Shown: one piece after another, positions 1 through 64,000 of the stretch
How the letters are laid out: each line of letters opens with the position of its first letter
How positions within the stretch are numbered: the stretch's first letter is position 1
Assembly (NCBI RefSeq): GCF_000427885.1
Contig: NZ_ATYW01000002.1
Span: forward strand, 379,532 to 443,531
Source of the DNA: Glycomyces tenuis DSM 44171
GTDB lineage: Bacteria > Actinomycetota > Actinomycetes > Mycobacteriales > Micromonosporaceae
Length of the DNA stretch: 64,000 bases
Direction: 5' to 3'
Position numbers and translations under genes: made by a program
The notes under the pieces: generated by a model
What the model saw: only the letters and a program-made list of their open reading frames with translations
What the model was told of the DNA's origin: nothing
Databases searched by the model: none

Positions 1-803
1 TGGCCGGTCTGACGATCGCCACGGTCGTCGGCGTCCCGCTCAGCGCCCTGGCGGTGGATCTGGTCACCTGGCGGCTGGTGTTCGTCGCGATCGCGCTGAT
101 CGCCGTGGCGGCGATGATCGCCATCGAGCTGACGGTCCCGGACACCGGCGGGATGGTCCGCCAGAGCAACCCGGCCGCGGAGGTCCGGGCGCTGCGCAGC
201 GCGCGCGTCGTGCTGACGCTGCTGACCGGGATGATCGGCTTCGGCGGCATGTTCGCCTGCTACACGTACCTGACGCCGCTGCTGTCGGAGGTGACCGGTT
301 TCGGCTCGTTCGCGATCGCGTGCACGCTCGTCGTGTTCGGCCTGGGGATGACGCTCGGGAACATCGCGGGCGGCCAGGTGGCCGACCGCTTCCCGCTGCG
401 CGGCCTGTTCGCCGCGTTCACCTCGATCGCGGCGGTCCTGGCGCTCATGGTGTTCACCGTCGCCTCGCCGGTCATGGCCGTGGCGTGCGTGTTCGCCATG
501 GCGTTCGCCTCCTCGATCGTCAGCCCGGTGCTGGCGCGGATGCTCCTCGACGGCGCGCACGAGGCGCCGTCGCTGGCCTCCTCGCTGCACCACTCCGCGT
601 TCAACGTGGCCAACGCCAACGGCGCCTGGCTCGGCGGGATGGTCCTCGGAGCCGGCCTGGGGCTGACCGCGCCGCTGATGGTGGGCGTGGCGCTGTCCCT
701 GGCCGGGCTGGTGCTGTCGTTCGCCCTGGCGGGCGCGGTGCGGGCCGCGCGGCGGCGGGTGCCGGCGCGGCCCGACGCGACCATGGAGCTGATTCGCATC
801 TGA
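1..803 (+). CDS. MFS transporter, C-terminal part (5' end outside window)
   Basis: The reading frame is open from base 3 and ends at the TGA at 801-803, so the gene starts before the window. The visible part is a run of hydrophobic segments with a Gly-Val-Pro-Leu motif and 'WRLVF' near the start, typical of the turn between TM4 and TM6 of major facilitator drug/sugar antiporters. A central loop at about residues 25-50 is followed by some six further membrane helices and a short basic tail (RAARRR). This fits an inner-membrane proton-coupled exporter of the arabinose-efflux/DHA type; the substrate cannot be inferred. It converges on the quinone oxidoreductase gene with only a 16-bp gap. Confidence 0.8.
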   Translation, partial: AGLTIATVVGVPLSALAVDLVTWRLVFVAIALIAVAAMIAIELTVPDTGGMVRQSNPAAEVRALRSARVVLTLLTGMIGFGGMFACYTYLTPLLSEVTGFGSFAIACTLVVFGLGMTLGNIAGGQVADRFPLRGLFAAFTSIAAVLALMVFTVASPVMAVACVFAMAFASSIVSPVLARMLLDGAHEAPSLASSLHHSAFNVANANGAWLGGMVLGAGLGLTAPLMVGVALSLAGLVLSFALAGAVRAARRRVPARPDATMELIRI

Positions 804-819
804 CGGCGCTGGAGCCGCG

Positions 820-1803
820 CTACGGCACCAGCACCACCTTTCCGGTCGTGCTCCGGTCTTCCAGGGCGCGGTGGGCCTCGCCCGCGTCGGCGAGCCGGAA
901 CGTGTGGACCGCCGGCACGAGCCTTCCCGCGGCCAGTTCCGCCAGGGCCCGCTCCTCGAGGCGGCGCAGGCCGCCCATCCGCTCCATCAGCTTCGGGCCG
1001 AGCGCCGAGGTGACGGTCAGGCCGCGCGCGGTGATGTCCTCGACGGTCACCTCGGTGGGCTTGCCCGCCGACCATCCGAACACGACCATCCGGCCGGCGA
1101 AGCCGAGGCGCTCGAAGGCGGCCCGGCCGGCCTCGCCGCCGACCGAGTCGTACAGCAGTGTCGCCTCGCGGCCGTCGAGGGCATCGTCGAGGCGATTCGT
1201 CCAGTCGGCCTCGCGGTAGTCCACGGCCGCGTCGGCGCCGTTCTCGCGGACCCGCGCGGTCTTGTCGGGGCCGCCGGCGAGGCCGACGACGAACGCGCCG
1301 GCCCGCTTCGCGGCCTGCACCAGGAGCGTCCCCATGCCGCCCGCCGCGGCCGGGACGATCACCACGTCCTCGGCGCTCACGGGCCCGACTTCGAGGACCA
1401 TCAGGGTCGTGCGGCCGGTGCCGATCATCGCGACGGCCTGCTCGAAGCCGACGCCGTCCGGCAGGGCGTGCACGGACTCGACCTCCCGCACGGCCTTCTC
1501 GGCGTAGCCGCCGGAGGCGAAGCCGAGGTGGGCGACGACCCTCCTGCCGATCCACGCCGGGTCGACGCCCTCGCCGACGGCGTCGACGACGCCCGCGCTC
1601 TCGCGGCCGGGCGTCATCGGCAGCTCGGGCGGGCCGTACGGCATCCTGTCGCGCTCGCCGGAGCGATAGGCGGTGTCGAGGACGTGGACGCCGGCGGCGC
1701 GGGCCGCGATGCGGACCTGCCCGGGGCCCGGTTCGGGCTCGGGGACCTCTTCGTACGCGAGCACCTCGGGGCCGCCGAATTCGTGCTGTCGGATGGCGTG
1801 CAT
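820..1803 (-). CDS. Zinc-independent quinone oxidoreductase / NADPH:quinone reductase family (MDR superfamily)
   Basis: This 327-residue protein begins MHAIRQHEFGGPEVL, the standard start of QOR-type medium-chain dehydrogenases/reductases. It has an N-terminal GroES-like domain, then a Rossmann domain with the nucleotide-binding stretch AAAGGMGTLLVQ near residue 145. No structural-zinc cysteine cluster is visible, which fits the NADPH:quinone (zeta-crystallin) branch rather than zinc alcohol dehydrogenases. It probably reduces small quinones or enones in the cytoplasm. The ATG at 1803 is preceded by a GAGGA ribosome site; the longer open frame upstream is antisense noise over the SARP gene. 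It lies downstream of the SARP regulator on the same strand, so the two may be linked, but the 71-bp gap gives no proof. Confidence 0.88.
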   Translation of the reverse strand: MHAIRQHEFGGPEVLAYEEVPEPEPGPGQVRIAARAAGVHVLDTAYRSGERDRMPYGPPELPMTPGRESAGVVDAVGEGVDPAWIGRRVVAHLGFASGGYAEKAVREVESVHALPDGVGFEQAVAMIGTGRTTLMVLEVGPVSAEDVVIVPAAAGGMGTLLVQAAKRAGAFVVGLAGGPDKTARVRENGADAAVDYREADWTNRLDDALDGREATLLYDSVGGEAGRAAFERLGFAGRMVVFGWSAGKPTEVTVEDITARGLTVTSALGPKLMERMGGLRRLEERALAELAAGRLVPAVHTFRLADAGEAHRALEDRSTTGKVVLVP

Positions 1804-1874
1804 GTCGTTCCTCGTCTCGGTCGCGGTCGGTGGTGCCCGCAACGCTATGCGCCGGGCGACCGGCGCCGCATCCG

Positions 1875-4800
1875 TCAGGCGACTGGACCCGGGCCGCCGC
1901 GGTACCGGTCGATGCCGAGCGAGGCGAACAGGGCCTCGGCCTCGCCGCGGCAGGCGGCGGCCGCGGACGCCTCGCCGCGGGAGGCGTGGGCGTCGGCGAG
2001 CGCGAGGAGGCTCTCGGCCTGGCGCAGCGGGTCGGGCATGGCCGCGAACACGTCGCAGGACTGGCGCCCGAGCTTGACCGCCTTGTCGGGGTGTCCGGCG
2101 CGGGTGTGGAGCTTGCACAGCACTCTGGCGTGCACGGCGAGCGTCTCGGAGGTGTGGTAGCGGCCGAGCTCGGCGACGCGGTCGAGGGCCTCGCCGGCGC
2201 GGTCGATCTGGCCGGTGTCGACGAACAGCTCGGCGAGCCGGTAGGTGTAGACCAGCTGGTGGCGCCAGCCGTTGATCTCCTCGACCAGCTCCAGGCCGCG
2301 GGTGAGCGCGGCCTCGGCGCGGACGTGGTCGGCGTCGGCGATGTGCACCGCGGCCTGCCTGAAGTAGAGCCTGGCGCGGAAGTACTTCGACGGGTGGTCG
2401 CGCAGCATCTCGGCGATGGTCTGGCACAGCTCCTCGGCGGCGGTGACGCGGCCCATGTCGATGTAGAGCTCCGAGAGCGACAGCAGCGGGTAGACCGTGG
2501 TCGGGCCGCCTTCGGAGGCGGCGTCGATGTCGCGGGCCCGCAGCAGCAGCGTCTCGGACTCGGCGAAGATCCCCATGCGGCGCAGCACCGAGCCCAGTGA
2601 GGTGAGGACCTCGACCTGGACGTGGGGGCGCCCGGAGCGGTTGGCGGCGACGACGGCCTCGCGCAGGATCGAGACGGCCTCCCGGTAGCGGCCCAGCTGC
2701 GTCAGTGTCGTGCCGAGGTCGTTGCGGGCCTTGCCGGTCCGGTCGCCGTGCGGGGTGCGTTTGAGCGCTTCGAGGGTCTTCTGCGCGTACCGCATCGACC
2801 TGGGCAGGTCGCCGGCGGCGTAGGCGACGGCGTCGGCCAGGGCGTAGGCGCGGACGGCGTCCATGGGGTCGTCCGAGTCCTTGCCGGTGGCGATGCCGCG
2901 TTCGGCGACGGCGGCGAGCTCGGGGAGCTCGTACACCGAGTCGGCGGGCTCGACCCGGTAGTGCTCGTCGTCGCCGACCGGCCCGGTCTCGCCGGGCTCG
3001 TCGCGGTATCCGGCGTCGGCGAAGGGGATGAGGCGGGTGAGCAGGCGCGAGACGGTCGGGTGGCCGTTCCATTCGAGGAAGGTCGCGACGATGTTGCGGT
3101 ACTCCTCGGTGGGCAGCAGGGACGAGCCGGTCGCGTACCAGTCCACGGCCTGCTCGCGCAGCCGCTGGAGTTCGGCCGCGTCGAAGGTGTCCTCGGCCCG
3201 GCGCCTGGCGTACTCGCGGACGAGGTCGTGGAAGCGGTAGCGGCCGGGCCGGTACTCCTCGACGCGGTGGGCGGCCACGAGCCGGTCGAGGGTGCGTTCG
3301 GCGGCCTGGGGGTCGCGGTCGGCGAGCGCGATGGCGAGGCCTTCGCTGAAGTCGGCGCCCGGCAGGAGCGCCAGGTTCAGGTACATCAGCTGCTCGTCGG
3401 GCAGCAGCGCCTGGTAGGACAGGTCGAAGGCGGCGGCGACGGTGGTCGTCGGGTCGCCTTCGACGGCCAGGCGCGAGAGGCGGTCGCGGTCGGAGAGCTC
3501 GGTGGCGGTGCCGGCGAGGGTGGCTGCGGGGCGGGCGGCCAGGTTGGTGCCGACGATGCGCAGCGCCAGGGGCAGTCCGGCGCACAGGGCCGCGAGGCGG
3601 CGGGCGGCCTCGGGCTCGGCCTCCATCCGCTCGGCCCCGACCAGGCTGGTCAGGAAGCGGAGCGCGTCGCCGGTGTCGAGCGAGTCCACGGTCATCGGCA
3701 GGACGTCGTGGAACGCGGCCAGTTCGGGCAGACGCAGGCGGCTGGTGACGACGGCGGCGCAGCCGGCGGTGCCCGGCAGCAGCGGCCGCACCTGGGCGGC
3801 GCTGCCGGCGTTGTCGAGGATGACGAGGGTGCTGGTGTCGGCCAGGCGGGAGCGGAACAGGCCCGCGGCCTCCTCCGCGTCGGGCGGGATGGCCTCGGTG
3901 GGGACGCCGAGCGCCCGCAGGAACCCGGCGAGCGCGTCGAGCGGCGACAGCGGCGGGGCCCGGTCGAAGCCGCGCAGGTTCACGTACAGCTGCCCGTCGC
4001 CGAAGTGTTCGCGCACCCGGTGGGCCCAGTGCAGGGCCAGGGTGGACTTGCCCGAGCCGCCGATGCCGGACAGGACGGCGACGCTCGGTCCGGGCTCGGT
4101 GAGCCGGTCGAGCTCGGCGAGCTGGTCGCCCCGGCCGGTGAAGTGGACGCTGTCGGCGGGCAGCTGGGCGGGCGCGGGCAGCGGCTGCGTCGGCGTGAAC
4201 TCCGGGCTCGCCTTCGGGGTCCCGATCTCGGGGTCGTCGCGCAGGATCGCGGTGTGCAGCTCCCGCAGCCGCTGGCCGGGGTCGATGCCGAGCTCGTCGC
4301 GCAGCCGCCTGCGCATGGCCTCGTACACGTCGAGCGCCTCGGGGGCGCGCTCGGCGCGGTACAGCGCGGTCATGAGCAGCTCGGCGGTGTGCTGCCGGTA
4401 CGGGTGCTCGGCCAGGACGCGCCGCAGGTCGGCGATGACGGGCGCGCCGGTGTTCAGCGCCAGTTCGAGTTCGGCCCGGTCCTCTTCGGCGGCGGCGCGC
4501 TCCTCGTCCCACAGCCGCGCCCCGGCCTCGATGATGCTTCCCGACAGGCCCGCCAGGGCCGGGCCCCGCCACCATCCGAGCGCTTCGCGCAGGCCGCGCA
4601 GGGCCGCTTCGGGTTCGGAGGCGGCGACCTGCTCGCCGGCGATGCGCACGGCGGCCTGGAACCGCAGCGAGTCGACCTGCTCGGGCCGCACCCGCAGCGC
4701 GTAGCCGGCGCCGACGGTCTCCACCTCGGCGCTCTCGCCGTGGAGCAGGCCGCGGATGGCGGCGACGGTGTTCTGGATCTGGCGGCGGGCCGTGGCAGGG

Positions 4801-4961
4801 GGGCGCTCGTCCCACACCGCCTCGATGAGTTTCGGCAGGGTCACCACGTGCTCGGCCTCGAGCAGCAGGACCGCGAGGAGCCGCGGCAGGACGCGGCCGG
4901 GGAGCGGGACCGGCGCGCCGTCGCGCGTCACTTGCAGGGCGCCGAGGATGCCGAATTCCAC
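1875..4961 (-). CDS. AfsR/SARP-family transcriptional regulator with NB-ARC and TPR domains
   Basis: A 1028-residue multidomain regulator. Residues 1-90 form an OmpR-like winged helix (MEFGILGALQV...), followed by a bacterial transcriptional activation (BTAD) domain with TPR-like helices to about residue 245. An NB-ARC/STAND ATPase follows, with Walker A SGIGGSGKST near residue 300 and a Walker B stretch TLVILDNAG near residue 382. The C-terminal third (about 680-1020) is a set of tetratricopeptide repeats. This architecture is that of AfsR and large SARPs, which activate secondary metabolism or developmental genes by binding heptameric direct repeats near -35 boxes. The GTG start is preceded by a good AAGGAGG site. 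No biosynthetic cluster is visible nearby, so the target genes are unknown. Confidence 0.92.
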   Translation of the reverse strand: MEFGILGALQVTRDGAPVPLPGRVLPRLLAVLLLEAEHVVTLPKLIEAVWDERPPATARRQIQNTVAAIRGLLHGESAEVETVGAGYALRVRPEQVDSLRFQAAVRIAGEQVAASEPEAALRGLREALGWWRGPALAGLSGSIIEAGARLWDEERAAAEEDRAELELALNTGAPVIADLRRVLAEHPYRQHTAELLMTALYRAERAPEALDVYEAMRRRLRDELGIDPGQRLRELHTAILRDDPEIGTPKASPEFTPTQPLPAPAQLPADSVHFTGRGDQLAELDRLTEPGPSVAVLSGIGGSGKSTLALHWAHRVREHFGDGQLYVNLRGFDRAPPLSPLDALAGFLRALGVPTEAIPPDAEEAAGLFRSRLADTSTLVILDNAGSAAQVRPLLPGTAGCAAVVTSRLRLPELAAFHDVLPMTVDSLDTGDALRFLTSLVGAERMEAEPEAARRLAALCAGLPLALRIVGTNLAARPAATLAGTATELSDRDRLSRLAVEGDPTTTVAAAFDLSYQALLPDEQLMYLNLALLPGADFSEGLAIALADRDPQAAERTLDRLVAAHRVEEYRPGRYRFHDLVREYARRRAEDTFDAAELQRLREQAVDWYATGSSLLPTEEYRNIVATFLEWNGHPTVSRLLTRLIPFADAGYRDEPGETGPVGDDEHYRVEPADSVYELPELAAVAERGIATGKDSDDPMDAVRAYALADAVAYAAGDLPRSMRYAQKTLEALKRTPHGDRTGKARNDLGTTLTQLGRYREAVSILREAVVAANRSGRPHVQVEVLTSLGSVLRRMGIFAESETLLLRARDIDAASEGGPTTVYPLLSLSELYIDMGRVTAAEELCQTIAEMLRDHPSKYFRARLYFRQAAVHIADADHVRAEAALTRGLELVEEINGWRHQLVYTYRLAELFVDTGQIDRAGEALDRVAELGRYHTSETLAVHARVLCKLHTRAGHPDKAVKLGRQSCDVFAAMPDPLRQAESLLALADAHASRGEASAAAACRGEAEALFASLGIDRYRGGPGPVA

Positions 4962-5180
4962 GGGCCACCTCCTTAGGGTCGTCGGGCCGGCCGCGTGGGG
5001 GAGCGGGGCGTGGCATGCGCCGGCACGCTGCGTGGGGGAGAGGCGCTTTCCAGTCTAAGTGGTTTCGTCAATGCGGTGGTGAACGCTCGCACGGGCACTC
5101 GGGGCGCGCTCGTGAAGAAGTCGTGAGCGTTCTGGCGGGCGGCCTCCGATGCTCAGTGCATGAGCAATGGAGGAGGAGAG

Positions 5181-5990
5181 ATGTTCACACGAGAGTGCCC
5201 CGCCGCGACGCTCCGCCCCGCCGACGCCCGCGCCAGGTTCCGCGAAGGGCTCGTCGCCCCCACCGGCGGCTGGTCGGACGGCTACGTGCAGGCCGGCCTG
5301 GTCAGCGTGCACCGCCGCCACGCCGTCGCTCTGCGGCGCTTCGCCGTCCGCAATCCCCAGGTGTGCCCGCTGCTGGACATCGCCGGGGCGGGCCGGTTCA
5401 CGACCGGGCTCGCCGAGGGCGCCGATCTGCGGCGCGACCTGCCCGCCTACCTGGTGTGGCGGGACGGCGAGCTGGTGGAGACCCGCACCGACGTCCGCGC
5501 CCTGTGGAGCAAGGACCTGGTGACGTTCCTGCTGGGGTGCAGTCTCACGTTCGAGTCCGCGCTGCGTCGCGCGGGCATACCGCTGCGGCACCTCGAGCAG
5601 GGCCGCGACGTCCCCATGTACCGCACGTCGAGGCGGTGCCTGCGGGCGGGGCCGTTCCGCACGCGGCTGGTGGTGTCGATGCGCCCGATGCCCGCGGACC
5701 TGATCGCCAGGGCCGCGGCGATCACCGCGGAGATGCCCTACGCGCACGGCGAGCCGGTGCACGTGGGCAGCCCGGCCATGCTCGGCATCCGGGACCTCGC
5801 CAGTCCCCGCTACGGCGACGCCGTGGCGATGGCCGCCGACGACGTCCCGGTGTTCTGGGCGTGCGGGGTGACGGTGCAGGAGGCGATCATCGCCGCGGAG
5901 CTGCCGTTCGCGATCACCCACGCGCCGGGCCACATGCTCATCACCGACCGCCGCATCGGGCCGAAGACCAGGCCGCGCCGGGAACGGTAG
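5181..5990 (+). CDS. Putative hydro-lyase of the DUF1445 / YcsI family
   Basis: The protein (269 residues from the ATG at 5181) has family hallmarks: an N-terminal segment ending in a Gly-Tyr-X-Gln-Ala motif (GYVQAGLVSV), a middle block 'DVTFLLGCSLTFESAL' type (seen here as VTFLLGCSLTFESAL), and a C-terminal block with HAPGHMLITD. Members are related to D-glutamate cyclase and are annotated as hydro-lyases of unverified substrate. I chose the second ATG because a strong GGAGGAGGAG ribosome site lies at 5169-5178; an in-frame ATG at 5160 would translate that site into a Gly-rich leader. The gene is divergent from the SARP regulator, with about 220 bp between them. Confidence 0.85.
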   Translation: MFTRECPAATLRPADARARFREGLVAPTGGWSDGYVQAGLVSVHRRHAVALRRFAVRNPQVCPLLDIAGAGRFTTGLAEGADLRRDLPAYLVWRDGELVETRTDVRALWSKDLVTFLLGCSLTFESALRRAGIPLRHLEQGRDVPMYRTSRRCLRAGPFRTRLVVSMRPMPADLIARAAAITAEMPYAHGEPVHVGSPAMLGIRDLASPRYGDAVAMAADDVPVFWACGVTVQEAIIAAELPFAITHAPGHMLITDRRIGPKTRPRRER

Positions 5991-6003
5991 CGCCGACCCC
6001 GCG

Positions 6004-6684
6004 CTACGCCGAGACCTCGCCGTCGATGCGGGAGGAGGCGGCCGGCTCGGGGAGGCGGAACATGCCCAGGAACCGCTCGGCCATGGCCTGGTCGCCCTGG
6101 ACGGTGATGCGCCCGGCGTGCAGTGAGACGTCCAGGCTCCGCCCGCCGAGGGTGAGCCGCTTGAGCGTCTCGGGGTCGGTGCGGATGACCGCGTGGGGGT
6201 GCTCGGGCCGCCCGGGGGCCAGGAGGAGCTGGGAGTCCAGGATCTCGGCGACGAACGGCCGGTCGCCGACCCACAGCTCGAACGCCGCGTCGAAGCCCTG
6301 CGCGGCGACGGGCATGAACAGGCCGCGCAGGGCCAGGATGAGCGCGTCGGTGCCGATCGGCGCGTCCAGCGGCATCCCGGCCGAGCGCGCGCCCCAGCGC
6401 AGCAGCCGCACGATGACGGCCTCGAGCTCGCGGCCCCATTCGGTCAGCTCGTACACCTTGGAGGCCGCCGGCGGCGGGAGGCGGCGTTTGGTGATGACGC
6501 CGTGCGATTCGAGTTCGCGCAGCCGCTGCGAGATGACGTTGGCGCTGGCGCCGTGGAGGCCGCCGCGCAGGTCGGTGAAGCGTTTGGGACCGAGGACGAG
6601 TTCGCGGACGATCAGGAGCGACCAGCGCTCGCCGACGAGGTCGAGGGCGTGGGCCGCGGGGCAGCCGTCGCCGTAAGTGCGCAC
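6004..6684 (-). CDS. HxlR-type winged-helix transcriptional regulator with C-terminal SCP2-like domain
   Basis: 226 residues. The first ~100 form an HxlR/MarR-like winged helix: a cysteine at position 8, 'ALDLVGERWSLLIVREL', 'FTDLRGGLHGASANVISQRLRELESHGV' and a wing ending in 'YELTEWGRELE'. The C-terminal ~110 residues resemble sterol-carrier/SCP2-like domains fused to HxlR in actinobacteria. Such proteins are usually local repressors that respond to electrophiles, quinones or redox change through cysteines. The GTG start has a very good GGAGGAAC ribosome site. It converges on the DUF1445 gene (13-bp gap) and is divergent from the carbonic anhydrase gene. Confidence 0.88.
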   Translation of the reverse strand: MRTYGDGCPAAHALDLVGERWSLLIVRELVLGPKRFTDLRGGLHGASANVISQRLRELESHGVITKRRLPPPAASKVYELTEWGRELEAVIVRLLRWGARSAGMPLDAPIGTDALILALRGLFMPVAAQGFDAAFELWVGDRPFVAEILDSQLLLAPGRPEHPHAVIRTDPETLKRLTLGGRSLDVSLHAGRITVQGDQAMAERFLGMFRLPEPAASSRIDGEVSA

Positions 6685-6712
6685 CGGTTCCTCCAGGTCA
6701 GACGGGTGAAGG

Positions 6713-6742
6713 TGGTTTCCGTTGATCTTACGATATGGTTTC
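6713..6742. promoter_or_regulatory. Direct repeats in the hxlR-carbonic anhydrase divergent region
   Basis: The heptamer TGGTTTC occurs at 6713-6719 and again at 6736-6742, start to start 23 bp. Between them, on the minus strand, lies a TAAGAT hexamer (6725-6730) that could serve as the -10 of the regulator gene. The placement 30-60 bp upstream of the regulator start suits an autoregulatory site. This is inference from position and repetition alone. Confidence 0.3.
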
Positions 6743-6866
6743 GAGAGCCTTTCCTCCTGATTCGGGACCGCGAGATCTCGGGACGGTAACGGCCGGTCTG
6801 TGAAAGACGCGTCCCACAGGCCGGGTCGAACTTGCGGCGTCCCGTTCCGTTGGGCACTATGCAGGG

Positions 6867-7478
6867 GTGCCTGAATTGACCGCGACTTCGCTCATGGACC
6901 ACCACCGGGCCGCCTCGACGCTGGCGGGCCTCCTCGAAGGCAACGGCCGTTTCATAGCCGGAGAACCCCGGTACGCGCGCGACATCAACGCCGCCCGCGG
7001 GGCCGCCCCGGACCAGCGGCCCGACGCCGTCGTGTTCACCTGCATCGACTCGCGGGTCACCGCCGAGTCGGTGTTCGACTGCGACTTCGGCCAGCTGCTG
7101 GTCGTCCGCACCGCCGGGCACGTGCCCGACCGGGCCGCGGTCGGCTCGCTCGAGTTCGCCGCCGCCGAGCTGGACGTGGCCTTGGTCGTCGTCCTCGGCC
7201 ACGAGCGCTGCGGCGCGATCGGCGCGGCCCTGCGGGCCGTCGAGGACGATACGCACGATCCCCGCACCGGCTACCTCGTCGAGCAGCTGTGGCAGCCCGC
7301 CTCGCAGGCCATCGCCGAAGCGGAGGAGGGCCGCGACACCGCTTCGCACGCGCTGCGCCTCCAGGTGCGGCGCACTGTCGCCGACCTGAGCAGGCGCTCC
7401 TCGCTCGAGGGCGTGCTCGTCGTCGGCGCGGTCTACGACTTGGACACCGGAGTCGTGTCGCTCGTCGACCAGAACTGA
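6867..7478 (+). CDS. Beta-class carbonic anhydrase
   Basis: 203 residues with all zinc-site motifs of beta-carbonic anhydrases: Cys59 and Asp61 in TCIDSR, then His112 and Cys115 in GHERCGA. The dyad partner Arg63 is present, as is the RTAGH motif (81-85). It interconverts CO2 and bicarbonate in the cytoplasm, feeding carboxylases and pH balance. The GTG at 6867 gives the family length; an in-frame ATG at 6894 is an alternative. The pterin dehydratase gene follows after 12 bp on the same strand, so the two probably share a transcript, although no functional link is known. Confidence 0.93.
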   Translation: MPELTATSLMDHHRAASTLAGLLEGNGRFIAGEPRYARDINAARGAAPDQRPDAVVFTCIDSRVTAESVFDCDFGQLLVVRTAGHVPDRAAVGSLEFAAAELDVALVVVLGHERCGAIGAALRAVEDDTHDPRTGYLVEQLWQPASQAIAEAEEGRDTASHALRLQVRRTVADLSRRSSLEGVLVVGAVYDLDTGVVSLVDQN

Positions 7479-7490
7479 CACAATCGGGGC

Positions 7491-7781
7491 ATGACCGATC
7501 AACCGTTGACCGAAGCAGAGATCGAGCTGGCGCTTTCCGAACTGCCCGGCTGGAATCACACCGACGACCACCTGGTGTGCTCGTGGACCTTCGACGGGCA
7601 CCTCGCCGCGGTGTCCGCCGCGGCGGCCGTCGGGTGGCTCCAGGAGCGCCGCAACCACCACGCGGACTTGACGATCCAGTACAACAAGCTGACCGTCTCG
7701 ACCACCACGCACTCCGCCGGGCACAAGGTCTCCGCAAAGGACACCGCTCTGGCGCAGGAGGTCTCGGCGCTGCTCGATTAG
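7491..7781 (+). CDS. 4a-hydroxytetrahydrobiopterin dehydratase (pterin-4a-carbinolamine dehydratase)
   Basis: A 96-residue protein of the PCD/DCoH family. It has the N-terminal 'LSELPGW' helix and the diagnostic active-site block ERRNHHADLTIQYNKL with the paired histidines, followed by the 'STTTHSAG' strand and a C-terminal helix. It dehydrates 4a-hydroxy-tetrahydropterin in the recycling of the pterin cofactor of aromatic amino acid hydroxylases; in bacteria without such a hydroxylase the role may be in molybdopterin or folate metabolism. No hydroxylase gene is in this window. It sits 12 bp after the carbonic anhydrase. Confidence 0.92.
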   Translation: MTDQPLTEAEIELALSELPGWNHTDDHLVCSWTFDGHLAAVSAAAAVGWLQERRNHHADLTIQYNKLTVSTTTHSAGHKVSAKDTALAQEVSALLD

Positions 7782-7859
7782 GGCTCGCCCCGCACGCGGC
7801 GATATGCGCATTCTTCACTTCTCTGGCATCATTGAGACCGAGAAGGTGGGGAGGGTGTC

Positions 7860-8225
7860 ATGGACGCCTACGCATCTCGCGCTTCGAAAGCGGACAAGCG
7901 GAGCACGCTCTACAGCCTCGCGGTCGCACGCCGACGAGGACTGATCGACACGCCGGAGTACCGGCTGCGCCGCCAGCTGGCCCGCCGCGCCGTGAGCGTC
8001 GCCGACCTCCAGGCGCTCCTGGAAGACCTCGACGACCTCACTTCCGAGCGCGAGCTCACGCCCGGACGCGACCACTGGCGCTACGGCCGCTGGCGCGGCC
8101 CCGTCAGACACGGCTACGAACTGGAGATCCAGCGCTTCGTCGGCGCGCTGTTCCTGATCCTCGCGCTCGTCATCGTCGTCGCCGTCGTGTACGCGGCCAT
8201 CACCGCGATCAACGCGTGGCGGTGA
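7860..8225 (+). CDS. Small membrane-anchored protein with DUF1707-like N-terminal region
   Basis: 121 residues. The first ~60 are charged and resemble the DUF1707/SHOCT-like pattern seen in actinobacterial membrane proteins (alternating Arg/Leu helix, 'GLIDTPEYRLRRQLARRAVSVADLQ', then 'LLEDLDDL'). One strong transmembrane helix lies near the C-terminus (about 96-118), leaving a short outside tail. A strong GGGAGGG site precedes the ATG. The stop lies within the 3' end of the convergent aminotransferase gene (17-bp tail overlap). Function unknown. Confidence 0.7.
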   Translation: MDAYASRASKADKRSTLYSLAVARRRGLIDTPEYRLRRQLARRAVSVADLQALLEDLDDLTSERELTPGRDHWRYGRWRGPVRHGYELEIQRFVGALFLILALVIVVAVVYAAITAINAWR

Positions 8226-9462
8226 GCGCGGCCAGTTTGGACCCCAGCGCGCCGAGTGCGTCGGCGATCCACGGCATCTCCAGCGGATCGGTCGAGACCA
8301 GCGCCGCGAGCCGCTCCGAATCGGACGAGCCGTAGACGCCGGGCACCGCCACGCGCAGCCGCAGCGACGACTCCTCGGCGCCGAACGCCGAACCGGGCAG
8401 CACGCCGACCCCGAACTCGTCGAGCAGGACCCGCGCCAGCTCGGCGCCGGTCCGCACCGACCACCGCTCCTCCAGGCGCCCGCGCAGCGGCTCGAAGTCC
8501 GGCCAGACGTAGAAGCCGCCCTGCGGCGGGTCGACCTCGCAGCCGGCCTCGGCGAACACCTCGGCCGCGCCCCGCGTCACCGCGCCGTGCAGCCGCCTGC
8601 TCGAGACGAGCCGGTCGACCAGCTCCACCGGGTCCGACCAGGCGTAGGCCGCCGCGTGCTGCATGGGCATCGGCGTCGACGACCACACCTCGGAGGCGGT
8701 GCCGCGCACCGTCTCGCGCAGCGACTCGCCGAGCGGGGAGCCCGGGAACCGCGCCGCGCCGATGCGCCAGCCGCCGAGCGCGTAGTTCTTGCTCAAGGCC
8801 GTCGTCGTCACCGTCCGCTCCGGCGCCCACGCGGCCGGGGACGGGAATGGGCCGTCCTCGAAGACCAGGTCGCGGTAGATCTCATCGGCCACGATGACCA
8901 GGTCCAGCTCGCGGGCCGCCTCGCACAGCGCCTTCACCGAGCCCTCGGAGGCGATGCGCCCGGTCGGGTTGTCCGGCAGCGTGGCGACCACGATGCGCGG
9001 CTCGCGGCCCTCGGCTCGCGCGCCGCGCACCGCGGCGTCGAGCGCCTCGGCCTCGGGCACGCCGCCCTCGCCCGCCGGGACGGGCACCCGGATCGGGGTG
9101 CGGCCCATGAGCTCGGCCTGGGCCGCATAGGACACCCACGCCGGACTCGGCACGATGGCCTCGCCGCCGACGGCGTGCAGGACCGCGAACAGCAGCGGCT
9201 TGGAGCCCGGCCCCAGGAGCACCTGCTCGGACCCGGTGGTCAGGCCGCGCCGCGTCCAGTACCCGGCGGCCGCCTCGCGGGCCGGGCGGATCCCGGCCAC
9301 CGGGCCGTACGACGTCTGGCCCGCGGCTCGCGCGAGACGCTGCCCCAGCAAGGGGTGCACCGGGATCCCGGCCTCACCGAAGGCGAGCGCGAGCACCTCC
9401 TCTCCGGCGGCTCGGCGGGCGGCGATCGTTTCACTCGCGGCCAGGGTGGCTGAGACAGTCAC
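8209..9462 (-). CDS. Pyridoxal-phosphate-dependent aminotransferase, class I/II
   Basis: 417 residues with a fold-type I aminotransferase layout: 'TSYGPVAGIRPAREAAAGYW' early, the substrate/PLP region 'PDNPTGRIAS' near residue 165, 'VADEIYRDL' near 190, and the Schiff-base lysine in TTALSKNYALGGWRIG near 225. A C-terminal Arg in 'SLRLRVAVPG' probably binds the substrate carboxylate. It resembles aspartate/aromatic aminotransferases; the amino donor and acceptor cannot be fixed from sequence. The GTG start has an AAGGAG site. It is divergent from the LysR gene (100 bp), the common arrangement in which LysR controls its neighbour. Confidence 0.9.
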   Translation of the reverse strand: MTVSATLAASETIAARRAAGEEVLALAFGEAGIPVHPLLGQRLARAAGQTSYGPVAGIRPAREAAAGYWTRRGLTTGSEQVLLGPGSKPLLFAVLHAVGGEAIVPSPAWVSYAAQAELMGRTPIRVPVPAGEGGVPEAEALDAAVRGARAEGREPRIVVATLPDNPTGRIASEGSVKALCEAARELDLVIVADEIYRDLVFEDGPFPSPAAWAPERTVTTTALSKNYALGGWRIGAARFPGSPLGESLRETVRGTASEVWSSTPMPMQHAAAYAWSDPVELVDRLVSSRRLHGAVTRGAAEVFAEAGCEVDPPQGGFYVWPDFEPLRGRLEERWSVRTGAELARVLLDEFGVGVLPGSAFGAEESSLRLRVAVPGVYGSSDSERLAALVSTDPLEMPWIADALGALGSKLAALTATR

Positions 9463-9562
9463 TGTCGTCTCCTTCGTGGGACTTCCTCGTCACCGTCCAG
9501 CCTGGTGCGAACAGAGCATCATCGCAAGTATCCCTGCCTGTTGCCGAGCGTAAGATTTGCTT
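9463..9562. promoter_or_regulatory. Divergent control region between aminotransferase and LysR genes
   Basis: This 100-bp intergenic stretch must hold the promoters of both divergent genes. LysR proteins typically bind in such a region and control both their own gene and the divergent enzyme gene. Near the lysR start lies the AT-richer stretch GTAAGATTTGC (9550-9560), which may be a -10 region with a short leader. No clean T-N11-A dyad is convincing by eye. Confidence 0.35.
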
Positions 9563-11254
9563 ATGCTCGATGTCCGCCGCCTGCGGCTGCTCTACGAATT
9601 CGCGGCCCACGGGTCGATAGCCGCCACCGCCGTCGCCACCTCGCAGACCGCCTCGGCCGTCTCGCAACAGCTTGCCGCCCTAGAGAAGGAGACCGGTGTC
9701 GCGCTCCTGGAGCGCACCGCCCGCACCGCCCAGCTGACCGACGCCGGGCGCCGCCTCGTCGAGCACACCGGCGCCATCCTCGACGCCATCGACGCCGCCG
9801 AGACCGACCTCGCCGCCGACGCCGCCGAACCCAGAGGCCGGGTCACCATCACCGCGTTCCCCACCGTCGCCGTCGCCCTCGCCGGGCCGATCGTGCGCCG
9901 CCTGCGCCGCTACCCCGAGCTCACCATGGTCCTGCGCCAGCAGCGCACCGTCACCGAGAGCCTCGCGCGCGTCCGCTCCGGCGAGATCGACCTCGCCCTG
10001 ATCGACGACTGGTCCGGCATCCGCCGCCCGGCCGCGGCCGGGCCGCTCACCTACCACCACCTCGTCTCCGACCCGCTCGTCGCGGTCCTGCCGCCCAGGC
10101 ACCGGCTCGCCGCCGCCGAGGAGCTCTCGGCGCACGCCCTGGCCGCCGAGCCCTGGATCGCCTCGCCGGTGGGGGAGCCGTCGCGGATGGCGCTCGACCG
10201 GCTGTGGCGCGCCGAGGGCATCGCCGTGCCGGTCTCGGAGTTCGAAGGTCTGGACACGATCCTGACGCTGGTGGCCAAGGGCCTCGGCGTCACCGTCGCG
10301 CCGTGGATGGCCGCCGCGGAGCGGCGCGACGTGGCGGTGCGTCGCGTCGCCGAGCCGTTGACCGGCCGCGACGTCTACGCCGTCCACCGCACCGCCTCGA
10401 CCGGCCGCCCGGCCGTCATGGCCGCGCTCCAGGCGCTGCACCAGGCGGCCAAGAAGCTCATGGCCGCCGCCGACCGCTTCTTAGCGGGGGTCCGGTCCCG
10501 GAAGGCCGGGGCCTGGGAGCTGCTGCCGCCATCCGGCGAGGATGTCGTCTCCGGATTCCACGGCCCGCTCTGCCTGATTGAATCTGAGGAAGTCGCGCAC
10601 CGCTTTGTTGTCGGTCTGGTCGCCGGGGTCCTGGCCCGACACGAGGTCTTGGGGCACCAGGTAGTGATAGCCCCGTTCGGCGGCGCCCATGACGGCGTAG
10701 AGCACGCAGCAGACGAGCTCGACGCCGCATATGACCAGCCCGTCGATGTCGTAGTGGTCGAGCAGTCCGGTGAAGGACGGACTCTGCCAGCAATCGAAGC
10801 GGTGCTTGACGACCACGCTGGCGTTCGGGACCGGCGGGACGAACAGCTCGGCGCCCCAGGTCCCCGCGGCGCACAGGCCGTCGGGTGTCTCCCAGCGGCG
10901 CTGGCGGTCGGTGAGGTGGTCGAAGTCGAGGACCTGCCGGGTGTAGACCACTCGCGCGCCCAGATCGCCTGCGCGCCGCGCGAAGGCATTGGCGCGCAGC
11001 GCGGTCTGCGCATTGTGGGTGTTGGTCGCCGGTGCGCCGTCGAACACCTCGGGGCTGCAGAAGTCGTTCTGGAAGTCGATCATGACGACCGCGACTCGCT
11101 CCAGCGGCAGCCGGTAGAACGCATCGGATGGACTCATGGCCGGATTCGTGCTGGGACCTGGGCTCATTCGATCATCCTCGCAAGCGCGACAGCGCCCGGC
11201 AACCGCTTATGGAGGCTTCGGCCCTTGACCTTCTTGCCCGCGTCGATCCCCTGA
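9563..11254 (+). CDS. LysR-family transcriptional regulator, ORF extended by loss of the expected stop
   Basis: Residues 1-60 form the LysR winged helix-turn-helix (MLDVRRLRLLYEFAAHGS... TASAVSQQLAALEKETGVALLER), and about 90-295 the periplasmic-binding-like effector domain. I prefer the ATG at 9563; an upstream TTG at 9557 adds two residues. LysR homology ends near residue 305 (about base 10480), but no stop in this frame occurs until 11252-11254, so the frame runs antisense through the whole convergent cysteine hydrolase gene. A TAG in the +1 frame sits at 10482-10484, overlapping the hydrolase stop. A small indel near the end, in the genome or the assembly, is the simplest reading. The functional gene is probably 9563 to about 10484. 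Confidence 0.65.
   Translation: MLDVRRLRLLYEFAAHGSIAATAVATSQTASAVSQQLAALEKETGVALLERTARTAQLTDAGRRLVEHTGAILDAIDAAETDLAADAAEPRGRVTITAFPTVAVALAGPIVRRLRRYPELTMVLRQQRTVTESLARVRSGEIDLALIDDWSGIRRPAAAGPLTYHHLVSDPLVAVLPPRHRLAAAEELSAHALAAEPWIASPVGEPSRMALDRLWRAEGIAVPVSEFEGLDTILTLVAKGLGVTVAPWMAAAERRDVAVRRVAEPLTGRDVYAVHRTASTGRPAVMAALQALHQAAKKLMAAADRFLAGVRSRKAGAWELLPPSGEDVVSGFHGPLCLIESEEVAHRFVVGLVAGVLARHEVLGHQVVIAPFGGAHDGVEHAADELDAAYDQPVDVVVVEQSGEGRTLPAIEAVLDDHAGVRDRRDEQLGAPGPRGAQAVGCLPAALAVGEVVEVEDLPGVDHSRAQIACAPREGIGAQRGLRIVGVGRRCAVEHLGAAEVVLEVDHDDRDSLQRQPVERIGWTHGRIRAGTWAHSIILASATAPGNRLWRLRPLTFLPASIP
10481..11167 (-). CDS. Cysteine hydrolase, isochorismatase-like family
   Basis: 228 residues of the isochorismatase-like fold. 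The acid residue is the Asp in 'VVMIDFQNDF' near position 30, the lysine follows in 'VVVKHRFDCW', and the nucleophilic cysteine lies in 'GVELVCCVLYAVMGAAERGY' near 160. Such enzymes act on amides or enol ethers (nicotinamidase, biuret, N-carbamoyl and isochorismate hydrolases); which one cannot be decided. The ATG at 11167 has a GAGGA site about 8 bases upstream, so I prefer it to the internal ATG at 11137. Its TAA stop overlaps the TAG that would end the convergent lysR gene if that frame were intact. Confidence 0.87.
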   Translation of the reverse strand: MSPGPSTNPAMSPSDAFYRLPLERVAVVMIDFQNDFCSPEVFDGAPATNTHNAQTALRANAFARRAGDLGARVVYTRQVLDFDHLTDRQRRWETPDGLCAAGTWGAELFVPPVPNASVVVKHRFDCWQSPSFTGLLDHYDIDGLVICGVELVCCVLYAVMGAAERGYHYLVPQDLVSGQDPGDQTDNKAVRDFLRFNQAERAVESGDDILAGWRQQLPGPGLPGPDPR

Positions 11255-11310
11255 CCGGGCTCGGGAACGCTCGCTCGTCGACGCTGGTTCACCGAATCGG
11301 TGCCGAACGC

Positions 11311-12582
11311 TCAGCGCAGATGCGAAGGCGGGTACGGCGAGTCCTCCTCGTCCCACGACTCGCCCTCCCGCGGCTCCGGCCTCGGCCGCTTGGGCTCCTT
11401 GGGCCGCTTCTCCTTCGGCGGCTCGCGCCGCGCCAGGATCGCGGCCAGCCACGTCGTGATCGGCACGGCCGCGATGAGCCCCAGCGTGCCCACCACCGAG
11501 CGGGCGATCTCGGTGGCGATCGTCTGACTGGTCAGCACCTGCCCCAGCGGGCGGTCGGCGGCGGCGATGAGCACCAGCAGCGGCAGCGAGGCGCCCGCGT
11601 ACGCCAGCACGAGCGTGTTGATCACCGAGGTCAGGTGGTCGCGCCCGACCCGCATGCCCGACTTGAACAGGCGCGAGCGGCCCCACTTCGGGTTCGCCTT
11701 CGCCACCTCGTCCACCGTGGCCGCCTGGGATACCGTGACGTCGTCGATGACGCCGAGCGCGCCGATGAGGATGCCCGCCAGCAGCAGACCCGACATGTCG
11801 ATCGGGTACTGCATCGCCAGCGACGTCGTCTCCTCGTCGAGCACGCCGTTGAGCTGCGCCAGGTGGACCGCGCCCTGGGCGAGCACGCCGGTGAGCACCA
11901 GCGAGGCGAGCGTCCCGAGCACCGCCACCGTGCTGGTCCGGTTCCACCCGTGCGAGAGGTACAGCGACACCAGCATGATCGCCGCCGAGCCGACGACCGC
12001 CACCGGCATCGGCGAGCGGCCGTCCAGGATCGCCGGGACGACGAACAGCAGCACCACCGCGAACGTCAGCCCGAGGCTCACCAGCGAGCGCAGGCCCTTC
12101 CAGCGGCCGAAGGCGACCACCGCGAGCGCGAACGCGATCACCAGCGCCCACAGCGCGCTGGAGCGCTCGTGGTCGATGATGTGGTACTGCTGCTCGCTCA
12201 CCGAGTCGGGCGTGTGGATCAAGACCACGTCGTCCCCGGCGGCGACCTCGGCGGCGCCGGGCCCGGCGGGGATGTCGACCAGGATCTCGGCGTCCGCGTC
12301 CGGCCCCGACGTGAGGCGCACCAGGACCTCGCCGCACCGCTCGGCCTGGAGCTGCTCGGACAGCTGCTCCTGCTCGGCGCCGCACTCGGTCTCGTGGACG
12401 GAGATGACACGGCCCTCGACCTCGGTCCCGAAGCCCTCGCCTTCGGCGTCTTGCACGTCGGTGGGCCACAGGAGCGCGAGACCGGCGATGGTGGCGATCG
12501 CCGCCGGGACGAGGATCCACAGGGCGGCGCGCGGCACGGCGTCAGTCGGCGCGAGATGCTCTCGGTTCACCCGTGAGAGCAT
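11311..12582 (-). CDS. YibE/F family integral membrane protein
   Basis: 423 residues from the ATG at 12582. There is one N-terminal membrane helix (about 17-38), then an extracellular beta-rich domain of some 110 residues with two cysteines, then seven or so membrane helices, and a Lys/Pro/Glu-rich cytoplasmic tail (PPKEKRPKEPKRP). The motif 'LGVIDDVTVSQAATVDE' in the membrane domain is diagnostic of YibE/F proteins. In Lactococcus and other bacteria the family is proposed to work in transport; no substrate is established. The frame stays open to a GTG at 12681, which would add a 33-residue basic extension not seen in the family, so I take the internal ATG. Confidence 0.85.
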   Translation of the reverse strand: MLSRVNREHLAPTDAVPRAALWILVPAAIATIAGLALLWPTDVQDAEGEGFGTEVEGRVISVHETECGAEQEQLSEQLQAERCGEVLVRLTSGPDADAEILVDIPAGPGAAEVAAGDDVVLIHTPDSVSEQQYHIIDHERSSALWALVIAFALAVVAFGRWKGLRSLVSLGLTFAVVLLFVVPAILDGRSPMPVAVVGSAAIMLVSLYLSHGWNRTSTVAVLGTLASLVLTGVLAQGAVHLAQLNGVLDEETTSLAMQYPIDMSGLLLAGILIGALGVIDDVTVSQAATVDEVAKANPKWGRSRLFKSGMRVGRDHLTSVINTLVLAYAGASLPLLVLIAAADRPLGQVLTSQTIATEIARSVVGTLGLIAAVPITTWLAAILARREPPKEKRPKEPKRPRPEPREGESWDEEDSPYPPSHLR

Positions 12583-12690
12583 ACGGGCCGGGGCCGGGCC
12601 CGAGGCGGCACCGACCCGCCGAGCCGCGCCGCTCCGGCGCGGCCCGCTGGCGATCGGCTCGCCCCACCTGGAGTTACGCACTGTAGCGCT

Positions 12691-13479
12691 CTAGTTGCTG
12701 AACGAAACCGGATCCACCCAGCGCACCGCCGAGTAGTTTCGCCACAGTTGCAGCAGTGCCGGGTCGCCGCTCACCGTGAGGTCGTCGAAAGGCAGCCGAT
12801 TCCACAGCGCCAGGTACAGCAGTTCCACCGGGCCCTCGATCGTGCAATGAGGCGACTCGACCTCGTTGAACGTCACCAGCGGGCCGGCGTCGGTCGGGTG
12901 GATGTACCAGTCGCCGCGCCCGGGCGCCAGATCGATCGCGTGGATGTGCAGCACCGAAGGGTGCAGCGCCCGCACCCGGCTCGTCGGCCGCCCGTGGAAG
13001 CCCAGCAGCAGCTCGTCGATGCCGTCGGCCGCGAAGTCCCGGTTGACCGGGGAGATCTCGTCTCCTCTGGCCTGCTCGGCGTCCACGCGGTGGATGGTGG
13101 TCTCGTGGGCCTGGCGCCGCACCCAGAACCGCTTCGACGACTCCGATGCGAACACCTGCCAGCATTGGAGGTCGTCCGGTGCGGCCTCCAGGGTCTCGAC
13201 GAGCTCGCCGAGGCCCAGCCGGACCCAGTCGACCAGCAGTTCGTCGTGGGGCAGCGGCCCCACGACATGCTGGAAGTCGCGTTGCCGGGGGTCATGGGCC
13301 AAGGCGCGGGCGACAATGGCCGTCGCCCATCGATGGACAGTTCCGATATGGGTCAACAGGTCTTTGACGCTCCAACCGGGGCAAGTCGGCACAGCGGCGT
13401 TGAGCGCGAGTTCTCCTCCCGCGATGGCGATCCGCTCCCCCTCGGTACGCAGCACGTTGATTTGATCGCCGATATTCAT
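12691..13479 (-). CDS. Mycothiol-dependent maleylpyruvate isomerase family enzyme (DinB-like four-helix fold)
   Basis: 262 residues beginning MNIGDQINVLRTEGERIA. The N-terminal half matches the mycothiol-dependent maleylpyruvate isomerase metal-binding domain: 'VPTCPGWSVKDLLTHIGTVHRWA' with the first metal histidine, and 'WVRRQAHETTIHRVDAE' with the second and third ligand region (H/E/H pattern). A C-terminal SCP2-like domain follows ('WYIHPTDAGPLVTFNE'). Members use mycothiol, the actinobacterial thiol, for isomerisation or S-transfer; the substrate here is unknown. I chose the ATG at 13479 because upstream sequence in the frame lacks family features. Confidence 0.85.
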   Translation of the reverse strand: MNIGDQINVLRTEGERIAIAGGELALNAAVPTCPGWSVKDLLTHIGTVHRWATAIVARALAHDPRQRDFQHVVGPLPHDELLVDWVRLGLGELVETLEAAPDDLQCWQVFASESSKRFWVRRQAHETTIHRVDAEQARGDEISPVNRDFAADGIDELLLGFHGRPTSRVRALHPSVLHIHAIDLAPGRGDWYIHPTDAGPLVTFNEVESPHCTIEGPVELLYLALWNRLPFDDLTVSGDPALLQLWRNYSAVRWVDPVSFSN

Positions 13480-13605
13480 CCACAGCAGTCTTTCACCTGT
13501 GTCGTGAATTACGCAAGTTAGGACCGTGAACCGATACGGAAGTGTTAAAACGGTCGACCCATGGTGCGCTGGACCTAAGGCGCAAATCCGATAGGCTCGC
13601 CTGTC

Positions 13606-14190
13606 ATGGCCGAACCGCAACACCGGCTCATCGTCATCACTGACGTCGACGGTTGCCCCAGGCCCCTCGACGAGCAGGTCCGCCGTGCGCTGCGCGGCGG
13701 TCCGTTCTCACTGCTCCTGCGCGACAAGCACCTCGACTGGGACCGGCGGCGGCGCCTGGCCCAGCGCCTCGAAGGCGCCCTCGCCGCTTCCGGCGGCGAG
13801 CTCATCGTCGCCGACCCGCCCGAGGCGGTGCGCGCCGCGCACCTTTCGTCCCGTTTCCCGGTCCCCGTGCCGCGCCCGGCCTGCCTCGGCAGGTCGGTCC
13901 ACGCCGGAGAGCCCATCGATGCGGACCTGGACTACATCACCTACTCGCCGATCTGGACCACCGACTCCAAGCCCGGCTACGGCCCGGCCCTCGGCCTCGA
14001 CGGCCTGGCCGAACGCGTCGCCACCAGCCCGGTGCCGGTGTACGCCCTCGGCGGCGTGACCGGCCCCGACCGCGCCCTCGCCGCCCGGGAAGCGGGCGCG
14101 GCGGGGGCCGCGGTCATGGGCGCGGTCATGCGCGCCGCCGAGCCCGATCGCGTCGTCGCGGCCCTGCGGGCCGCCCTCGAACCCGTCTAG
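13606..14190 (+). CDS. Thiamine phosphate synthase-like (ThiE/TenI) TIM-barrel protein
   Basis: 194 residues. The beta-alpha barrel of ThiE/TenI proteins is visible: '[22 protein letters not shown]' (strand 1), '[11 protein letters not shown]' (the R-D-K of strand 2 that binds diphosphate), '[22 protein letters not shown]' (phosphate-loop strand) and 'VPVYALGGV' near the end. ThiE joins the pyrimidine and thiazole precursors to give thiamine phosphate; TenI is a thiazole tautomerase. The short length and lack of thiamine neighbours leave ThiE versus TenI open. Its TAG and the TAG of the convergent beta-glucosidase share the palindrome CTAG at 14187-14190. Confidence 0.8.
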
Positions 14191-15533
14191 CGGTCGAGGC
14201 CGTTCGCGGCGATGACCTCGGTGTAGAACTTCGCGCTCGCCTTGGGGATGCGGCGCTGGGTCGCGTAGTCGACGTAGACCAGGCCGAAGCGCTTGTCGTA
14301 GCCGAAGGCCCACTCGAAGTTGTCCAGCAGCGACCAGGCGGTGTAGCCGCGCACGTCGGCGCCCTGGGTGATCGCGTCGTGGACCGCGGCGATGTGCGAG
14401 CGCAGGTAGTCGACCCGCTCGGTGTCGACGACCTCGCCGTTCGCGTCGGGGCCGGTCGGGTAGGCCGCGCCGTTCTCGGTGATCATCGTCGGCACGCCGT
14501 AGTCCTTGTGGACGCGCAACAGGAGGTCGGTCAGGCCGCTCGCGTCGATCGGCCAGCCCATGTCGGTCACGTCCAGCTCCTCGGGCGTCCACTGCCCGAT
14601 CCCGGCCGAGCCGGGGCCGACCGGGTTCTCCGGCGCTCCGGGGGCGTCCTTGAACCAGGACGGGTTGTAGTAGTTGAGGCCCAAGAGGTCGATCGGCTGC
14701 GAGATGAGCTCCAGGTCGCCGTCCTGGACGAAGCTCCAGTCGGTGTGGTGCGCGGTGCGCTCGATGACCTCGGTCGGGTAGGCGCCCTTGAACAGCGGGT
14801 CGAAGAAGATCCGGTTGGCGATCGCGTCGGTGTAGCGCACGGCCTCCTCGTCGCCCCGGCACTGGGTCGGGTTGAGCACGATCGAGACCTGCTCGGCGCC
14901 GGCGGCGCGCAGCGCCTTCGTCGCGAGCCCGTGGCCGAGGAGCAGGTGGTGGGCCGCCGCGAGCGTCGCGGCCGGCTCGGTGCGGCCCGGCGCGTGGTGG
15001 CCGCTGCCGTAGCCGAGGAACGCCGAGCACCACGGCTCGTTCAGCGTCCACCACGTGTCGATCCGGTCGGCCAGGCGCGCGCCGACGATCGCGGCGTAGT
15101 CGCCGAAGCGCTCGGCGGTCTCGCGCACCGGCCACCCGCCGTGGTCCTCCAGCGTCTGCGGCAGGTCCCAGTGGTAGAGGGTCGGCATCGGCTTGATCCC
15201 GGCGGCGGTGAGCTTGTCGACGAGCCGGTCGTAGAAGTCGAGCCCGGCCGGGTTGGCCGGGCCCGAGCCGTCGGGCTGGATCCTCGGCCAGGCGATCGAG
15301 AAGCGGTAGGTGTCGACGCCCATCGACCGCATGAGGGCGATGTCCTCGTCGACGCGGTGGTAGTGGTCGCAGGCGACCCGTCCGGACTGGCCGCGCCACG
15401 TCCTGCCGGGGGTGTCGGCGAAGGTGTCCCAGATCGACGGCCCGCGGCCGTCCTCGCTTGTGGCGCCTTCGATCTGGTAGGAGGCGGTTGCGGTCCCCCA
15501 GAGGAATCCCTCGGGGAAGTCGAGCTGCGGCAT
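14187..15533 (-). CDS. Beta-glucosidase, glycoside hydrolase family 1
   Basis: 448 residues, starting [23 protein letters not shown], the canonical GH1 opening. The acid/base glutamate is Glu166 in TLNEPW and the nucleophile is the Glu in ITENGAA near residue 355. The aglycone/glucose-binding '[24 protein letters not shown]' C-terminal motif is intact. It has no signal peptide, so it should cleave imported cellobiose or aryl-beta-glucosides in the cytoplasm. It is divergent from a sugar ABC importer, suggesting uptake and hydrolysis of a shared oligosaccharide. The ATG at 15533 has a GAAAGG site; the frame is open a little further upstream. Confidence 0.94.
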
Positions 15534-15888
15534 GGGGCGCACCTTTCGAGGCGGGGGGTGTCTGACGACTGAGTTCTGCAAGTTTCCAGCGGTGCCGATG
15601 ATACGTTCATGTCACCGCTCCCATCGAACAGGGATGATACAGGTATCGATACAGCCGCCTTGCGTAACGATTCGGTAATTTAGCCTTGACACGTCATGTA
15701 ATCCAGAGCACCATTTCAGCGTCGTACCAGGCGGCGGGTTGAGGCGGTTCCGCACGGCGGCAGGGCGGTGCGCGAGCAGGACTCACTGACGGCTCGCAAG
15801 CACCACCGAACTGCGCGACTCCGACGGAACACTGGGAGGCAGTCGGACTCGCCGGGCGACCAGCATCTGCATAGAGAGGGAAACCCCG
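15534..15888. promoter_or_regulatory. Divergent promoter/operator region between GH1 and sugar ABC genes
   Basis: This 355-bp gene-free stretch is AT-richer than its surroundings. It contains a 10-bp perfect palindrome GTATCGATAC at 15643-15652 and two copies of GATGATAC (15597-15604 and 15633-15640, 36 bp apart). A perfect -35 hexamer TTGACA lies at 15686-15691 facing the ABC genes, but the -10 at the right spacing (CACCAT) is weak. The layout suggests a LacI- or GntR-type sugar repressor acting on both sides; no such regulator gene is in the window. Confidence 0.45.
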
Positions 15889-17223
15889 ATGAGCAACACT
15901 CGACGATTGATGTGCCTCGCGGCTGCCACCAGCGCGCTAGCGCTCGCCGCCACCGCGTGCGGCGCGCCCGACGACGAGGGCGAGGGCCGGGGCGAGGTCC
16001 CCGACGAGGCCCAGGACTGCGCCAACTACGAGGACTACGGCTCCTTCGACGGTGAGACCGTCCACATCTTCGGCTCCATCCTCGACACCGAGGGCGACGA
16101 GATGGTGGAGGCCTGGAGCTACTTCGAAGAATGCACCGGCATCACCATCGAATACGAGGGCTCGGCCGAGTTCGAGGCGGACATGACCGTCCGCGTCGAC
16201 GGCGGCAACGCCCCCGACATCGCGCTGTTCCCGCAGCCGGGCCTCATGTCGAACTTCGCCGACGCCCTGGTCCCGGCCTCCGAGGAGGTCACCGCGCTCG
16301 CCACCGAGGGCTGGAGCGAGGACTGGCTCCAGTACGGCACCATCGACGGCACCTTCTACGCTCCTCCGAACTCCGGCAACGCCAAGTCCTTCATCTGGTA
16401 CTCGCCCGCGTTCTTCGAAGAGGGCGGCTACGAGATCCCGACCACCTGGGACGACCTGATCGCCGTGTCCGACGAGATCGCCGCCGACGGCGTCGCGCCG
16501 TGGTGCGTCGGCTTCGAGAACGCCGGCGCCACCGGCTGGCCCGGCACCGACTGGATCGAGGACATCGTCCTGCGCGAGGGCACCGATCTCTACGACCAGT
16601 GGGCCAACCACGAGATCCCCTTCAACGACGAGCGGATCGTCGCCGCCATCGAGAAGGCCGGCACCATCGTCACCAACGAGGACTACGTCTTCAACGGCAC
16701 CGACACCATCTCCTCGACCTCGTTCCAGGAGGCCGGCTTCCCGATCCTCGAGGGTGACTGCGCGATGTACCGCATGGCCTCCTTCTACGGGGCCATGTGG
16801 CCCGAGGGCACCGAGGTGGCCGAGGACGGCGACGTGTTCGCCTTCCGCTTCCCCGAGACGAACGAGGGCGACAACACCATGCTGATCGGCGGCGAGTTCG
16901 TCGCCGCGTTCAACGACAACGAGGCCATCGAGGCCACCCGCCAGTTCCTGGCCTCCGAGCTGTACCACAACGCCCGGCTCCAGACCGGCCCGTGGAGCAC
17001 CGCCCACCAGGGCGTGGACCCGTCCAACGCCACCACGCCGATCAACGAGCTCGCCACCGAGGTCCTGACCGACCCGGAGGTGACCGTCCGCTTCGACGCC
17101 TCGGACCTCATGCCCGGCGAGGTCGGCGCCTCCTCCTTCTGGACCGGTGTGGTCGAGTGGGTCGACGGCTCGAAGGACGCCCAGGAGATCGCCGACGACA
17201 TCGAGAACTCCTGGCCGCAGTAG
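15889..17223 (+). CDS. Carbohydrate ABC transporter substrate-binding lipoprotein
   Basis: 444 residues. A lipoprotein signal peptide ends in the lipobox LAATAC, so the mature protein begins at Cys24 and is lipid-anchored outside the membrane. The rest is an extracellular solute-binding protein family 1 fold: 'DMTVRVDGGNAPDIALFPQPG' near residue 105 and 'WYSPAFFEEGGYEIPTTWDDLIA' near 170. These blocks resemble alpha-glucoside/oligosaccharide-binding proteins of the AglE type. It is the first of three genes that run to 19238. The adjacent GH1 enzyme argues for a beta-glucoside or cellobiose ligand, the AglE likeness for an alpha-glucoside; sequence does not decide. Confidence 0.92.
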   Translation: MSNTRRLMCLAAATSALALAATACGAPDDEGEGRGEVPDEAQDCANYEDYGSFDGETVHIFGSILDTEGDEMVEAWSYFEECTGITIEYEGSAEFEADMTVRVDGGNAPDIALFPQPGLMSNFADALVPASEEVTALATEGWSEDWLQYGTIDGTFYAPPNSGNAKSFIWYSPAFFEEGGYEIPTTWDDLIAVSDEIAADGVAPWCVGFENAGATGWPGTDWIEDIVLREGTDLYDQWANHEIPFNDERIVAAIEKAGTIVTNEDYVFNGTDTISSTSFQEAGFPILEGDCAMYRMASFYGAMWPEGTEVAEDGDVFAFRFPETNEGDNTMLIGGEFVAAFNDNEAIEATRQFLASELYHNARLQTGPWSTAHQGVDPSNATTPINELATEVLTDPEVTVRFDASDLMPGEVGASSFWTGVVEWVDGSKDAQEIADDIENSWPQ

Positions 17224-17307
17224 TCCGATCCGAACCGTGACGGAGCCGAGCGGGGTCGAGCCCGACCCCGCTCGGCCCCGCTCTGACATCTCTGGAGTGC
17301 ACTGACA

Positions 17308-18282
17308 GTGGACATCTCCGCTCTCACCGAACGGTTCGGACTGCTGGCGGTCGGCCTCGCGGCCTTCGTGGTCGTCATGCTCGCCCTCTACGGCATCGCC
17401 GAACTCGCCTCGCGGCGCAACCGCAGCCGCCTCGTCGCGGCGGTCTTCCTCTTCCCCGCCCTGCTGTTCCTCGCAGTCGGCCTGGTCTACCCCGCCTTGC
17501 GGACCCTCGTCATGTCGTTCTTCAACGGCGACGGCACCGAGTTCATCGGCTTCGACAACTACGTCTGGGTCTTCGCCGACGACTCCGCCCTGCAGACCCT
17601 CATCAACACCGCCCTGTGGATCGTCATCGTGCCCGCCCTGTCGACGGCCCTCGGCCTCCTCTACGCCGTCCTCATCGACGGCCGCCGCGGCGAGCGCGTC
17701 TACAAGGCCCTGGTCTTCCTGCCCATGGGCATCTCCTTCGTCGGGGCCTCGATCATCTGGAAGTTCATCTACCAGTACGAGGCCTCCGGCGATCAGCTCG
17801 GCCTGCTCAACCAGCTCCTGGTCTGGATGGGCCTGGACCCGGTCAACTGGCTCAACAACTTCCCGTCCAACAACTTCCTGCTGATGGTCGTGCTCATCTG
17901 GATCGAGGTCGGCTTCGCCACCGTGGTGCTGTCCGCGGCCCTCAAGGGCGTGCCCACCGAGATCGTCGAGGCCGCCCGCATCGACGGCGCCAACCCGTCC
18001 CAGATCTTCTGGAACGTCACCGTCCCCTCGATCCGCTCGGCCATCGTCGTCGTGGCCGTGACCGTCTTCATCGCCACCCTGAAGCTCTTCGACATCGTCC
18101 GGGCCATGACCGGCGGCCACCACGGCACCGACGTCCTCGCCCACAACATGTGGGACCAGGCGTTCCGCCTCGGCAACGACGGACGCGGCGCCACCATGGC
18201 CGTGCTGCTGTTCGCCCTGGTCATCCCCGTCGTCATCTACCAGGTGCGCAATATCCGCCGCCAGGAACTGGAGGCCCGATGA
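17308..18282 (+). CDS. Sugar ABC transporter permease, MalF/AglF type
   Basis: 324 residues with about seven to eight membrane helices. The cytoplasmic EAA loop that contacts the ATPase is 'EIVEAARIDGANPSQIFWNVTVPSI' near residue 225. The GTG start follows the binding-protein gene by 84 bp, a gap that includes a GC-rich segment able to fold (17245-17285), which may attenuate the permease genes relative to the binding protein. The next permease gene overlaps by 4 bp (ATGA). No ATPase gene is nearby; actinomycete sugar importers commonly share an MsiK-like ATPase encoded elsewhere. Confidence 0.92.
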   Translation: MDISALTERFGLLAVGLAAFVVVMLALYGIAELASRRNRSRLVAAVFLFPALLFLAVGLVYPALRTLVMSFFNGDGTEFIGFDNYVWVFADDSALQTLINTALWIVIVPALSTALGLLYAVLIDGRRGERVYKALVFLPMGISFVGASIIWKFIYQYEASGDQLGLLNQLLVWMGLDPVNWLNNFPSNNFLLMVVLIWIEVGFATVVLSAALKGVPTEIVEAARIDGANPSQIFWNVTVPSIRSAIVVVAVTVFIATLKLFDIVRAMTGGHHGTDVLAHNMWDQAFRLGNDGRGATMAVLLFALVIPVVIYQVRNIRRQELEAR

Positions 18283-19238
18283 GCGTCAAGACCGAACCGC
18301 GACCCGAAGCCGCCCCGCCGTCCTCCGTCGGCGAGTCCCGCGGCGAGCGCCTCCGGCGGATGTTCTCCAGCCGGATCGCCAGCTTCGTGGCCATCCTCAT
18401 CGCCGCGCTGTGGACCATCCCGACCGCGGGCCTGTTCATCTCCTCGCTGCGGCCGGAGGTCGACATCCGCACCTCGGGCTGGTGGACCGTCTTCACCGAG
18501 TCGAACTTCACGCTCGACACGTACAACTACGTGCTCTACAGCGACTCGGCGGGCGGCGGCCTCATCCGCAACCTCGTCAACACCGTGGTCATCACCATCC
18601 CGGGCGTGATCGTCCCGGTCGCGTTCGCGGCGATGGCGGCCTACGCGCTGTCGTGGATCGACTTCAAGGGCCGGAACCTGCTGTACATCGCGATCTTCGC
18701 GCTCCAGGTGGTGCCGCTCCAGATGGCGCTGATCCCGCTGCTGTCGTTCTTCAGCCAGGGGCTGGCGATCGGCGACTTCACGATCATGCCCGCCTGGCAG
18801 CTCGACGGCGTCAACACCATCGTCCAGGTCTGGATCGCCCACTCGATCTTCGGCCTGCCGCTGGCGATCTTCCTGCTGCACAACTTCATGCGGGAACTGC
18901 CCTCGGACGTGATGGAGGCGGCCCGCATCGACGGCGCCAGCCACTCGCAGATCTTCCGCAAGGTCGTCCTGCCGCTGGTGACTCCGGCGCTGGCCTCGAT
19001 CGGGATCTTCCAGTTCCTGTGGGTCTGGAACGACTTCCTGGTCGGCCGCACCTTCGGCGGCGGCGAGTCCACCAGGCCGCTGACCGCCGTGCTCGGCGAC
19101 TTGGCCGGCTCGTGGGGCTTCGGATGGACGCGCCTGCCCGCGGCTGGGTTCATCGCGATCATCGTCCCCCTGATCGTGTTCCTGCTGCTCCAGCGCTACT
19201 TCGTCCGCGGCCTGCTCGCGGGCAGCGTGAAAGGCTAG
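18279..19238 (+). CDS. Sugar ABC transporter permease, MalG/AglG type
   Basis: 319 residues with a basic N-terminal tail and six membrane helices. The EAA loop is 'DVMEAARIDGASHSQIFRKVVLPL' near residue 210, followed by 'GIFQFLWVWNDFLVG', typical of MalG-like partners. The ATG overlaps the previous stop (ATGA), so translation is coupled and a 1:1 permease pair is expected. The last gene of the importer operon; a strong terminator follows 18 bp downstream. Confidence 0.93.
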   Translation: MSVKTEPRPEAAPPSSVGESRGERLRRMFSSRIASFVAILIAALWTIPTAGLFISSLRPEVDIRTSGWWTVFTESNFTLDTYNYVLYSDSAGGGLIRNLVNTVVITIPGVIVPVAFAAMAAYALSWIDFKGRNLLYIAIFALQVVPLQMALIPLLSFFSQGLAIGDFTIMPAWQLDGVNTIVQVWIAHSIFGLPLAIFLLHNFMRELPSDVMEAARIDGASHSQIFRKVVLPLVTPALASIGIFQFLWVWNDFLVGRTFGGGESTRPLTAVLGDLAGSWGFGWTRLPAAGFIAIIVPLIVFLLLQRYFVRGLLAGSVKG

Positions 19239-19255
19239 CCCTCCCGAACGAACAC

Positions 19256-19291
19256 CGGCGGCCCCGCTCCACATCCGGAGCGGGGCCGCCG
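19256..19291 (+). terminator. Intrinsic-type terminator of the sugar ABC operon
   Basis: A perfect 15-bp GC-rich stem (left arm 19256-19270, right arm 19277-19291) encloses the 6-base loop ACATCC. It lies 17 bp after the permease stop. The downstream sequence is not a clear T-run, as is common in high-GC actinobacteria. Confidence 0.8.
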
Positions 19292-19589
19292 CCGTGTTTC
19301 CGCCCCCGTCGCACCGGGTATCCGGCGCTCGCCGCGCCCCCCGCGCCACACCGGATTCCAGGCGCTTTCCGCACCGGCACGGCACACAAGACCCCACTCG
19401 GGCACCGAACGAACCGGAAATGGCCGGTATCCACCAACGGCATGGTCGACGTCCCTGTAATTCGACGAGCGGCCGATTGACGCCTGTGTCAGAGCTTTTC
19501 TCGGAAAACTCCGTCGGACAGCCGACCGAGACCCAAGAATCGAAGGGAAAGCCGGTATCGCCACACCCACCAGCGATTCAGGAGTTGCC
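19292..19589. other. Intergenic region with no convincing gene
   Basis: About 300 bp after the terminator. I see no coding frame with ribosome site and family likeness. Two imperfect copies of an ACCGGnTwyCCrGGCGC-like stretch occur near 19314 and 19352. A TTGACG hexamer at about 19476 could be a -35 for the small membrane protein that follows. Nothing else stands out. Confidence 0.3.
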
Positions 19590-19829
19590 ATGTATCCCAG
19601 GCACGACGGCGAACTGCCAGAGGAATTCCGCCAGACGCTGGCGGAGCAGGTGACACAGGAACCGGCGCACGAAGAGCCCGAAGTGCTCAGCGGTGAGACG
19701 CCCGCCCCGCTCGAGCCCGCCGGCAACGGCTGGCTGCTGCTGGGCATCTTCCTGCTCGTCACCATCGGAGTCCTGATGCTGCTCATCTTCGCCTCGGGCG
19801 GCAACGCCGACTCGTCGATGATGCTCTGA
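19590..19829 (+). CDS. Small single-pass membrane protein
   Basis: 79 residues. An acidic N-terminal half (about 1-45, rich in Glu and Pro) precedes one strong transmembrane helix (about 47-67) and a short outside tail (GGNADSSMML). The ATG has a CAGGAG ribosome site 7 bases upstream, which supports a real gene despite the size. I recognise no family. It lies between the importer terminator and ribF on the same strand. Confidence 0.6.
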   Translation: MYPRHDGELPEEFRQTLAEQVTQEPAHEEPEVLSGETPAPLEPAGNGWLLLGIFLLVTIGVLMLLIFASGGNADSSMML

Positions 19830-19912
19830 CGCGCCGAAGGCCGACTCCCCAGCGGCGGCGGCCACTGCGCCGCTCGTCAGTTGGGCGCGCCGGGCGCGGC
19901 AGTGAGAAGATC

Positions 19913-20881
19913 GTGTCCGTGGAAACCTGGCGTGGAATTGACGCGACACCCGACGGCTGGCCCGACTCGGTGGTCGCGATCGGCGTTTTCGACGGCGTGC
20001 ACCGCGGTCACGCGGCCCTCATCCGGACCGCCATCAAGGCCGCGGTCGAGCGCGACGCCCGCAGCGTGGTCTGCACCTTCGACCCGCATCCCACCGCGGT
20101 GGTCGCACCGCACGCGGTCCCGGCCCAGCTCACGAGCCTGAAACGCCGCGTCGAGCTGCTCGGCTCCCTCGGCGTGGACGGCGTGTGCGTCCTGCCGTTC
20201 ACCGAGGAGCTGTCCAAGCTCAGCCCGGAGTACTTCGTCCGCCACGTCCTGGTCGGCGCCCTGCACGCCGTCGGCGTCGTCGTCGGCGAGAACTTCCGCT
20301 TCGGCCACAAGGCCGCCGGAGACGTGGCCCTGCTGACCGAGCTCGGCCGCCGGCACGGCTTCGAGGTCCTCGCGCAGCCGCTCGCCTCCGATGCCGTACC
20401 AACGGACGGCTCGCAAGCGTCGCCGAAGGGCGAGTCCTTCTCCTCGACCCGGGTCCGCGCCCTCGTCGCCGCGGGCGAGGTCGCCTCGGCCGCCGAGGTC
20501 CTCGGCCGCGACTTCGGCATCGAAGGGACCGTCGTCCACGGCGCGGCGCGCGGCGCCGACCTCGGCTTCCCGACGGCCAACATAGCGCCGGTCCCCGGCG
20601 CGGCCGTCCCCGCCGACGGCATCTACACCGGTTGGTTCCACATCGACTCGCGCCGCGTCCCGGCGGCGATCAGCGTCGGCACCAACCCCACCTTCGGCGA
20701 CGAGGCCCGCTCGGTCGAGGCCTACCTCCTCGACTTCTCCGGCGACCTGTACGGCGCGGACGTCCGGCTCGACTTCGCCTCGCGCCTGCGCGGCCAGATC
20801 GCCTTCGACAACGTCGACGACCTGGTCGAACAGATCGAGACCGACGTCGCACAGACCCGTGCGGCCTTGGAGCTGGACTGA
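19913..20881 (+). CDS. ribF: Bifunctional riboflavin kinase / FAD synthetase
   Basis: 322 residues with both RibF modules. The N-terminal FMN adenylyltransferase domain (about 1-185) has 'AIGVFDGVHRGHAALI' (nucleotidyltransferase GxxDGVHxGH), 'VCTFDPHP' and the 'SSTRVRALVAAGEV' loop. The C-terminal flavokinase domain (about 190-310) has 'GTVVHGAARGADLGFPTANI' and 'AAISVGTNPTFGDEARSVEAYLLDF'. It turns riboflavin into FMN and then FAD in the cytoplasm. GTG start preceded by GAGAAG. Its place directly before rpsO is a well-kept actinobacterial order. Confidence 0.95.
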   Translation: MSVETWRGIDATPDGWPDSVVAIGVFDGVHRGHAALIRTAIKAAVERDARSVVCTFDPHPTAVVAPHAVPAQLTSLKRRVELLGSLGVDGVCVLPFTEELSKLSPEYFVRHVLVGALHAVGVVVGENFRFGHKAAGDVALLTELGRRHGFEVLAQPLASDAVPTDGSQASPKGESFSSTRVRALVAAGEVASAAEVLGRDFGIEGTVVHGAARGADLGFPTANIAPVPGAAVPADGIYTGWFHIDSRRVPAAISVGTNPTFGDEARSVEAYLLDFSGDLYGADVRLDFASRLRGQIAFDNVDDLVEQIETDVAQTRAALELD

Positions 20882-20896
20882 CGGCGCTGATAAAGT
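20867..20896 (+). promoter_or_regulatory. Possible rpsO promoter inside the 3' end of ribF
   Basis: A TTGGAG hexamer (20867-20872) and a TAAAGT hexamer (20891-20896) are 18 bp apart and lie about 100 bp before rpsO. This spacing suits a housekeeping sigma factor. Supported only by pattern. Confidence 0.35.
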
Positions 20897-20995
20897 GGTC
20901 CGGTTCGCACGGCCCAGGGGACCGTGCGGCCCGACCGACCTGCACGACGCCGCGGGTCCGGCCGGACTGCTTCCAACACTCAGAATTGAGGAATC

Positions 20996-21265
20996 ATGGC
21001 GCTCGAAGCCGCACAGAAGGCCGAGATCATCAAGGAGTACGCCACCCACGAGGGCGACTCGGGCTCGACCGAGGTCCAGGTGGCACTGCTGACGGTCCGC
21101 ATCAAGGAGCTCACCACCCACGTCCAGGAGCACAAGCACGACCACCACTCGCGTCGCGGCCTGCTCCTCCTGGTCGGCAAGCGCCGCCGTCTGCTCAAGT
21201 ACCTCCGCAACGAGGACATCACCCGCTACCGCGCGCTCATCGAGCGCCTCGGCATCCGCGGCTGA
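20996..21265 (+). CDS. rpsO: 30S ribosomal protein S15
   Basis: 89 residues, full family length. The S15 signature is intact: '[23 protein letters not shown]' followed by '[29 protein letters not shown]'. S15 binds the 16S rRNA three-way junction early in 30S assembly. The ATG is preceded by a GAGG site. It lies between ribF and pnp, as in most bacteria, where S15 and PNPase share control of RNA turnover. Confidence 0.98.
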
Positions 21266-21276
21266 CACGACTCGAC

Positions 21277-21308
21277 GACAGGGAGCGGCCGATCGGCCGC
21301 TCCCTGTC
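21277..21308 (+). terminator. Perfect 32-bp palindrome after rpsO
   Basis: The 32 bases are fully self-complementary and would form a 14-bp stem with a GATC loop 11 bases after the rpsO stop. It is a likely terminator or RNA-processing hairpin between rpsO and pnp; in E. coli the rpsO-pnp spacer also holds a hairpin cut by RNases. No strong T-run follows. Confidence 0.75.
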
Positions 21309-21574
21309 CCGTGTCCCGCCCCGCCCACCCGCCGGTTTCGCTTCGCGGCTGCCGCCGCGCCCGCCGGATGACGTAGGGTGGTGCGGAGAGCATCAGCTCT
21401 GCCACAGTGCCTCCCGACGAGGCACGGCGCGGCTCGCCGGAGACCGCCGGTCCTCGGTAGTGGCACCCGGACCGTCCCGATCCATTCGGGACGCCGCTCC
21501 GTGTGCTTCGATCGAAGACCGGCCCCGAGACGGCAAGACGCGCTCCGAACTACACATGAGGAGTACGACACTCA
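21309..21574 (+). promoter_or_regulatory. pnp leader/promoter region
   Basis: About 266 bp between the palindrome and pnp. It should hold the pnp promoter and 5' leader. In E. coli and actinomycetes pnp is autoregulated through its leader by RNase III and PNPase. I see a GC-rich stretch with short inverted repeats but no clear promoter hexamers. Confidence 0.35.
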
Positions 21575-23992
21575 ATGTCCGAAGCCACTCAACGGACACC
21601 CGAGGCTTACAACCTCGGGGAACACCACGCCACCGCCGTCATCGACAACGGCGGGTTCGGCACCAGGGAGATCATCTTCAGCACCGGCCGCCTCGCCAAA
21701 CTGGCGCAGGGCTCGGCCATCGTCCAGATGGACGACACGGTGGTCCTGGCGACCACCGCCGCCTCGAAGAACCCGAAGGACCACTTCGACTTCTTCCCGC
21801 TGACCGTCGACATCGAGGAGCGGATGTACGCCGCCGGGCGCATCCCCGGCTCGTTCTTCCGCCGCGAAGGGCGCCCCAGCGAGAACGCGATCCTGACCTG
21901 CCGCCTGATCGACCGCGGCCTGCGCCCCTCCTTCGTGAGCGGCCTGCGCAACGAGGTCCAGGTCATCGGCACCATCCTCGCCGTCGACGAGCGCGACGAG
22001 TACGACGTGGTCGCCATGAACGGCGCCTCCATGTCGACCCAGCTCGCCGGGCTGCCCTTCTCGGGCCCGCTCGGCTCCACCCGCGCCGTCCTCATCGGCG
22101 AGCAGTGGGTGTGCTTCCCGACGCTCGAGCAGATCGAGCAGGCCACCTTCGACATGGTCGTCACCGGCCGGGTGCTCGAATCCGGCGACGTCGCGATCAT
22201 GATGGTCGAGGCCGAGGCCACCGAGAACACGGTCTCGCTCATCGCCGGCGGTGCCCAGCGGCCCACCGAGGAGATCGTCGCCGGCGGCCTCGAGGCCGTC
22301 AAGCCCGTCATCGCCGAGCTGGTGCGCGCCCAGGCCGAGCTGGCCGCCGTCGCCGCCAAGCCCGTCGCGGACTTCCCGCGCTTCCCCGACTACCTCGACG
22401 ACGCGTACGCCGCCGTCGAGTCCGCGGTCGCCGCGGAGCTCGACCAGGCGCTCACCATCGCCGACAAGCAGGAGCGCGGCACCGAGCTCGACCGCGTCAA
22501 GGCCGTCATGCTCGAGAAGCTCGGCGCGGACTTCGAGGGCCGCGAAGGCGAGCTGTCCGCGGCGCTGCGCTCGCTCACCAAGAAGCTCGTCCGCAAGCGC
22601 GTCATCACCGAGGGCGTCCGCATCGACGGCCGCTCCCCGGTCGACATCCGGCCGCTCGCCGCCGAGGTCGGCATCCTGCCGCGCGTCCACGGCTCGGCGC
22701 TGTTCGAGCGCGGCGAGACCCAGATCATGGGCGTCACCACGCTGAACATGCTGCGCATGGAGCAGGCCATCGACACGCTGTCGCCGGTGACCAAGAAGCG
22801 CTACATGCACAACTACAACTTCCCGCCGTACTCGACCGGTGAGACCGGCCGCGTCGGCTCCCCCAAGCGCCGCGAGATCGGCCACGGCGCGCTCGCCGAG
22901 CGCGCCCTGGTCCCGGTCCTGCCCGGCCGCGAGGAGTTCCCGTACGCGATCCGGCAGGTCTCCGAGGCGCTCGGCTCGAACGGCTCGACCTCGATGGGCT
23001 CGGTCTGCGCCTCGACGATGTCGCTCATGAGCGCCGGCGTGCCGATCAAGGCCCCCGTCGCGGGCATCGCGATGGGCCTGATCAGCGAGGAGACCGACGG
23101 CGAGACCAAGTACGTCACGCTGACCGACATCCTCGGCGCCGAGGACGCCTACGGCGACATGGACTTCAAGGTCGCCGGCACCGCCGAGTTCGTGACGGCC
23201 CTCCAGCTGGACACCAAGCTCGACGGCCTCCCCTCGGAGGTCCTCGCGCAGGCCCTCCAGCAGGCCAACGACGCCCGCCACGCGATCCTCGACGTCATGG
23301 CCGAGGCCATCGCCGAGGTCGGCGAGCTGGCCAGCACCGCGCCGCGGATCACCACGCTGAAGATCCCGGTCGACAAGATCGGTGCGGTCATCGGCCCGAA
23401 GGGCCAGACGATCAACCAGATCACCGAGGACACCGGCGCGGACGTCACCGTCGAGGACGACGGCACGATCTACGTCGCTGCCGAGAAGGGCTCGCAGGCC
23501 GAGGCCGCCGTCGAGATGATCAACTCGATCGCGAACCCGACCCTGCCGAACGTGGGGGACCGCTTCCTCGGCACCGTCGTCAAGACCACCGACTTCGGCG
23601 CGTTCATCTCGCTGGTGCCGGGCCGCGACGGGCTGCTGCACATCTCGAAGGTCGGCGACGGCAAGCGCGTCGACCGCGTCGAGGACGTCCTGAGCGTCGG
23701 CGACAAGATCGAGGTCGAGATCGGCGACATCGACAACCGCGGCAAGATCTACCTCGACAAGGTCTACCCCGAGGGCCAGGAGCCCGAGGGCTACAAGAAG
23801 GGCCGCCCCGAGCGCCGCGAGGGCGACCGCGGGGACCGCGGCGGGCGCGGCTCGCGCGGCGACCGGGGCCCGAGGCGCGAGGGCGGACGCCGCGACGACG
23901 ACCGGCCGCGCCGTTCGGACGACGGCGACGGCGGCGAGCGCCGCCGCCGCCGGACCCGCCGCACGGAGGACTCCGGAGGCGCAGAGGACTAA
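21575..23992 (+). CDS. pnp: Polyribonucleotide nucleotidyltransferase (PNPase)
   Basis: 805 residues with the complete PNPase layout: two RNase PH domains (about 15-150 and 335-560) flanking an all-helical linker, a KH domain near 590-650 with '[15 protein letters not shown]', and an S1 domain near 655-725 ('[28 protein letters not shown]'). A basic/acidic repetitive tail rich in Arg, Gly and Asp (about 740-805) follows, as in actinobacterial PNPases, where it probably aids RNA binding. The enzyme degrades or adds RNA 3' ends with phosphate; actinobacterial forms have also been called guanosine pentaphosphate synthetase I. The TAA abuts the next ATG directly. Confidence 0.97.
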
Positions 23993-25288
23993 ATGAGCCG
24001 TTCCCAGACGCGAACGCTCATCGACGATCCGCTGGGCGGCACGGTGCGACGCACGGTGCTGCCCAGCGGGCTGTGCGTGGTGACCGAGTCGATCCCGGCG
24101 ATGCGCTCGGCCTCGCTCGGCGCGTGGGTCGGCGTCGGCGCCCGCGACGAGGCGCCCGAGCTCTCGGGTGCCTCGCACTTCCTGGAGCACCTGCTGTTCA
24201 AGGGCACGGCGAAGCGCTCGGCCGCCGAGATCTCGGAGGCCGTCGAGGCCGTCGGCGGCGAGTCGAACGCCTACACCGCGCGCGACCACACCTGCTTCTA
24301 CGAGCGGGTCCTCGCCGACGACCTGCCGCTGGCGCTCGACGTGCTCGGCGACGCGGTCTCGAGCTCGCTCATCGCGGACAAGGACGTCGAGATCGAGCGC
24401 GGCGTCATCCTCGAGGAGATCGCCGCCTCGGCCGACGAGCCCGCCGAGGTGGTCCACGAGCTGTTCAACCGCGCCGTGTTCGGCGACGGCCCGATGGGCC
24501 GCGACATCGCCGGGACGGCCCAGTCCGTCCGCGCGATCACCCCCGAGCAGATCCGCGACTTCTACCACCGGCACTACCTGCCGTCGAACCTGGTCGTGTG
24601 CGTCGCCGGCGGCGTCGACCACGACGAGGTCCTCAAACTCGTGCGAGATTGCTTCGCGCCCCTGCCCTCCGGCGCCCAGGCCCCGCCCGAGCGCCGCCGG
24701 GACGCCCTCCCGGAGCGGCCCGAGCTGCTGAGCGTCGAACGCGAGGACACCGAGCAGGCCCACCTCGTCGTCGGCTGCCGGACCATGTCCCGCAAGGACG
24801 AGCGCACCTACGCGCTCGGCGTGCTGAACAACGTCCTGGGCGGCGGCATGTCCTCGCGCCTGTTCCAGGCCATCAGGGAGGAGCGGGGCCTGGCCTACAC
24901 CGTCAGCTCCTCGACCTCCTACTTCGGCTCGACCGGCTCGTTCAGCGTCTACGCCGGGTGCGGCCCCGACAACGCCCGCGAGGTCCGCGACCTGGTCGTC
25001 GCCGAGCTCGCCCGGGTCGTCGCCGACGGCATCACCGAGGAAGAGCTCCACCGCGGCAAGAAGATGTACCAGGTCGGCGTGATCATGGCGATGGAGGACT
25101 CCAGCTCCCGCATGGACTGGCTCGGCCGCGACGAGCTGCTGTACGGCGAGCTCATGAGCGTCGACGAGGACCTGGCCCGCAACGAGGCGGTCACCATGGA
25201 CGCGGTCCGGGCCGTGGCCGCCGACATCCTCTCGCAGCCGATGACGACTGCGGCCGTGGGGCCGTTCGACCGAGGAGCGTTCGAATGA
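23993..25288 (+). CDS. M16 family zinc metalloprotease (pitrilysin/insulinase-like)
   Basis: 431 residues. The inverted zinc motif HxxEH is present as HFLEH near residue 62, with the third ligand Glu in the 'VILEEIAASADEP' helix near 140. The C-terminal half is the inactive-domain repeat with 'VLGGGMSSRLFQAIREERGLAYTVSS'. This corresponds to the conserved processing peptidase-like gene next to pnp in many Gram-positives (YmxG/PepR). The substrate in actinobacteria is unknown. It starts immediately after the pnp stop and overlaps dapB by 4 bp (ATGA), so pnp-M16-dapB look like one operon. Confidence 0.94.
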   Translation: MSRSQTRTLIDDPLGGTVRRTVLPSGLCVVTESIPAMRSASLGAWVGVGARDEAPELSGASHFLEHLLFKGTAKRSAAEISEAVEAVGGESNAYTARDHTCFYERVLADDLPLALDVLGDAVSSSLIADKDVEIERGVILEEIAASADEPAEVVHELFNRAVFGDGPMGRDIAGTAQSVRAITPEQIRDFYHRHYLPSNLVVCVAGGVDHDEVLKLVRDCFAPLPSGAQAPPERRRDALPERPELLSVEREDTEQAHLVVGCRTMSRKDERTYALGVLNNVLGGGMSSRLFQAIREERGLAYTVSSSTSYFGSTGSFSVYAGCGPDNAREVRDLVVAELARVVADGITEEELHRGKKMYQVGVIMAMEDSSSRMDWLGRDELLYGELMSVDEDLARNEAVTMDAVRAVAADILSQPMTTAAVGPFDRGAFE

Positions 25289-26025
25289 TCAAAGTGGGCG
25301 TGCTGGGCGCGCGCGGCCGTATGGGCACGGCCGTCTGCGAGGCCGTCGCCGACGCCGACGACCTGGAGCTGGCCGCGACCGTCGACCACGACGAGCCGCT
25401 CGAGCGGCTCCTCGAGGCCGAGGTGGACGTCGTCGTCGACTTCACGCTCCCCGAGGTGGTCATGGACAACCTCGCCTGGTGCTTCGACCGGGGCCTGCAC
25501 ACCGTCGTCGGCACCTCCGGCTTCGGCGAGGCCCGGCTCGACCGGGTCCGCGAGATGCTCGGCGCCGAGCCCGACATCGGCTGCGTGATCGCCCCGAACT
25601 TCGGGATCGGCGCGGTCCTGATGATGCAGTTCGCCGCGAAGGCCGCCAAGCACTTCGCCTCCGCCGAGATCATCGAGACCCACCACCCGCGCAAGGTTGA
25701 CGCCCCCTCCGGCACGGCCGTGCACACCGCGCGCCTGATCGCCGCCGCCAGGGCCGAGGCCGACTGCCCCGAGATGCCCGACGCGACCGCCGAGGACGCC
25801 ACCGGCGCCCGCGGCGGCGAGGTCGACGGCGTCCACATCCACGCGATCCGATCGGCCGGCTACGTGGCGAGCCAGGAGGTCCGCTTCGGCGGCCCCGGCG
25901 AGCGCTTCACGATCAGCCACGACTCGCTCGACCGGGCCTCGTTCATGCCCGGCGTCCTCCTCGCCGTCCGCGAGGTCGCCTCCCGCCCCGGCCTGACGGT
26001 CGGCATCGACGAGCTCCTCGACTAG
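25285..26025 (+). CDS. dapB: 4-hydroxy-tetrahydrodipicolinate reductase
   Basis: 246 residues. The NAD(P)-binding motif VGVLGARGRMG opens the protein. The substrate-binding signature is 'IIETHHPRKVDAPSGTA' with the catalytic His-His pair and Lys, near residue 133. It reduces hydroxy-tetrahydrodipicolinate to tetrahydrodipicolinate in the lysine/meso-diaminopimelate pathway. The ATG overlaps the protease stop. Its partner dapA lies 4.9 kb downstream in the thyX-dapA-rnj block. Confidence 0.96.
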   Translation: MIKVGVLGARGRMGTAVCEAVADADDLELAATVDHDEPLERLLEAEVDVVVDFTLPEVVMDNLAWCFDRGLHTVVGTSGFGEARLDRVREMLGAEPDIGCVIAPNFGIGAVLMMQFAAKAAKHFASAEIIETHHPRKVDAPSGTAVHTARLIAAARAEADCPEMPDATAEDATGARGGEVDGVHIHAIRSAGYVASQEVRFGGPGERFTISHDSLDRASFMPGVLLAVREVASRPGLTVGIDELLD

Positions 26026-26061
26026 GACCGGTCCACGGACCGCCGTCCCGCGGCCCGTCGG

Positions 26062-26958
26062 CTACCCCTCGTCCGCGGCCGGGGCCTCCGGCTCCGCGTC
26101 CCGATCATCGGGGGCGGGGCCCTCCTCTGTGCCTCCCTGCCCGTCGTCGGCCCCGCCGGTCGGCTCGCTCGTCGGCTCCTCGGTGGGCGCCTCGCCGCTC
26201 GGCTCCTCGGTCGGCGTCTCGGTCGGGGCCTCCTCGGTGGGCTCGTCGGCGGGCGTCTCCGACGGCGTCTCGGCGGGGGTGTCGCTCGGGGTCGGTTCGG
26301 TGGGATCCTCGCCCGGACCGGTCGTGGTCTCGGAGTCGGTGTCCGGCGTCTGGATGATCGTGGCGTTCTCGGGCCCCGGCTGCTGGACGAACCGGCCGGG
26401 GTCGCCGGTGATGCCGCCCAGGAGGAGCAGGACGCCCATCGTCAGGCCGAACACCAGGACACTGGAGAGCGCGATCGCGAACAGGGTCCGCTTGCGCGAG
26501 GCGGGCTTCGCGATGTACTCGGTCGCGCCCTCGGCATCGGTGCCGACCGCTTCGGCCCGGCGCAGCGGCCTGGTGGCGTCGCCGTCGGGAGCCGCGGCGG
26601 GGACCGCCGCGGTGGCCGTGACACGGGTCGGGTCGCCGCCGGGCCCGGGCGCGTTCAGGTCTACCGTGCGGGCCTGGTCGGCCTTGACGGCGGGGGAGAG
26701 GGCCGCGATCTGCGTCTTGATCCGCTCGCCGGTGCGCCGCATGGTCCGCAGGATGAGCACCGCACCGATGGAGGTGCAGACGCTCAGGGCCGCGGTGCCG
26801 AGGACGGTGCCCCACAGATCGAGGAACTTGACCAGGATCGCGCCGAGCGTCGTCGCGCCGGTCGCCGCCAGCACCTGGCCGATGCTCAGGTCCAGATCGG
26901 AACCGCGCCGCTCACCGTTCGGGCGAGCGGCCCCGTCCTCCGCGCGGTACTGGGTCAC
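26062..26958 (-). CDS. Membrane protein with a long Pro/Thr/Glu-rich repetitive tail
   Basis: 298 residues. After a hydrophilic N-terminus come two membrane segments (about 33-72) and a third (about 158-182). The last ~115 residues are low-complexity with repeating Pro-Thr-Glu units such as PTEEPSGEAPTEEPTSEP and should be extended outside the membrane. The tail suggests a wall-spanning or spacer segment. I recognise no family. The GTG start at 26958 is the first available. It converges on dapB. Confidence 0.7.
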   Translation of the reverse strand: MTQYRAEDGAARPNGERRGSDLDLSIGQVLAATGATTLGAILVKFLDLWGTVLGTAALSVCTSIGAVLILRTMRRTGERIKTQIAALSPAVKADQARTVDLNAPGPGGDPTRVTATAAVPAAAPDGDATRPLRRAEAVGTDAEGATEYIAKPASRKRTLFAIALSSVLVFGLTMGVLLLLGGITGDPGRFVQQPGPENATIIQTPDTDSETTTGPGEDPTEPTPSDTPAETPSETPADEPTEEAPTETPTEEPSGEAPTEEPTSEPTGGADDGQGGTEEGPAPDDRDAEPEAPAADEG

Positions 26959-27074
26959 CGGCGCCCCCCGTCGGCGTTGCTGTCATGCGTTCACGAAACC
27001 GACCTCCCAGGCTACGGCTCGTATACGCGACGGCAACGGGTTTGTGCGGCAGGCAACGGCACGCGTTCGTCACG

Positions 27075-27770
27075 TCACCGCTCTCCCGTGGAGTGCCTGC
27101 GGAGCCTGCTCCACTGCCACAGCCACACCAGCGCCAGGACGAGCGCGAACGCGGCGGCGGCGACGCCGATCCACAGCCACGCGTTGTGCTGCTCGGCCTC
27201 GGCGTGCAGCTCGTACTCCTCGCCCGGGCTCATCCGCCATGTCACGGTGCGCCCCTCGAGCTCGCCGTTGTGGTCGGTGACGTCCGCAGGGAAGTTGACG
27301 CTGATGATGACCTCGGCCTCCGCGAAGTCCTCGGTCATGAGGAAGCCGGTGGCCCTGAGGTCCCAGTGGCCGTCGAGGACGTACCGGCGGCCGTCGTGCT
27401 CGATGCGCAGGAACCCCCACTCGTCGCCGCCGAGCTCGGCGAACTCGCTCAGCGGCCGGTCGGTGAAGCTCGCGGTCCGGCCGACGTAGCCCCCCTCGCG
27501 GTAGTCCCTGCGCTCGGCGCCGGGGACGCCCTCCAGCAGCGCCTCCAGGAACGCGTCCAGCTCGGCCTGCTCGATGGCGCCCTCGCCGGCCCGGACGTCG
27601 GCGAGGAACTCCTCGCTCCAGGCGGCGGTGAAGGTCCCCCCGACCGTGTCGTCCGACCGCACCTCCAGCTCCAGATCGAGCCTGAGGCAGCCGGCGGCGG
27701 CGAACAGGACCGCGAGGGCGGCGACGGCGGACAGCGCCCTGAGCGCGGCCGGCTTCGTGAGACCCAGCAT
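27075..27770 (-). CDS. LppM-like (DUF3153) lipoprotein with C-terminal membrane anchor
   Basis: 231 residues. The signal peptide ends in a lipobox (FAAAGC), giving Cys28 as the lipidated residue. A beta-rich extracytoplasmic domain follows, with 'EVRSDDTVGGTFTAAWSEEFL' characteristic of LppM-type proteins, and one membrane helix near the C-terminus (about 198-218) with a basic tail. Mycobacterial LppM acts at the cell envelope and affects phagosome handling; in soil actinomycetes the role is unclear. Confidence 0.78.
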   Translation of the reverse strand: MLGLTKPAALRALSAVAALAVLFAAAGCLRLDLELEVRSDDTVGGTFTAAWSEEFLADVRAGEGAIEQAELDAFLEALLEGVPGAERRDYREGGYVGRTASFTDRPLSEFAELGGDEWGFLRIEHDGRRYVLDGHWDLRATGFLMTEDFAEAEVIISVNFPADVTDHNGELEGRTVTWRMSPGEEYELHAEAEQHNAWLWIGVAAAAFALVLALVWLWQWSRLRRHSTGER

Positions 27771-27874
27771 GCCCCGAGCCTAGGCGCGCGGGCGCGACGG
27801 CCCGGTGCTTTCGTCGAGATCGGCCGTTCCGCGGCCGGAGCGCCCGCGGGTTACCCTGTGAGGCGGGAGGCATC

Positions 27875-28369
27875 GTGTGCGCAGTTGAGGAATCGACCCT
27901 GGAAGACCACCGCGAAGGCAAGCGCCCGAACGCGGTCTCGCGGTGGACGGCGCGCCTGTCCTCCCAGCGCTGGCTGGCGCCGGTGGCGGTGCTCGCCTGC
28001 TTCGCCGCGGCCGCCGGCGGGGTCGTCGCGACCAACCCCAGCGACAACACCGGCCCCTCCACGTGCCTGGTCAAGCTGACCACCGGCTTCGACTGTCCCG
28101 GCTGCGGCGGCACCCGCGCCTTCTACTACCTGCTGACGGCGAACCTGCCCGAGGCCGCCCGGCACCACGTCATGGCGGTGTTCGCCGCGCCGTTCATCGT
28201 CTGGATGTACCTGGCCTGGGCGCTGCCCCGCGTGGCGCCGAAAGTGAGGTGGAGGCTCCCCGCGCTCCACCTCACCCCGGCGGTCCTGACGTCGTTCCTG
28301 GTCGCCTGGGGCGTGTTCTTCATCGTCCGCAACCTGCCGTGGGAGCCGTTCACGTACCTGTACGTGTAG
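27875..28369 (+). CDS. DUF2752 domain membrane protein
   Basis: 164 residues. The diagnostic DUF2752 motif CPGCGGTRA lies near residue 73, between membrane segments. Three or four membrane helices are predicted. The cysteine pair in CPGC resembles a metal- or redox-active motif, but no function is established for the family. A GGGAGG ribosome site precedes the GTG. Confidence 0.85.
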   Translation: MCAVEESTLEDHREGKRPNAVSRWTARLSSQRWLAPVAVLACFAAAAGGVVATNPSDNTGPSTCLVKLTTGFDCPGCGGTRAFYYLLTANLPEAARHHVMAVFAAPFIVWMYLAWALPRVAPKVRWRLPALHLTPAVLTSFLVAWGVFFIVRNLPWEPFTYLYV

Positions 28370-28403
28370 GCCTCTCGCGCGCGGACGCCCCTCCGCGCGT
28401 CTC

Positions 28404-29222
28404 CTAGGTGTAGGCGTTCGCCCGGTGCAGGTAGATGTCGCCGGAGACCGAGCGGGCCCGCACCTCCAGGCTCGTGCCGCCGTTCGACGGCGCCGGCGAG
28501 GTGTCGCCGGCGGCGAGCTCGGAGGTCACGGTCCCCGCCTTGGCGTCCAGGTCCATCCACACGTCGGTGCCCGCCACGATCCCGAGGCTGATGCGCCCCG
28601 AGACGGTGTTGGCGCGGCAGACGCCCGACTTGAGCGCGCCCAGCTCGATCGCCCCGGAGAGCGTGTTGACGCTGGCCGAGCCGTCCACCTTCTCGGCGAT
28701 GACCGCCCCTGCGACGGTCTTGGCCGAGAAATCCCCTCCTACGCGGTCGGCCCGGACCTGCCCCGAGGCGGTGTGGGCGCGGAACTCGTCGCCGGTGTCG
28801 ATGACGCTGATCGAACCCGAGACGGTGTTGGCGCGCACGCTGGTGGCCTGCTCGACGGTGGCCGAGCCGGCGACGGTGTTGATCGAGACGGGCCCGAGCC
28901 TGCCGTGCAGGCTGATCGGGGCCGAGGTCGTCTTGACCGAGACGTCGGAGCCGACCGGCACCTTCACGGAGACGTGGACGCCGATCTGCTTCTTGAACAG
29001 CCAGTTCTGCGGCTTCTCGGGCGCGACGATGCGCAGGTGCCCGTTCTCGAACTCGACGCGCGCGAGGTCGGCGGCGTCGGTGTCGCCGTCCTTGCGCTGC
29101 GCCGGCTTGATCTCGACCAGCACCTGCTCGCCGTCGTGGGCGGTGACGGTGGCCGAGCCCTCGGCGAGGGTGATCGACGCGGTGATCGGTCCGTCGTGGG
29201 TGAATTCGGTGTACTCGTTCAT
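28404..29222 (-). CDS. DUF4097 family beta-helix protein
   Basis: 272 residues made of short repeated beta strands, each with a 'V..NTVSGSI..' or 'AHTASGQV' pattern, from about residue 70 to the end. This is the DUF4097 right-handed beta-solenoid adhesin-like fold. No signal peptide or membrane segment is visible. It follows the HicB-like gene by 16 bp on the same strand, an actinomycete pairing. The family often sits beside small DNA-binding regulators; the biochemical role is unknown. Confidence 0.85.
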   Translation of the reverse strand: MNEYTEFTHDGPITASITLAEGSATVTAHDGEQVLVEIKPAQRKDGDTDAADLARVEFENGHLRIVAPEKPQNWLFKKQIGVHVSVKVPVGSDVSVKTTSAPISLHGRLGPVSINTVAGSATVEQATSVRANTVSGSISVIDTGDEFRAHTASGQVRADRVGGDFSAKTVAGAVIAEKVDGSASVNTLSGAIELGALKSGVCRANTVSGRISLGIVAGTDVWMDLDAKAGTVTSELAAGDTSPAPSNGGTSLEVRARSVSGDIYLHRANAYT

Positions 29223-29238
29223 GAGTGCCGCTCTCTCG

Positions 29239-29730
29239 CTAGGCCCGGGCGTAGCCGGTGATGCGTTGGCTGTACCGCGCTCCGCTGGTGGGACCGGCTG
29301 AGCGCGAGGTGTGGACGGCGTTGTTGATGGCCCGCACGAGCCAGGCGTTGACCGAGGTGCCGTCCGCGGAGGCGGTGTGCTCGACCTTCTCCTTCAGCGA
29401 CTCGGGCAGGCGCAGCGTGATGCGGGCGACGTCGTCCTCGACCGGCGGGGCCGGCGGCGGCGTCGTCTCGGCGGCCTCGACATCGGTGACGCGGAGGTCG
29501 ACCTCCTTGCCGCGCACGCGCAGATCGACCGACGCGGACGAGCCCGCCTGGTCGAGCCCGGCGGTGATCTCCGCGGCGGCCTCGGAGAGCGCCTCCATGA
29601 GCGCGAGCCGCGCTCCGGCGTCGAGGGCCTCTGACAGCAATTCGGCGGTCCGCGCGGCGTCCTCGCCGGCCGGCGCGGCGGCGGCGGTGAGGCTCCGGCG
29701 GAGCGATTCGATATACGGCGTCAAGTCCAT
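29239..29730 (-). CDS. HicB-like ribbon-helix-helix antitoxin/regulator
   Basis: 163 residues. A helical N-terminal domain (about 1-75) is joined by a Pro-rich linker to a C-terminal ribbon-helix-helix motif near 102-138: 'ARITLRLPESLKEKVEHTASADGTSVNAWLVRAI', the DNA-binding form seen in HicB/Arc/CopG proteins. No HicA-type toxin gene is adjacent; the partner gene is DUF4097. It is probably a repressor of the pair, acting at the palindrome just upstream of its start. Confidence 0.78.
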   Translation of the reverse strand: MDLTPYIESLRRSLTAAAAPAGEDAARTAELLSEALDAGARLALMEALSEAAAEITAGLDQAGSSASVDLRVRGKEVDLRVTDVEAAETTPPPAPPVEDDVARITLRLPESLKEKVEHTASADGTSVNAWLVRAINNAVHTSRSAGPTSGARYSQRITGYARA

Positions 29731-29741
29731 GACACCATAGT

Positions 29742-29759
29742 GACATCACTTTTGATGTC
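29742..29759. promoter_or_regulatory. Palindromic operator upstream of the hicB-like gene
   Basis: A perfect inverted repeat of 7 bp arms (GACATCA/TGATGTC) with a 4-base spacer lies 12 bp upstream of the start codon. Extra TGACA half-sites occur nearby (around 29730 and 29772). The position would let the ribbon-helix-helix protein block its own promoter. Inference from symmetry and place. Confidence 0.55.
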
Positions 29760-29954
29760 TGTCAAGCGGCGGTGACATTTCCCGGCCCTCACCGGTGACG
29801 CGAATGTGGAAAACCGCTGGTCGCCGAGGGGCGCCGTCGGGTAGAGATGACACAGGGGCGCCGGAGGACGCGGTCAAGACCACAGCAGTCCTCCGAGTAC
29901 GCTCATAGAGCTATAACCAGCAGTGAACAGACCGATCACGAGGGGGAGCGGGGC

Positions 29955-30707
29955 ATGCCCGAAATCGTACCGATGGATGTCCGACTCATCGCCTGGACGC
30001 ACTTCGAGCCCCCGGCCGACATCCCCTGGGACACCGACGCCGCAGGCGGCGAGGCCCTCGCCGAATTCGCCGGCCGCGCCTGCTACCAGTCCTGGAAGAA
30101 GCCCAACCCCAAGACCGCCACCAACGCCGGCTACCTCGACCACATCCTCCAGGTCGGCCACCTCTCGGTCCTCGAGCACGGCAACGTCAGCTTCTACATC
30201 AGCGGCATCTCCAGGTCCCTCACCCACGAGCTCATCCGCCACCGCCACTTCTCCTACTCCCAGCTGTCGCAGCGCTACGTCCCCGAGCGCGACGCGGCCA
30301 TGGTCGAACCCGACGTCATCGCCGAGGACCCCGAGCTCCACGAGCGCTTCCTCGCCGCCTCGGAGGCCGCCCAGAGCGCCTACAACGACCTCCTCGAAGG
30401 GCTCCAGAAGAAGTTCGCCGACATCGCCAACCCCACGCTGCGCCGAAAGCAGGCGCGCCAGGCGGCGCGATCAGTCCTGCCCAACGCCACCGAGACCCGC
30501 ATCGTCGTGACCGGCAACTACCGCGCCTGGCGCCACTTCATCGCCATGCGCGCCTCCGAGCACGCCGACGTCGAGATCCGCGCGTTGGCCGTCGAATGCC
30601 TGCGGCAGCTCAAAGAGAAGGCCGCGAACGTCTTCGCCGACTTCGAGATCTCCACCCTCGGTGACGGATCCGAAGTGGCCCACAGCCCCTACGTCACCGA
30701 AGGCTAG
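29955..30707 (+). CDS. thyX: Flavin-dependent thymidylate synthase
   Basis: 250 residues. The ThyX motif RHRHxSxSxxSxR is present as [14 protein letters not shown] near residue 94, binding FAD and dUMP. It methylates dUMP to dTMP using methylene-tetrahydrofolate and NADPH. I start at the ATG 29955, preceded by a GGGGGAGCGGGG site; the open frame upstream is non-homologous. It is followed at 213 bp by dapA, the usual actinobacterial thyX-dapA-rnj order. Confidence 0.96.
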
Positions 30708-30798
30708 CGGTGCCCCGGCACAGCCGGCGGACCGCGCCGGGAGGCGAAGACGCCTGAAGCCGCCCGCCCCGGCCGAGGCCGCGAGCCGTGAACCAACC

Positions 30799-30818
30799 CT
30801 CACGGTGAGGCCCGTGAG
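30799..30818 (+). promoter_or_regulatory. Hairpin in the dapA leader
   Basis: A perfect 7-bp inverted repeat (CTCACGG/CCGTGAG) with loop TGAGGC lies midway in the 213-bp thyX-dapA spacer. No T-run follows. It may be a weak terminator of thyX or a leader fold of dapA. A TTGAGA hexamer near 30848 could belong to the dapA promoter. Confidence 0.35.
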
Positions 30819-30920
30819 CCGCAAATCGGTACGGCGGGCGGCGAGACTTGAGACAGTTGAACCGACGAGCGGCCGGGCAGCCACGTCCCGGGCCGCCGCA
30901 ATCAGTATTGGTGAAAGCAC

Positions 30921-31814
30921 ATGCGCAACGTGACCCGCCCGTTCGGGCGCACCTTGGCGGCCATGATCACGCCGTTCACGCCGTCCGGAGAACTCGACGT
31001 CCACGGGACCGCCGAACTGGCCCGCTACCTCGTCGACGAGCAGGGCCTGGACGGCCTCGTCCTCAACGGCACCACCGGTGAGTCGCCCACCACCACCGAC
31101 GCCGAGAAGGCCCAGCTCATCGAGACCGTCGCCGAGGCCGTCGGCGACCGGGCCCACATCGTCGCCGGCGCCTCCACCTACGACACGCGCCACTCGGTGC
31201 GCCTCGCCCAGGAGGCCGAGAAGGCCGGCGCCCAGGGGCTCCTGCTGGTCACCCCCTACTACTCCCGGCCGCCGCAGGAGGGCATCGAGGCCCACTTCAA
31301 CGCCATCGCCGGGGCGGTCGAGCTGCCCTGCATGCTCTACGACATCCCGCCGCGCTCCAGCGTGCCCATCACCGAGGCCTCCTACCTCCGGCTCGCCGAG
31401 AACCCGCGGATCATCGCCGTCAAGGACGCCACCGCCGACCTCTCCGCCGCCCAGCGGATCCGCGTCGCCACCGGCCTCGCCTACTACTGCGGCGTCGACG
31501 CGCTCAACCTCGCCGCCTACGCCACCGGGCAGGTCGGCGTCGTCTCCGTCATCGCCCACGTGGTCGGCAAGGAGCTCAACGCCATGTTCGACGCCTTCGA
31601 CGAAGGCGACGTCGAGCGGGCCTCGGCGATCAACGACGCCCTCCTCCCGGCCCTGCGCGCCCTCCAGGGCCCGGCCCAGGGCGTCACCGCCGTCAAGGCC
31701 GCCCTCGCCCAGCGGGGCCTCCCCGGTGGCGAGCCGCGCCTGCCGCTTCCGGCCGCCAGCACGGTGATCGCGGATTTTATCGCTGAAAACCTCGCGAGCA
31801 TCAAGGAGGTCTGA
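30921..31814 (+). CDS. dapA: 4-hydroxy-tetrahydrodipicolinate synthase
   Basis: 297 residues, TIM-barrel aldolase. The substrate motif GTTGESPT is near residue 50; Tyr of 'LYDIPPRSSV' lies near 140, and the Schiff-base lysine is in IIAVKDAT near 168. It condenses pyruvate with aspartate semialdehyde, the first committed step towards lysine and diaminopimelate. The next gene's ATG overlaps the TGA by one base, coupling dapA to rnj. Confidence 0.96.
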   Translation: MRNVTRPFGRTLAAMITPFTPSGELDVHGTAELARYLVDEQGLDGLVLNGTTGESPTTTDAEKAQLIETVAEAVGDRAHIVAGASTYDTRHSVRLAQEAEKAGAQGLLLVTPYYSRPPQEGIEAHFNAIAGAVELPCMLYDIPPRSSVPITEASYLRLAENPRIIAVKDATADLSAAQRIRVATGLAYYCGVDALNLAAYATGQVGVVSVIAHVVGKELNAMFDAFDEGDVERASAINDALLPALRALQGPAQGVTAVKAALAQRGLPGGEPRLPLPAASTVIADFIAENLASIKEV

Positions 31815-33505
31815 TGAGCCTGACCAGACCCGACAACCTCGGCGAGCCGGGCCCGCTGGCCGCCGGCGGCCTCCGCGTCATCCCCCTCGGCGGCCTGGGC
31901 GCCATCGGCCGCAACATGACCCTGTTCGAGCACGAGGGACGCCTCCTCATCGTCGACTGCGGCGTGCTGTTCCCCGACGTCGAGCAGCCCGGCGTCGACC
32001 TGATCCTGCCGGACTTCACGCCCCTCCTCGACCGCCTCGACGACATCGAGGCCATCGTCATCACCCACGGGCACGAGGACCACATCGGCGGCATCCCCTT
32101 CCTGCTCGAGCACAAGAACGACATCCCGCTGGTCGGCTCCAAGTTCTCCGTCGCCCTCGTCGAGGCGAAGCTGCGCGAGAGGCGCATCAAGCCGGTCAGC
32201 ACCACCGTCGCCGAAGGCGAGTCGATCGAACTGGGACCCTTCGGGCTCGAGTTCCTCGCCGTCAACCACTCGATCCCCGACGCGCTGGCCGTCGCGCTCC
32301 GCACCGGCGCCGGCCTGGTCCTGCACACCGGCGACTTCAAGATGGACCAGCTGCCGCTCGACGGCCGCATCACCGACCTCGCCGGCTTCGCCCGCCTCGG
32401 CGACCAGGGCGTCGACCTGCTCCTGTCGGACTCGACCAACGCCGAGATCCCCGGCTTCGTCACCTCCGAGCGCGAGATCGGGCCGGTCCTGGACAAGCTG
32501 TTCGAGGACGTCAAGGGCCGGATCATCGTCGCCTCCTTCGCCAGCCACGTCCACCGCGTCCAGCAGGTGCTGGACGCGGCCTGGGCGCACGGCCGCAGGG
32601 TCGCGTTCGTCGGCCGGTCCATGGTCCGCAACATGGCGATCGCCCGCGACCTCGGCCTGCTGAAGATCCACGAGGGCCTCCTGGTCAACATGGACGAGGC
32701 CGTCCGGCTGCCCAACGACGAGATCGTGTACATGTCCACCGGCTCCCAGGGCGAGCCGATGAGCGCGCTGGGCCGCATGGCCTCGGGCGACCACCGGCAC
32801 ATCACCGTCGAGCCCGACGACACCGTCATCCTCGCCTCCTCGCTGGTGCCGGGCAACGAGACCGCCGTCTACGGCGTCATCAACCGGCTCGCGCGCACCG
32901 GGGCCACCGTCATCCACAAGGACGTCGCGAAGGTCCACGTCTCGGGGCACGCCCCGGCCGGCGAGCTGCTGTACGTGCTCAACAACGTCAGGCCCTCCAA
33001 CATGATCCCGGTGCACGGCGAGGCCAGGCACCTCCAGGCGCACGCGCGCCTCGCGATCGACTCCGGGGTCCCGGCCGACCAGGTCATCGTCATCGAGAAC
33101 GGCGACGTCGTCGACCTCGTCGACGGACGGGCCCGCCTCGTCGGGCACATCCCGAACAACCTGGTCTACGTCGACGGCCTGTCCGTGGGCGACGTCGGCG
33201 AGCCGGTCCTGAACGAGCGCCGCGTCCTCGGCGACGGCGGCTTCATCGCGGCCACCGTCGTCATCGACTCCGAGAACGGCAAGGTCGTGGGCGGCCCGAC
33301 GGTCTCGGCGCGCGGTTTCTCGGAGGACCCGAAGGCGTTCGAGGGCGTGCTGCCGCTCATCGACGACGCGATGGAACGCGCCGCCGCCGACGGCGTCACC
33401 GACCCGCACCAGCTCCAGCAGATTCTCCGCAGGACGGTCGGCAAGTGGGTCAACGACACCTACCGCCGCCGCCCGATGATCGTGCCGCACGTGCTCGAAG
33501 TATGA
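31814..33505 (+). CDS. rnj: Ribonuclease J
   Basis: 563 residues. The metallo-beta-lactamase core carries 'THGHEDHIGGIPF' (HxHxDH, near residue 80), the following ligand His in 'VNHSIPD', and the Asp in 'HTGDFKMD'. The beta-CASP domain has 'STGSQGEPMSALGRM', and the C-terminal domain has 'VHGEARHLQAHA'. RNase J is an endonuclease and 5'-3' exonuclease in RNA maturation and decay. The ATG overlaps the dapA stop (TGATG). The stop codon is part of the first unit of a 32-bp tandem repeat. Confidence 0.96.
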   Translation: MSLTRPDNLGEPGPLAAGGLRVIPLGGLGAIGRNMTLFEHEGRLLIVDCGVLFPDVEQPGVDLILPDFTPLLDRLDDIEAIVITHGHEDHIGGIPFLLEHKNDIPLVGSKFSVALVEAKLRERRIKPVSTTVAEGESIELGPFGLEFLAVNHSIPDALAVALRTGAGLVLHTGDFKMDQLPLDGRITDLAGFARLGDQGVDLLLSDSTNAEIPGFVTSEREIGPVLDKLFEDVKGRIIVASFASHVHRVQQVLDAAWAHGRRVAFVGRSMVRNMAIARDLGLLKIHEGLLVNMDEAVRLPNDEIVYMSTGSQGEPMSALGRMASGDHRHITVEPDDTVILASSLVPGNETAVYGVINRLARTGATVIHKDVAKVHVSGHAPAGELLYVLNNVRPSNMIPVHGEARHLQAHARLAIDSGVPADQVIVIENGDVVDLVDGRARLVGHIPNNLVYVDGLSVGDVGEPVLNERRVLGDGGFIAATVVIDSENGKVVGGPTVSARGFSEDPKAFEGVLPLIDDAMERAAADGVTDPHQLQQILRRTVGKWVNDTYRRRPMIVPHVLEV

Positions 33506-33676
33506 GAGCACGCAGAGGGCTCAGCCTCGAAGTATGAGAGCACGAAAAGAGCTCAGCCTCGGAGTGTGAGAGCACGCAGAGGGCTCAGCCTCGGAGTGTG
33601 AGAGCACGAAAAGAGCTCAGCCTCGGAGTGTGAGAGCACGCAGAGGGTTCAGCCTCGACATGTGAGAGCAGTTGAG
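33496..33676. repeat. 32-bp tandem repeat, about 5.6 copies, beginning inside rnj
   Basis: Units begin at 33496, 33528, 33560, 33592, 33624 and 33656 (last one partial). Each holds the core TATGAGAGCACG or TGTGAGAGCACG and ends in CTCAGCCT. Odd units have GCAGAGGG in the middle and even units GAAAAGAG, so the array is really a 64-bp higher-order repeat. The first unit carries the last codons and TGA of rnj. There are no spacers, so this is not a CRISPR array. Function unknown; it could arise by slippage or serve as a mRNA 3' end structure. Confidence 0.9.
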
Positions 33677-33679
33677 AGC

Positions 33680-33711
33680 GCGGGGCGGGCCGCCCAGGCG
33701 GCCCGCCCCGC
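33680..33711. terminator. Bidirectional terminator between rnj and a convergent gene
   Basis: A perfect 15-bp stem of G and C (arms 33680-33694 and 33697-33711) with a 2-base apex lies right after the tandem repeat and 7 bp before the stop of the convergent membrane protein gene. It can serve both genes. Confidence 0.78.
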
Positions 33712-33717
33712 TCCGGC

Positions 33718-34422
33718 TCATCCCGGAGTGACGGTGACGGTCGGCGAGGCTCCCGGCCCTCCCGCGGGGGCTGGAGGCATCGGCTGGTAGTAGACCTGCT
33801 GGCGTGGCCGCATCCGCATGAGGAAGGTGCTGGCAGCCAGCAGCGCGACCGCGATGATGGCGAGGTACATGCCGCTGTCGGCCTCGATGGTGATCTCGGG
33901 GGCGGAGTCCCCGCTGAATTCGTCGTCGCCGCTGGAGTCCTCGTAGTCCTGGAAGAACTGCCGCATCACGGTGACCGGGTGGTAGGCGAACGCCGCGGTG
34001 AGCCCGGCGAGGCCCACGGCGCTGAGCCGGGTCGGCCAGCGCAGTCCCGGCGAGCGGTGGGCGCTGAGCCCGACGGCGACCAGCAGCGCGACGGTGAGGA
34101 TCACCGTGGACGTGTCGATGGCGAACGTCGTCCCGCCGCTGAGGCTCGACAGGCCGAAGTAGCCGTAGTCGTCCCCGCCCTCGTAGTCGATCGAGATGCG
34201 GGGGAGCAGTACCGAGACGCACAGCAGGATCAGGCCCGCGCCTGCGACCACGAGGCCGATCGGCGAAGGCGAGTCCGACGGCGGCGGGGCGAGGAGCGGC
34301 GGAGGAGCGGTCGGCATCGGATTCAGCGGGGGAGGAGCCGCTTCGGGCGAGGCGGGCGTTTCCGGAGGGGACATCTGGGGCTGATAGGGGTTCGAGGGGC
34401 CCTCGGGCGGGATCGCTTTCAC
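33718..34422 (-). CDS. Four-helix membrane protein with Pro-rich N-terminus (paralogue A)
   Basis: 234 residues from the GTG at 34422. A Pro-rich cytoplasmic N-terminal segment (PPETPASPEAAPPP...) leads to the motif 'SDSPSPIGLVVAGAGLILL' and four membrane helices with an acidic loop (GGDDYGYF). A Pro-rich tail follows. The same plan recurs in the next gene upstream, so these are tandem paralogues. The start is uncertain: the frame is open to 34500, and an ATG at 34374 is possible. Function unknown. Confidence 0.65.
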   Translation of the reverse strand: MKAIPPEGPSNPYQPQMSPPETPASPEAAPPPLNPMPTAPPPLLAPPPSDSPSPIGLVVAGAGLILLCVSVLLPRISIDYEGGDDYGYFGLSSLSGGTTFAIDTSTVILTVALLVAVGLSAHRSPGLRWPTRLSAVGLAGLTAAFAYHPVTVMRQFFQDYEDSSGDDEFSGDSAPEITIEADSGMYLAIIAVALLAASTFLMRMRPRQQVYYQPMPPAPAGGPGASPTVTVTPG

Positions 34423-34537
34423 CGTGTCGATGCTACCGGTCAGACCCGATGCGAGCGGTCTTCGACATCCCCGGAACGGCGTACGGGCGACGAAGACCAC
34501 ACTGGAGTCTCCGCCGCCCGTTCGCCGAAGCGCTATG

Positions 34538-35164
34538 TCACTGCTGGGGCGGCACCTGCGGCCAGCCGTTCTGCTGGGCCTGCGGCTGCTGCCCCGTCGG
34601 CGGAGCCTGTTGCTGCTGCTGCGGCGGGCCCGCGGGCACGGGCTGCGGCTGCGGCGACGGCGCCCACCGCATCATGAAGATGCTGACCGCCAGCAGGATC
34701 GCGGCGATGATGTAGAGCCAGACCCCGCCGCCGGCCGAGACGGAGACGCCGGGGTCCTCTCCGCCCGGAGCGTCCAGGGCGCTGTTCGCCTCGATGACCG
34801 GGTGGAGCGAGGCGGCGGCGGTCAAGACCGCCAGGCCGATGCCGCCGAGCTTGGCGGCCCACATGAGGCTCGGCTTGACGCCCGCGGCCGTCCAGACGAC
34901 CAGGACCAGGAGCACCAGGGCCGGCGCCAGCCCCGGCAGGCCGGCGCTGCCGTTGTGGAAGCCGGCGGCGACCAGCCATTCGAGCGCGTCCTCGTCGCCC
35001 GAGAGCGACAGGTGCGGAATCATCGATCCCACTGCGAGCAGCAGCAGGCCGACGCCGGACAGGCTCAGCCCGACCGGGGAGGGACGGTCGGGGCCGCTCG
35101 GCAGCAGCGACGTCTGGAACTGCTGCGGAGCTTGCTGGTAAGGAGGGGGTGGAACGTCGTTCAC
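34538..35164 (-). CDS. Four-helix membrane protein with Pro/Gln-rich ends (paralogue B)
   Basis: 208 residues from a GTG at 35164, preceded by an AGGTGAT site. The start (NDVPPPPYQQAPQQF) and the end (PPQQQQQAPPTGQQPQAQQ) are low-complexity Pro/Gln-rich. Between them lie four membrane helices opened by 'DRPSPVGLSLSGVGLLLLAVG', matching paralogue A's 'SPSPIGLVVAGAGLILL'. The pair probably arose by duplication. No known family or function. Confidence 0.68.
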   Translation of the reverse strand: MNDVPPPPYQQAPQQFQTSLLPSGPDRPSPVGLSLSGVGLLLLAVGSMIPHLSLSGDEDALEWLVAAGFHNGSAGLPGLAPALVLLVLVVWTAAGVKPSLMWAAKLGGIGLAVLTAAASLHPVIEANSALDAPGGEDPGVSVSAGGGVWLYIIAAILLAVSIFMMRWAPSPQPQPVPAGPPQQQQQAPPTGQQPQAQQNGWPQVPPQQ

Positions 35165-35323
35165 GTTGTGATCACCTAACTCGATGGGGGTTACGACGGC
35201 ACACACCCTAGTCGCCTTCCGCCACAATCCCCCGTCCGCGCTCGGCGGCAGAGCCGCGGACCGGCCTCAGGACGCGGCGATCCGCTACGCGCGCAGCCGG
35301 TTCCGCCGAGCGGCTCGACGCCC

Positions 35324-36034
35324 TCAGCGTTCGGTCGCGCGCGGGCGGATGGGCAGCGGATTCGGCGGTTCGATCCGCATGTCGTTGACGACCATGTCCG
35401 AGGGCATGTTCAGCGTCTCCACGACCGCCCTCGCGATCGACTCGACGCTCGTGGCCCGGTCGAGGTCGTAGTCCGAACCGAACTGCTCCCGGACGCTGCG
35501 CTGCATGTCGGTCTTGAAATGCGAGGGGTACAGGCTCGTGACGCGCACGCCCGCGCCCTGCTCCTCGCCGCGCAGCGAGTCCGCCAAGGCCTTGATCGCG
35601 TGCTTGCTGGCCGCGTACGAGCTCCACCCCGGCCCGGCGGCGAGCCCGGCCCCCGAGTTGACGAACACGACGTGCCCGCTCGAGGCCCGCAGCGCCGGCA
35701 GCAGCACCCGCGTCAGCTCGGCGACGGCCACGACGTTCACCGTCAGCGTCCGCCGCCACCACTCCAAGGACTGCCCGCCCACCGGCGCGATGTGCGCGAT
35801 CCCCGCATTGTGGACGAGCGCGTCCAGGTGCTCGAGTTCCAGAGCGGCCACCGCGTCGGCGATGCCCTCCGGGTGCTCCAAGTCGGCGATCAGCCGCCGC
35901 TCGCACGGCACTCCTTCGAGCGCGCCTTCATTGCGGGCGTGCGCGATCACCGCGTCGCCTCGTGCGCTGAACAGCTCGGCCAGGGTTCGCCCGAGCCCGC
36001 GTCCGGCGCCGGTCACCAGAATCGTCTTCGGCAT
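35324..36034 (-). CDS. Short-chain dehydrogenase/reductase
   Basis: 236 residues with all classical SDR motifs: the nucleotide-binding TGAGRGLG near residue 10, 'HNAGIAH' near 82, the catalytic Ser in 'FVNSGAG', and the Tyr/Lys pair in YAASKHA near 145. It is an NAD(P)-dependent oxidoreductase of unknown substrate. The ATG at 36034 has an AGGGTG site; a GTG two codons upstream is the alternative. It is divergent from ftsK with a 75-bp gap. Confidence 0.9.
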
Positions 36035-36109
36035 GCGCACACCCTAGCTCTGCCCCGCGTCCTCGCTCACCGCAACGAGCGGCGGCGTGCGGGCGGTAAC
36101 GTATGGGCC

Positions 36110-39100
36110 ATGATGGCCAGGACTTCCGGTGGCTCGCGGGGGGCCGCCCGCAAGCGGACCGCCGCGCGGCGGCCCGCCGGCTCCGGCACGCGGAAACCGG
36201 CGAAGAAGGCCGCCAAGAAGGCGGCGAAGAAGAAGGCGGCCAAGAAGACCGCCCCCGCCCAGCGCGGCGGGAAGAACGCGGCGCGCGCGGCCGCGAAGCA
36301 GCGGCGCGCCGACGCGATCCCCGGCCCGCTCGAAGCCCTCGGGATGGGCCTGCGCGGGCTGTGGGTCGGCACCGCCCGCACCACCGGTTGGATGGCCCGC
36401 TCGGTCGGGAAAGAGGCCGCCACGGCCCGCGACATCGACCCCGCGCACCGCCGCGACGGGCTCGGGCTGCTCCTCATCGCCGCGGCCATCGTCCTGGCCT
36501 GCGCGGTCTGGTTCGACGTCGCCGGCCCCATCGGCGAGCACCTCGCCTTCGGCCTCGACTGGACCCTCGGCCTCGCCACCCGCGCCCTGCCGGTCCTGCT
36601 CATCCTGTGGGGCCTGCGCGTCATGCGCCAGCGCCCGCCCGAGGACGCCCACGGGCGCGCGCTCGTCGGCTGGACCGCGATCTGGCTCTCCAGTCTCGGC
36701 CTGCTGCACCTGATCTCGGGCCTGCCGACCGAGATGAGCGAGCGCATGGCCGCCGGAGGCCAGATCGGCTGGCTCGTCGGCAGCGGAATCGCGCTCGGCG
36801 TCTCCGCCTACGTCGCCTTCCCGCTGCTGGTGCTGCTGCTGCTCTTCGGCGTCCTGGTGGCCACCGCGACCCCGCTGAACCAGGTCCCCGGCAAGCTCAA
36901 GGGCCTGTGGGAACTGGCGACCGGCAAGGTCGACTCCTATGAAGACGAATCCGAGGACGCCCCCGGGCGGTCCACGCGCGCCAGCGAGGCCGCCAAGCGG
37001 CTCAAGGAGGAAGAGGCCCGCAACATCCACCGCGCCACCACCGTGCTGCCGCGCCTCTCGCCCGAGGAGGTCCCCGAACTGGGCGTCGAGGAGCCCCTGG
37101 ACCGCAAGACCGCGCCGGTGGCCGAGCCCGAACCGCGACGGGAGCCCCCCAAGCACTCCGCGCCGCCCAAACGCGTCGAGCAGCCGACCCTCTCCGAAGG
37201 CTCGGCCGCGATGGACGGCGACTACCGGCGCCCGCCGATGGACCTGCTCAAGGCCGGCGCGGTCGCGAAGAAGCGCTCGAAGGCCAACGAGACCGTGATC
37301 GCGGCCCTCCAGGAAGTCTTCGAGCAGTTCAGCGTGGACGCCGCCGTCACCGGCTTCACCAGGGGCCCCACCGTCACCCGCTACGAGATCGAGCTCGGCC
37401 CGGCCGTCAAGGTCGAGCGGATCATCCAGCTGTCCAAGAACATCGCCTACGCCGTCAAGAGCTCCGACATCCGCATCATCAACCCGATCCCCGGCAAGAG
37501 CGCGGTCGGCGTGGAGATCCCCAACGTCGACCGGGAGGACGTCGCGCTCGGCGACGTCCTGCGCTCCAAGGAGGCCCTGGCCGACGAGCACCCGATGATC
37601 GTCGGCCTCGGCAAGGACGTCGAGGGCGGCTACATCCTCACCAACCTCACCAAGACCCCGCACATGCTCATCGCCGGCGCCACCGGCTCTGGGAAAGCAC
37701 TCGCTCTCGCGACCCCTGTTCCGACTCCTGACGGCTGGTCGACCATGGGTGAACTGCAAGCCGGGGACCGGGTGTTCGACGAGCGCGGCGTACCCTGCAC
37801 CGTTATCGCGGCGACCGAGGTGATGGAAGATCGGCCCTGCTACGAGGTGGAGTTCTCCGACGGGAGCGTCATCCTCGCCGATGCCGAGCACCAATGGGTG
37901 ACCACCACGAGGGCGGGGCGAGTGCAGCGGGCACGCTGGAAGGACGACCCGTACTGGACCGAGGACGAAATCCTCTGGATCAAGGAGCGGGCGTACGCCG
38001 CGCTGTCTGAGCCGGATCGTCCCGTGTCGACCGCTGACATGCGAGCTGAAGTCGGTGATCGGTTCAAGAATGTCCTCCGCCAGGTGGTTGCGGACATCCC
38101 CCCTGGCGGCAGCGTGACGACGAGCTATATCAGGAACGGCCGCGCCATCGAGCGAACCGTGCCCGGCCGGTCACGCCATGCGGTGTACGAGGCGCTGACG
38201 GACCGCGTCGCAATGCCTGGGAGGTCTTCGAGGCGACGTGTCGCCGATCAGAGGCCCGTCACCACTGCGGAGATCGCCTCCACGCTCCGGGTGCGGTCGG
38301 GCGGTCGGTCCTGGACGAACCACGCCGTCGCGGTCGGCGGTGCCCTCGAACTGCCTGAGATCGATCTGCCCATCGCGCCTTACACGCTCGGATGCTGGCT
38401 TGGAGACGGCACTTCGGGCACCGCGGGTTTCACCTGCGCCGACGAGGACATCCTCAACCGGATCCGGTCCGACGGGTACGAGGTCACCAAGCATCCCGCC
38501 GCGCGAATGGCCTATACGATCTCGAACGCACCGGAGCGTCGGCGGAGGATCCGCGAAGCGATCGCACTCGCCGAACAAGGCGTCGGCCTGGTGCGCGCGG
38601 CTCGACACGTCGGTGTCGGCATCTCCGCGGTCTGCGCTGCGGCGAAAGGGAAGTTCGCCATTGGACGCAATGCTCGGGACGCGCTCGACTCGGCTCCCTG
38701 TACGCCGTATAAGACCATGAGCGCACTGTTCCGCGAGATCGGACCGAAGCACATTCCTGAGCGGTACCTCCGCGCCTCCGAACAGCAGCGGCGCGAGCTG
38801 CTGGCGGGCCTGCTCGATACCGACGGGACCGTCTCGAAGAGCGGGAACATCACGTTCGCCGTGACGAATGAGCGGCTGGCGCGCGATGTCCACGAACTGG
38901 TGCTGAGCCTCGGATACCAGGCCACGCTCGGCACCAGGCCGGTAAAGGGCGCCCGTCCGGAGACGTCGGTGTGCCACATGGTCAGATTCACCACTGAGGA
39001 TCGGGTCTTCCATCTTTCACGGAAAGCCGGACGGCAGCCCGCCGCGACCAGGCGGACCACTCGTGAGCGCTATATCGTCGATGTCCGTCCGACGGCGTCG

Positions 39101-40162
39101 GTACCGGTGCGGTGCATCCAGGTCGACAGTCCGAGCCGCCAGTATCTGGCGGGCCGGTCGTTCATCCCCACGCACAACTCGAGCCTCATCAACACGCTGC
39201 TGACCTCGGTGCTGATGCGGGCGACGCCCGAGCAGGTGCGGCTGCTGCTCATCGACCCCAAGCGCGTCGAGCTCACCAGCTACGAGGGCATCCCGCACCT
39301 GGTCCACCCGATCGTGACGCACCCGAAGAAGGCCTCGGACGCGCTCCAGTGGGTGGTCAAGGAGATGGACATGCGCTACGAGGACCTCGCGAAGGCCGGC
39401 GTGCGGCATGTCGACGACTTCAACCGGAAGGTCCGCTCCGGGCAGATCAAGGCCGAGCCCGGTTCCGAGCGCGAACTGCGCCCCCACCCGTACCTGCTGG
39501 TGATCGTCGACGAGCTGGCCGACCTGATGATGGTGGCGGCCAGGGACGTCGAGGACGCGGTCGTGCGCATCACGCAGTTGGCGCGCGCCGCCGGCATCCA
39601 CCTCGTGCTCGCCACGCAGCGCCCGTCGGTGGACGTGGTCACCGGCCTGATCAAGGCGAACGTGCCGTCCCGTCTGGCGTTCTCGACCTCTTCGCTGGCG
39701 GACTCGCGGGTCATCCTCGACCAGCCGGGCGCCGAGAAGCTGGTGGGGCGCGGCGACGGGCTGTTCCTGCCGATGGGCGCCTCGAAGCCCGAGCGCATCC
39801 AGGGCGCCTGGGTGAGCGACGAGGAGGTCGAGCAGGCCGTGGAGCACGCCCGCTCGCAGATGGAGCCGCAGTACCTCGAGGAGGTCACCGCGCCGCCGGG
39901 CTCGAAGAAGGAGATCGACGCCGAGATCGGCGACGACCTCGACCTGCTGTGCCAGGCGATCGAGCAGGTGGTGACCACGCAGTTCGGCTCCACCTCGATG
40001 CTCCAGCGCAAGCTCCGGGTCGGCTTCGCCAAGGCCGGCCGTCTGATGGACCTGATGGAGACGCGCGGCGTGGTGGGCCCCTCCGAAGGCACGAAGGCCC
40101 GCGACGTCCTGGTCAAACCCGACGAGCTGGAAGGCGTGATCGCCTCGATCCGAGGCGAGTGA
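36110..40162 (+). CDS. ftsK: DNA translocase FtsK, interrupted by a class 3 intein
   Basis: 1350 residues as translated; about 856 after splicing. N-terminal Lys/Ala-rich tail ([15 protein letters not shown]), four membrane helices (about 120-270), an acidic linker, then the motor. The Walker A motif GATGSGK ends at residue 529, and the host resumes with SSLINTLL at residue 1024, so the intein splits the P-loop right after its lysine. Walker B is '[19 protein letters not shown]', followed by '[17 protein letters not shown]'. The C-terminal gamma winged helix ([26 protein letters not shown]) reads KOPS-like sites. FtsK pumps DNA at the septum and activates XerCD. Without splicing the ATPase cannot work. 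A strong GC hairpin follows. Confidence 0.95.
37697..39178 (+). mobile_element. Intein in FtsK Walker A, class 3 type, with LAGLIDADG homing endonuclease
   Basis: 494 residues. It begins [14 protein letters not shown] (no Cys or Ser at position 1) and ends in THN before a +1 Ser. Trp67 stands in block B (ADAEHQW), Cys473 in block F (VRCIQVD) and Thr492 in block G (IPTHN): the W-C-T triad of class 3 inteins, in which the block F Cys replaces Cys1 as the first nucleophile. The 19-residue Cys-Thr spacing also fits what I recall for this class. Two LAGLIDADG-like motifs lie at 'TLGCWLGDG' and '[10 protein letters not shown]', with HTH-like stretches before and between. The segment at 38041-38100 is 60% GC by hand count, against 80% at 36601-36660 in the host gene, consistent with lateral arrival. 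Confidence 0.92.
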
Positions 40163-40163
40163 G

Positions 40164-40188
40164 CCCGGCGGCCGAGCCGGCCGCCGGG
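40164..40188. terminator. ftsK terminator
   Basis: A perfect 10-bp GC stem (arms 40164-40173 and 40179-40188) with loop GAGCC begins 2 bp after the ftsK stop and precedes the stop of the convergent lipoprotein gene at 40194. It probably ends transcription from both sides. Confidence 0.7.
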
Positions 40189-40193
40189 TCCGC

Positions 40194-41294
40194 TCAGGAG
40201 AAGTCGATCTCGATCGTGTGCGTCTCCTCGCCGGAGATGGGCATCTCCACGCCCTTGTCCGGCCACGCGATCGGGCCCTTCGGGGCGAACTCCAAGGTGA
40301 ACTGGAGGGCGTCGGCGGGCACGTCGTAGCTCAGGTGGTAGGTCCTGAGCTCGCCGTCCTCGCGCCAGTCCTCGGCGGTGTGGTCGACGGCCGTGGCCGT
40401 CAGCGCCCCGTCGGGCCCGCTGACCTGCAAGGTCTCCTCGGGGTCGATCTCCCAGACCAGGCCGCTGCCCGAATGCAGCCAGATGAAGCTGACCGACAGC
40501 CTCGCCCGGTCGAGCTCGGCGACCCAGCCCTCGCCGGGGACGTAGACCGAGCGGTTGACGACGAAATTGGTGCTGTAGTTCCAGCCCTCGACCGAGTACT
40601 GGTAGTTGCCGCTCTCGAGGTACCCGTCGACCGAGTTCTCGATGTAATCGGTGGTGACCTCTTCGCGCGAACCGTGGTACAGGCCTTGGATCAGTTCGCT
40701 GCGCTCGCGTTTGCGCAGGTCGATCGCCTGGGTGCGCTCGAAGTCGGTGACCTTCAGCGAGATCGGGGCGTCCTGCGGGACCACCGCCAGGTAGGCCGCT
40801 CCGGGGGCGGGGACCTCGCCCTCGAAGGTCCACACTTCGTCGCCGATGGCGAGCTCGGCGCTGAGCGTGGGCGTGGGCTCGTCCTGGTAGGGCCCTTCGT
40901 GGCCGGGCTCGGGGGCGAACTGCACCATGGTGAACTCGTGGCCCTCGGGGGGCGGGAAGAGCGCGGTGTCCTCGCCGAACAGGTACTCGAGCTGGAAGCC
41001 CTCGGGCGGTTCGGTGAAGGAGACCACGCATTCGACGCGGAGCGCGAAGTGCGCGCCGATGAGGGTGCCCTCCTCGTCGGCCAGGCGGGCCTCGTCGCCT
41101 TCGGGGCAGACCGAGACGGGGACGTCGGTGGCGATCGTGTGGCCGGCCCGGGTGTTCAGGGAGCCGGTCGGGACTTCGCCGCACGCGCCGAGGGCGAGCG
41201 CGGCGACGGCGGCAGCGGCGGCGGCCGCCGCCCGGCGGGATCGGTCGGGGCGCGGGGCGCGCCGGTGGGCAGGGGTGATGCCAATGGGGGACAT
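40194..41294 (-). CDS. Secreted lipoprotein of unknown function
   Basis: 366 residues. A basic N-terminus and Ala-rich signal peptide end in the lipobox ALGAC, giving lipidated Cys38. The mature part is beta-rich with many aromatic and acidic residues and no family I recognise; two halves share alternating strand patterns, as in immunoglobulin-like or lipoprotein beta-sandwich domains. It is convergent with ftsK. Confidence 0.7.
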   Translation of the reverse strand: MSPIGITPAHRRAPRPDRSRRAAAAAAAAVAALALGACGEVPTGSLNTRAGHTIATDVPVSVCPEGDEARLADEEGTLIGAHFALRVECVVSFTEPPEGFQLEYLFGEDTALFPPPEGHEFTMVQFAPEPGHEGPYQDEPTPTLSAELAIGDEVWTFEGEVPAPGAAYLAVVPQDAPISLKVTDFERTQAIDLRKRERSELIQGLYHGSREEVTTDYIENSVDGYLESGNYQYSVEGWNYSTNFVVNRSVYVPGEGWVAELDRARLSVSFIWLHSGSGLVWEIDPEETLQVSGPDGALTATAVDHTAEDWREDGELRTYHLSYDVPADALQFTLEFAPKGPIAWPDKGVEMPISGEETHTIEIDFS

Positions 41295-41586
41295 AGGTCA
41301 AGCCTATGGCATGGCCCCGACGGCGATGCGGCATCATACCGCGGTATGACCTGCGCGGACGGCCGCGCCGCGCGCCCGTTTCCGCGGGGCGGAGGCATTG
41401 GGGCCGCGCTGAGCGGATTCGGGCGGTTCGGCCCGGCGCCTGGTCCGCCGCGGGCCGGTGCACCGGCCCGCGGCCCCGGTCCGAGCCGGGACGATGGGGG
41501 AGAGCTTCGACACTCTATCGTCCCCGCACGGGGCGGCCCCGCCGCCGCCCGGACGGCTTCGAGGCATCGCTAGGTACCCTTTTGAG

Positions 41587-43068
41587 GTGTCATCAGCTCA
41601 ACCGGCCGCCAAAAGCGTCGCGGTCCTCACGCTCGGCTGCGCCCGCAACGAGACCGATTCCGAAGAACTGGCCGCCCGCCTGGCGGCCGGCGGCTGGCGC
41701 ATCACCGACGACGGCGAGAACGCCGACGTCGTCATGGTCAACACCTGCGGTTTCATCGAGCAGGCCAAGGCCGAGTCCATCGACGTGCTGCTCGATGCGG
41801 CGGGCACCGGCGCGAAGGTCGTCGCCACCGGCTGCATGGCCGAGCGCTACGGCAACGAGCTGGCCGAGAGCCTGCCCGAGGCCGACGCCGTGCTCGGCTT
41901 CGACCACTACCCCGACATGGCGGCCCGGCTCGACGACGTCCTGGCCGGGCGTGAGCTCGCCTCGCATCAGCCCGCCGACCGGCGCAAGCTCCTGCCGCTG
42001 GCCCCGGCCGCCCGGCAGGACGCCGCGGCCGTCGTCCCCGGTCACTCCCGCTCCCGGCAGGCCGACGAGGCCGCGGACGTCGACGGCGCCCCGGCCCACC
42101 TGACGGTGCTGCGCCACCGCCTGTCCGAAGGGCCCGTGGCGAACCTCAAGCTCGCCTCCGGCTGCGACCGCCGCTGCACCTTCTGCGCGATCCCCTCCTT
42201 CCGCGGCTCGTTCGTCTCCCGCACCCCCGAGGAGGTCCTCGCCGAGGCCGCCTGGCTCGCCTCCGACGGCGTCAAGGAGCTCAACCTCGTCTCCGAGAAC
42301 ACGACCTCCTACGGCAAGGACCTCGCCGACCCGGCCGCCCTGGAGCACCTCCTCGAAGGGCTCGCCTCGATCGACGGGATCGAGTGGATCCGCCTGTCCT
42401 ACCTCCAGCCCGCCGAGCTGCGGCCCGGCCTGATCGAGGCGATGCTCCGCATCGACAAGGTCGTGCCGTACTTCGACCTGTCGTTCCAGCACTCCTCGGC
42501 CTCGGTGCTGCGCCGGATGCGCCGCTTCGGCTCCACCGAGTCGTTCCTGGCGCTGCTGGCCCAGATCCGCGAGCGCGAGCCGCTGGCCGGTGCCCGCACG
42601 AACGTGATCGTGGGCTTCCCCGGCGAGACCGAGGAGGACTTCGAGGAGCTCATGGGCTTCCTGTCCGCGGCCCGGCTCGACGCCACCGGCGTCTTCGCCT
42701 ACTCCGACGAGGACGGCACCGAGGCGGTCGGCCTCGACGGGCACCTCGACGAGGACGTCGTCGCCGAGCGGGTCACGCGCGTCTCGATGCTCGTGGACGA
42801 GCTGGTCGGCCAGCGGGCCGAGGAGCGCGTCGGCGAGACCATGACCGTCCTGGTCGAATCCGTGGCCGCTGCGCCAATTGACGGCTCCGCAAGCGTCGCC
42901 GTGAGCGGCGTGGACGGCCGCGGCGCCCACCAGGCGCCCGAAGTCGACGGCTCGGTGGCCCTGGTCGGCGCTGTCGAGGGCCTGGAGGTCGGCGATTTCG
43001 TGACCGCGAAGGTCGTCGACTCCCACGGCGTCGACCTGGTGGCCGAAGTCGTGGAGGAGTCCTGGTGA
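41587..43068 (+). CDS. rimO: Ribosomal protein S12 methylthiotransferase
   Basis: 493 residues from the GTG at 41587. The N-terminal UPF0004 domain begins '[19 protein letters not shown]' and contains the three cluster cysteines (LGCARN, NTCGFIE, TGCMAE). The radical SAM motif CxxxCxxC is CDRRCTFC near residue 193. A C-terminal TRAM domain is present. RimO adds a methylthio group to an Asp of S12. Between the UPF0004 and radical SAM parts is a ~35-residue Ala/Arg/Asp-rich insert typical of actinobacterial RimO. It overlaps pgsA (GTGA). Confidence 0.95.
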
Positions 43069-43646
43069 AGGCCGACCCGCCCCCGGTGTCGCCGTGGAAC
43101 GTCGCCAACGTCGTCACCGTGGCCAGGATCTTCCTCGTCCCGGTCTTCGCGGTGGTCGTGGTGCTCTCGGAGATGGAGCACTCCGGCTGGCGCATGCTGG
43201 CGTGCCTGCTGTTCGTGTTCATCTCGGCGACGGACTTCGTCGACGGCTGGCTGGCGCGCTCGCGCGGCCTGGTGACCGAGTTCGGCAAGCTGGCCGACCC
43301 GATCGCCGACAAGGCCCTCATCGGCACCGCGCTGGTGCTGCTCAGCTTCTACGACGCCCTGCCGTGGTGGGTCACCGTGGTGATCCTCGTGCGCGAGCTC
43401 GGCATCACGGGCCTGCGGATGGCGGTGCTCAAGCACGCGGTGATCGCGGCCGGGCGCGGCGGGAAGCTCAAGACGGTGCTCCAGATCGCCGCGGTGGCCT
43501 GGTACCTGTGGCCGTGGCCGGAGCCGCTCGACGTGGTCGGCCCGTGGCTGATGGGCGCGGCGGTGCTCCTCACCGTCGTGACGGGAATGGATTACCTCTG
43601 GAAAGCCTTTAAATTGAAGGAGAGCGAGTCGGGGCGAACGCGCTAG
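43065..43646 (+). CDS. pgsA: CDP-diacylglycerol-glycerol-3-phosphate 3-phosphatidyltransferase
   Basis: 193 residues, polytopic. The CDP-alcohol phosphatidyltransferase signature D-x2-D-G-x2-A-R-x8-G-x3-D-x3-D is complete near residues 63-90 ([13 protein letters not shown]... [10 protein letters not shown]). It makes phosphatidylglycerophosphate for phosphatidylglycerol and cardiolipin. The GTG overlaps the rimO stop. In most relatives cinA comes next; here it is absent and clgR follows directly after 121 bp. Confidence 0.94.
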
Positions 43647-43767
43647 GCTTGCAGGACCCGCTTAGGCTCAGCTGAACGGCGTCCCGGCCGGTAGGCTTCG
43701 CCAAGAGGGCGCAGGCCTTGCTCGCAAGCCTCGTGAACAGGGCGAAAGCGGCGTGGAGGAGAGTTCG

Positions 43768-44187
43768 ATGGTGTTGTTGCGGGAACTGTTGGGAGAGACC
43801 CTGCGTCGGCGCCGCCGCGCTCAGAAGCGGACGCTCCGAGACGTCTCCAAGCAGGCCAACGTCAGCCTCGGGTACCTCTCGGAGATCGAGCGGGGCCACA
43901 AGGAGGCGTCGAGCGAGCTTCTCGCCTCGGTGTGCGGGGCCCTCCAGGTGCGGCTCAGTGAAGTCCTCGCCGAGGTGTCGCGCGAGGTCGCGGCCCATGA
44001 GAAGCGGGACGACGCCACTCTGCCCCAGGGCCGTTCGGTCGCGGTGCTGCCGCTGCCGCGCGAGAAGGAGGCCGCCGAGGACCAGCCCCGTCGCCGCCGT
44101 CACGCCCACCCCGCTTCCATCGCGCAGGCGCATCCTCGTCACCGGCGTGGCGAAGTGACCGATTCGGTGGTCCGCGCGGCGGCCTGA
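43768..44187 (+). CDS. clgR: ClgR-type XRE-family transcriptional regulator
   Basis: 139 residues. It begins MVLLRELLGETLRRRR and has the HTH_XRE domain at about 5-65 ('RTLRDVSKQANVSLGYLSEIERGHKEASSELLASVC'), matching ClgR, the activator of clp protease, lon and recX-type genes. The C-terminus lacks the usual Ala-Ala ClpP degradation end in exact form but does end in RAAA, close to it. A GGAGGA site precedes the ATG. It is followed by pspA and pspM, the same clgR-pspA-pspM layout known in mycobacteria, where ClgR drives the envelope-stress response. Confidence 0.92.
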   Translation: MVLLRELLGETLRRRRRAQKRTLRDVSKQANVSLGYLSEIERGHKEASSELLASVCGALQVRLSEVLAEVSREVAAHEKRDDATLPQGRSVAVLPLPREKEAAEDQPRRRRHAHPASIAQAHPRHRRGEVTDSVVRAAA

Positions 44188-44305
44188 ACGCGACCGATGA
44201 TGTAGTTTTGGCGAATGAGGCGTCACCCTGTCGCACATTGTTGGCGGGGATGTCCGACACTATAAGAAAGTCGGCGTTGCAGACATCACCGAAGGGACCC
44301 CGATA

Positions 44306-45169
44306 ATGGCCAATCCGTTCGTCAAAGGCTGGAAATACATGATGGCGCTGTTCGGCGCGAAGATCGACGAGCACGCCGACCCCAAGATCCAGATCCAGCA
44401 GGCGATCGAGGAAGCGCAGAAGCAGCACCAGGTGCTGGTTGGACAGGCCGCTTCGGTGATCGGCAACCAGCGGCAGCTGGAGATGAAGCTCAACCGCTCG
44501 ATGGCCGAAGTGGAGCGCCTCCAGGCGCAGGCGCGCCAGGCGCTGGTGCTCGCCGACAAGGCGAGGGCCGACGGCGATGAGGAGAAGGCCCAGCAGTTCG
44601 AGCAGACCGCCGAGGTCCTGGCGAGCCAGCTGGTCTCCACAGAACAGTCCCTTGAGGACATGAAGACCATGCACGACCAGTCCCTCAACGCCGCCGAGCA
44701 GGCGAAGAAGGCCGTCGAGAACAACCAGATGATGCTCCAGCAGAAGCTCCAGGAGCGCACCAAGCTGCTCGGCCAGCTGGAGCAGGCCAAGATGCAGGAG
44801 ACCATCGCCTCGTCCCTGGAGTCGATGTCGCAGACCGCCGCGCCCGGCAACGTCCCGAACTTCGAGGAGATCCGCGACAAGATCGAGGGCCGCTACTCCA
44901 ACGCCATGGGCCGTGCCGAGCTGGCCAGCAACTCCGTCGAAGGCCGCCTCCTCGAGGTCAACCGCGCCACCCGCGACATGGCCGGCGCCTCCCGCCTGGA
45001 GCAGATCCGCGCCTCCCTCGAAGGCGACCAGCTCTCCGGCTCGGACAAGGCCAAGCCCGCCATCACCTCCAAGGAGACGGTCACCAACGCCCGCCTCGCC
45101 GACATCCGCGCCAGCATGAGCGACGGCGAAGGCACGCCCGAAGCCGAGGCCGACTCCACCAAGAGCTGA
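44306..45169 (+). CDS. pspA: PspA/IM30 family phage-shock protein
   Basis: 287 residues, almost entirely coiled coil (about 25-215), opened by the short amphipathic helix [19 protein letters not shown] that binds membranes. This is the PspA/Vipp1 ESCRT-III-like fold, which polymerises on damaged membranes. The Ser/Glu-rich C-terminal tail ends in ADSTKS. An AAGGGA site precedes the ATG. With ClgR and PspM on either side it should form the mycobacterial-type Psp regulatory loop. Confidence 0.95.
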
Positions 45170-45188
45170 CCCGCCGAGAGGAACCCCT

Positions 45189-45977
45189 GTGGACGCCAAG
45201 GCCCGCAAGCACGCCGTCCGGCGCTTGCGGTCCCGGCTGTCCTCGGCGAAGTTCTGGACGGTCGTCTCCGGCGCCACCGTCACCGGCTCGGCGTTCTTCC
45301 TGCCCGTGGGCGGCGTCGTCGGATCCGACGGGATCTGGGTCGTCGCCGCCGGCTTCTCCACCGCCCTGGCGACGGTCCGCTGGCTCGACTACCGCCGCCT
45401 GGCGCGCGCCCTGCCCGCCGAGCGCGAGGCCCTCGTCCTGTACGGGCCGGCCGGTCTGCGCCAAGAGGCCCGCGGCTTCCTCGGCGAGGCTGCCGAGACG
45501 CTGCGCCGCGGCCGGATGCGCTCGCAGTTCCGCCGCAGCGCCGCCCTGGGCCCCTACCAGCGCCTCGAACGCGCCAGCGCCACCGCCGAGCAGCTCGCGC
45601 AGCGCCTCCAGGGCAACGCCGAGGCCGCCGCGGCGCTCGCCGGCGCCGCCAAGGCCGGGCCCGAGCTGCTCCGGCTGGCCTTCACCGTCCGCGACGTCGA
45701 GCAGTCGATCGCCATCGCCTCCGGCCCGAGGCAGGCGTTGCTGCGGGCCGACCGGGACCGCCTGGTCGAACGCCTGGAGACCGGGGTCGGCGCCTACGAG
45801 GACATGGTCGTTGCCGCGGGGGAGTGCCTGGCCGGCTCGGTCGGGCTGCGCGAGGCCCTGGCCGCGAACGAGGCCGACGCCACCTTGGAGACCCTCACCG
45901 ACGCCGCCGACCGGCTGCGCGCCGCAGGCGAGGCCGCCAGCGAGATCCGCGGAAAGATCCAGCTCCAATTAAGGTGA
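45189..45977 (+). CDS. pspM: Phage-shock envelope stress response protein PspM
   Basis: 262 residues. A basic N-terminus is followed by two membrane helices (about 22-62), then a long helical cytoplasmic domain rich in Ala/Arg/Glu. This matches PspM (Rv2743c-like), the membrane partner of PspA in actinobacteria. It begins 19 bp after pspA. The fourth mycobacterial member (PspN, Rv2742c-like) is missing here. The penultimate codons include the rare TTA leucine codon at 45969-45971, the codon read by bldA tRNA in streptomycetes. Confidence 0.85.
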   Translation: MDAKARKHAVRRLRSRLSSAKFWTVVSGATVTGSAFFLPVGGVVGSDGIWVVAAGFSTALATVRWLDYRRLARALPAEREALVLYGPAGLRQEARGFLGEAAETLRRGRMRSQFRRSAALGPYQRLERASATAEQLAQRLQGNAEAAAALAGAAKAGPELLRLAFTVRDVEQSIAIASGPRQALLRADRDRLVERLETGVGAYEDMVVAAGECLAGSVGLREALAANEADATLETLTDAADRLRAAGEAASEIRGKIQLQLR

Positions 45978-46005
45978 AATATCCTAATTTGATCTAATTC
46001 TCGCT

Positions 46006-46698
46006 GTGAGAACCTTCTACCCGCGCGCCGTGCTGATCTCCGCCGCCGCGCTCCTGCCCTTGGCCGCGCCCGCGCTCGCGCACGCGGCCGAACTGCCCGC
46101 CGAACCGGTCCTGATGCACCTCAAGGACCACCCCGAGCTGCCGCTGGCCTGGACCGGCGAGCGGGCCGAGCTCGCCGCCGAAGGCGACGCCTGGTCCTTC
46201 ACGCCGGTCGAGGCCTTCCAGGACCTCGGCACCCACCTGATCGTCCACGACGAGACCGGGCAGTGCCTGGACGCCGGGCCGATCCCGGACGGCGCCGAGA
46301 CCGCGACGGTCGAGCTCGCCGACTGCGCCGACGCCACGCCGTGGGGGGTCGTCTACAACGACGTCCCGGCCCACCAGGACTACCGGTTCACCACGCCCGA
46401 GGGCCACTACCTCGGCATCGAACGCGGAAGCCAGGCCGCGGCGGGCACCGAGGTCCTCGTCGTCGCCGTCCCCTCCAGCGTCCACGCCCAGGAGTGGCAG
46501 TTCGCCGACGTGCCCGAGCAGACGCCCTCGACGCCGCCGCCGGCGGAGGAGACCACCGCCGCGCCCGCCGCCGAGCCGAAGCTTCCGCAGACCGGCGCCG
46601 GCGTCGCGGCCCTGAGCGGGGCCGGCGTCGTCGCGGTCGCGGCCGGAGCGGCCATGGTCCTGTGGCTGCGCCGACGGACGCTGCGCGACCAGTGGTGA
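46006..46698 (+). CDS. Sortase-anchored surface protein with ricin-like segment
   Basis: 230 residues. A signal peptide (cleavage after AHA, about residue 27) precedes a ~130-residue domain with the beta-trefoil pattern 'HLIVHDETGQCLDAG' and 'YNDVPAHQDYRFTTPEGHYLGIE', resembling single ricin-type repeats. A Pro/Thr/Ala spacer leads to the wall-sorting signal LPQTGAG, a membrane helix and the basic tail RRRTLRDQW. Sortase should link it to peptidoglycan at Thr. No sortase gene is in the window. Confidence 0.78.
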   Translation: MRTFYPRAVLISAAALLPLAAPALAHAAELPAEPVLMHLKDHPELPLAWTGERAELAAEGDAWSFTPVEAFQDLGTHLIVHDETGQCLDAGPIPDGAETATVELADCADATPWGVVYNDVPAHQDYRFTTPEGHYLGIERGSQAAAGTEVLVVAVPSSVHAQEWQFADVPEQTPSTPPPAEETTAAPAAEPKLPQTGAGVAALSGAGVVAVAAGAAMVLWLRRRTLRDQW

Positions 46699-46855
46699 CC
46701 GCGCCCCCGGCGGCTCGGGCCTTCCCGTCCGCGGCGGCACCGCCACATGCCCTGTCCGCACGGGCACGCCATATCCGCACGGCACCGCGACATGCCGTGT
46801 CCCGCATAATGGGAAGTGCTGGCTCGCGATGGTGCCCGGTGGCATACTTCCAACC
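46699..46855. promoter_or_regulatory. Promoter region of the cimA leader
   Basis: This stretch precedes the leader peptide. A CATACT hexamer at 46843-46848 is a fair -10; it would start transcription at about 46855-46856, that is at the GTG of the leader peptide, giving a leaderless short ORF. Another CATAAT hexamer lies at 46805-46810. No good -35 is visible at either. Confidence 0.4.
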
Positions 46856-46909
46856 GTGACCTTCCAGCTCATTATCAGCTGCGGGCGCCCGGCGGAGCAT
46901 CGGTACTAG
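46856..46909 (+). CDS. Candidate leader peptide of cimA (17 residues)
   Basis: The short frame starts with GTG and reads M-T-F-Q-L-I-I-S-C-G-R-P-A-E-H-R-Y before TAG at 46907-46909. It has Leu-Ile-Ile in a row at positions 5-7. Isoleucine is the end product of the citramalate route that the downstream gene begins, so ribosome stalling at these codons could control the terminator at 46928-46957. The hairpin 46891-46920 overlaps the last codons. No ribosome site is visible, which fits a leaderless start. Coding status is inferred. Confidence 0.5.
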   Translation: MTFQLIISCGRPAEHRY

Positions 46910-46927
46910 ATGCCGTCGCCGAGCGCC

Positions 46928-46957
46928 AGACCTCCTGCGTCAGCAGGGGGTCTTTTT
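46928..46957 (+). terminator. Rho-independent attenuator terminator before cimA
   Basis: An 11-bp stem (arms 46928-46938 and 46943-46953, one G-T pair) with loop GTCA is followed by a run of five T (46953-46957), unusually clean for this genome. It sits about 77 bp before the cimA start, after the leader peptide. A second, upstream fold (46891-46920, stem GCATC/GATGC with outer pairs) overlaps the leader stop. Together they look like a classical attenuator. Confidence 0.72.
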
Positions 46958-47033
46958 CGTTGGAGCCAAGCCATCGTTCAGGCGGCCCCCGCAGCGGCAG
47001 AATCGGAATCCTGAAAACTATCTGGAGCACAAC

Positions 47034-48656
47034 GTGACGCAAACACACACCGTCGGAGAGTTCCACGTCTTCGACACGACGCTCCGCGACGGCGCGCAGA
47101 TGGAGGGCCTCCGCTACTCGGTGGCCGACAAACTGGCCGTCGCCGAACTCCTCGACGAGCTCGGCGTCGACTACATCGAAGGCGGCTGGCCGGGGGCGCT
47201 CCCCTCCGACACCGAGTTCTTCGCCCGCGCCGCCGAAGAGGTCAACTTCAAGCACGCCAAGCTCGTCGCCTTCGGCATGACCCGCCGCGCCGGGAACACC
47301 GCCGCCGACGACCCCGGCTTCGCCGCGCTCCTCGACTCGCGCGCTCCAGCGATCTGCCTCGTCGCCAAGTCCGATGTGCGGCACGTCGAGCGGGCCCTGC
47401 GCACCACGCCCGAGGAGAACCTCGCGATGATCACCGACTCCGTCCGCACCGGACGCGAGCTCGGCCGCGAGATGTTCATCGACTGCGAGCACTTCTTCGA
47501 CGGCTTCCGCCACGACCCCGACTACGCGACCCTGGTGGTGCGCACCGCCCTCGAGGCCGGTGCCGAAGCCGTCGTCCTGTGCGACACCAACGGCGGCTCC
47601 ATCCCCGCCGACATCACCGCCGCCGTCACGGACCTGCGCGATCGACTGGCCCCCGACCTGCCCCCCGAGCGCGTCCGCCTCGGCATGCACGCCCAGAACG
47701 ACACCGGCTGCGCCGTCGCCAACACCATCGCCGCCGTCCAGGCCGGCGTCATGCACGTCCAGGGCACCGCCAACGGCTACGGCGAGCGCCCCGGCAATGC
47801 GAACCTGTTCACCGTCATCGCGAACCTGGAGACCAAGCTCGGGCTGCGCGTCCTGCCCGACGGCTGCCTGGAGAAGATGACGCGGATCTCGCACGCCGTC
47901 GCCGAGATCGCCAACATGACCCCCGACGAGCACGCCCCCTACACCGGCCACGCCGCGTTCGCGCACAAGGCCGGCATCCACGCCTCCGCGATCAAGGCCG
48001 ACCCGGCGCTGTACAACCACATCGACCCCGCCGCCGTCGGCAACGACATGCGCATCCTCGTCACCGAGATGGCCGGCCGCGCCTCCGTCGAGCTCAAGAG
48101 CCGCGAACTCGGCGTCGACCTCTCGGGCGACAAAGGTGCGCTCGACCGGATCACCAAGCGCGTCAAGGAACTCGAAGCGAAAGGCTGGTCGTTCGAGGCC
48201 GCCGACGCCTCCTTCGAGCTGCTCGTCCGCGACGAGGTCTCCGGCGGCCTGCCCCGGCCGTTCACGCTCGACACCTACCGCGTCATCGTCGACCACGACC
48301 CCGAAGGCGCCACCGTCGCCGAGGCCACCGTCCGCCTCCACGTCCACGGCGAACCCGGCGAAGCCCCCGAACGCTGCATCGCGACCGCGCAGGGCAACGG
48401 CCCCGTCAACGCCCTCGACGCGGCCCTGCGGAGCGCCCTGGCCGCCCGCCACCCGCGCCTGGCGCAGCTGAGCCTCTCGGACTTCAAGGTCCGCATCCTC
48501 GCCGGCTCCACCGGCACCGAAGCGGTCACCCGCGTCCTGATCACCATGGGCGACGGCGAATCCGAGTGGACGACCGTCGGCGTCGCCCCCAACCTCATCG
48601 AGGCCTCCTGGAACGCCCTCGCCGAAGGGCTCGCCTACGGCCTCAACCGCCGGTAG
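47034..48656 (+). CDS. cimA: Citramalate synthase
   Basis: 540 residues of the LeuA/CimA family. The N-terminal TIM barrel starts 'FDTTLRDGAQMEGLRYS' (metal/substrate motif FDTTLRDGxQ) and has 'HAQNDTGCAVANTIAAVQAG' and 'GTANGYGERPGNAN' (the C-terminal metal histidines region). A LeuA-type regulatory domain follows from about residue 400. The longer length and the GYGERPGN form match CimA-type (TIGR00977-like) enzymes: pyruvate plus acetyl-CoA gives (R)-citramalate, the start of a threonine-independent isoleucine route. GTG start with CTGGAG site. An attenuator lies upstream. Confidence 0.92.
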   Translation: MTQTHTVGEFHVFDTTLRDGAQMEGLRYSVADKLAVAELLDELGVDYIEGGWPGALPSDTEFFARAAEEVNFKHAKLVAFGMTRRAGNTAADDPGFAALLDSRAPAICLVAKSDVRHVERALRTTPEENLAMITDSVRTGRELGREMFIDCEHFFDGFRHDPDYATLVVRTALEAGAEAVVLCDTNGGSIPADITAAVTDLRDRLAPDLPPERVRLGMHAQNDTGCAVANTIAAVQAGVMHVQGTANGYGERPGNANLFTVIANLETKLGLRVLPDGCLEKMTRISHAVAEIANMTPDEHAPYTGHAAFAHKAGIHASAIKADPALYNHIDPAAVGNDMRILVTEMAGRASVELKSRELGVDLSGDKGALDRITKRVKELEAKGWSFEAADASFELLVRDEVSGGLPRPFTLDTYRVIVDHDPEGATVAEATVRLHVHGEPGEAPERCIATAQGNGPVNALDAALRSALAARHPRLAQLSLSDFKVRILAGSTGTEAVTRVLITMGDGESEWTTVGVAPNLIEASWNALAEGLAYGLNRR

Positions 48657-48679
48657 CCCCGACTCCCGCGGACGGCGAA

Positions 48680-48707
48680 CGGCCCCGGCGCGGACGCGCC
48701 GGGGCCG
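48680..48707. terminator. Terminator between cimA and a convergent gene
   Basis: A perfect 13-bp GC stem (arms 48680-48692 and 48695-48707) with a GA apex lies 24 bp after the cimA stop and 14 bp before the stop of the convergent beta-propeller gene. Confidence 0.75.
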
Positions 48708-48720
48708 CCTCAGCCGATGC

Positions 48721-49866
48721 TCATTCGAAGAGCGCCAAGTGCCGCTGCTCCATGGAACCGCCGCCGAAGGTCGTGAACGCGCCCGCCACCGCCAGGCCGG
48801 TGCCCGAAGGGTGCACCTTGAGGTCCCACACGCCGATGATGCCGTTCGCATTCGGGTTCCACGGCAGGAGCTTCCCGTTCTCGTCCACGGCCAGGAGCTT
48901 CCCGCGCGGCGCCTTGACGCCGTCGACGCACTCCCCGTTCGGCCCCGCGTGGTTGGTGTCGCAGGCCTTGTCGAAGTGCCCGCCGCCGATGATCGTGTCC
49001 CCCCAGACCGTCACGGCCTGCATCCCGCCGTCCGCGGCCTGGTACCACAGGGCCTCGCCGCTGGTGTCGAACGCGCGGACCTCGCCGCCGCGCCCGTCCA
49101 AGGCCGCGTACAGCCGATCGCCGTCGACGACGACCTGCCTGGTCAGCACGTACACCGACGCCTGGAACGAGCGGTCGACGGCGCCGGATTCCGGATCGAA
49201 CGCCGCGAGCTTGCCGAACTGCTTCTCGTCCTCGACGGAGCCGAAGCCGCCCGAGGCGTACAGCCGCCCGTGCCCGGAGGCGATGTCGCGCACCGCGCCC
49301 TCCTGCACCCGCGGCGCGAACGAGGTGACCGGCGCGCCGTCCGAGGCGCTCACCGCGGCCAGGTACGGCTGCGCGTGGCCGCCGACCGTGGCGAAGCGGC
49401 CGCCCAGGTAGACCCGGTCTCCGGCCGGTTCGACGGCGAACACCGTCGACGACGGGCTCGGCCGCCACGCCTCGTCCAGCTCCCCGGTGGCGAGGTCGAA
49501 GCGGGCCAGGCGAGGCACCGGCACGTCGCCGACGTGCCGGAAGTCGCCGGCCACGTACAGGTGCTCCGACGTGGCGACCAGGTCGAGTACCTGCCCGTCC
49601 AGGACCGGCGCGAACGGCAGCAGCTCGCCGCTCGACGAGTCGACCGCCGCCAGGTGGTGGCGCGCCGCGCGGGTGCCGTCGACGTCGACTGCGCTCGTGA
49701 ACCGCCCGCCCGCGTAGAGCACGTCACCGGCGTAGGCGACCTTGTGGACGTCGTCGTCGAACGAGGCGGTGGTCCGCGGCACCTCCGACTCGACGACCGC
49801 GCCGGCCGGGATCTGTGCGGCCAGTACCAGGGCGAGCATAGCGAAGAGCAAGATCAATCGGCGCAT
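48721..49866 (-). CDS. Secreted beta-propeller (PQQ/Kelch-like) protein
   Basis: 381 residues from the ATG at 49866. A signal peptide (MRRLILLFAMLALVLAAQIPAGA) is followed by repeated blocks with 'LYAGGRF', 'LYVAGDFRHVGD', 'VYLGGRFATVGGH' and 'LYASGGFGSVED', each about 45 residues: the blades of a beta-propeller of the kind often annotated as PQQ-binding-like or delta-60 repeat. No anchor is seen, so it is secreted. Ligand or enzyme activity unknown. The frame is open to 49905, but the signal peptide fixes the start. Confidence 0.8.
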   Translation of the reverse strand: MRRLILLFAMLALVLAAQIPAGAVVESEVPRTTASFDDDVHKVAYAGDVLYAGGRFTSAVDVDGTRAARHHLAAVDSSSGELLPFAPVLDGQVLDLVATSEHLYVAGDFRHVGDVPVPRLARFDLATGELDEAWRPSPSSTVFAVEPAGDRVYLGGRFATVGGHAQPYLAAVSASDGAPVTSFAPRVQEGAVRDIASGHGRLYASGGFGSVEDEKQFGKLAAFDPESGAVDRSFQASVYVLTRQVVVDGDRLYAALDGRGGEVRAFDTSGEALWYQAADGGMQAVTVWGDTIIGGGHFDKACDTNHAGPNGECVDGVKAPRGKLLAVDENGKLLPWNPNANGIIGVWDLKVHPSGTGLAVAGAFTTFGGGSMEQRHLALFE

Positions 49867-50014
49867 CACGGCAGTCTCGCATGAGGACGGCCGCCCGCGC
49901 CGCATTCGACGCGGCGCGTCCCCCGAAGGCCCCGGCGGACAGGCCCGCCCGACCCGTCGGACACCCCCTGCCGCGCGCCCCGCCCCCGTGGACCCGTCGT
50001 ATTAGAGTTGAGGC

Positions 50015-50356
50015 GTGACTTCCTACAAGACCGATCGCGCCCGTGCAGCGGCCTCCGCCGCCGATTCGGCGGTGTACGCACGACGCCGATTCGTCTCGGG
50101 CCTGTTCCTCGGCCTCGTGATCCACGTCCTCCTCGCGCTGGCCCTCGGCTTCGTCCTGGTCGACAACATCGGCGCCTCGCTCAACGTCCGGCTCGGCGCC
50201 ACGACCATCTCCTGCGCCATCGCCACCCCGCTGACCTGCGTGCTCGGTTTCGCCGTCGGCCTGTCGGGGCGCCTGCGCAGGCTCGGCATGGGCATCGTCG
50301 TCGGCGCGCTGCTCGGCACCGTCATCATCGTGGGCCTGTTCCTGTTGGTCGGATAG
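50015..50356 (+). CDS. Small three-helix membrane protein
   Basis: 113 residues: a basic N-terminus and three membrane helices (about 28-50, 62-82 and 90-112). It has no family I recognise. The GTG start has no strong ribosome site. It lies upstream of, and on the same strand as, the FAH-family hydrolase with a 74-bp gap. Confidence 0.62.
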   Translation: MTSYKTDRARAAASAADSAVYARRRFVSGLFLGLVIHVLLALALGFVLVDNIGASLNVRLGATTISCAIATPLTCVLGFAVGLSGRLRRLGMGIVVGALLGTVIIVGLFLLVG

Positions 50357-50430
50357 TGAGTTCACCGGCGGAGCGCACCGAACTAAGCTGAGGCCGACAG
50401 CTTCGATCGAGTCTTAGAGAGGGGCGCAGT

Positions 50431-51207
50431 GTGCGCATCGCACGGATCGCTCACCCCACCGGCATGTCGTTCGCGGTACTCGAGGGAGAGGGGCCCGGCG
50501 CGACCGCCGCGGAGATCGACGGCCACCCCTTCGCGCAGCTCAAGATGACCGGCCAGCGGTGGGCGCTCGAGGACGTGCGCCTGCTCGCCCCGATCCTGCC
50601 GTCGAAGGTCGTGTGCGTGGGCCGCAACTACGCCGACCACGCCGCCGAGCTCGGCAACGAGGTCCCGGCCGAGCCGCTCATCTTCATCAAGCCGTCCACC
50701 TCCGTCATCGGCCCCGGCGAGGCCGTCCGGCTCCCGGCCGTGTCCGAGCAGGTCGAGCACGAGGCCGAGCTGGCCGTCGTCATCGGCCTGCCCGGCGCCC
50801 GCGGCGTCGACAAGGAGGCCGCCGCCGCCTCGATCTTCGGCTACACCTGCGCCAACGACGTCACCGCCCGCGACCTCCAGTGCAAGGACGTCCAGTTCAC
50901 CCGCGCGAAGGGCTTCGACTCCTTCTGCCCGCTCGGGCCCTGGATCGAGACCGACGCCGACGTCGCCGACGCCGAGATCCGCTGCGAGGTGGGCGGCGAG
51001 GTCCGCCAGCTCGGCTCGACCAAGGACATGGTCTTCGACCCCGCCACGCTCGTCTCCTACATCTCGCAGGTCATGACGCTGCTGCCCGGCGACGTCGTCC
51101 TCACCGGCACCCCCGCGGGCGTCGGGCCGCTCGAAGGCGGCGACACCGTTTCCGTTTCCGTCGCCGGCATCGGCACGCTGAGCAACCAGGTGGTCCCCAG
51201 TGAGTAA
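50431..51207 (+). CDS. Fumarylacetoacetate hydrolase family protein
   Basis: 258 residues. The FAH fold shows 'VVCVGRNYADHAAELGNEVP' and the metal motif 'EHEAELAVVIG' (near residue 109) plus the Asp of 'GYTCANDVTARDLQ' and 'GFDSFCPLGPW'. Such enzymes cleave C-C bonds or decarboxylate in aromatic catabolism, or act as 2-hydroxyhepta-diene isomerases. The exact substrate is not clear. It overlaps gltX by 8 bp, so the two are translationally coupled, a common actinobacterial pairing. Confidence 0.9.
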   Translation: MRIARIAHPTGMSFAVLEGEGPGATAAEIDGHPFAQLKMTGQRWALEDVRLLAPILPSKVVCVGRNYADHAAELGNEVPAEPLIFIKPSTSVIGPGEAVRLPAVSEQVEHEAELAVVIGLPGARGVDKEAAAASIFGYTCANDVTARDLQCKDVQFTRAKGFDSFCPLGPWIETDADVADAEIRCEVGGEVRQLGSTKDMVFDPATLVSYISQVMTLLPGDVVLTGTPAGVGPLEGGDTVSVSVAGIGTLSNQVVPSE

Positions 51208-52666
51208 TGTCCGCACCCGCTTCTGCCCCAGCCCCACCGGCCTGCCGCATGTCGGCCTGGTGCGCACCTGCCTGTTCTCGTGGGGCTACGCCCGCGCGAA
51301 AGGCGGCGAGTTCGTCTTCCGCATCGAGGACACCGACGCCGCCCGCGACACCGAGGACTCCTACAACCAGCTCGTCGAGGCGCTCTCGTGGCTCGGCATG
51401 AACTGGGACGAGGGCCCCGACATCGGCGGCCCCCACGCGCCCTACCGGCAGTCGCAGCGCACCGACGTCTACGCCGACGTCATCAAGCGCCTGGTCGAGG
51501 GCGGCTACGCCTACGAGGCGTTCTCCACCAACGAGGAGGTCGAGGCCCGCCACAGGGCGGCCGGGCGCGATCCCAAGCTCGGCTACGACAACTTCGACCG
51601 GGCCCTCACCGAAGAGCAGAAGCGGGCCTTCCGCGACGAGGGCCGCAAACCGGTGTACCGGATGCGGATGCCCGACGAGGACATCACCTTCGTCGACGCC
51701 GTCCGCGGCGAGGTCACCACGCCCGCGGGCACCGTCCCCGACTACGTCATCGCCCGCGCCGACGGCTCGCCGCTGTACACGCTGACCAACCCGGTCGACG
51801 ACGCGCTCATGAAGGTCAACATGGTCACCCGCGGCGAGGACCTGATGTCCTCGACGCCCCGGCAGATCGTCATGTGGCGCGCGCTCATCGAGCTCGGCCT
51901 CGCCGATCAGGTGCCCGAGTACGCGCACCTGCCGCTCATCGTCGACGAGCGCGGCAAGAAGATGTCCAAGCGCGACCCGCGCTCGGACCTGCTCCAGTAC
52001 AAGCTCGAGGGCTACCTGCCCGAAGGGGTGCTCAACTACGTGGCGACGCTCGGCTGGTCGATCGCCGCCGACCGGGACGTGTTCACCGTCGCCGAGTTCC
52101 TCGACGCCTTCGACCTGCACGACGTCAAGTCCAACCCGGCCAGGTTCGACGAGAAGAAGTTCGACGCGATCTGCTCGGCGCACTTCCGCATGTCCGACCC
52201 CGTCGAGCTGACCGCGATGCTGGTCCCCGAGCTCCAGAAGCGCGACCTGCTCCCCGAGCAGCCGACCGCCGAGCAGCGCTACGTGCTCGAGGTGGCCGTC
52301 CCGCTGGTGCAGGAGCGCTGCTCGACGCTCGCGCAGGCCGCCGAGATGCTGCGGTTCCTGTTCTGCGGCGTCGAGGTCGAGATCGACGAGGCCAGCGCGA
52401 AGAAGACCTTCAAGGACGACGCGGCCGAGGTCCTCGACGCCTCGATCGCCGCCCTCGAAGGCGTCGAGTGGACCACCGGGGCCATCGAGGAGGCCTTGAA
52501 GACCGCGCTCGTCGACGGCATGGGCCTCAAGCCGCGCAAGGCCTTCGGGCCGGTGCGCGTGGCGATCAGCGGCAAGACCGTCTCGCCGCCGCTGTACGAG
52601 TCGATGGAGCTGCTCGGCCAGGCGGTGAGCCTCGCCAGGCTCCGCGCCGCCAGAGCCGCCCTCTGA
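51200..52666 (+). CDS. gltX: Glutamyl-tRNA synthetase
   Basis: 488 residues, class I synthetase. The HIGH motif is present in the actinobacterial form HVGL (PSPTGLPHVGLVR, near residue 15) and KMSKR in 'ERGKKMSKRDPRSD' near 252. The anticodon-binding helical domain fills the C-terminal third. It charges glutamate to tRNA(Glu) and, as a non-discriminating form in many actinobacteria, to tRNA(Gln). The GTG lies inside the end of the FAH gene. Confidence 0.96.
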   Translation: MSNVRTRFCPSPTGLPHVGLVRTCLFSWGYARAKGGEFVFRIEDTDAARDTEDSYNQLVEALSWLGMNWDEGPDIGGPHAPYRQSQRTDVYADVIKRLVEGGYAYEAFSTNEEVEARHRAAGRDPKLGYDNFDRALTEEQKRAFRDEGRKPVYRMRMPDEDITFVDAVRGEVTTPAGTVPDYVIARADGSPLYTLTNPVDDALMKVNMVTRGEDLMSSTPRQIVMWRALIELGLADQVPEYAHLPLIVDERGKKMSKRDPRSDLLQYKLEGYLPEGVLNYVATLGWSIAADRDVFTVAEFLDAFDLHDVKSNPARFDEKKFDAICSAHFRMSDPVELTAMLVPELQKRDLLPEQPTAEQRYVLEVAVPLVQERCSTLAQAAEMLRFLFCGVEVEIDEASAKKTFKDDAAEVLDASIAALEGVEWTTGAIEEALKTALVDGMGLKPRKAFGPVRVAISGKTVSPPLYESMELLGQAVSLARLRAARAAL

Positions 52667-52695
52667 TATCGAGCCGCTGCAACACCAAGTCCGAC

Positions 52696-52728
52696 AACCG
52701 GCCCCGCCCGTGAAGGGTGGGGCCGGTT
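52696..52728 (+). terminator. gltX terminator
   Basis: A 10-bp GC stem (arms 52696-52705 and 52719-52728), extended by partly paired GCCC/GGTG, is followed by TTC. It lies 29 bp after gltX. Confidence 0.7.
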
Positions 52729-52780
52729 TCGTCGTGTCCGCGACGACCACTACTGTGCTATGCATGGTACCGTGTTAAGC

Positions 52781-53125
52781 GTGGATAGATCGCAACTGCT
52801 CAAAGGCCTGCTGGACATCATCGTCCTGCGAGTCCTGGAGACCGAGGACGGCTACGGCTACGAGATCCTGCACCGCTTGCGGGCGGCGGGATTCGACGAG
52901 CTCGGCGACGCCTCGGTCTACGGCACTCTCCGCCGCCTCTACCGCGCCGGGTACCTGTCCACATATGTCCAGCCCAGTGAATCGGGGCCGCACCGCAAGT
53001 ACTACGCGCTGACGGAGCCCGGCAGGAAATACCTGCGTCAGATGCGCGACGCCTGGGAGGACGTCAGCACCAAGATGCAGGCATTGTTCGACACTTCCGG
53101 TACCGCCAAGAAGGGGCGATCATGA
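52781..53125 (+). CDS. PadR family transcriptional regulator
   Basis: 114 residues from a GTG at 52781. The PadR winged helix is clear: 'SQLLKGLLDIIVLRVLETEDGYGYEILHRL', 'LGDASVYGTLRRLYRAGYLS' and the wing 'GPHRKYYALTEPGRKYL'. It usually represses its own operon. An ATG at 52760 in frame is the alternative start. It overlaps the HAAS-domain gene by 4 bp (ATGA), so the two make one operon, a common PadR-HAAS layout in Firmicutes and actinomycetes. Confidence 0.9.
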   Translation: MDRSQLLKGLLDIIVLRVLETEDGYGYEILHRLRAAGFDELGDASVYGTLRRLYRAGYLSTYVQPSESGPHRKYYALTEPGRKYLRQMRDAWEDVSTKMQALFDTSGTAKKGRS

Positions 53126-54006
53126 CCGACACTCCTCGAGACGCCTCCGAGATCGCGGACTACAGGCTCGCGGTCGAGCGGCACCTCGCCGACCTTCCCA
53201 CCCCGATCCGCGAGGACCTCCTCGCCGATCTGGAGACCCACCTGACCGAGATCGCCGCCGAACTCGAATCGGGCGCCACGCTCGCGGACAGGCTCGGAAG
53301 CCCGGAGGACTACGCCCGGGAACTGCGCGAGACCGCCGGCGTCACCGGGCGGATCGAGCGGCCGCGCGGCGGTTTCCGCGTTCTGGCGGACCGGTACACC
53401 ACCAGCGCGGGAGTCGGCGGCTTCGCCGAGTTCGGCCGCTCGCTGAGGCCGGGCTGGTGGGTGCTGCGAGGTGTTCTCTGCGCAGTGGTGGTCTTCGCGG
53501 TGATCGGCGTTGCCTTCAGCGGCTCGAGCATGCCGTTGTTGAGGGACATCGTCCAGTTCTGGCCCCTGACCGTGATCGCGTTCGCCGCTTCGGCACTGAC
53601 CTTCGTCTGGCTCTCTTTGCGGCTCGGTGCGAAGTCGGCGCATCAAGGGTTCCGGTATCGCGGGATCGTGGCCGTCAGCGGGTTCGCCTTGGCCGCGATC
53701 GTGCTCTGGGGCGCTGCGTCCCTGGTCGGCGGATACTGGTCCGACGAGTTCGGGAACGATTGGGGCGGCTCCGATCCGTTCTCCGAAATGGAGACCGAGG
53801 GCTACCCCACCTGGCCTGACGGCATGACGACGTCAATCGAACAGACGGCCCCGGAGATGCCGGACGACGAGATGACCACCGAGGCGGAGGCGTTCGAGAC
53901 GCCGATGCCCGAGGAGCCGAGCACCGATGAACAGGTCACCGAGACGGAGGTGTTCGAGACCACGACGGCATCGCCGTCCGCCGACGAGGAGCAGGCGACC
54001 GGATAG
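53122..54006 (+). CDS. HAAS-domain membrane signalling protein
   Basis: 294 residues. The first ~85 are the HAAS domain ('YRLAVERHLADLPTPIREDLLADLETHLTEI' with 'LGSPEDYARELRETAG'), which is thought to bind PadR partners. Three membrane helices follow (about 112-132, 150-172 and 190-212). The last ~85 residues are acidic and repetitive (EMETEGYP... DDEMTTEAEAFETPMPEEP), probably outside the cell. The PadR-HAAS pair probably senses an envelope state. Confidence 0.82.
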   Translation: MTDTPRDASEIADYRLAVERHLADLPTPIREDLLADLETHLTEIAAELESGATLADRLGSPEDYARELRETAGVTGRIERPRGGFRVLADRYTTSAGVGGFAEFGRSLRPGWWVLRGVLCAVVVFAVIGVAFSGSSMPLLRDIVQFWPLTVIAFAASALTFVWLSLRLGAKSAHQGFRYRGIVAVSGFALAAIVLWGAASLVGGYWSDEFGNDWGGSDPFSEMETEGYPTWPDGMTTSIEQTAPEMPDDEMTTEAEAFETPMPEEPSTDEQVTETEVFETTTASPSADEEQATG

Positions 54007-54277
54007 GGGTGATGTGCCCGAATCGTTTTTCACCACCATGTGAGATCGGCCTCTGTAGACCTTGGTAGCGGAAGTTCTGGCAGATTTCGGGCCGTCAATG
54101 GGCCGAACGGCCCACTTGGTTCCCCTGTGGATGCGACGCCCGGAACCGGCCGCGCGATAGCGCGCCTATCGGGCGAATCGGGCGAGCGACGGTTCCGGCC
54201 CCAAACGCGAATGTGCCGTATTCGCGTGATTACTCGCAGGTAGGGCGTCGTTATCGGCGGCCCCTAGCCTTACGCGG
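54007..54277 (+). promoter_or_regulatory. Structured leader upstream of the transglycosylase-like gene
   Basis: This 271-bp gap holds a long-range inverted repeat CCGGAACCG (54141-54149) with CGGTTCCGG (54191-54199). Inside it are a GATAG/CTATC hairpin and two CGGGCGA repeats. The fold resembles a multibranched RNA element, such as those controlling wall hydrolases, but I could not match it to the known c-di-AMP riboswitch. An AT-rich start near 54220 (CGTATTCGCG) is part of a promoter perhaps. Confidence 0.4.
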
Positions 54278-54988
54278 GTGCTTCATCCCAACAAGCTGAC
54301 CCAGGCGAAGCACGCGGCACACGAGGCGCCCACCCCAGGGCTTCCCCACAGCCTCAGAAACCGCGTCTTCGCATCCATCGCCGCCACCGTCATCGCCCTC
54401 ACCTCGGCGACCACGGCCGGTGCGGCGATCATCGAGACCGACGACCGCAGCGAGTCCGAGCGGCTCGCCTCCGACATCGTCGCCGAGGCCACCGAGGCCG
54501 ACCACGAGTGGCAGGAGGTCGCCGCCATGGAGACCATCCTGCCGGTCAAGGTCCAGGGCACCACCGACGTCGAGAAGACCGGCGCCGCTGAGATGCCGGA
54601 GGAGGAACCGGTCGAACCGACCGAAGAAGAGTCCTCCGGAGGATCCTCCGGCCCCTCGGTGGACATCGCCGCCGACTGCTCCGAGTACTCGGGCAACAAG
54701 GCCATCGGCTGCACCATGACCCTCGACGCCGGCTGGGGCCTCGACGAGTTCTCCTGCCTCGAATCCCTGTGGGAACGCGAGTCAGGCTGGAACGAGCAGG
54801 CCTACAACGAGGGCTCGGGCGCCTACGGCATCCCGCAGTCCCTCCCGGGCGACAAGATGTCCTCGCACGGCGACGACTGGGAGACCAACCCGGCCACCCA
54901 GATCGCCTGGGGCCTGGACTACATCGACGGCCGCTACGGCAGCCCGTGCGGCGCGTGGTCGCACTCGGAGTCCAACGGCTGGTACTGA
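54278..54988 (+). CDS. Secreted transglycosylase-like (aggregation-promoting factor type) protein
   Basis: 236 residues. A 25-residue basic stretch precedes a signal peptide (about 26-50). An acidic Glu-rich linker follows, then a C-terminal lysozyme-like domain: 'GWGLDEFSCLESLWERESGWNEQAYNEGSGAYGIPQSLPG' with the catalytic Glu in 'LWERES' and the A/GYGIPQ motif. It may cleave peptidoglycan at the wall, as in Rpf or SLT-type resuscitation and growth enzymes. The leader upstream is highly structured. Its TGA is 2 bp from the convergent stop of the nicotinamidase gene. Confidence 0.85.
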   Translation: MLHPNKLTQAKHAAHEAPTPGLPHSLRNRVFASIAATVIALTSATTAGAAIIETDDRSESERLASDIVAEATEADHEWQEVAAMETILPVKVQGTTDVEKTGAAEMPEEEPVEPTEEESSGGSSGPSVDIAADCSEYSGNKAIGCTMTLDAGWGLDEFSCLESLWERESGWNEQAYNEGSGAYGIPQSLPGDKMSSHGDDWETNPATQIAWGLDYIDGRYGSPCGAWSHSESNGWY

Positions 54989-54990
54989 GC

Positions 54991-55551
54991 TCAGAGGGAG
55001 CCGACGATCTCCACGCCGGCGTCGCGCAACTCGCGCACGGCCCCGGTGTCGCCGCCCGGATGGGCGTGCACGAACGCCGTCGCGTCCAAGTCGACACTCA
55101 CCCGGTAGCCGAGCCGGACGGCGTCGCGGGCCGTGGCGGCGACGCACACGTCGCCCGCCAGGCCCACCACGGTCACGGCCTCGGCCCCGCTCGCGAGCAG
55201 GAGCCCCCCGAGCGGGCTCAGGCCGCCCGCGCCCGGCTGGTCCACTCCCGAGCCGAACAGCACGAAACCGGAGAAGCCGCCGGAGCGCCCGGGGCCCTTC
55301 GGCACGACCTCGCCGCGGACGTCGAGCTCGGGGTGCAGCTCGGCCTGGCCGTCCGGGTCGCCCTCGGGGAGTTCGACCGGTTCGACGTCGCGCGTGTAGT
55401 ACACCGGCGACCCGGCCTCGACCGCCGCGGCGACCCGCCGGTTGACCTCCTCGACGACCCGGTCGGCGCCCTGGACCGCGAGTCGCCCGTCCGGGTCGAC
55501 GAACGCCCGCTGCATGTCGATGACGATGAGCGCGTGCTGGGGAGTTGACAT
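54991..55551 (-). CDS. Nicotinamidase-like isochorismatase family protein
   Basis: 186 residues. The catalytic triad of nicotinamidases is placed as expected: Asp12 in 'VIDMQRAFVDP', the Lys in 'VVPKGPGRSGG' near 84, and the nucleophilic Cys in 'VGLAGDVCVAATARDAVRLGY' near 136. It probably hydrolyses nicotinamide to nicotinate in NAD salvage; amide hydrolases of other substrates are possible. The ATG has a GGAG site. It is convergent with the transglycosylase gene. Confidence 0.85.
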   Translation of the reverse strand: MSTPQHALIVIDMQRAFVDPDGRLAVQGADRVVEEVNRRVAAAVEAGSPVYYTRDVEPVELPEGDPDGQAELHPELDVRGEVVPKGPGRSGGFSGFVLFGSGVDQPGAGGLSPLGGLLLASGAEAVTVVGLAGDVCVAATARDAVRLGYRVSVDLDATAFVHAHPGGDTGAVRELRDAGVEIVGSL

Positions 55552-55758
55552 GGGGCTCCAATCGCTGTGCGGTGGCAGGTGCCGATGGCCTTCCGCACCA
55601 CCCTAAGGCCCGCGGGCGACCACCGCGGCCACCGGTGGCGCCCCGAGCTCCCTCGAGATCGCCGCCGCACCGTGCACCGCTGCGTCGATCGCATCGCCCG
55701 CCGAGGCGTTCGGTGAAAGCTGAGCCGCCGTCGTCCGAGCTGGACCCGGCGGGCGCGC

Positions 55759-56832
55759 TCAGCAGCCGACGTCGAAGGCCTCGGCCGGACCAGACGCTAT
55801 GAAGCCGAACACCTCCCGGCTCGTGCCAGCGTCGACGCGGGCGTTCCATCCCACGTCGGACGCCGAGACCGTCGAGCCCGACTGGCTCCAGTCCACGTTC
55901 CAGGCGCTCGAGACCTCCTGGCCGCTCGGCCACTCCCACGACAGGTCCCAGCCGTCCACGGCCTGATCCTCGGCGTGGATCGTGACCGCGCCCTGCCAGC
56001 TCGAGCCCCAGTCGTTGACCACCGAGACGCTCGCCAGGCACGAACCGCTCGGCGGGTCGGTGGGGTCGTCCGGCGGATCGGTCGGATCGCCGCCGCCGAT
56101 GTCGAGCGAGTAGCTCTCGGTGCTGTACCGGTGCCCGCCGGCCGAGGAGGTGATCTCGTATCCGAACTGGATCTGGTCGATCCGCACGTCCGGCATGCGG
56201 CCGGTCTCGTAGAGCCACCGCGCGACGTCGCTGATGCCGACCGTGGCCGAGTCGGTATTGCCGGTGCGGATGAAGCTGTAGACCTCGTTGGCGCCGTTGT
56301 TGCCGCGGTAGTAGTCGAAGGTGTGGCCGCCGACGGTCACGGTCGTCTCGTAGCTGCCGAGCGGCCCGACCGGGCCGACTTTGCTCAGCCAGATCATGAT
56401 CTCGTGCTCGTGCCCGTTGCCCCACACGTCGTAGGCGGCGTTGTAGGCGACGCCGTTCCCGCCGCTCGGGCCCTCGAAGGCGACGGTGCTGTTCACCTCG
56501 GGCATCTGGCTGACCTGCTCGCCGAGCGTGTAGGAGACATTCGGGTAGCTCTTGATGCCGCCGGTGTTCGGGTGGTCGGCGTCGACCCACCAGTGCGACT
56601 CGTCGACCGCCGAGATGGTCTGGGTTCCGGCTCCGGAGCCCCAGATGTTGTTGTAGACCGTGTAGTCGCCGTACATCGTGTTGCCCCACTGATCGCTGGA
56701 GGTCCAGGTGGGGGAGGTGTGGTCGGCGAAGGCGTTGAACCCCATGGGGCTCGCCGAGATCGCCAGCGCCAGGGCCGAGAAGGCCCCGAGGACCGCGATC
56801 TTCCAGGGTCGTTTCATGCGTCGTTGCTTCAT
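55759..56832 (-). CDS. Secreted endoglucanase, GH12 with CBM2
   Basis: 357 residues. A signal peptide (MKQRRMKRPWKIAVLGAF..., cleaved after FNAFA) is followed by a GH12 jelly-roll domain (about 40-255) with the nucleophile Glu in 'HEHEIMIWLSKVG' and the acid/base Glu in 'FGYEITSS'. A Pro/Thr/Asp linker (DPTDPPDDPTDPP) leads to a C-terminal family 2 cellulose-binding module with 'GWDLSWEWPSGQ' and 'DVGWNARVDAG'. It cuts cellulose or xyloglucan outside the cell. I start at 56832 because of the AAGGG site. A palindromic operator lies upstream. Confidence 0.94.
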   Translation of the reverse strand: MKQRRMKRPWKIAVLGAFSALALAISASPMGFNAFADHTSPTWTSSDQWGNTMYGDYTVYNNIWGSGAGTQTISAVDESHWWVDADHPNTGGIKSYPNVSYTLGEQVSQMPEVNSTVAFEGPSGGNGVAYNAAYDVWGNGHEHEIMIWLSKVGPVGPLGSYETTVTVGGHTFDYYRGNNGANEVYSFIRTGNTDSATVGISDVARWLYETGRMPDVRIDQIQFGYEITSSAGGHRYSTESYSLDIGGGDPTDPPDDPTDPPSGSCLASVSVVNDWGSSWQGAVTIHAEDQAVDGWDLSWEWPSGQEVSSAWNVDWSQSGSTVSASDVGWNARVDAGTSREVFGFIASGPAEAFDVGC

Positions 56833-56930
56833 GGCCATGCCCTTGTGATCGGGGCGGGAGCGCGCGGATGCCGGGATCGACCGCCGCTGCCGCCGAGGAG
56901 TCGACGCCGCCAATTAATATTGACGAACGT

Positions 56931-56951
56931 CTCTACAATCGCAGTGTAGAG
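56931..56951. promoter_or_regulatory. Palindromic operator of the GH12 gene
   Basis: A perfect 7-bp inverted repeat CTCTACA/TGTAGAG with a 7-base spacer, about 100 bp upstream of the endoglucanase start, next to an AT-rich tract TATTAATT. It suits a dimeric repressor. It is not the TGGGAGCGCTCCCA box of CebR-type cellulase repressors, so another regulator is likely. Confidence 0.55.
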
Positions 56952-57020
56952 TGGACCGCTCCCCAGCGCAATGCGCTGCTGATACTCTGCCGCGCGAAGG
57001 CGGCGGGGCCGAGGCCTGCT

Positions 57021-57935
57021 TTACAGCCCGGCCGCCGATGAGACTCGCACCGAACGCAGCAGCAGCCTCGCGTCGCCCAACCGCCGCTTGAGGCGCCGCT
57101 CCAGTCCCGCGATGGGCGTGAGGTTCTGCGGAGCGCGCGCGTCCTTGTGCGCGGCGGACCCCAAGGGCGGCAAGGCCGCGGCGGTCGCATCGGCCAGCGC
57201 GATCGCCGCCTCCTCGCTCAAGGCGTCGGCGGCCTCGATCCTGGCCACGCCCGCCCAGCCCCGCGAGCCCGCCCCCGGCAGCCGCAGATACCACGAGTAG
57301 CGCGGCCACGTCGTCAGCAGGTGGAACACCGGCGTGCGCTGCCCGGGCCGCAGCTGCTCCACCACGCCGTTCAACGGCCCCTGAAGATAGGACCGGTGGT
57401 GGCTCTTGATGTAGCCCACCGCGTTCGGCAGCCTGGTGCGCCCGCGCAGCGTCCCGTCGAGCACGGACAGCTCGGCGTCCATGGCGACGGCGGCGGCGAC
57501 CTTCGCCTCCAAGGCCGCCATGGCGGCCTGGCTGGCGGCGATGAGCTCGGCCGAGTCGGCCGCGTCGGCCTTGCGGTACGGGTACTGGCCGAAGTCGGTG
57601 CCCGGATCGAGCGGCGCGAACAGGCCCCGCTCGACCGAGGACTCGGTGACGGCCGAAGTGCCCCCGTCGAGGTCGCAGGCGACGGCGCCGGCGGCCCAGG
57701 AGACGCACACGCCGGGCCAGCGGCCGGCCTCGTCGCTCAGCTCGACGCGCGCGTCGACGCGCCTGACGCCGTCGACCACCAGCAGCCGCGTCGGGCCCGC
57801 ACCGGGCGCGTCCACCGGCGCCCACGCCTTGGCCGGCGTCTCCACCTCGACGTTGACGGTGGCCGAGTCCGAGCGCGACGGCGACTCGGCGTTGTCGGCG
57901 AAGGACGGATCCCAGGCGTCGACGGTGATCTGCAC
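57021..57935 (-). CDS. nurA: NurA-like 5'-3' nuclease
   Basis: 304 residues from a GTG at 57935. NurA motifs are in order: Asp55 in 'LLVVDGVRRVDARVEL', Asp160 in 'ELSVLDGTLRG', then 'AVGYIKSHHRSYL' with Lys177, and a late 'TTWPRYSWYLRLPG' strand. NurA is a metal-dependent nuclease that works with the HerA translocase and Mre11-Rad50 in DNA end resection in archaea. It is the last gene of the herA-sbcD-sbcC-nurA block and starts 2 bp after sbcC, with its ribosome site inside the sbcC end. The assignment rests on motifs and context. Confidence 0.8.
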   Translation of the reverse strand: MQITVDAWDPSFADNAESPSRSDSATVNVEVETPAKAWAPVDAPGAGPTRLLVVDGVRRVDARVELSDEAGRWPGVCVSWAAGAVACDLDGGTSAVTESSVERGLFAPLDPGTDFGQYPYRKADAADSAELIAASQAAMAALEAKVAAAVAMDAELSVLDGTLRGRTRLPNAVGYIKSHHRSYLQGPLNGVVEQLRPGQRTPVFHLLTTWPRYSWYLRLPGAGSRGWAGVARIEAADALSEEAAIALADATAAALPPLGSAAHKDARAPQNLTPIAGLERRLKRRLGDARLLLRSVRVSSAAGL

Positions 57936-57937
57936 GG

Positions 57938-60370
57938 CTACTCCAGAGTCTTCTCGACGTGGGAACCCTTGGCGTCCTTGACGATACGGAAACGAACCGG
58001 CACGCGCTCGGCGAGGTCGGCGACGTGCGTGACCAGCCCGACGGTGCGCTCGCTGGAGACCGTCAGCGCCTCCAGCGTGGTGGCGACGGCGTCGAGGGTC
58101 TCCGGGTCGAGCGTGCCGAAGCCCTCGTCGAGGATGATCGACTCCAGGCACGCGCCGTCGCGCGAGAGGCTCGCCAACTGGTCGGACAGCGCGAGCGCCA
58201 GCGACAGCGACGCCGCGAAGGTCTCGCCGCCCGACAGGCTCCGCGCCGGGCGCGCCATGTCCGCGTCGTGGTGGTCGACCACCCAGAAGTCCTGGTCGCG
58301 GTAGATCAGGTCGTACTGGCCGCCGGTGATGCGGCCCAGCATGACCGTCGCCCCGGCGACGAGCTCGTCGAGCGCCTCGCTCAACAGCCACTCCATGAAG
58401 CGGCGGGCCTCCAGATGCTTCGCGAGCTCCTTGGCGACCTCGGCCTCGTGCGCGAAGCGGCGCGCCTCGGCCTCGAGCTCGACGCGGCGGCCCCGCGCCT
58501 CGCGCAGCTGCGCGGCCGCCGCCCGAGCGGACTCGACGGCCGCGGCGTGCACGGCCACGTAGTCGCCGCCGGTGCCCGTGCGCGGCACGGCGACGTCGAA
58601 CTCGGTCATCGCGGCGAGCAGCTCGGCCCGCAGCGTCGCGGCCCGCCCGTCGAGCGACTTGAGTTCCGCTCGGGCGGCCTCGCGTGCGGCCGAAGCCTTC
58701 TCCAGCGCCCCCGCGGCCCATTCGACGAGGCGCCCCCAGCTCTCGGCCAGGTCCGCCCCGGCCGCTGGCGGCCCGAGGACGGCGACCTGGTCCCGGGCGT
58801 GCCCGAACTCCCGCCAGGCCCGCTGCTGCTGCTCTTCGGCGCCCGCCTTGCGCTTCTCGGCCTCCCGCAGCGCCCGCCTCGCGGCCTTGAGCGCCGCGGC
58901 GGTGCCGCTGAGCAGCCGCCCCGCCTCGGCCGCGGCCTCGCGGCGAGCCTGGAGCGCATCGGCTTCCGGCACGCCTTCGAGCTTCTTGACCAGGCGGCGG
59001 CGCTTGACGTCGAGCTCGGTGAGGCGCTCGGTGTAGCTGTCGAGCTTCGCCTGGAGGTTCACCACGGCGGCCTGCGCGTCCTTGTACTCGGCGGTGGCCG
59101 TCTGCGACGCCTGCTGGGCCTCCTCCAGGGCCGCGGAGAGGTCCCGCTCGGGGACCGCCTCGACGGCGCGGTCGCACACCGGGCAGTCCTCTCCGGCGGC
59201 CAGCTCGGCCCGCAGCGTCCCGGCCAGGTCCGCCATGCGGGCCTTGTGGACGGCGGCGTGCTGGATCTCGACCTCTTCGGCGGCGGCCCCTTCGAGCTCC
59301 TTGGCCTCCTCGAACTGGTGGCGCAGCTCCTCGGTCAGCTCGCGGCCGGTCTTCAGGCTCGCCTCGGTCTCGGCGAGCTCCTCCCACGCCTTGAGCTGCC
59401 GCTCGATGAGCGCCAGATCGAGCCCGTCGAGTTCGGCGCGCAGACGCTCGTCCTCGGCCTCGGTGGCCTCGACCTCCGCGGCCTTCGCCTTGACGCGTTC
59501 GAGCGCGTCGGCGAGCTGCGCGGCGATGTCGTCGACGCCGCCGGGCCGCTTGATGTACGTCAGGGACGCCAGGTTCGCCTCGCCCTCGCTCAGGCGCCGC
59601 CGAGCGGTCTCGACGGCGGTCTCGAGCCCGTCGAGCGCCCCGGCCTTGTCCCGCACCGGCTCGGTGAGCTTCTCGAGCTTCTCGACCCGCAGCGCCGCCG
59701 CCGCGAGGTCCTCATCGCTCACCTGCGGGACCTTCTGCAGCTGCGCCTCGAGGGTCCGCTGCGCCGTGGCGGCGGCGTCCCGTTTGGCGCCCGCGAGCTG
59801 CTGGACCCTCCGATAGGCGCTGTGCCCCAAGAGGTTCTCGAGGATCTTGCGCCGGTCGGCGGCCGTGGCGTGCAGGAACTCGGCGAACTCGCCCTGCGGC
59901 AGCAGCACGCACTTGGTGAACTGGTCGAACGGCAGCCCCACGATCCGCTCGGCGGCGGCGCTCACCGCCGAGGGGCTCCCCGCGAGCGGCCTGCCCAGGC
60001 CCTCGACGAGCTCGGTGTCGTCGGCCGGGTCCACCCCGTCCGGCAGCTGCTCCAAAGCGGCCATGGTGGTCTTGACGTTGCCGTTCTTGTCGCGTCGCAG
60101 GATCCTGGTCGCCACGTAGTTGGCGCCCGCGGCGGCGAACACCAGCCGCACCCGCCCCTCCACCGCCGACGGGGCGATCGCGTGCTGCGTGGTGTTGTTG
60201 CGCCACCGCGGCGTGCGCCCGTACAGCGCGAAGCACATCGCGTCGAGCACCGTGGACTTGCCCGCGCCGGTGGGGCCGGTGAGCGCGAAGAAGTCGACGT
60301 CGGTGAAGTCGAGCGTCGAGGCCTCGGTGTAGGAACCGAAGCCGTGCATGTCCAAGCGTATCGGCCGCAT
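57938..60370 (-). CDS. sbcC: Exonuclease SbcC / Rad50-type SMC ATPase
   Basis: 810 residues from the ATG at 60370. Walker A is 'LTGPTGAGKSTVLDAM' near residue 30. Two long coiled coils flank the zinc hook CPVC (ED-CPVC-DRA near 395). The ABC signature is 'SLSGGETFAASLSLALALSD' near 710, and Walker B 'SIILDEGFGTLDPETLDAV' near 740. It is shorter than the ~1050-residue E. coli SbcC and nearer archaeal Rad50, so the coiled arms are short. With SbcD it opens hairpins and processes double-strand ends. TGATG overlap with sbcD. Confidence 0.95.
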   Translation of the reverse strand: MRPIRLDMHGFGSYTEASTLDFTDVDFFALTGPTGAGKSTVLDAMCFALYGRTPRWRNNTTQHAIAPSAVEGRVRLVFAAAGANYVATRILRRDKNGNVKTTMAALEQLPDGVDPADDTELVEGLGRPLAGSPSAVSAAAERIVGLPFDQFTKCVLLPQGEFAEFLHATAADRRKILENLLGHSAYRRVQQLAGAKRDAAATAQRTLEAQLQKVPQVSDEDLAAAALRVEKLEKLTEPVRDKAGALDGLETAVETARRRLSEGEANLASLTYIKRPGGVDDIAAQLADALERVKAKAAEVEATEAEDERLRAELDGLDLALIERQLKAWEELAETEASLKTGRELTEELRHQFEEAKELEGAAAEEVEIQHAAVHKARMADLAGTLRAELAAGEDCPVCDRAVEAVPERDLSAALEEAQQASQTATAEYKDAQAAVVNLQAKLDSYTERLTELDVKRRRLVKKLEGVPEADALQARREAAAEAGRLLSGTAAALKAARRALREAEKRKAGAEEQQQRAWREFGHARDQVAVLGPPAAGADLAESWGRLVEWAAGALEKASAAREAARAELKSLDGRAATLRAELLAAMTEFDVAVPRTGTGGDYVAVHAAAVESARAAAAQLREARGRRVELEAEARRFAHEAEVAKELAKHLEARRFMEWLLSEALDELVAGATVMLGRITGGQYDLIYRDQDFWVVDHHDADMARPARSLSGGETFAASLSLALALSDQLASLSRDGACLESIILDEGFGTLDPETLDAVATTLEALTVSSERTVGLVTHVADLAERVPVRFRIVKDAKGSHVEKTLE

Positions 60371-61527
60371 CAGGTCTCCTCTGCCGCGACGGTCTGCGTC
60401 TCCTCGTACAGCTCGGCGAACAGCTTCGCCACGGCCGGGTCGTCGTGCCCGGTCTCGGCGAGGTAGGCGTCGAACAGCTCCCCGGGGCTGCGGCCCGAGC
60501 GCCGCTGCCGCGGCGCGGCCGCCTCGGCGCGCATCACCGGGTCGATGTGGATCTGCACGGCCCGGGGGAACAGCTCGGCCACCTCGCCGCGCAGGCCCGC
60601 GCGGGCCGGTTCGGTGACGAACACCCGCAGCCACGCGCGCTCGTCCACTTCCACTTCGCGCAGCTCCTCGAGCGTGCCGCGCAGCGTCTTGAGCGGCACC
60701 GCCTCGCTCAGCGGCACCTGCCGCACCCGAGCGGGCGTGTCGGCGGTGACGTCGACGAGCGTCACGCTCGGCGTGTGGTCCTCCTCGCCGAAGTCCACCG
60801 CGAGCGGCCCGCCCGAGTACCGGATCGGGCACGGCCCCTCGATCTTCTGCGCCTTGTGCAGGTGCCCCAAGGCGACGTAGTTCGTCGAGGCCGGGAAGAC
60901 CGCCGCCGGGACCGCGTAGTCGGCCACGGTGTGGACCTCCCGCTCGCCGCCGCCGACCTTCCCGCCGACCACCGTCAGGTGCCCGCAGAACAGGTCCACC
61001 TCGTCGCCGCTGAAGCCCTGCGAGAGCGCGGACACCATGCGCCGCAGGTGATCGGCGTAGGCCGACTCGGTGTCCGCGGCGCTCAGCTCGAACAGCTCGG
61101 CCGCCCTGACCGCATACCGCTGGCTGACGAACGGCAGCGCCGCCAGCCGCCACCGCTCGCCGCCGGCCGTCTGCCCGGTGACGAGGTGGTCGGCGGCCTT
61201 GCCGATGCGGCCCCGCAGGTGGATGCCCGCGGCGGCGGCCCATTCCCGCAGCGCCTCCAGGCCCGGCCCGTTGTCGTGGTTCCCGGCGATCGCCACGACC
61301 TCGGCGCCCGTGTCGCGCAGCGCCGACAGCGTCGCCGTCAGCAGCTTCTGCGCGGCACTGGACGGCGAGGCCGTGTCGTACAGGTCCCCGGCCACGATCA
61401 CCAGGTCGACGCTTTCGTCGCGGGCGATCTGCACGATCTGGCCGAACACGGCCCGCTGCTCGTCCAGCCGCGCTCGGCCCTTCAACGTGACGCCGACGTG
61501 CCAGTCGGAGGTGTGCAGGATTCGCAA
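60370..61527 (-). CDS. sbcD: Exonuclease SbcD / Mre11-type nuclease
   Basis: 385 residues. All five metallophosphoesterase motifs are visible: SDWHVG (D7, H9), 'VIVAGDLYDTA', 'AIAGNHDNGPG', 'FCGHLTV' and 'VALGHLHKAQ'. It is the manganese-dependent nuclease subunit acting with SbcC. The TTG start at 61527 is preceded by a GAGGAG site 6 bases away, which decides for this rare start. The gap to herA is 20 bp. Confidence 0.94.
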   Translation of the reverse strand: MRILHTSDWHVGVTLKGRARLDEQRAVFGQIVQIARDESVDLVIVAGDLYDTASPSSAAQKLLTATLSALRDTGAEVVAIAGNHDNGPGLEALREWAAAAGIHLRGRIGKAADHLVTGQTAGGERWRLAALPFVSQRYAVRAAELFELSAADTESAYADHLRRMVSALSQGFSGDEVDLFCGHLTVVGGKVGGGEREVHTVADYAVPAAVFPASTNYVALGHLHKAQKIEGPCPIRYSGGPLAVDFGEEDHTPSVTLVDVTADTPARVRQVPLSEAVPLKTLRGTLEELREVEVDERAWLRVFVTEPARAGLRGEVAELFPRAVQIHIDPVMRAEAAAPRQRRSGRSPGELFDAYLAETGHDDPAVAKLFAELYEETQTVAAEET

Positions 61528-61547
61528 GGCGGACTCCTCAACGCGAG

Positions 61548-63263
61548 CTAGAACGGGATGTCGTCATCGTCATCGTCACCGGCGAGGTCGAACGGGTCGA
61601 CCTTCGCCGTCACGGACCTGGCCGACGACGCCGGGGCCGAGCCCGCCTCGGCCGGCCTGGTGGCCCACGCCGGGAACGGGAAGTTCACCACCAGCGGCAC
61701 CGGCAGCTCCGGCTGGCCGACGAACATGGTGCCCGGCTTGGCCATCAGCACCCGCTGGCGCTGCGCCTGCGTGAGGAAGCCGTACTCCGGGCGCGTCGCC
61801 TCGGCCGCGTCGAGGCGCCCGACGACGCGCACCGCCGAGTTCGAGGCGATGCGCCGCTCGACCTCGCTGGCGGTCTGCTGCGCTCCGATGAGGACCACCC
61901 CGAGCGAGCGGCCGCGCTCGGCGATGTCGAGCAGGATGTCCTTGATCGGGCTGGTGCCCTCCCGCGGCGCGTACTTGTTGAGCTCGTCGAGGACGACGAA
62001 CTGGAGCGGCCGGGCCGTCCCGGCCTTCTCCTTGCGCTCGAACTCGCCGCGCAGCACCACGCCGACGACGAAGCGCTGCGCCCGGTCGGGCAGGTTGTGC
62101 AGGTCCACGACCGTCACCTGCGCCTCGGAGGAGATCGCCTTGCCCCGCGGCGGCAGGTCCCCGCGGATGAGCCGCCCGATGTCCCGCCCGGAGGCGATGA
62201 GGCGGCGGATGAACGCGTTGACCGTGCCCAGGCCGATCGCCGAACCGGCCCATTCGATGCGGGTGGCGTCGTCGGAGAGCCGCTCGCAGATCAGGTCGAC
62301 CAGGTCCCGGTACGTCGTCAGCAGCTGCCCGTCGACGGCGACCGCGCCGTTGTCCTTCGGGCGGGCCTCCTTGCGCAGCCGCGCGGCCACCTGGTGGACG
62401 ACCATCGTGTACTGCTGGCGGTCGTCGTCGGCGTCGGCGAACACGAACGGCAGGAGTCCGCCGGAGCAGAACTCGGCGAGCGTCCAGTAGAACGCGTCGA
62501 CGCCGGTGGACCGGCACGCCACGTCCGGGACGCCGTTGTTGTCGCCCTCCCGGGGCGGGGCGAGCACCTCCACGGACTTGAACGCCCCCGGCGCCATCCC
62601 CAGCTTCCGGTACGATTCGCGGATCTCGTCGTCGATCCTGGTGTTGTCGTGGTCGAGCAGCAGCAGGTCCTCGCCCTTGACGTTGAAGATCAGCGCCTTC
62701 GTGTTCGCGGCCTCGGCGCCGATCGCGCCCGAGTGCAGCAGCGAGTACAGCAGCCACGTCGCGAACGACGTCTTCGTCGCCACGCCTGAGATGCCCGAGA
62801 TGGACACGTGCGCGCCGCGGGTGCCGTCGAGGAAGTCGGCGTTGAGGAACACCGCCTGGCCGTCCCGTGAGAACCCCAGCGGCACTTGGCGTTCCATGCC
62901 GTCGAAGTACAGTGCCCGGTCCCGCTCGGAGCCGGTGGCGCGCTCGACCGCCGCGCCCGGCGTCGGCGGCACGAACACCTCGGGCTCCACTCTCGTCACA
63001 GTGACCTCGGCGGCCTCCTGCACCTGCGCGGGCAGCAGCCCTCCGGCGATGTCGAACACGTCGGAGTCGAACTGCGCGCCCTCGTGGCGGCTGCGGACCG
63101 CGGTGACCACCCCGGAGATGCGGACCGGCCCCACGCCGGGGACCTCCCGCTCGGTGGTGAGCACGTCGTCGAGCTGCGCGTACGCCTCCGGGCCGACGCC
63201 GACCCAGAACGAGAGGGGTGTGGCGTCCTCGGTGCCGAGCACCCTGCCCACCGAATCATTCAT
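61548..63263 (-). CDS. herA: HerA-like hexameric DNA translocase ATPase (DUF87 family)
   Basis: 571 residues. An N-terminal HAS-barrel-like beta domain (about 1-100) is followed by the RecA-like core. Walker A is degenerate: 'SGISGVATKTSF' with Lys164 but Thr where the second Gly should be. Walker B is 'FVVLDELNKYAP' (Asp426, Glu427), and the arginine-finger/sensor stretch is 'IGAQQTASEVERR'. The very C-terminus is an acidic DDDDDD run. HerA pumps DNA to NurA in end processing. The ATG at 63263 fits the AGAGG site; upstream ATG codons at 63272 and 63269 are alternatives. It overlaps the reductase gene upstream. Confidence 0.88.
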   Translation of the reverse strand: MNDSVGRVLGTEDATPLSFWVGVGPEAYAQLDDVLTTEREVPGVGPVRISGVVTAVRSRHEGAQFDSDVFDIAGGLLPAQVQEAAEVTVTRVEPEVFVPPTPGAAVERATGSERDRALYFDGMERQVPLGFSRDGQAVFLNADFLDGTRGAHVSISGISGVATKTSFATWLLYSLLHSGAIGAEAANTKALIFNVKGEDLLLLDHDNTRIDDEIRESYRKLGMAPGAFKSVEVLAPPREGDNNGVPDVACRSTGVDAFYWTLAEFCSGGLLPFVFADADDDRQQYTMVVHQVAARLRKEARPKDNGAVAVDGQLLTTYRDLVDLICERLSDDATRIEWAGSAIGLGTVNAFIRRLIASGRDIGRLIRGDLPPRGKAISSEAQVTVVDLHNLPDRAQRFVVGVVLRGEFERKEKAGTARPLQFVVLDELNKYAPREGTSPIKDILLDIAERGRSLGVVLIGAQQTASEVERRIASNSAVRVVGRLDAAEATRPEYGFLTQAQRQRVLMAKPGTMFVGQPELPVPLVVNFPFPAWATRPAEAGSAPASSARSVTAKVDPFDLAGDDDDDDIPF

Positions 63264-63268
63264 GCGCA

Positions 63269-64000
63269 TCATCCTCTCAGGTACCGGAGGATCAGGTTGC
63301 CCTCGGCTTCGATGACGTGTCGCAGCCGCAGCGGCCGGGCCGACGCGGCCGCCCGCCCCTCCGCGACCCGGATCGGGCCCGCGCCCACGAGCAGCGGCGA
63401 GACCGTCAGACACAGCTCGTCGACCAGGTCGGCGGCGATCAGCTCGCCGAAGACCCGCGGCCCGCCCTCGCACAGGACGCGCCGCAGGCCCCGCTCGCGA
63501 AGCACCCCGAGCGCCGCCTCGTAGTCGATCTCGCCGTGGCCGACCGCGACGACGTCGGCCACCTCCCGCAGCGCCGCCATGTGGCCCACGGCGGCGTCGG
63601 CCGCGCAGACCACGACCGGGCGGCGCGGCGCGTGCGTGAACAGCGCCGCCTCCGGATCGAGCCGGGCCGACCGCGACGCCACCGCCATCACCGGCACCCG
63701 GGGGAGCCCCCGCTCCGTGCGCCAGGCCTCCCGCTCGGGGTCGAGCACCAGCGGCCCGTAGCCTTCGGCGAGCACCGTCCCCGAGCCGGCGAGCAGCACG
63801 TCGCACGAGGCGCGCAACACCTTGAAGACCCGCTTGTCGGCCTTCCCCGACAGCGGCCCGGAAAGCCCTTCCAATGTGGCCGCCCCGTCGGCGCTGGACA
63901 CGAAGTTGACCCGCAGCCAATCCTCCTCGGGAGGCTCGTACGCCTCGTGGAGTTCGGCCTCGCTCAGCTCGTCGAGCCTGAGATACTGCACATCTGGCAC
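63269..64000 (-). CDS. RibD C-terminal / dihydrofolate reductase-like pyrimidine reductase (may extend past the window)
   Basis: 243 residues in view, from a GTG at the very edge. The RibD-C/DHFR-like fold shows 'WLRVNFVSSADGAAT', 'LLAGSGTVLAEGYGPL' and 'VLCEGGPRVFGELIAADLVDELCLTVSPLLVG', the last being typical of 5-amino-6-ribosylaminouracil reductases. It probably reduces a flavin precursor or a related pyrimidine with NADPH. Its TGA overlaps the start region of herA, so it leads the repair operon. The true start could lie beyond base 64000, but the N-terminus has family length. Confidence 0.85.
   Translation of the reverse strand: MPDVQYLRLDELSEAELHEAYEPPEEDWLRVNFVSSADGAATLEGLSGPLSGKADKRVFKVLRASCDVLLAGSGTVLAEGYGPLVLDPEREAWRTERGLPRVPVMAVASRSARLDPEAALFTHAPRRPVVVCAADAAVGHMAALREVADVVAVGHGEIDYEAALGVLRERGLRRVLCEGGPRVFGELIAADLVDELCLTVSPLLVGAGPIRVAEGRAAASARPLRLRHVIEAEGNLILRYLRG

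Follow-up and report, generated by a model that had tools for sequence, protein, structure and literature searches.

A Putative DNA-Damage-Inducible HerA–SbcD–SbcC–NurA Operon in Glycomyces

Four adjacent genes of Glycomyces tenuis DSM 44171 encode a HerA translocase, SbcD, SbcC, and a NurA nuclease. We consider it probable that they form a DNA-damage-inducible operon for the processing of broken ends, in which a NurA–HerA pair of the bacterial type and SbcCD work beside AdnAB. The four-gene bacterial cluster is already known in kind from Oceanithermus (PMC5448004). New here is a PafBC/P1-type damage motif that lies before the ribD–herA unit, as it does before recA and polA. No description of an actinobacterial nurA-herA-sbcCD cluster was found in the literature searched, although older papers may mention one.

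Locus Layout

The host is a soil actinobacterium of the genus Glycomyces. The window, i.e., the whole stretch of 64,000 nucleotides analyzed (contig NZ_ATYW01000002.1, positions 379,532 to 443,531), carries the locus near its end. Positions below are those of the window, except for the motif.

57021..57935, minus strand: nurA, NurA-family nuclease, 304 aa (GTG 57935 to TAA 57021)
57938..60370, minus strand: sbcC, SbcC/Rad50-type ATPase, 810 aa (ATG 60370 to TAG 57938)
60370..61527, minus strand: sbcD, SbcD/Mre11-type nuclease, 385 aa (TTG 61527 to TGA 60370)
61548..63263, minus strand: herA, bacterial-type HerA hexameric translocase, 571 aa (ATG 63263 to TAG 61548)
63272, minus strand: upstream ATG, alternative herA start, giving 574 aa
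63269..64000, minus strand, start just past the window end: ribD-like pyrimidine reductase gene (RibD_C; PF01872, 2.1e-31)
443538-443560 of the contig, 7-29 bases past the window: P1/RecA-NDp-type motif TTGTCGGGC-CGATGAGT-TAGGTT (N8 spacer), directly before the ribD-like gene

The four families herA, sbcD, sbcC, and nurA are adjacent on the minus strand, in agreement with a preliminary description of this DNA, which had placed the full set in one operon. Its junctions were reproduced by the coordinates and translations: 20 bp between the herA stop and the sbcD start, a 1-bp overlap of sbcD and sbcC, and 2 bp between sbcC and nurA. A scan for sigma-70 promoters and terminators, which says little in DNA this rich in GC, showed nothing terminator-like on the strand of the operon where the four genes join. 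The herA start at ATG 63263, chosen in the same description, has AGAGG nine bases upstream. The TGA of the ribD-like gene overlaps with the first possible herA ATG (63272) as ATGA; therefore, the ribD-like gene is probably the first gene of the herA-sbcD-sbcC-nurA transcription unit, which would begin outside the window. An FAD-linked oxidase-like reading frame, named by inspection, is located ~100 bp upstream of the ribD-like gene.

Protein Identities

All four identities that had been assigned from the letters were borne out by sequence matches, and that of NurA also by its predicted fold. The 304-residue protein is a NurA, as judged by its sequence, its catalytic residues, and its modeled structure. 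It matched Deinococcus radiodurans NurA (7f6d_H) with an E value of 1.2e-19 (phmmer), and a family profile of 25 sequences gave 2.2e-37 to 7f6d_H and 2.6e-9 to Thermotoga maritima 1zup. The Pfam check proposed in the preliminary description (PF09376) returned no match for the window protein itself, but it did match 17 of 25 close relatives at E values of up to 0.1 (best 3.5e-6). The Pfam model is insensitive to this branch of NurA, and the reading that the terminal gene is not NurA, based on Pfam alone, was overruled by the profile, the relatives, and the fold. The AlphaFold model (pLDDT 84.9) has the RNase H-like NurA fold. It gave Z scores of 22.6 to 1zup and 22.4 to 7f6d_G, both bacterial NurAs, as compared with 14.6 to Sulfolobus NurA (2ygk) and 9.3-12.4 to the Pyrococcus and Thermococcus NurA entries. 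Foldseek values were 8e-17 to 7f6d_G and 2e-12 to 1zup. Residues D55, E143, D160, K177, and R267 were invariant in 93 of 93 homologues, and W8 was retained in 92 of 93. Window residues W8, D55, K177, and R267 correspond to W8, D53, K201, and R309 of D. radiodurans NurA, whose catalytic set includes one further acidic residue; the roles of the residues essential in D. radiodurans NurA and HerA are those given in PMC9960219.

HerA had no Pfam match. It aligned with D. radiodurans HerA (7f6d_B) over nearly its full length (residues 5-294 and 317-553; E = 8.2e-138). Conserved in 111 homologues were the Walker A residues K167/T168, K199, D202, the Walker B residues D429/E430, the arginine finger R455, and the pore residues R437/R494. 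The equivalents in the D. radiodurans protein are K175/T176, K217, D220, D487/E488, R513, and R495/R552, respectively. With their motor and catalytic residues conserved, both HerA and NurA look like active enzymes.

SbcD scored 175.8 bits with TIGR00619, above the threshold of 77.65 bits, and matched PF00149 (2.7e-14), PF12320 (SbcD_C), and an SbcD entry in the PDB (2e-33). SbcC reached 2.6e-75 with TIGR00618, yet it stayed under the cut-off of that model. Both of its ATPase halves were detected (PF13476, AAA_23; PF13558, SbcC_Walker_B), and the PDB search returned SbcC 6s6v_C at 7.2e-38. The motifs GPTGAGKST, CPVC (zinc hook), LSGGE (signature), and ILDEGFGTLD were recognized by reading.

Distribution, Gene Order, and Coexistence with AdnAB

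nurA was present in 22 of 22 sampled Glycomyces genomes and likewise in all three of the further genera examined from the family, once as a split match. Outside the family, only 2 of the 16 genomes drawn from the rest of the order had the gene. For 80 named herA loci of Glycomycetaceae and Micromonosporaceae, nearly all of those reaching far enough read herA-sbcD-sbcC-nurA. Uncorrected for phylogeny, the counts across 396 sampled Actinomycetota genomes were 76 with herA, 79 with nurA, and 74 with both; sbcD turned up in 74 of the 76 herA genomes. In all 69 genomes with herA and sbcD on a single contig, sbcD follows on the 3' side of herA in the same orientation, and the two were within 1 kb in 57. 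This synteny survey, suggested in the preliminary description, upheld the linkage. The implied rarity of the full set in bacteria did not survive these counts and the Oceanithermus precedent. The four-gene linkage is beyond chance, because it is kept across families and orders.

Two gene orders were observed: herA-sbcD-sbcC-nurA, as in the window, and nurA-herA-sbcD-sbcC. nurA lies directly upstream of herA in 45 genomes, and the fetched examples reaching far enough have sbcD and sbcC downstream. Two clusters of this second order, on cyanobacterial/Chloroflexota plasmids, are preceded by a gene for an M78 (ImmA/IrrE) protease. In the HerA tree, one change separates the two orders in 78% of bootstrap trees. 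The window protein falls within Glycomyces, followed by Stackebrandtia and Micromonosporaceae, with strong support. The divergences of the four proteins are correlated (r 0.93-0.98), as expected of co-inheritance, but common species history alone would also produce such values. In most sister Glycomyces, sbcC and nurA are 0.1-2.7 kb apart, in several with unrelated genes; therefore, nurA could have a transcript of its own. For its clade, the locus is an ordinary, conserved one. It is chromosomal, single-copy, vertically inherited, and syntenic with ribD.

Homologues of mycobacterial AdnA (8e-154) and AdnB (1e-215) lie side by side at 168-175 kb of the same contig, as had been expected for this host. 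Since this genome has genes for AdnAB, the operon does not replace it, and a loss of AdnAB as the reason for the operon was rejected. adnB was found in 44 of the 76 herA genomes and in 50 of the 320 others, a co-occurrence above chance for a one-sequence query with a strict cut-off and no correction for phylogeny.

Damage-Promoter Motif

The LexA/RecA-independent damage promoter (P1) has the form tTGTCRgtg-8nt-TannnT, and induction of recA from P1 depends on PafBC (PMC5656591). The motif before the ribD–herA unit scored 10 of 12 in this genome. It occurred at the same position in 13 of 13 other Glycomyces loci, which are not independent, with scores of 9-12 of 12 and two at 12 of 12; of random windows drawn from these loci, 0.8% reach a score of 10. 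The distance from the motif end to the likely ribD start was 6-7 nt in Glycomyces, the spacing seen at recA and polA. A genome-wide search for TTGTCRG-N10-TANNNT yielded 14 sites, as compared with 1 for the reversed pattern. One of the 14 is the ribD–herA motif. recA and polA each have a site 7 nt ahead of the start, and further ones stand before dnaX, rpsF, and the genes for a thiol peroxidase and an AlkZ-like glycosylase; several precede genes without a known link to repair. The genome also encodes a pafB-pafC-like pair, and the PafB-like protein matched the solved PafBC at 7e-35. A search for LexA boxes gave none near the operon beyond chance.

Damage control of the operon, as predicted from the DNA, is well supported for Glycomyces only, because the motif is present at all Glycomyces loci and at recA and polA, and a pafBC-like pair is encoded. 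The motif was absent in Stackebrandtia and in most Micromonosporaceae loci searched. A promoter motif common to all Micromonosporaceae was sought and not found; within that family, only the Hamadaea and Catellatospora loci carried TTGTC...TAGGGT, 58-83 bp before herA.

Proposed Function and Alternatives

For the probable role in end processing, we propose the following course of events. Damage would activate PafBC, and ribD-herA-sbcD-sbcC-nurA would be driven from the P1/RecA-NDp-type promoter, of which the motif is observed. Judging from its family, SbcCD would bind the end, open hairpins or protein-blocked ends, and nick. If the D. radiodurans complex is a guide, a HerA hexamer would thread onto the cleared duplex with a NurA dimer at the exit, and it would pull the DNA into NurA, which would cut mainly the 5' strand while moving. 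The resulting 3' tail would pass to RecA. We infer that the product would be recombinogenic 3' tails rather than degraded or restrained ends. Two reports bear on this step. Deletion of nurA-herA made D. radiodurans ~10-fold more resistant to UV and mitomycin (PMC9960219), which counts against resection. The Thermococcus kodakarensis complex cuts both strands, and its authors doubt resection (PMC12977600).

The D. radiodurans phenotype favors a regulatory or restraining role: by trimming or degrading ends, the four proteins would limit recombination or clear regressed forks, and their loss would raise damage resistance. The drnurA mutants grow faster and oppose recJ (PMC4663267), and AdnAB is already available for resection in Glycomyces. 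A damage-inducible motif in common with recA and polA, however, suggests a positive role in repair, although it would be compatible with restraint as well. On this evidence, we regard restraint as fairly unlikely.

A defense module is likewise unlikely. According to this explanation, HerA-NurA together with SbcCD would degrade linear phage DNA or incoming plasmids, in the manner of SIR2-HerA and DUF4297-HerA; HerA/NurA-like TdpAB may act similarly. On a Streptomyces plasmid, herA-sbcD-sbcC-nurA has Wadjet type II genes as neighbors, along with an ImmA/IrrE gene and one for a helicase matching restriction-enzyme models, and cyanobacterial and Chloroflexota plasmids carry nurA-herA-sbcD-sbcC. 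A defense role is therefore possible for the mobile branch. In addition, TdpAB has a NurA-like chain to which the NurA model is similar (Z ~12.5), and an antiviral role has been proposed for archaeal HerA-NurA (PMC12977600). The Glycomyces locus, in contrast, is single-copy and chromosomal and stands in synteny with ribD; it occurs throughout the genus and family as sampled, and it bears a recA-like damage-promoter motif. PADLOC returned weak, generic HerA/SMC-like ATPase matches (best defense HerA model 3.7e-6 over ~110 residues; mad8 1.1e-9) and none for NurA. Regarding the known anti-phage HerA systems, NCBIfam HerA_antiphage_2 scored 13 bits against a cut-off of 850, and no partner matched. 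Collections of plasmids, phages, and viruses contained almost nothing of the close family: 6 plasmid records, 2 phage records, and a single viral one, a distant locus on a viral contig. The preliminary description had left the choice between a second resection route and a defense module. The second end-processing route is favored, because the locus is conserved and chromosomal and has a recA-like promoter motif; defense is less favored, although plasmid copies exist, one of them beside Wadjet genes.

That Glycomyces acquired an archaeal operon for end resection in recent times, for which the same four families and earlier proposals of archaeal transfer for Deinococcus-Thermus (PMC12977600, PMC5448004) could be cited, is highly improbable and was rejected on the basis of the HerA tree, with the window inside Glycomyces and then Stackebrandtia and Micromonosporaceae, the distribution of herA in 76 of 396 genomes of the phylum, and the nearer bacterial structures of NurA. 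The label "archaeal-type" in the preliminary description thus applies to the composition of the gene set, but not to the proteins: NurA has Z scores of about 22 to bacterial entries vs 14.6 to Sulfolobus, HerA and NurA are nearest to the Deinococcus/Thermotoga family, and SbcCD is bacterial.

More tentatively, and with considerable doubt, we suggest that NurA, HerA, SbcD, and SbcC constitute one old bacterial end-processing machine rather than a late archaeal import. It would be passed on as one block in many Actinomycetota; in Glycomyces it would stand under PafBC and provide a second resection route next to AdnAB. If so, Deinococcus and Thermus would have lost the sbcDC linkage. The role of bacterial NurA-HerA is disputed. 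Actinomycetota, in which the pair keeps its linkage with SbcCD and occurs beside AdnAB, and in one genus has a promoter motif in common with recA and polA, allow a direct genetic test of whether the system resects, restrains, or defends. They also call two published views into question, namely that Deinococcus-Thermus imported bacterial herA-nurA from archaea, and that Oceanithermus recruited SbcDC at a later stage.

Comparison with Known Systems

The D. radiodurans NurA-HerA complex (PDB 7F6D, 7WRW, 7WRX; PMC9960219) is alike by sequence (HerA 8e-138, NurA 1e-19). The resemblance extends to the variant Walker A (GISGVATKTS), Walker B, the arginine finger, the pore arginines, and the equivalents of NurA W8/D53/K201/R309. 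The D. radiodurans complex originates from a nurA-herA operon, whereas in Glycomyces herA and nurA flank sbcD-sbcC and nurA comes last. Deinococcus-Thermus is described as lacking RecBCD/AddAB, while Glycomyces has AdnAB.

In Oceanithermus profundus, nurA-hepA is followed by sbcD and sbcC (PMC5448004). The same four bacterial families are linked there, with sbcD and sbcC downstream of herA. The two clusters differ in that nurA is first in O. profundus but last in Glycomyces, where a RibD-like gene with a damage-promoter motif stands first.

The archaeal herA-mre11-rad50-nurA operon (Sulfolobus, Thermococcus; PMC2288612, PMC12977600) likewise unites the same four functional families in one cluster. 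The Glycomyces proteins, in contrast, belong to bacterial subfamilies, including a bacterial SbcCD, and the promoter is probably a bacterial damage promoter.

Escherichia coli SbcCD (6s6v) has a clear counterpart in the Glycomyces SbcD and in the SbcC ATPase halves with the CPVC hook motif. The Glycomyces SbcC is short (810 aa, as compared with 1048 aa for the E. coli protein in 6s6v), and it is encoded between herA and nurA. Finally, TdpAB (PDB 8wet, 8wfd) contains a nuclease subunit of the same fold class as NurA. This fold match is much weaker (Z ~12.5), and in the PDB searches TdpAB gave no sequence match to the Glycomyces HerA or NurA.

Genomic surroundings of the cassette

The gap between sbcC and nurA, which is 2 bp in the window, spans 0.1–2.7 kb in most sister Glycomyces (loci L040–L051). 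In several of these, unrelated genes were found inside it: a carbonic-anhydrase-like gene, an MFS transporter, and an HTH–nucleotidyltransferase pair. The sbcC–nurA junction is a recurrent insertion site in Glycomyces. Two further genes, named by inspection, follow nurA:

Window 54991–56913, minus strand: secreted protein resembling a glycoside hydrolase of family 12 that bears a cellulose-binding module, followed by an isochorismatase-like gene

Sites of the P1/PafBC-type damage-promoter motif in the Glycomyces tenuis genome (L159–L172) included those at recA, polA, dnaX, an AlkZ-like glycosylase, thiol peroxidase, and rpsF, among others, marking a candidate small damage regulon in Glycomyces. 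In Hamadaea and Catellatospora loci (L096, L106, L109, L116), TTGTC-N12-TAGGGT was located 58–83 bp upstream of herA, and is possibly the same type of control, set directly at herA.

Five genomes of one family (f63; G245, G275, G285, G402, G459) yielded weak NurA-like matches (E = 1e-7 to 1e-10) and no HerA match. These proteins may form a separate branch with a partner other than HerA.

Plasmid and viral copies

L151:1–21617, Streptomyces sp. BB1-1-1 plasmid: herA–sbcD–sbcC–nurA with neighbors
L155:2577–11891, Candidatus Chlorohelix (Chloroflexota) plasmid: seven-gene cassette locus
L156:2597–11909, Aulosira laxa (Cyanobacteria) plasmid: seven-gene cassette locus
L157:3951–6659, Marinitoga camini virus 1: nurA–herA pair

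On the Streptomyces plasmid, the cassette neighbors Wadjet type II jetA/B/C as well as genes for ImmA/IrrE, a helicase, and a restriction endonuclease. The Chlorohelix and Aulosira plasmids have seven genes in a common order: a sigma-factor-like gene leads, followed by genes for a small acidic protein and an M78 (ImmA/IrrE) protease, and then by nurA, herA, sbcD, and sbcC. A mobile form of the cassette under protease control may exist. Marinitoga camini virus 1 encodes the nurA–herA pair, which is therefore in use by a phage too.
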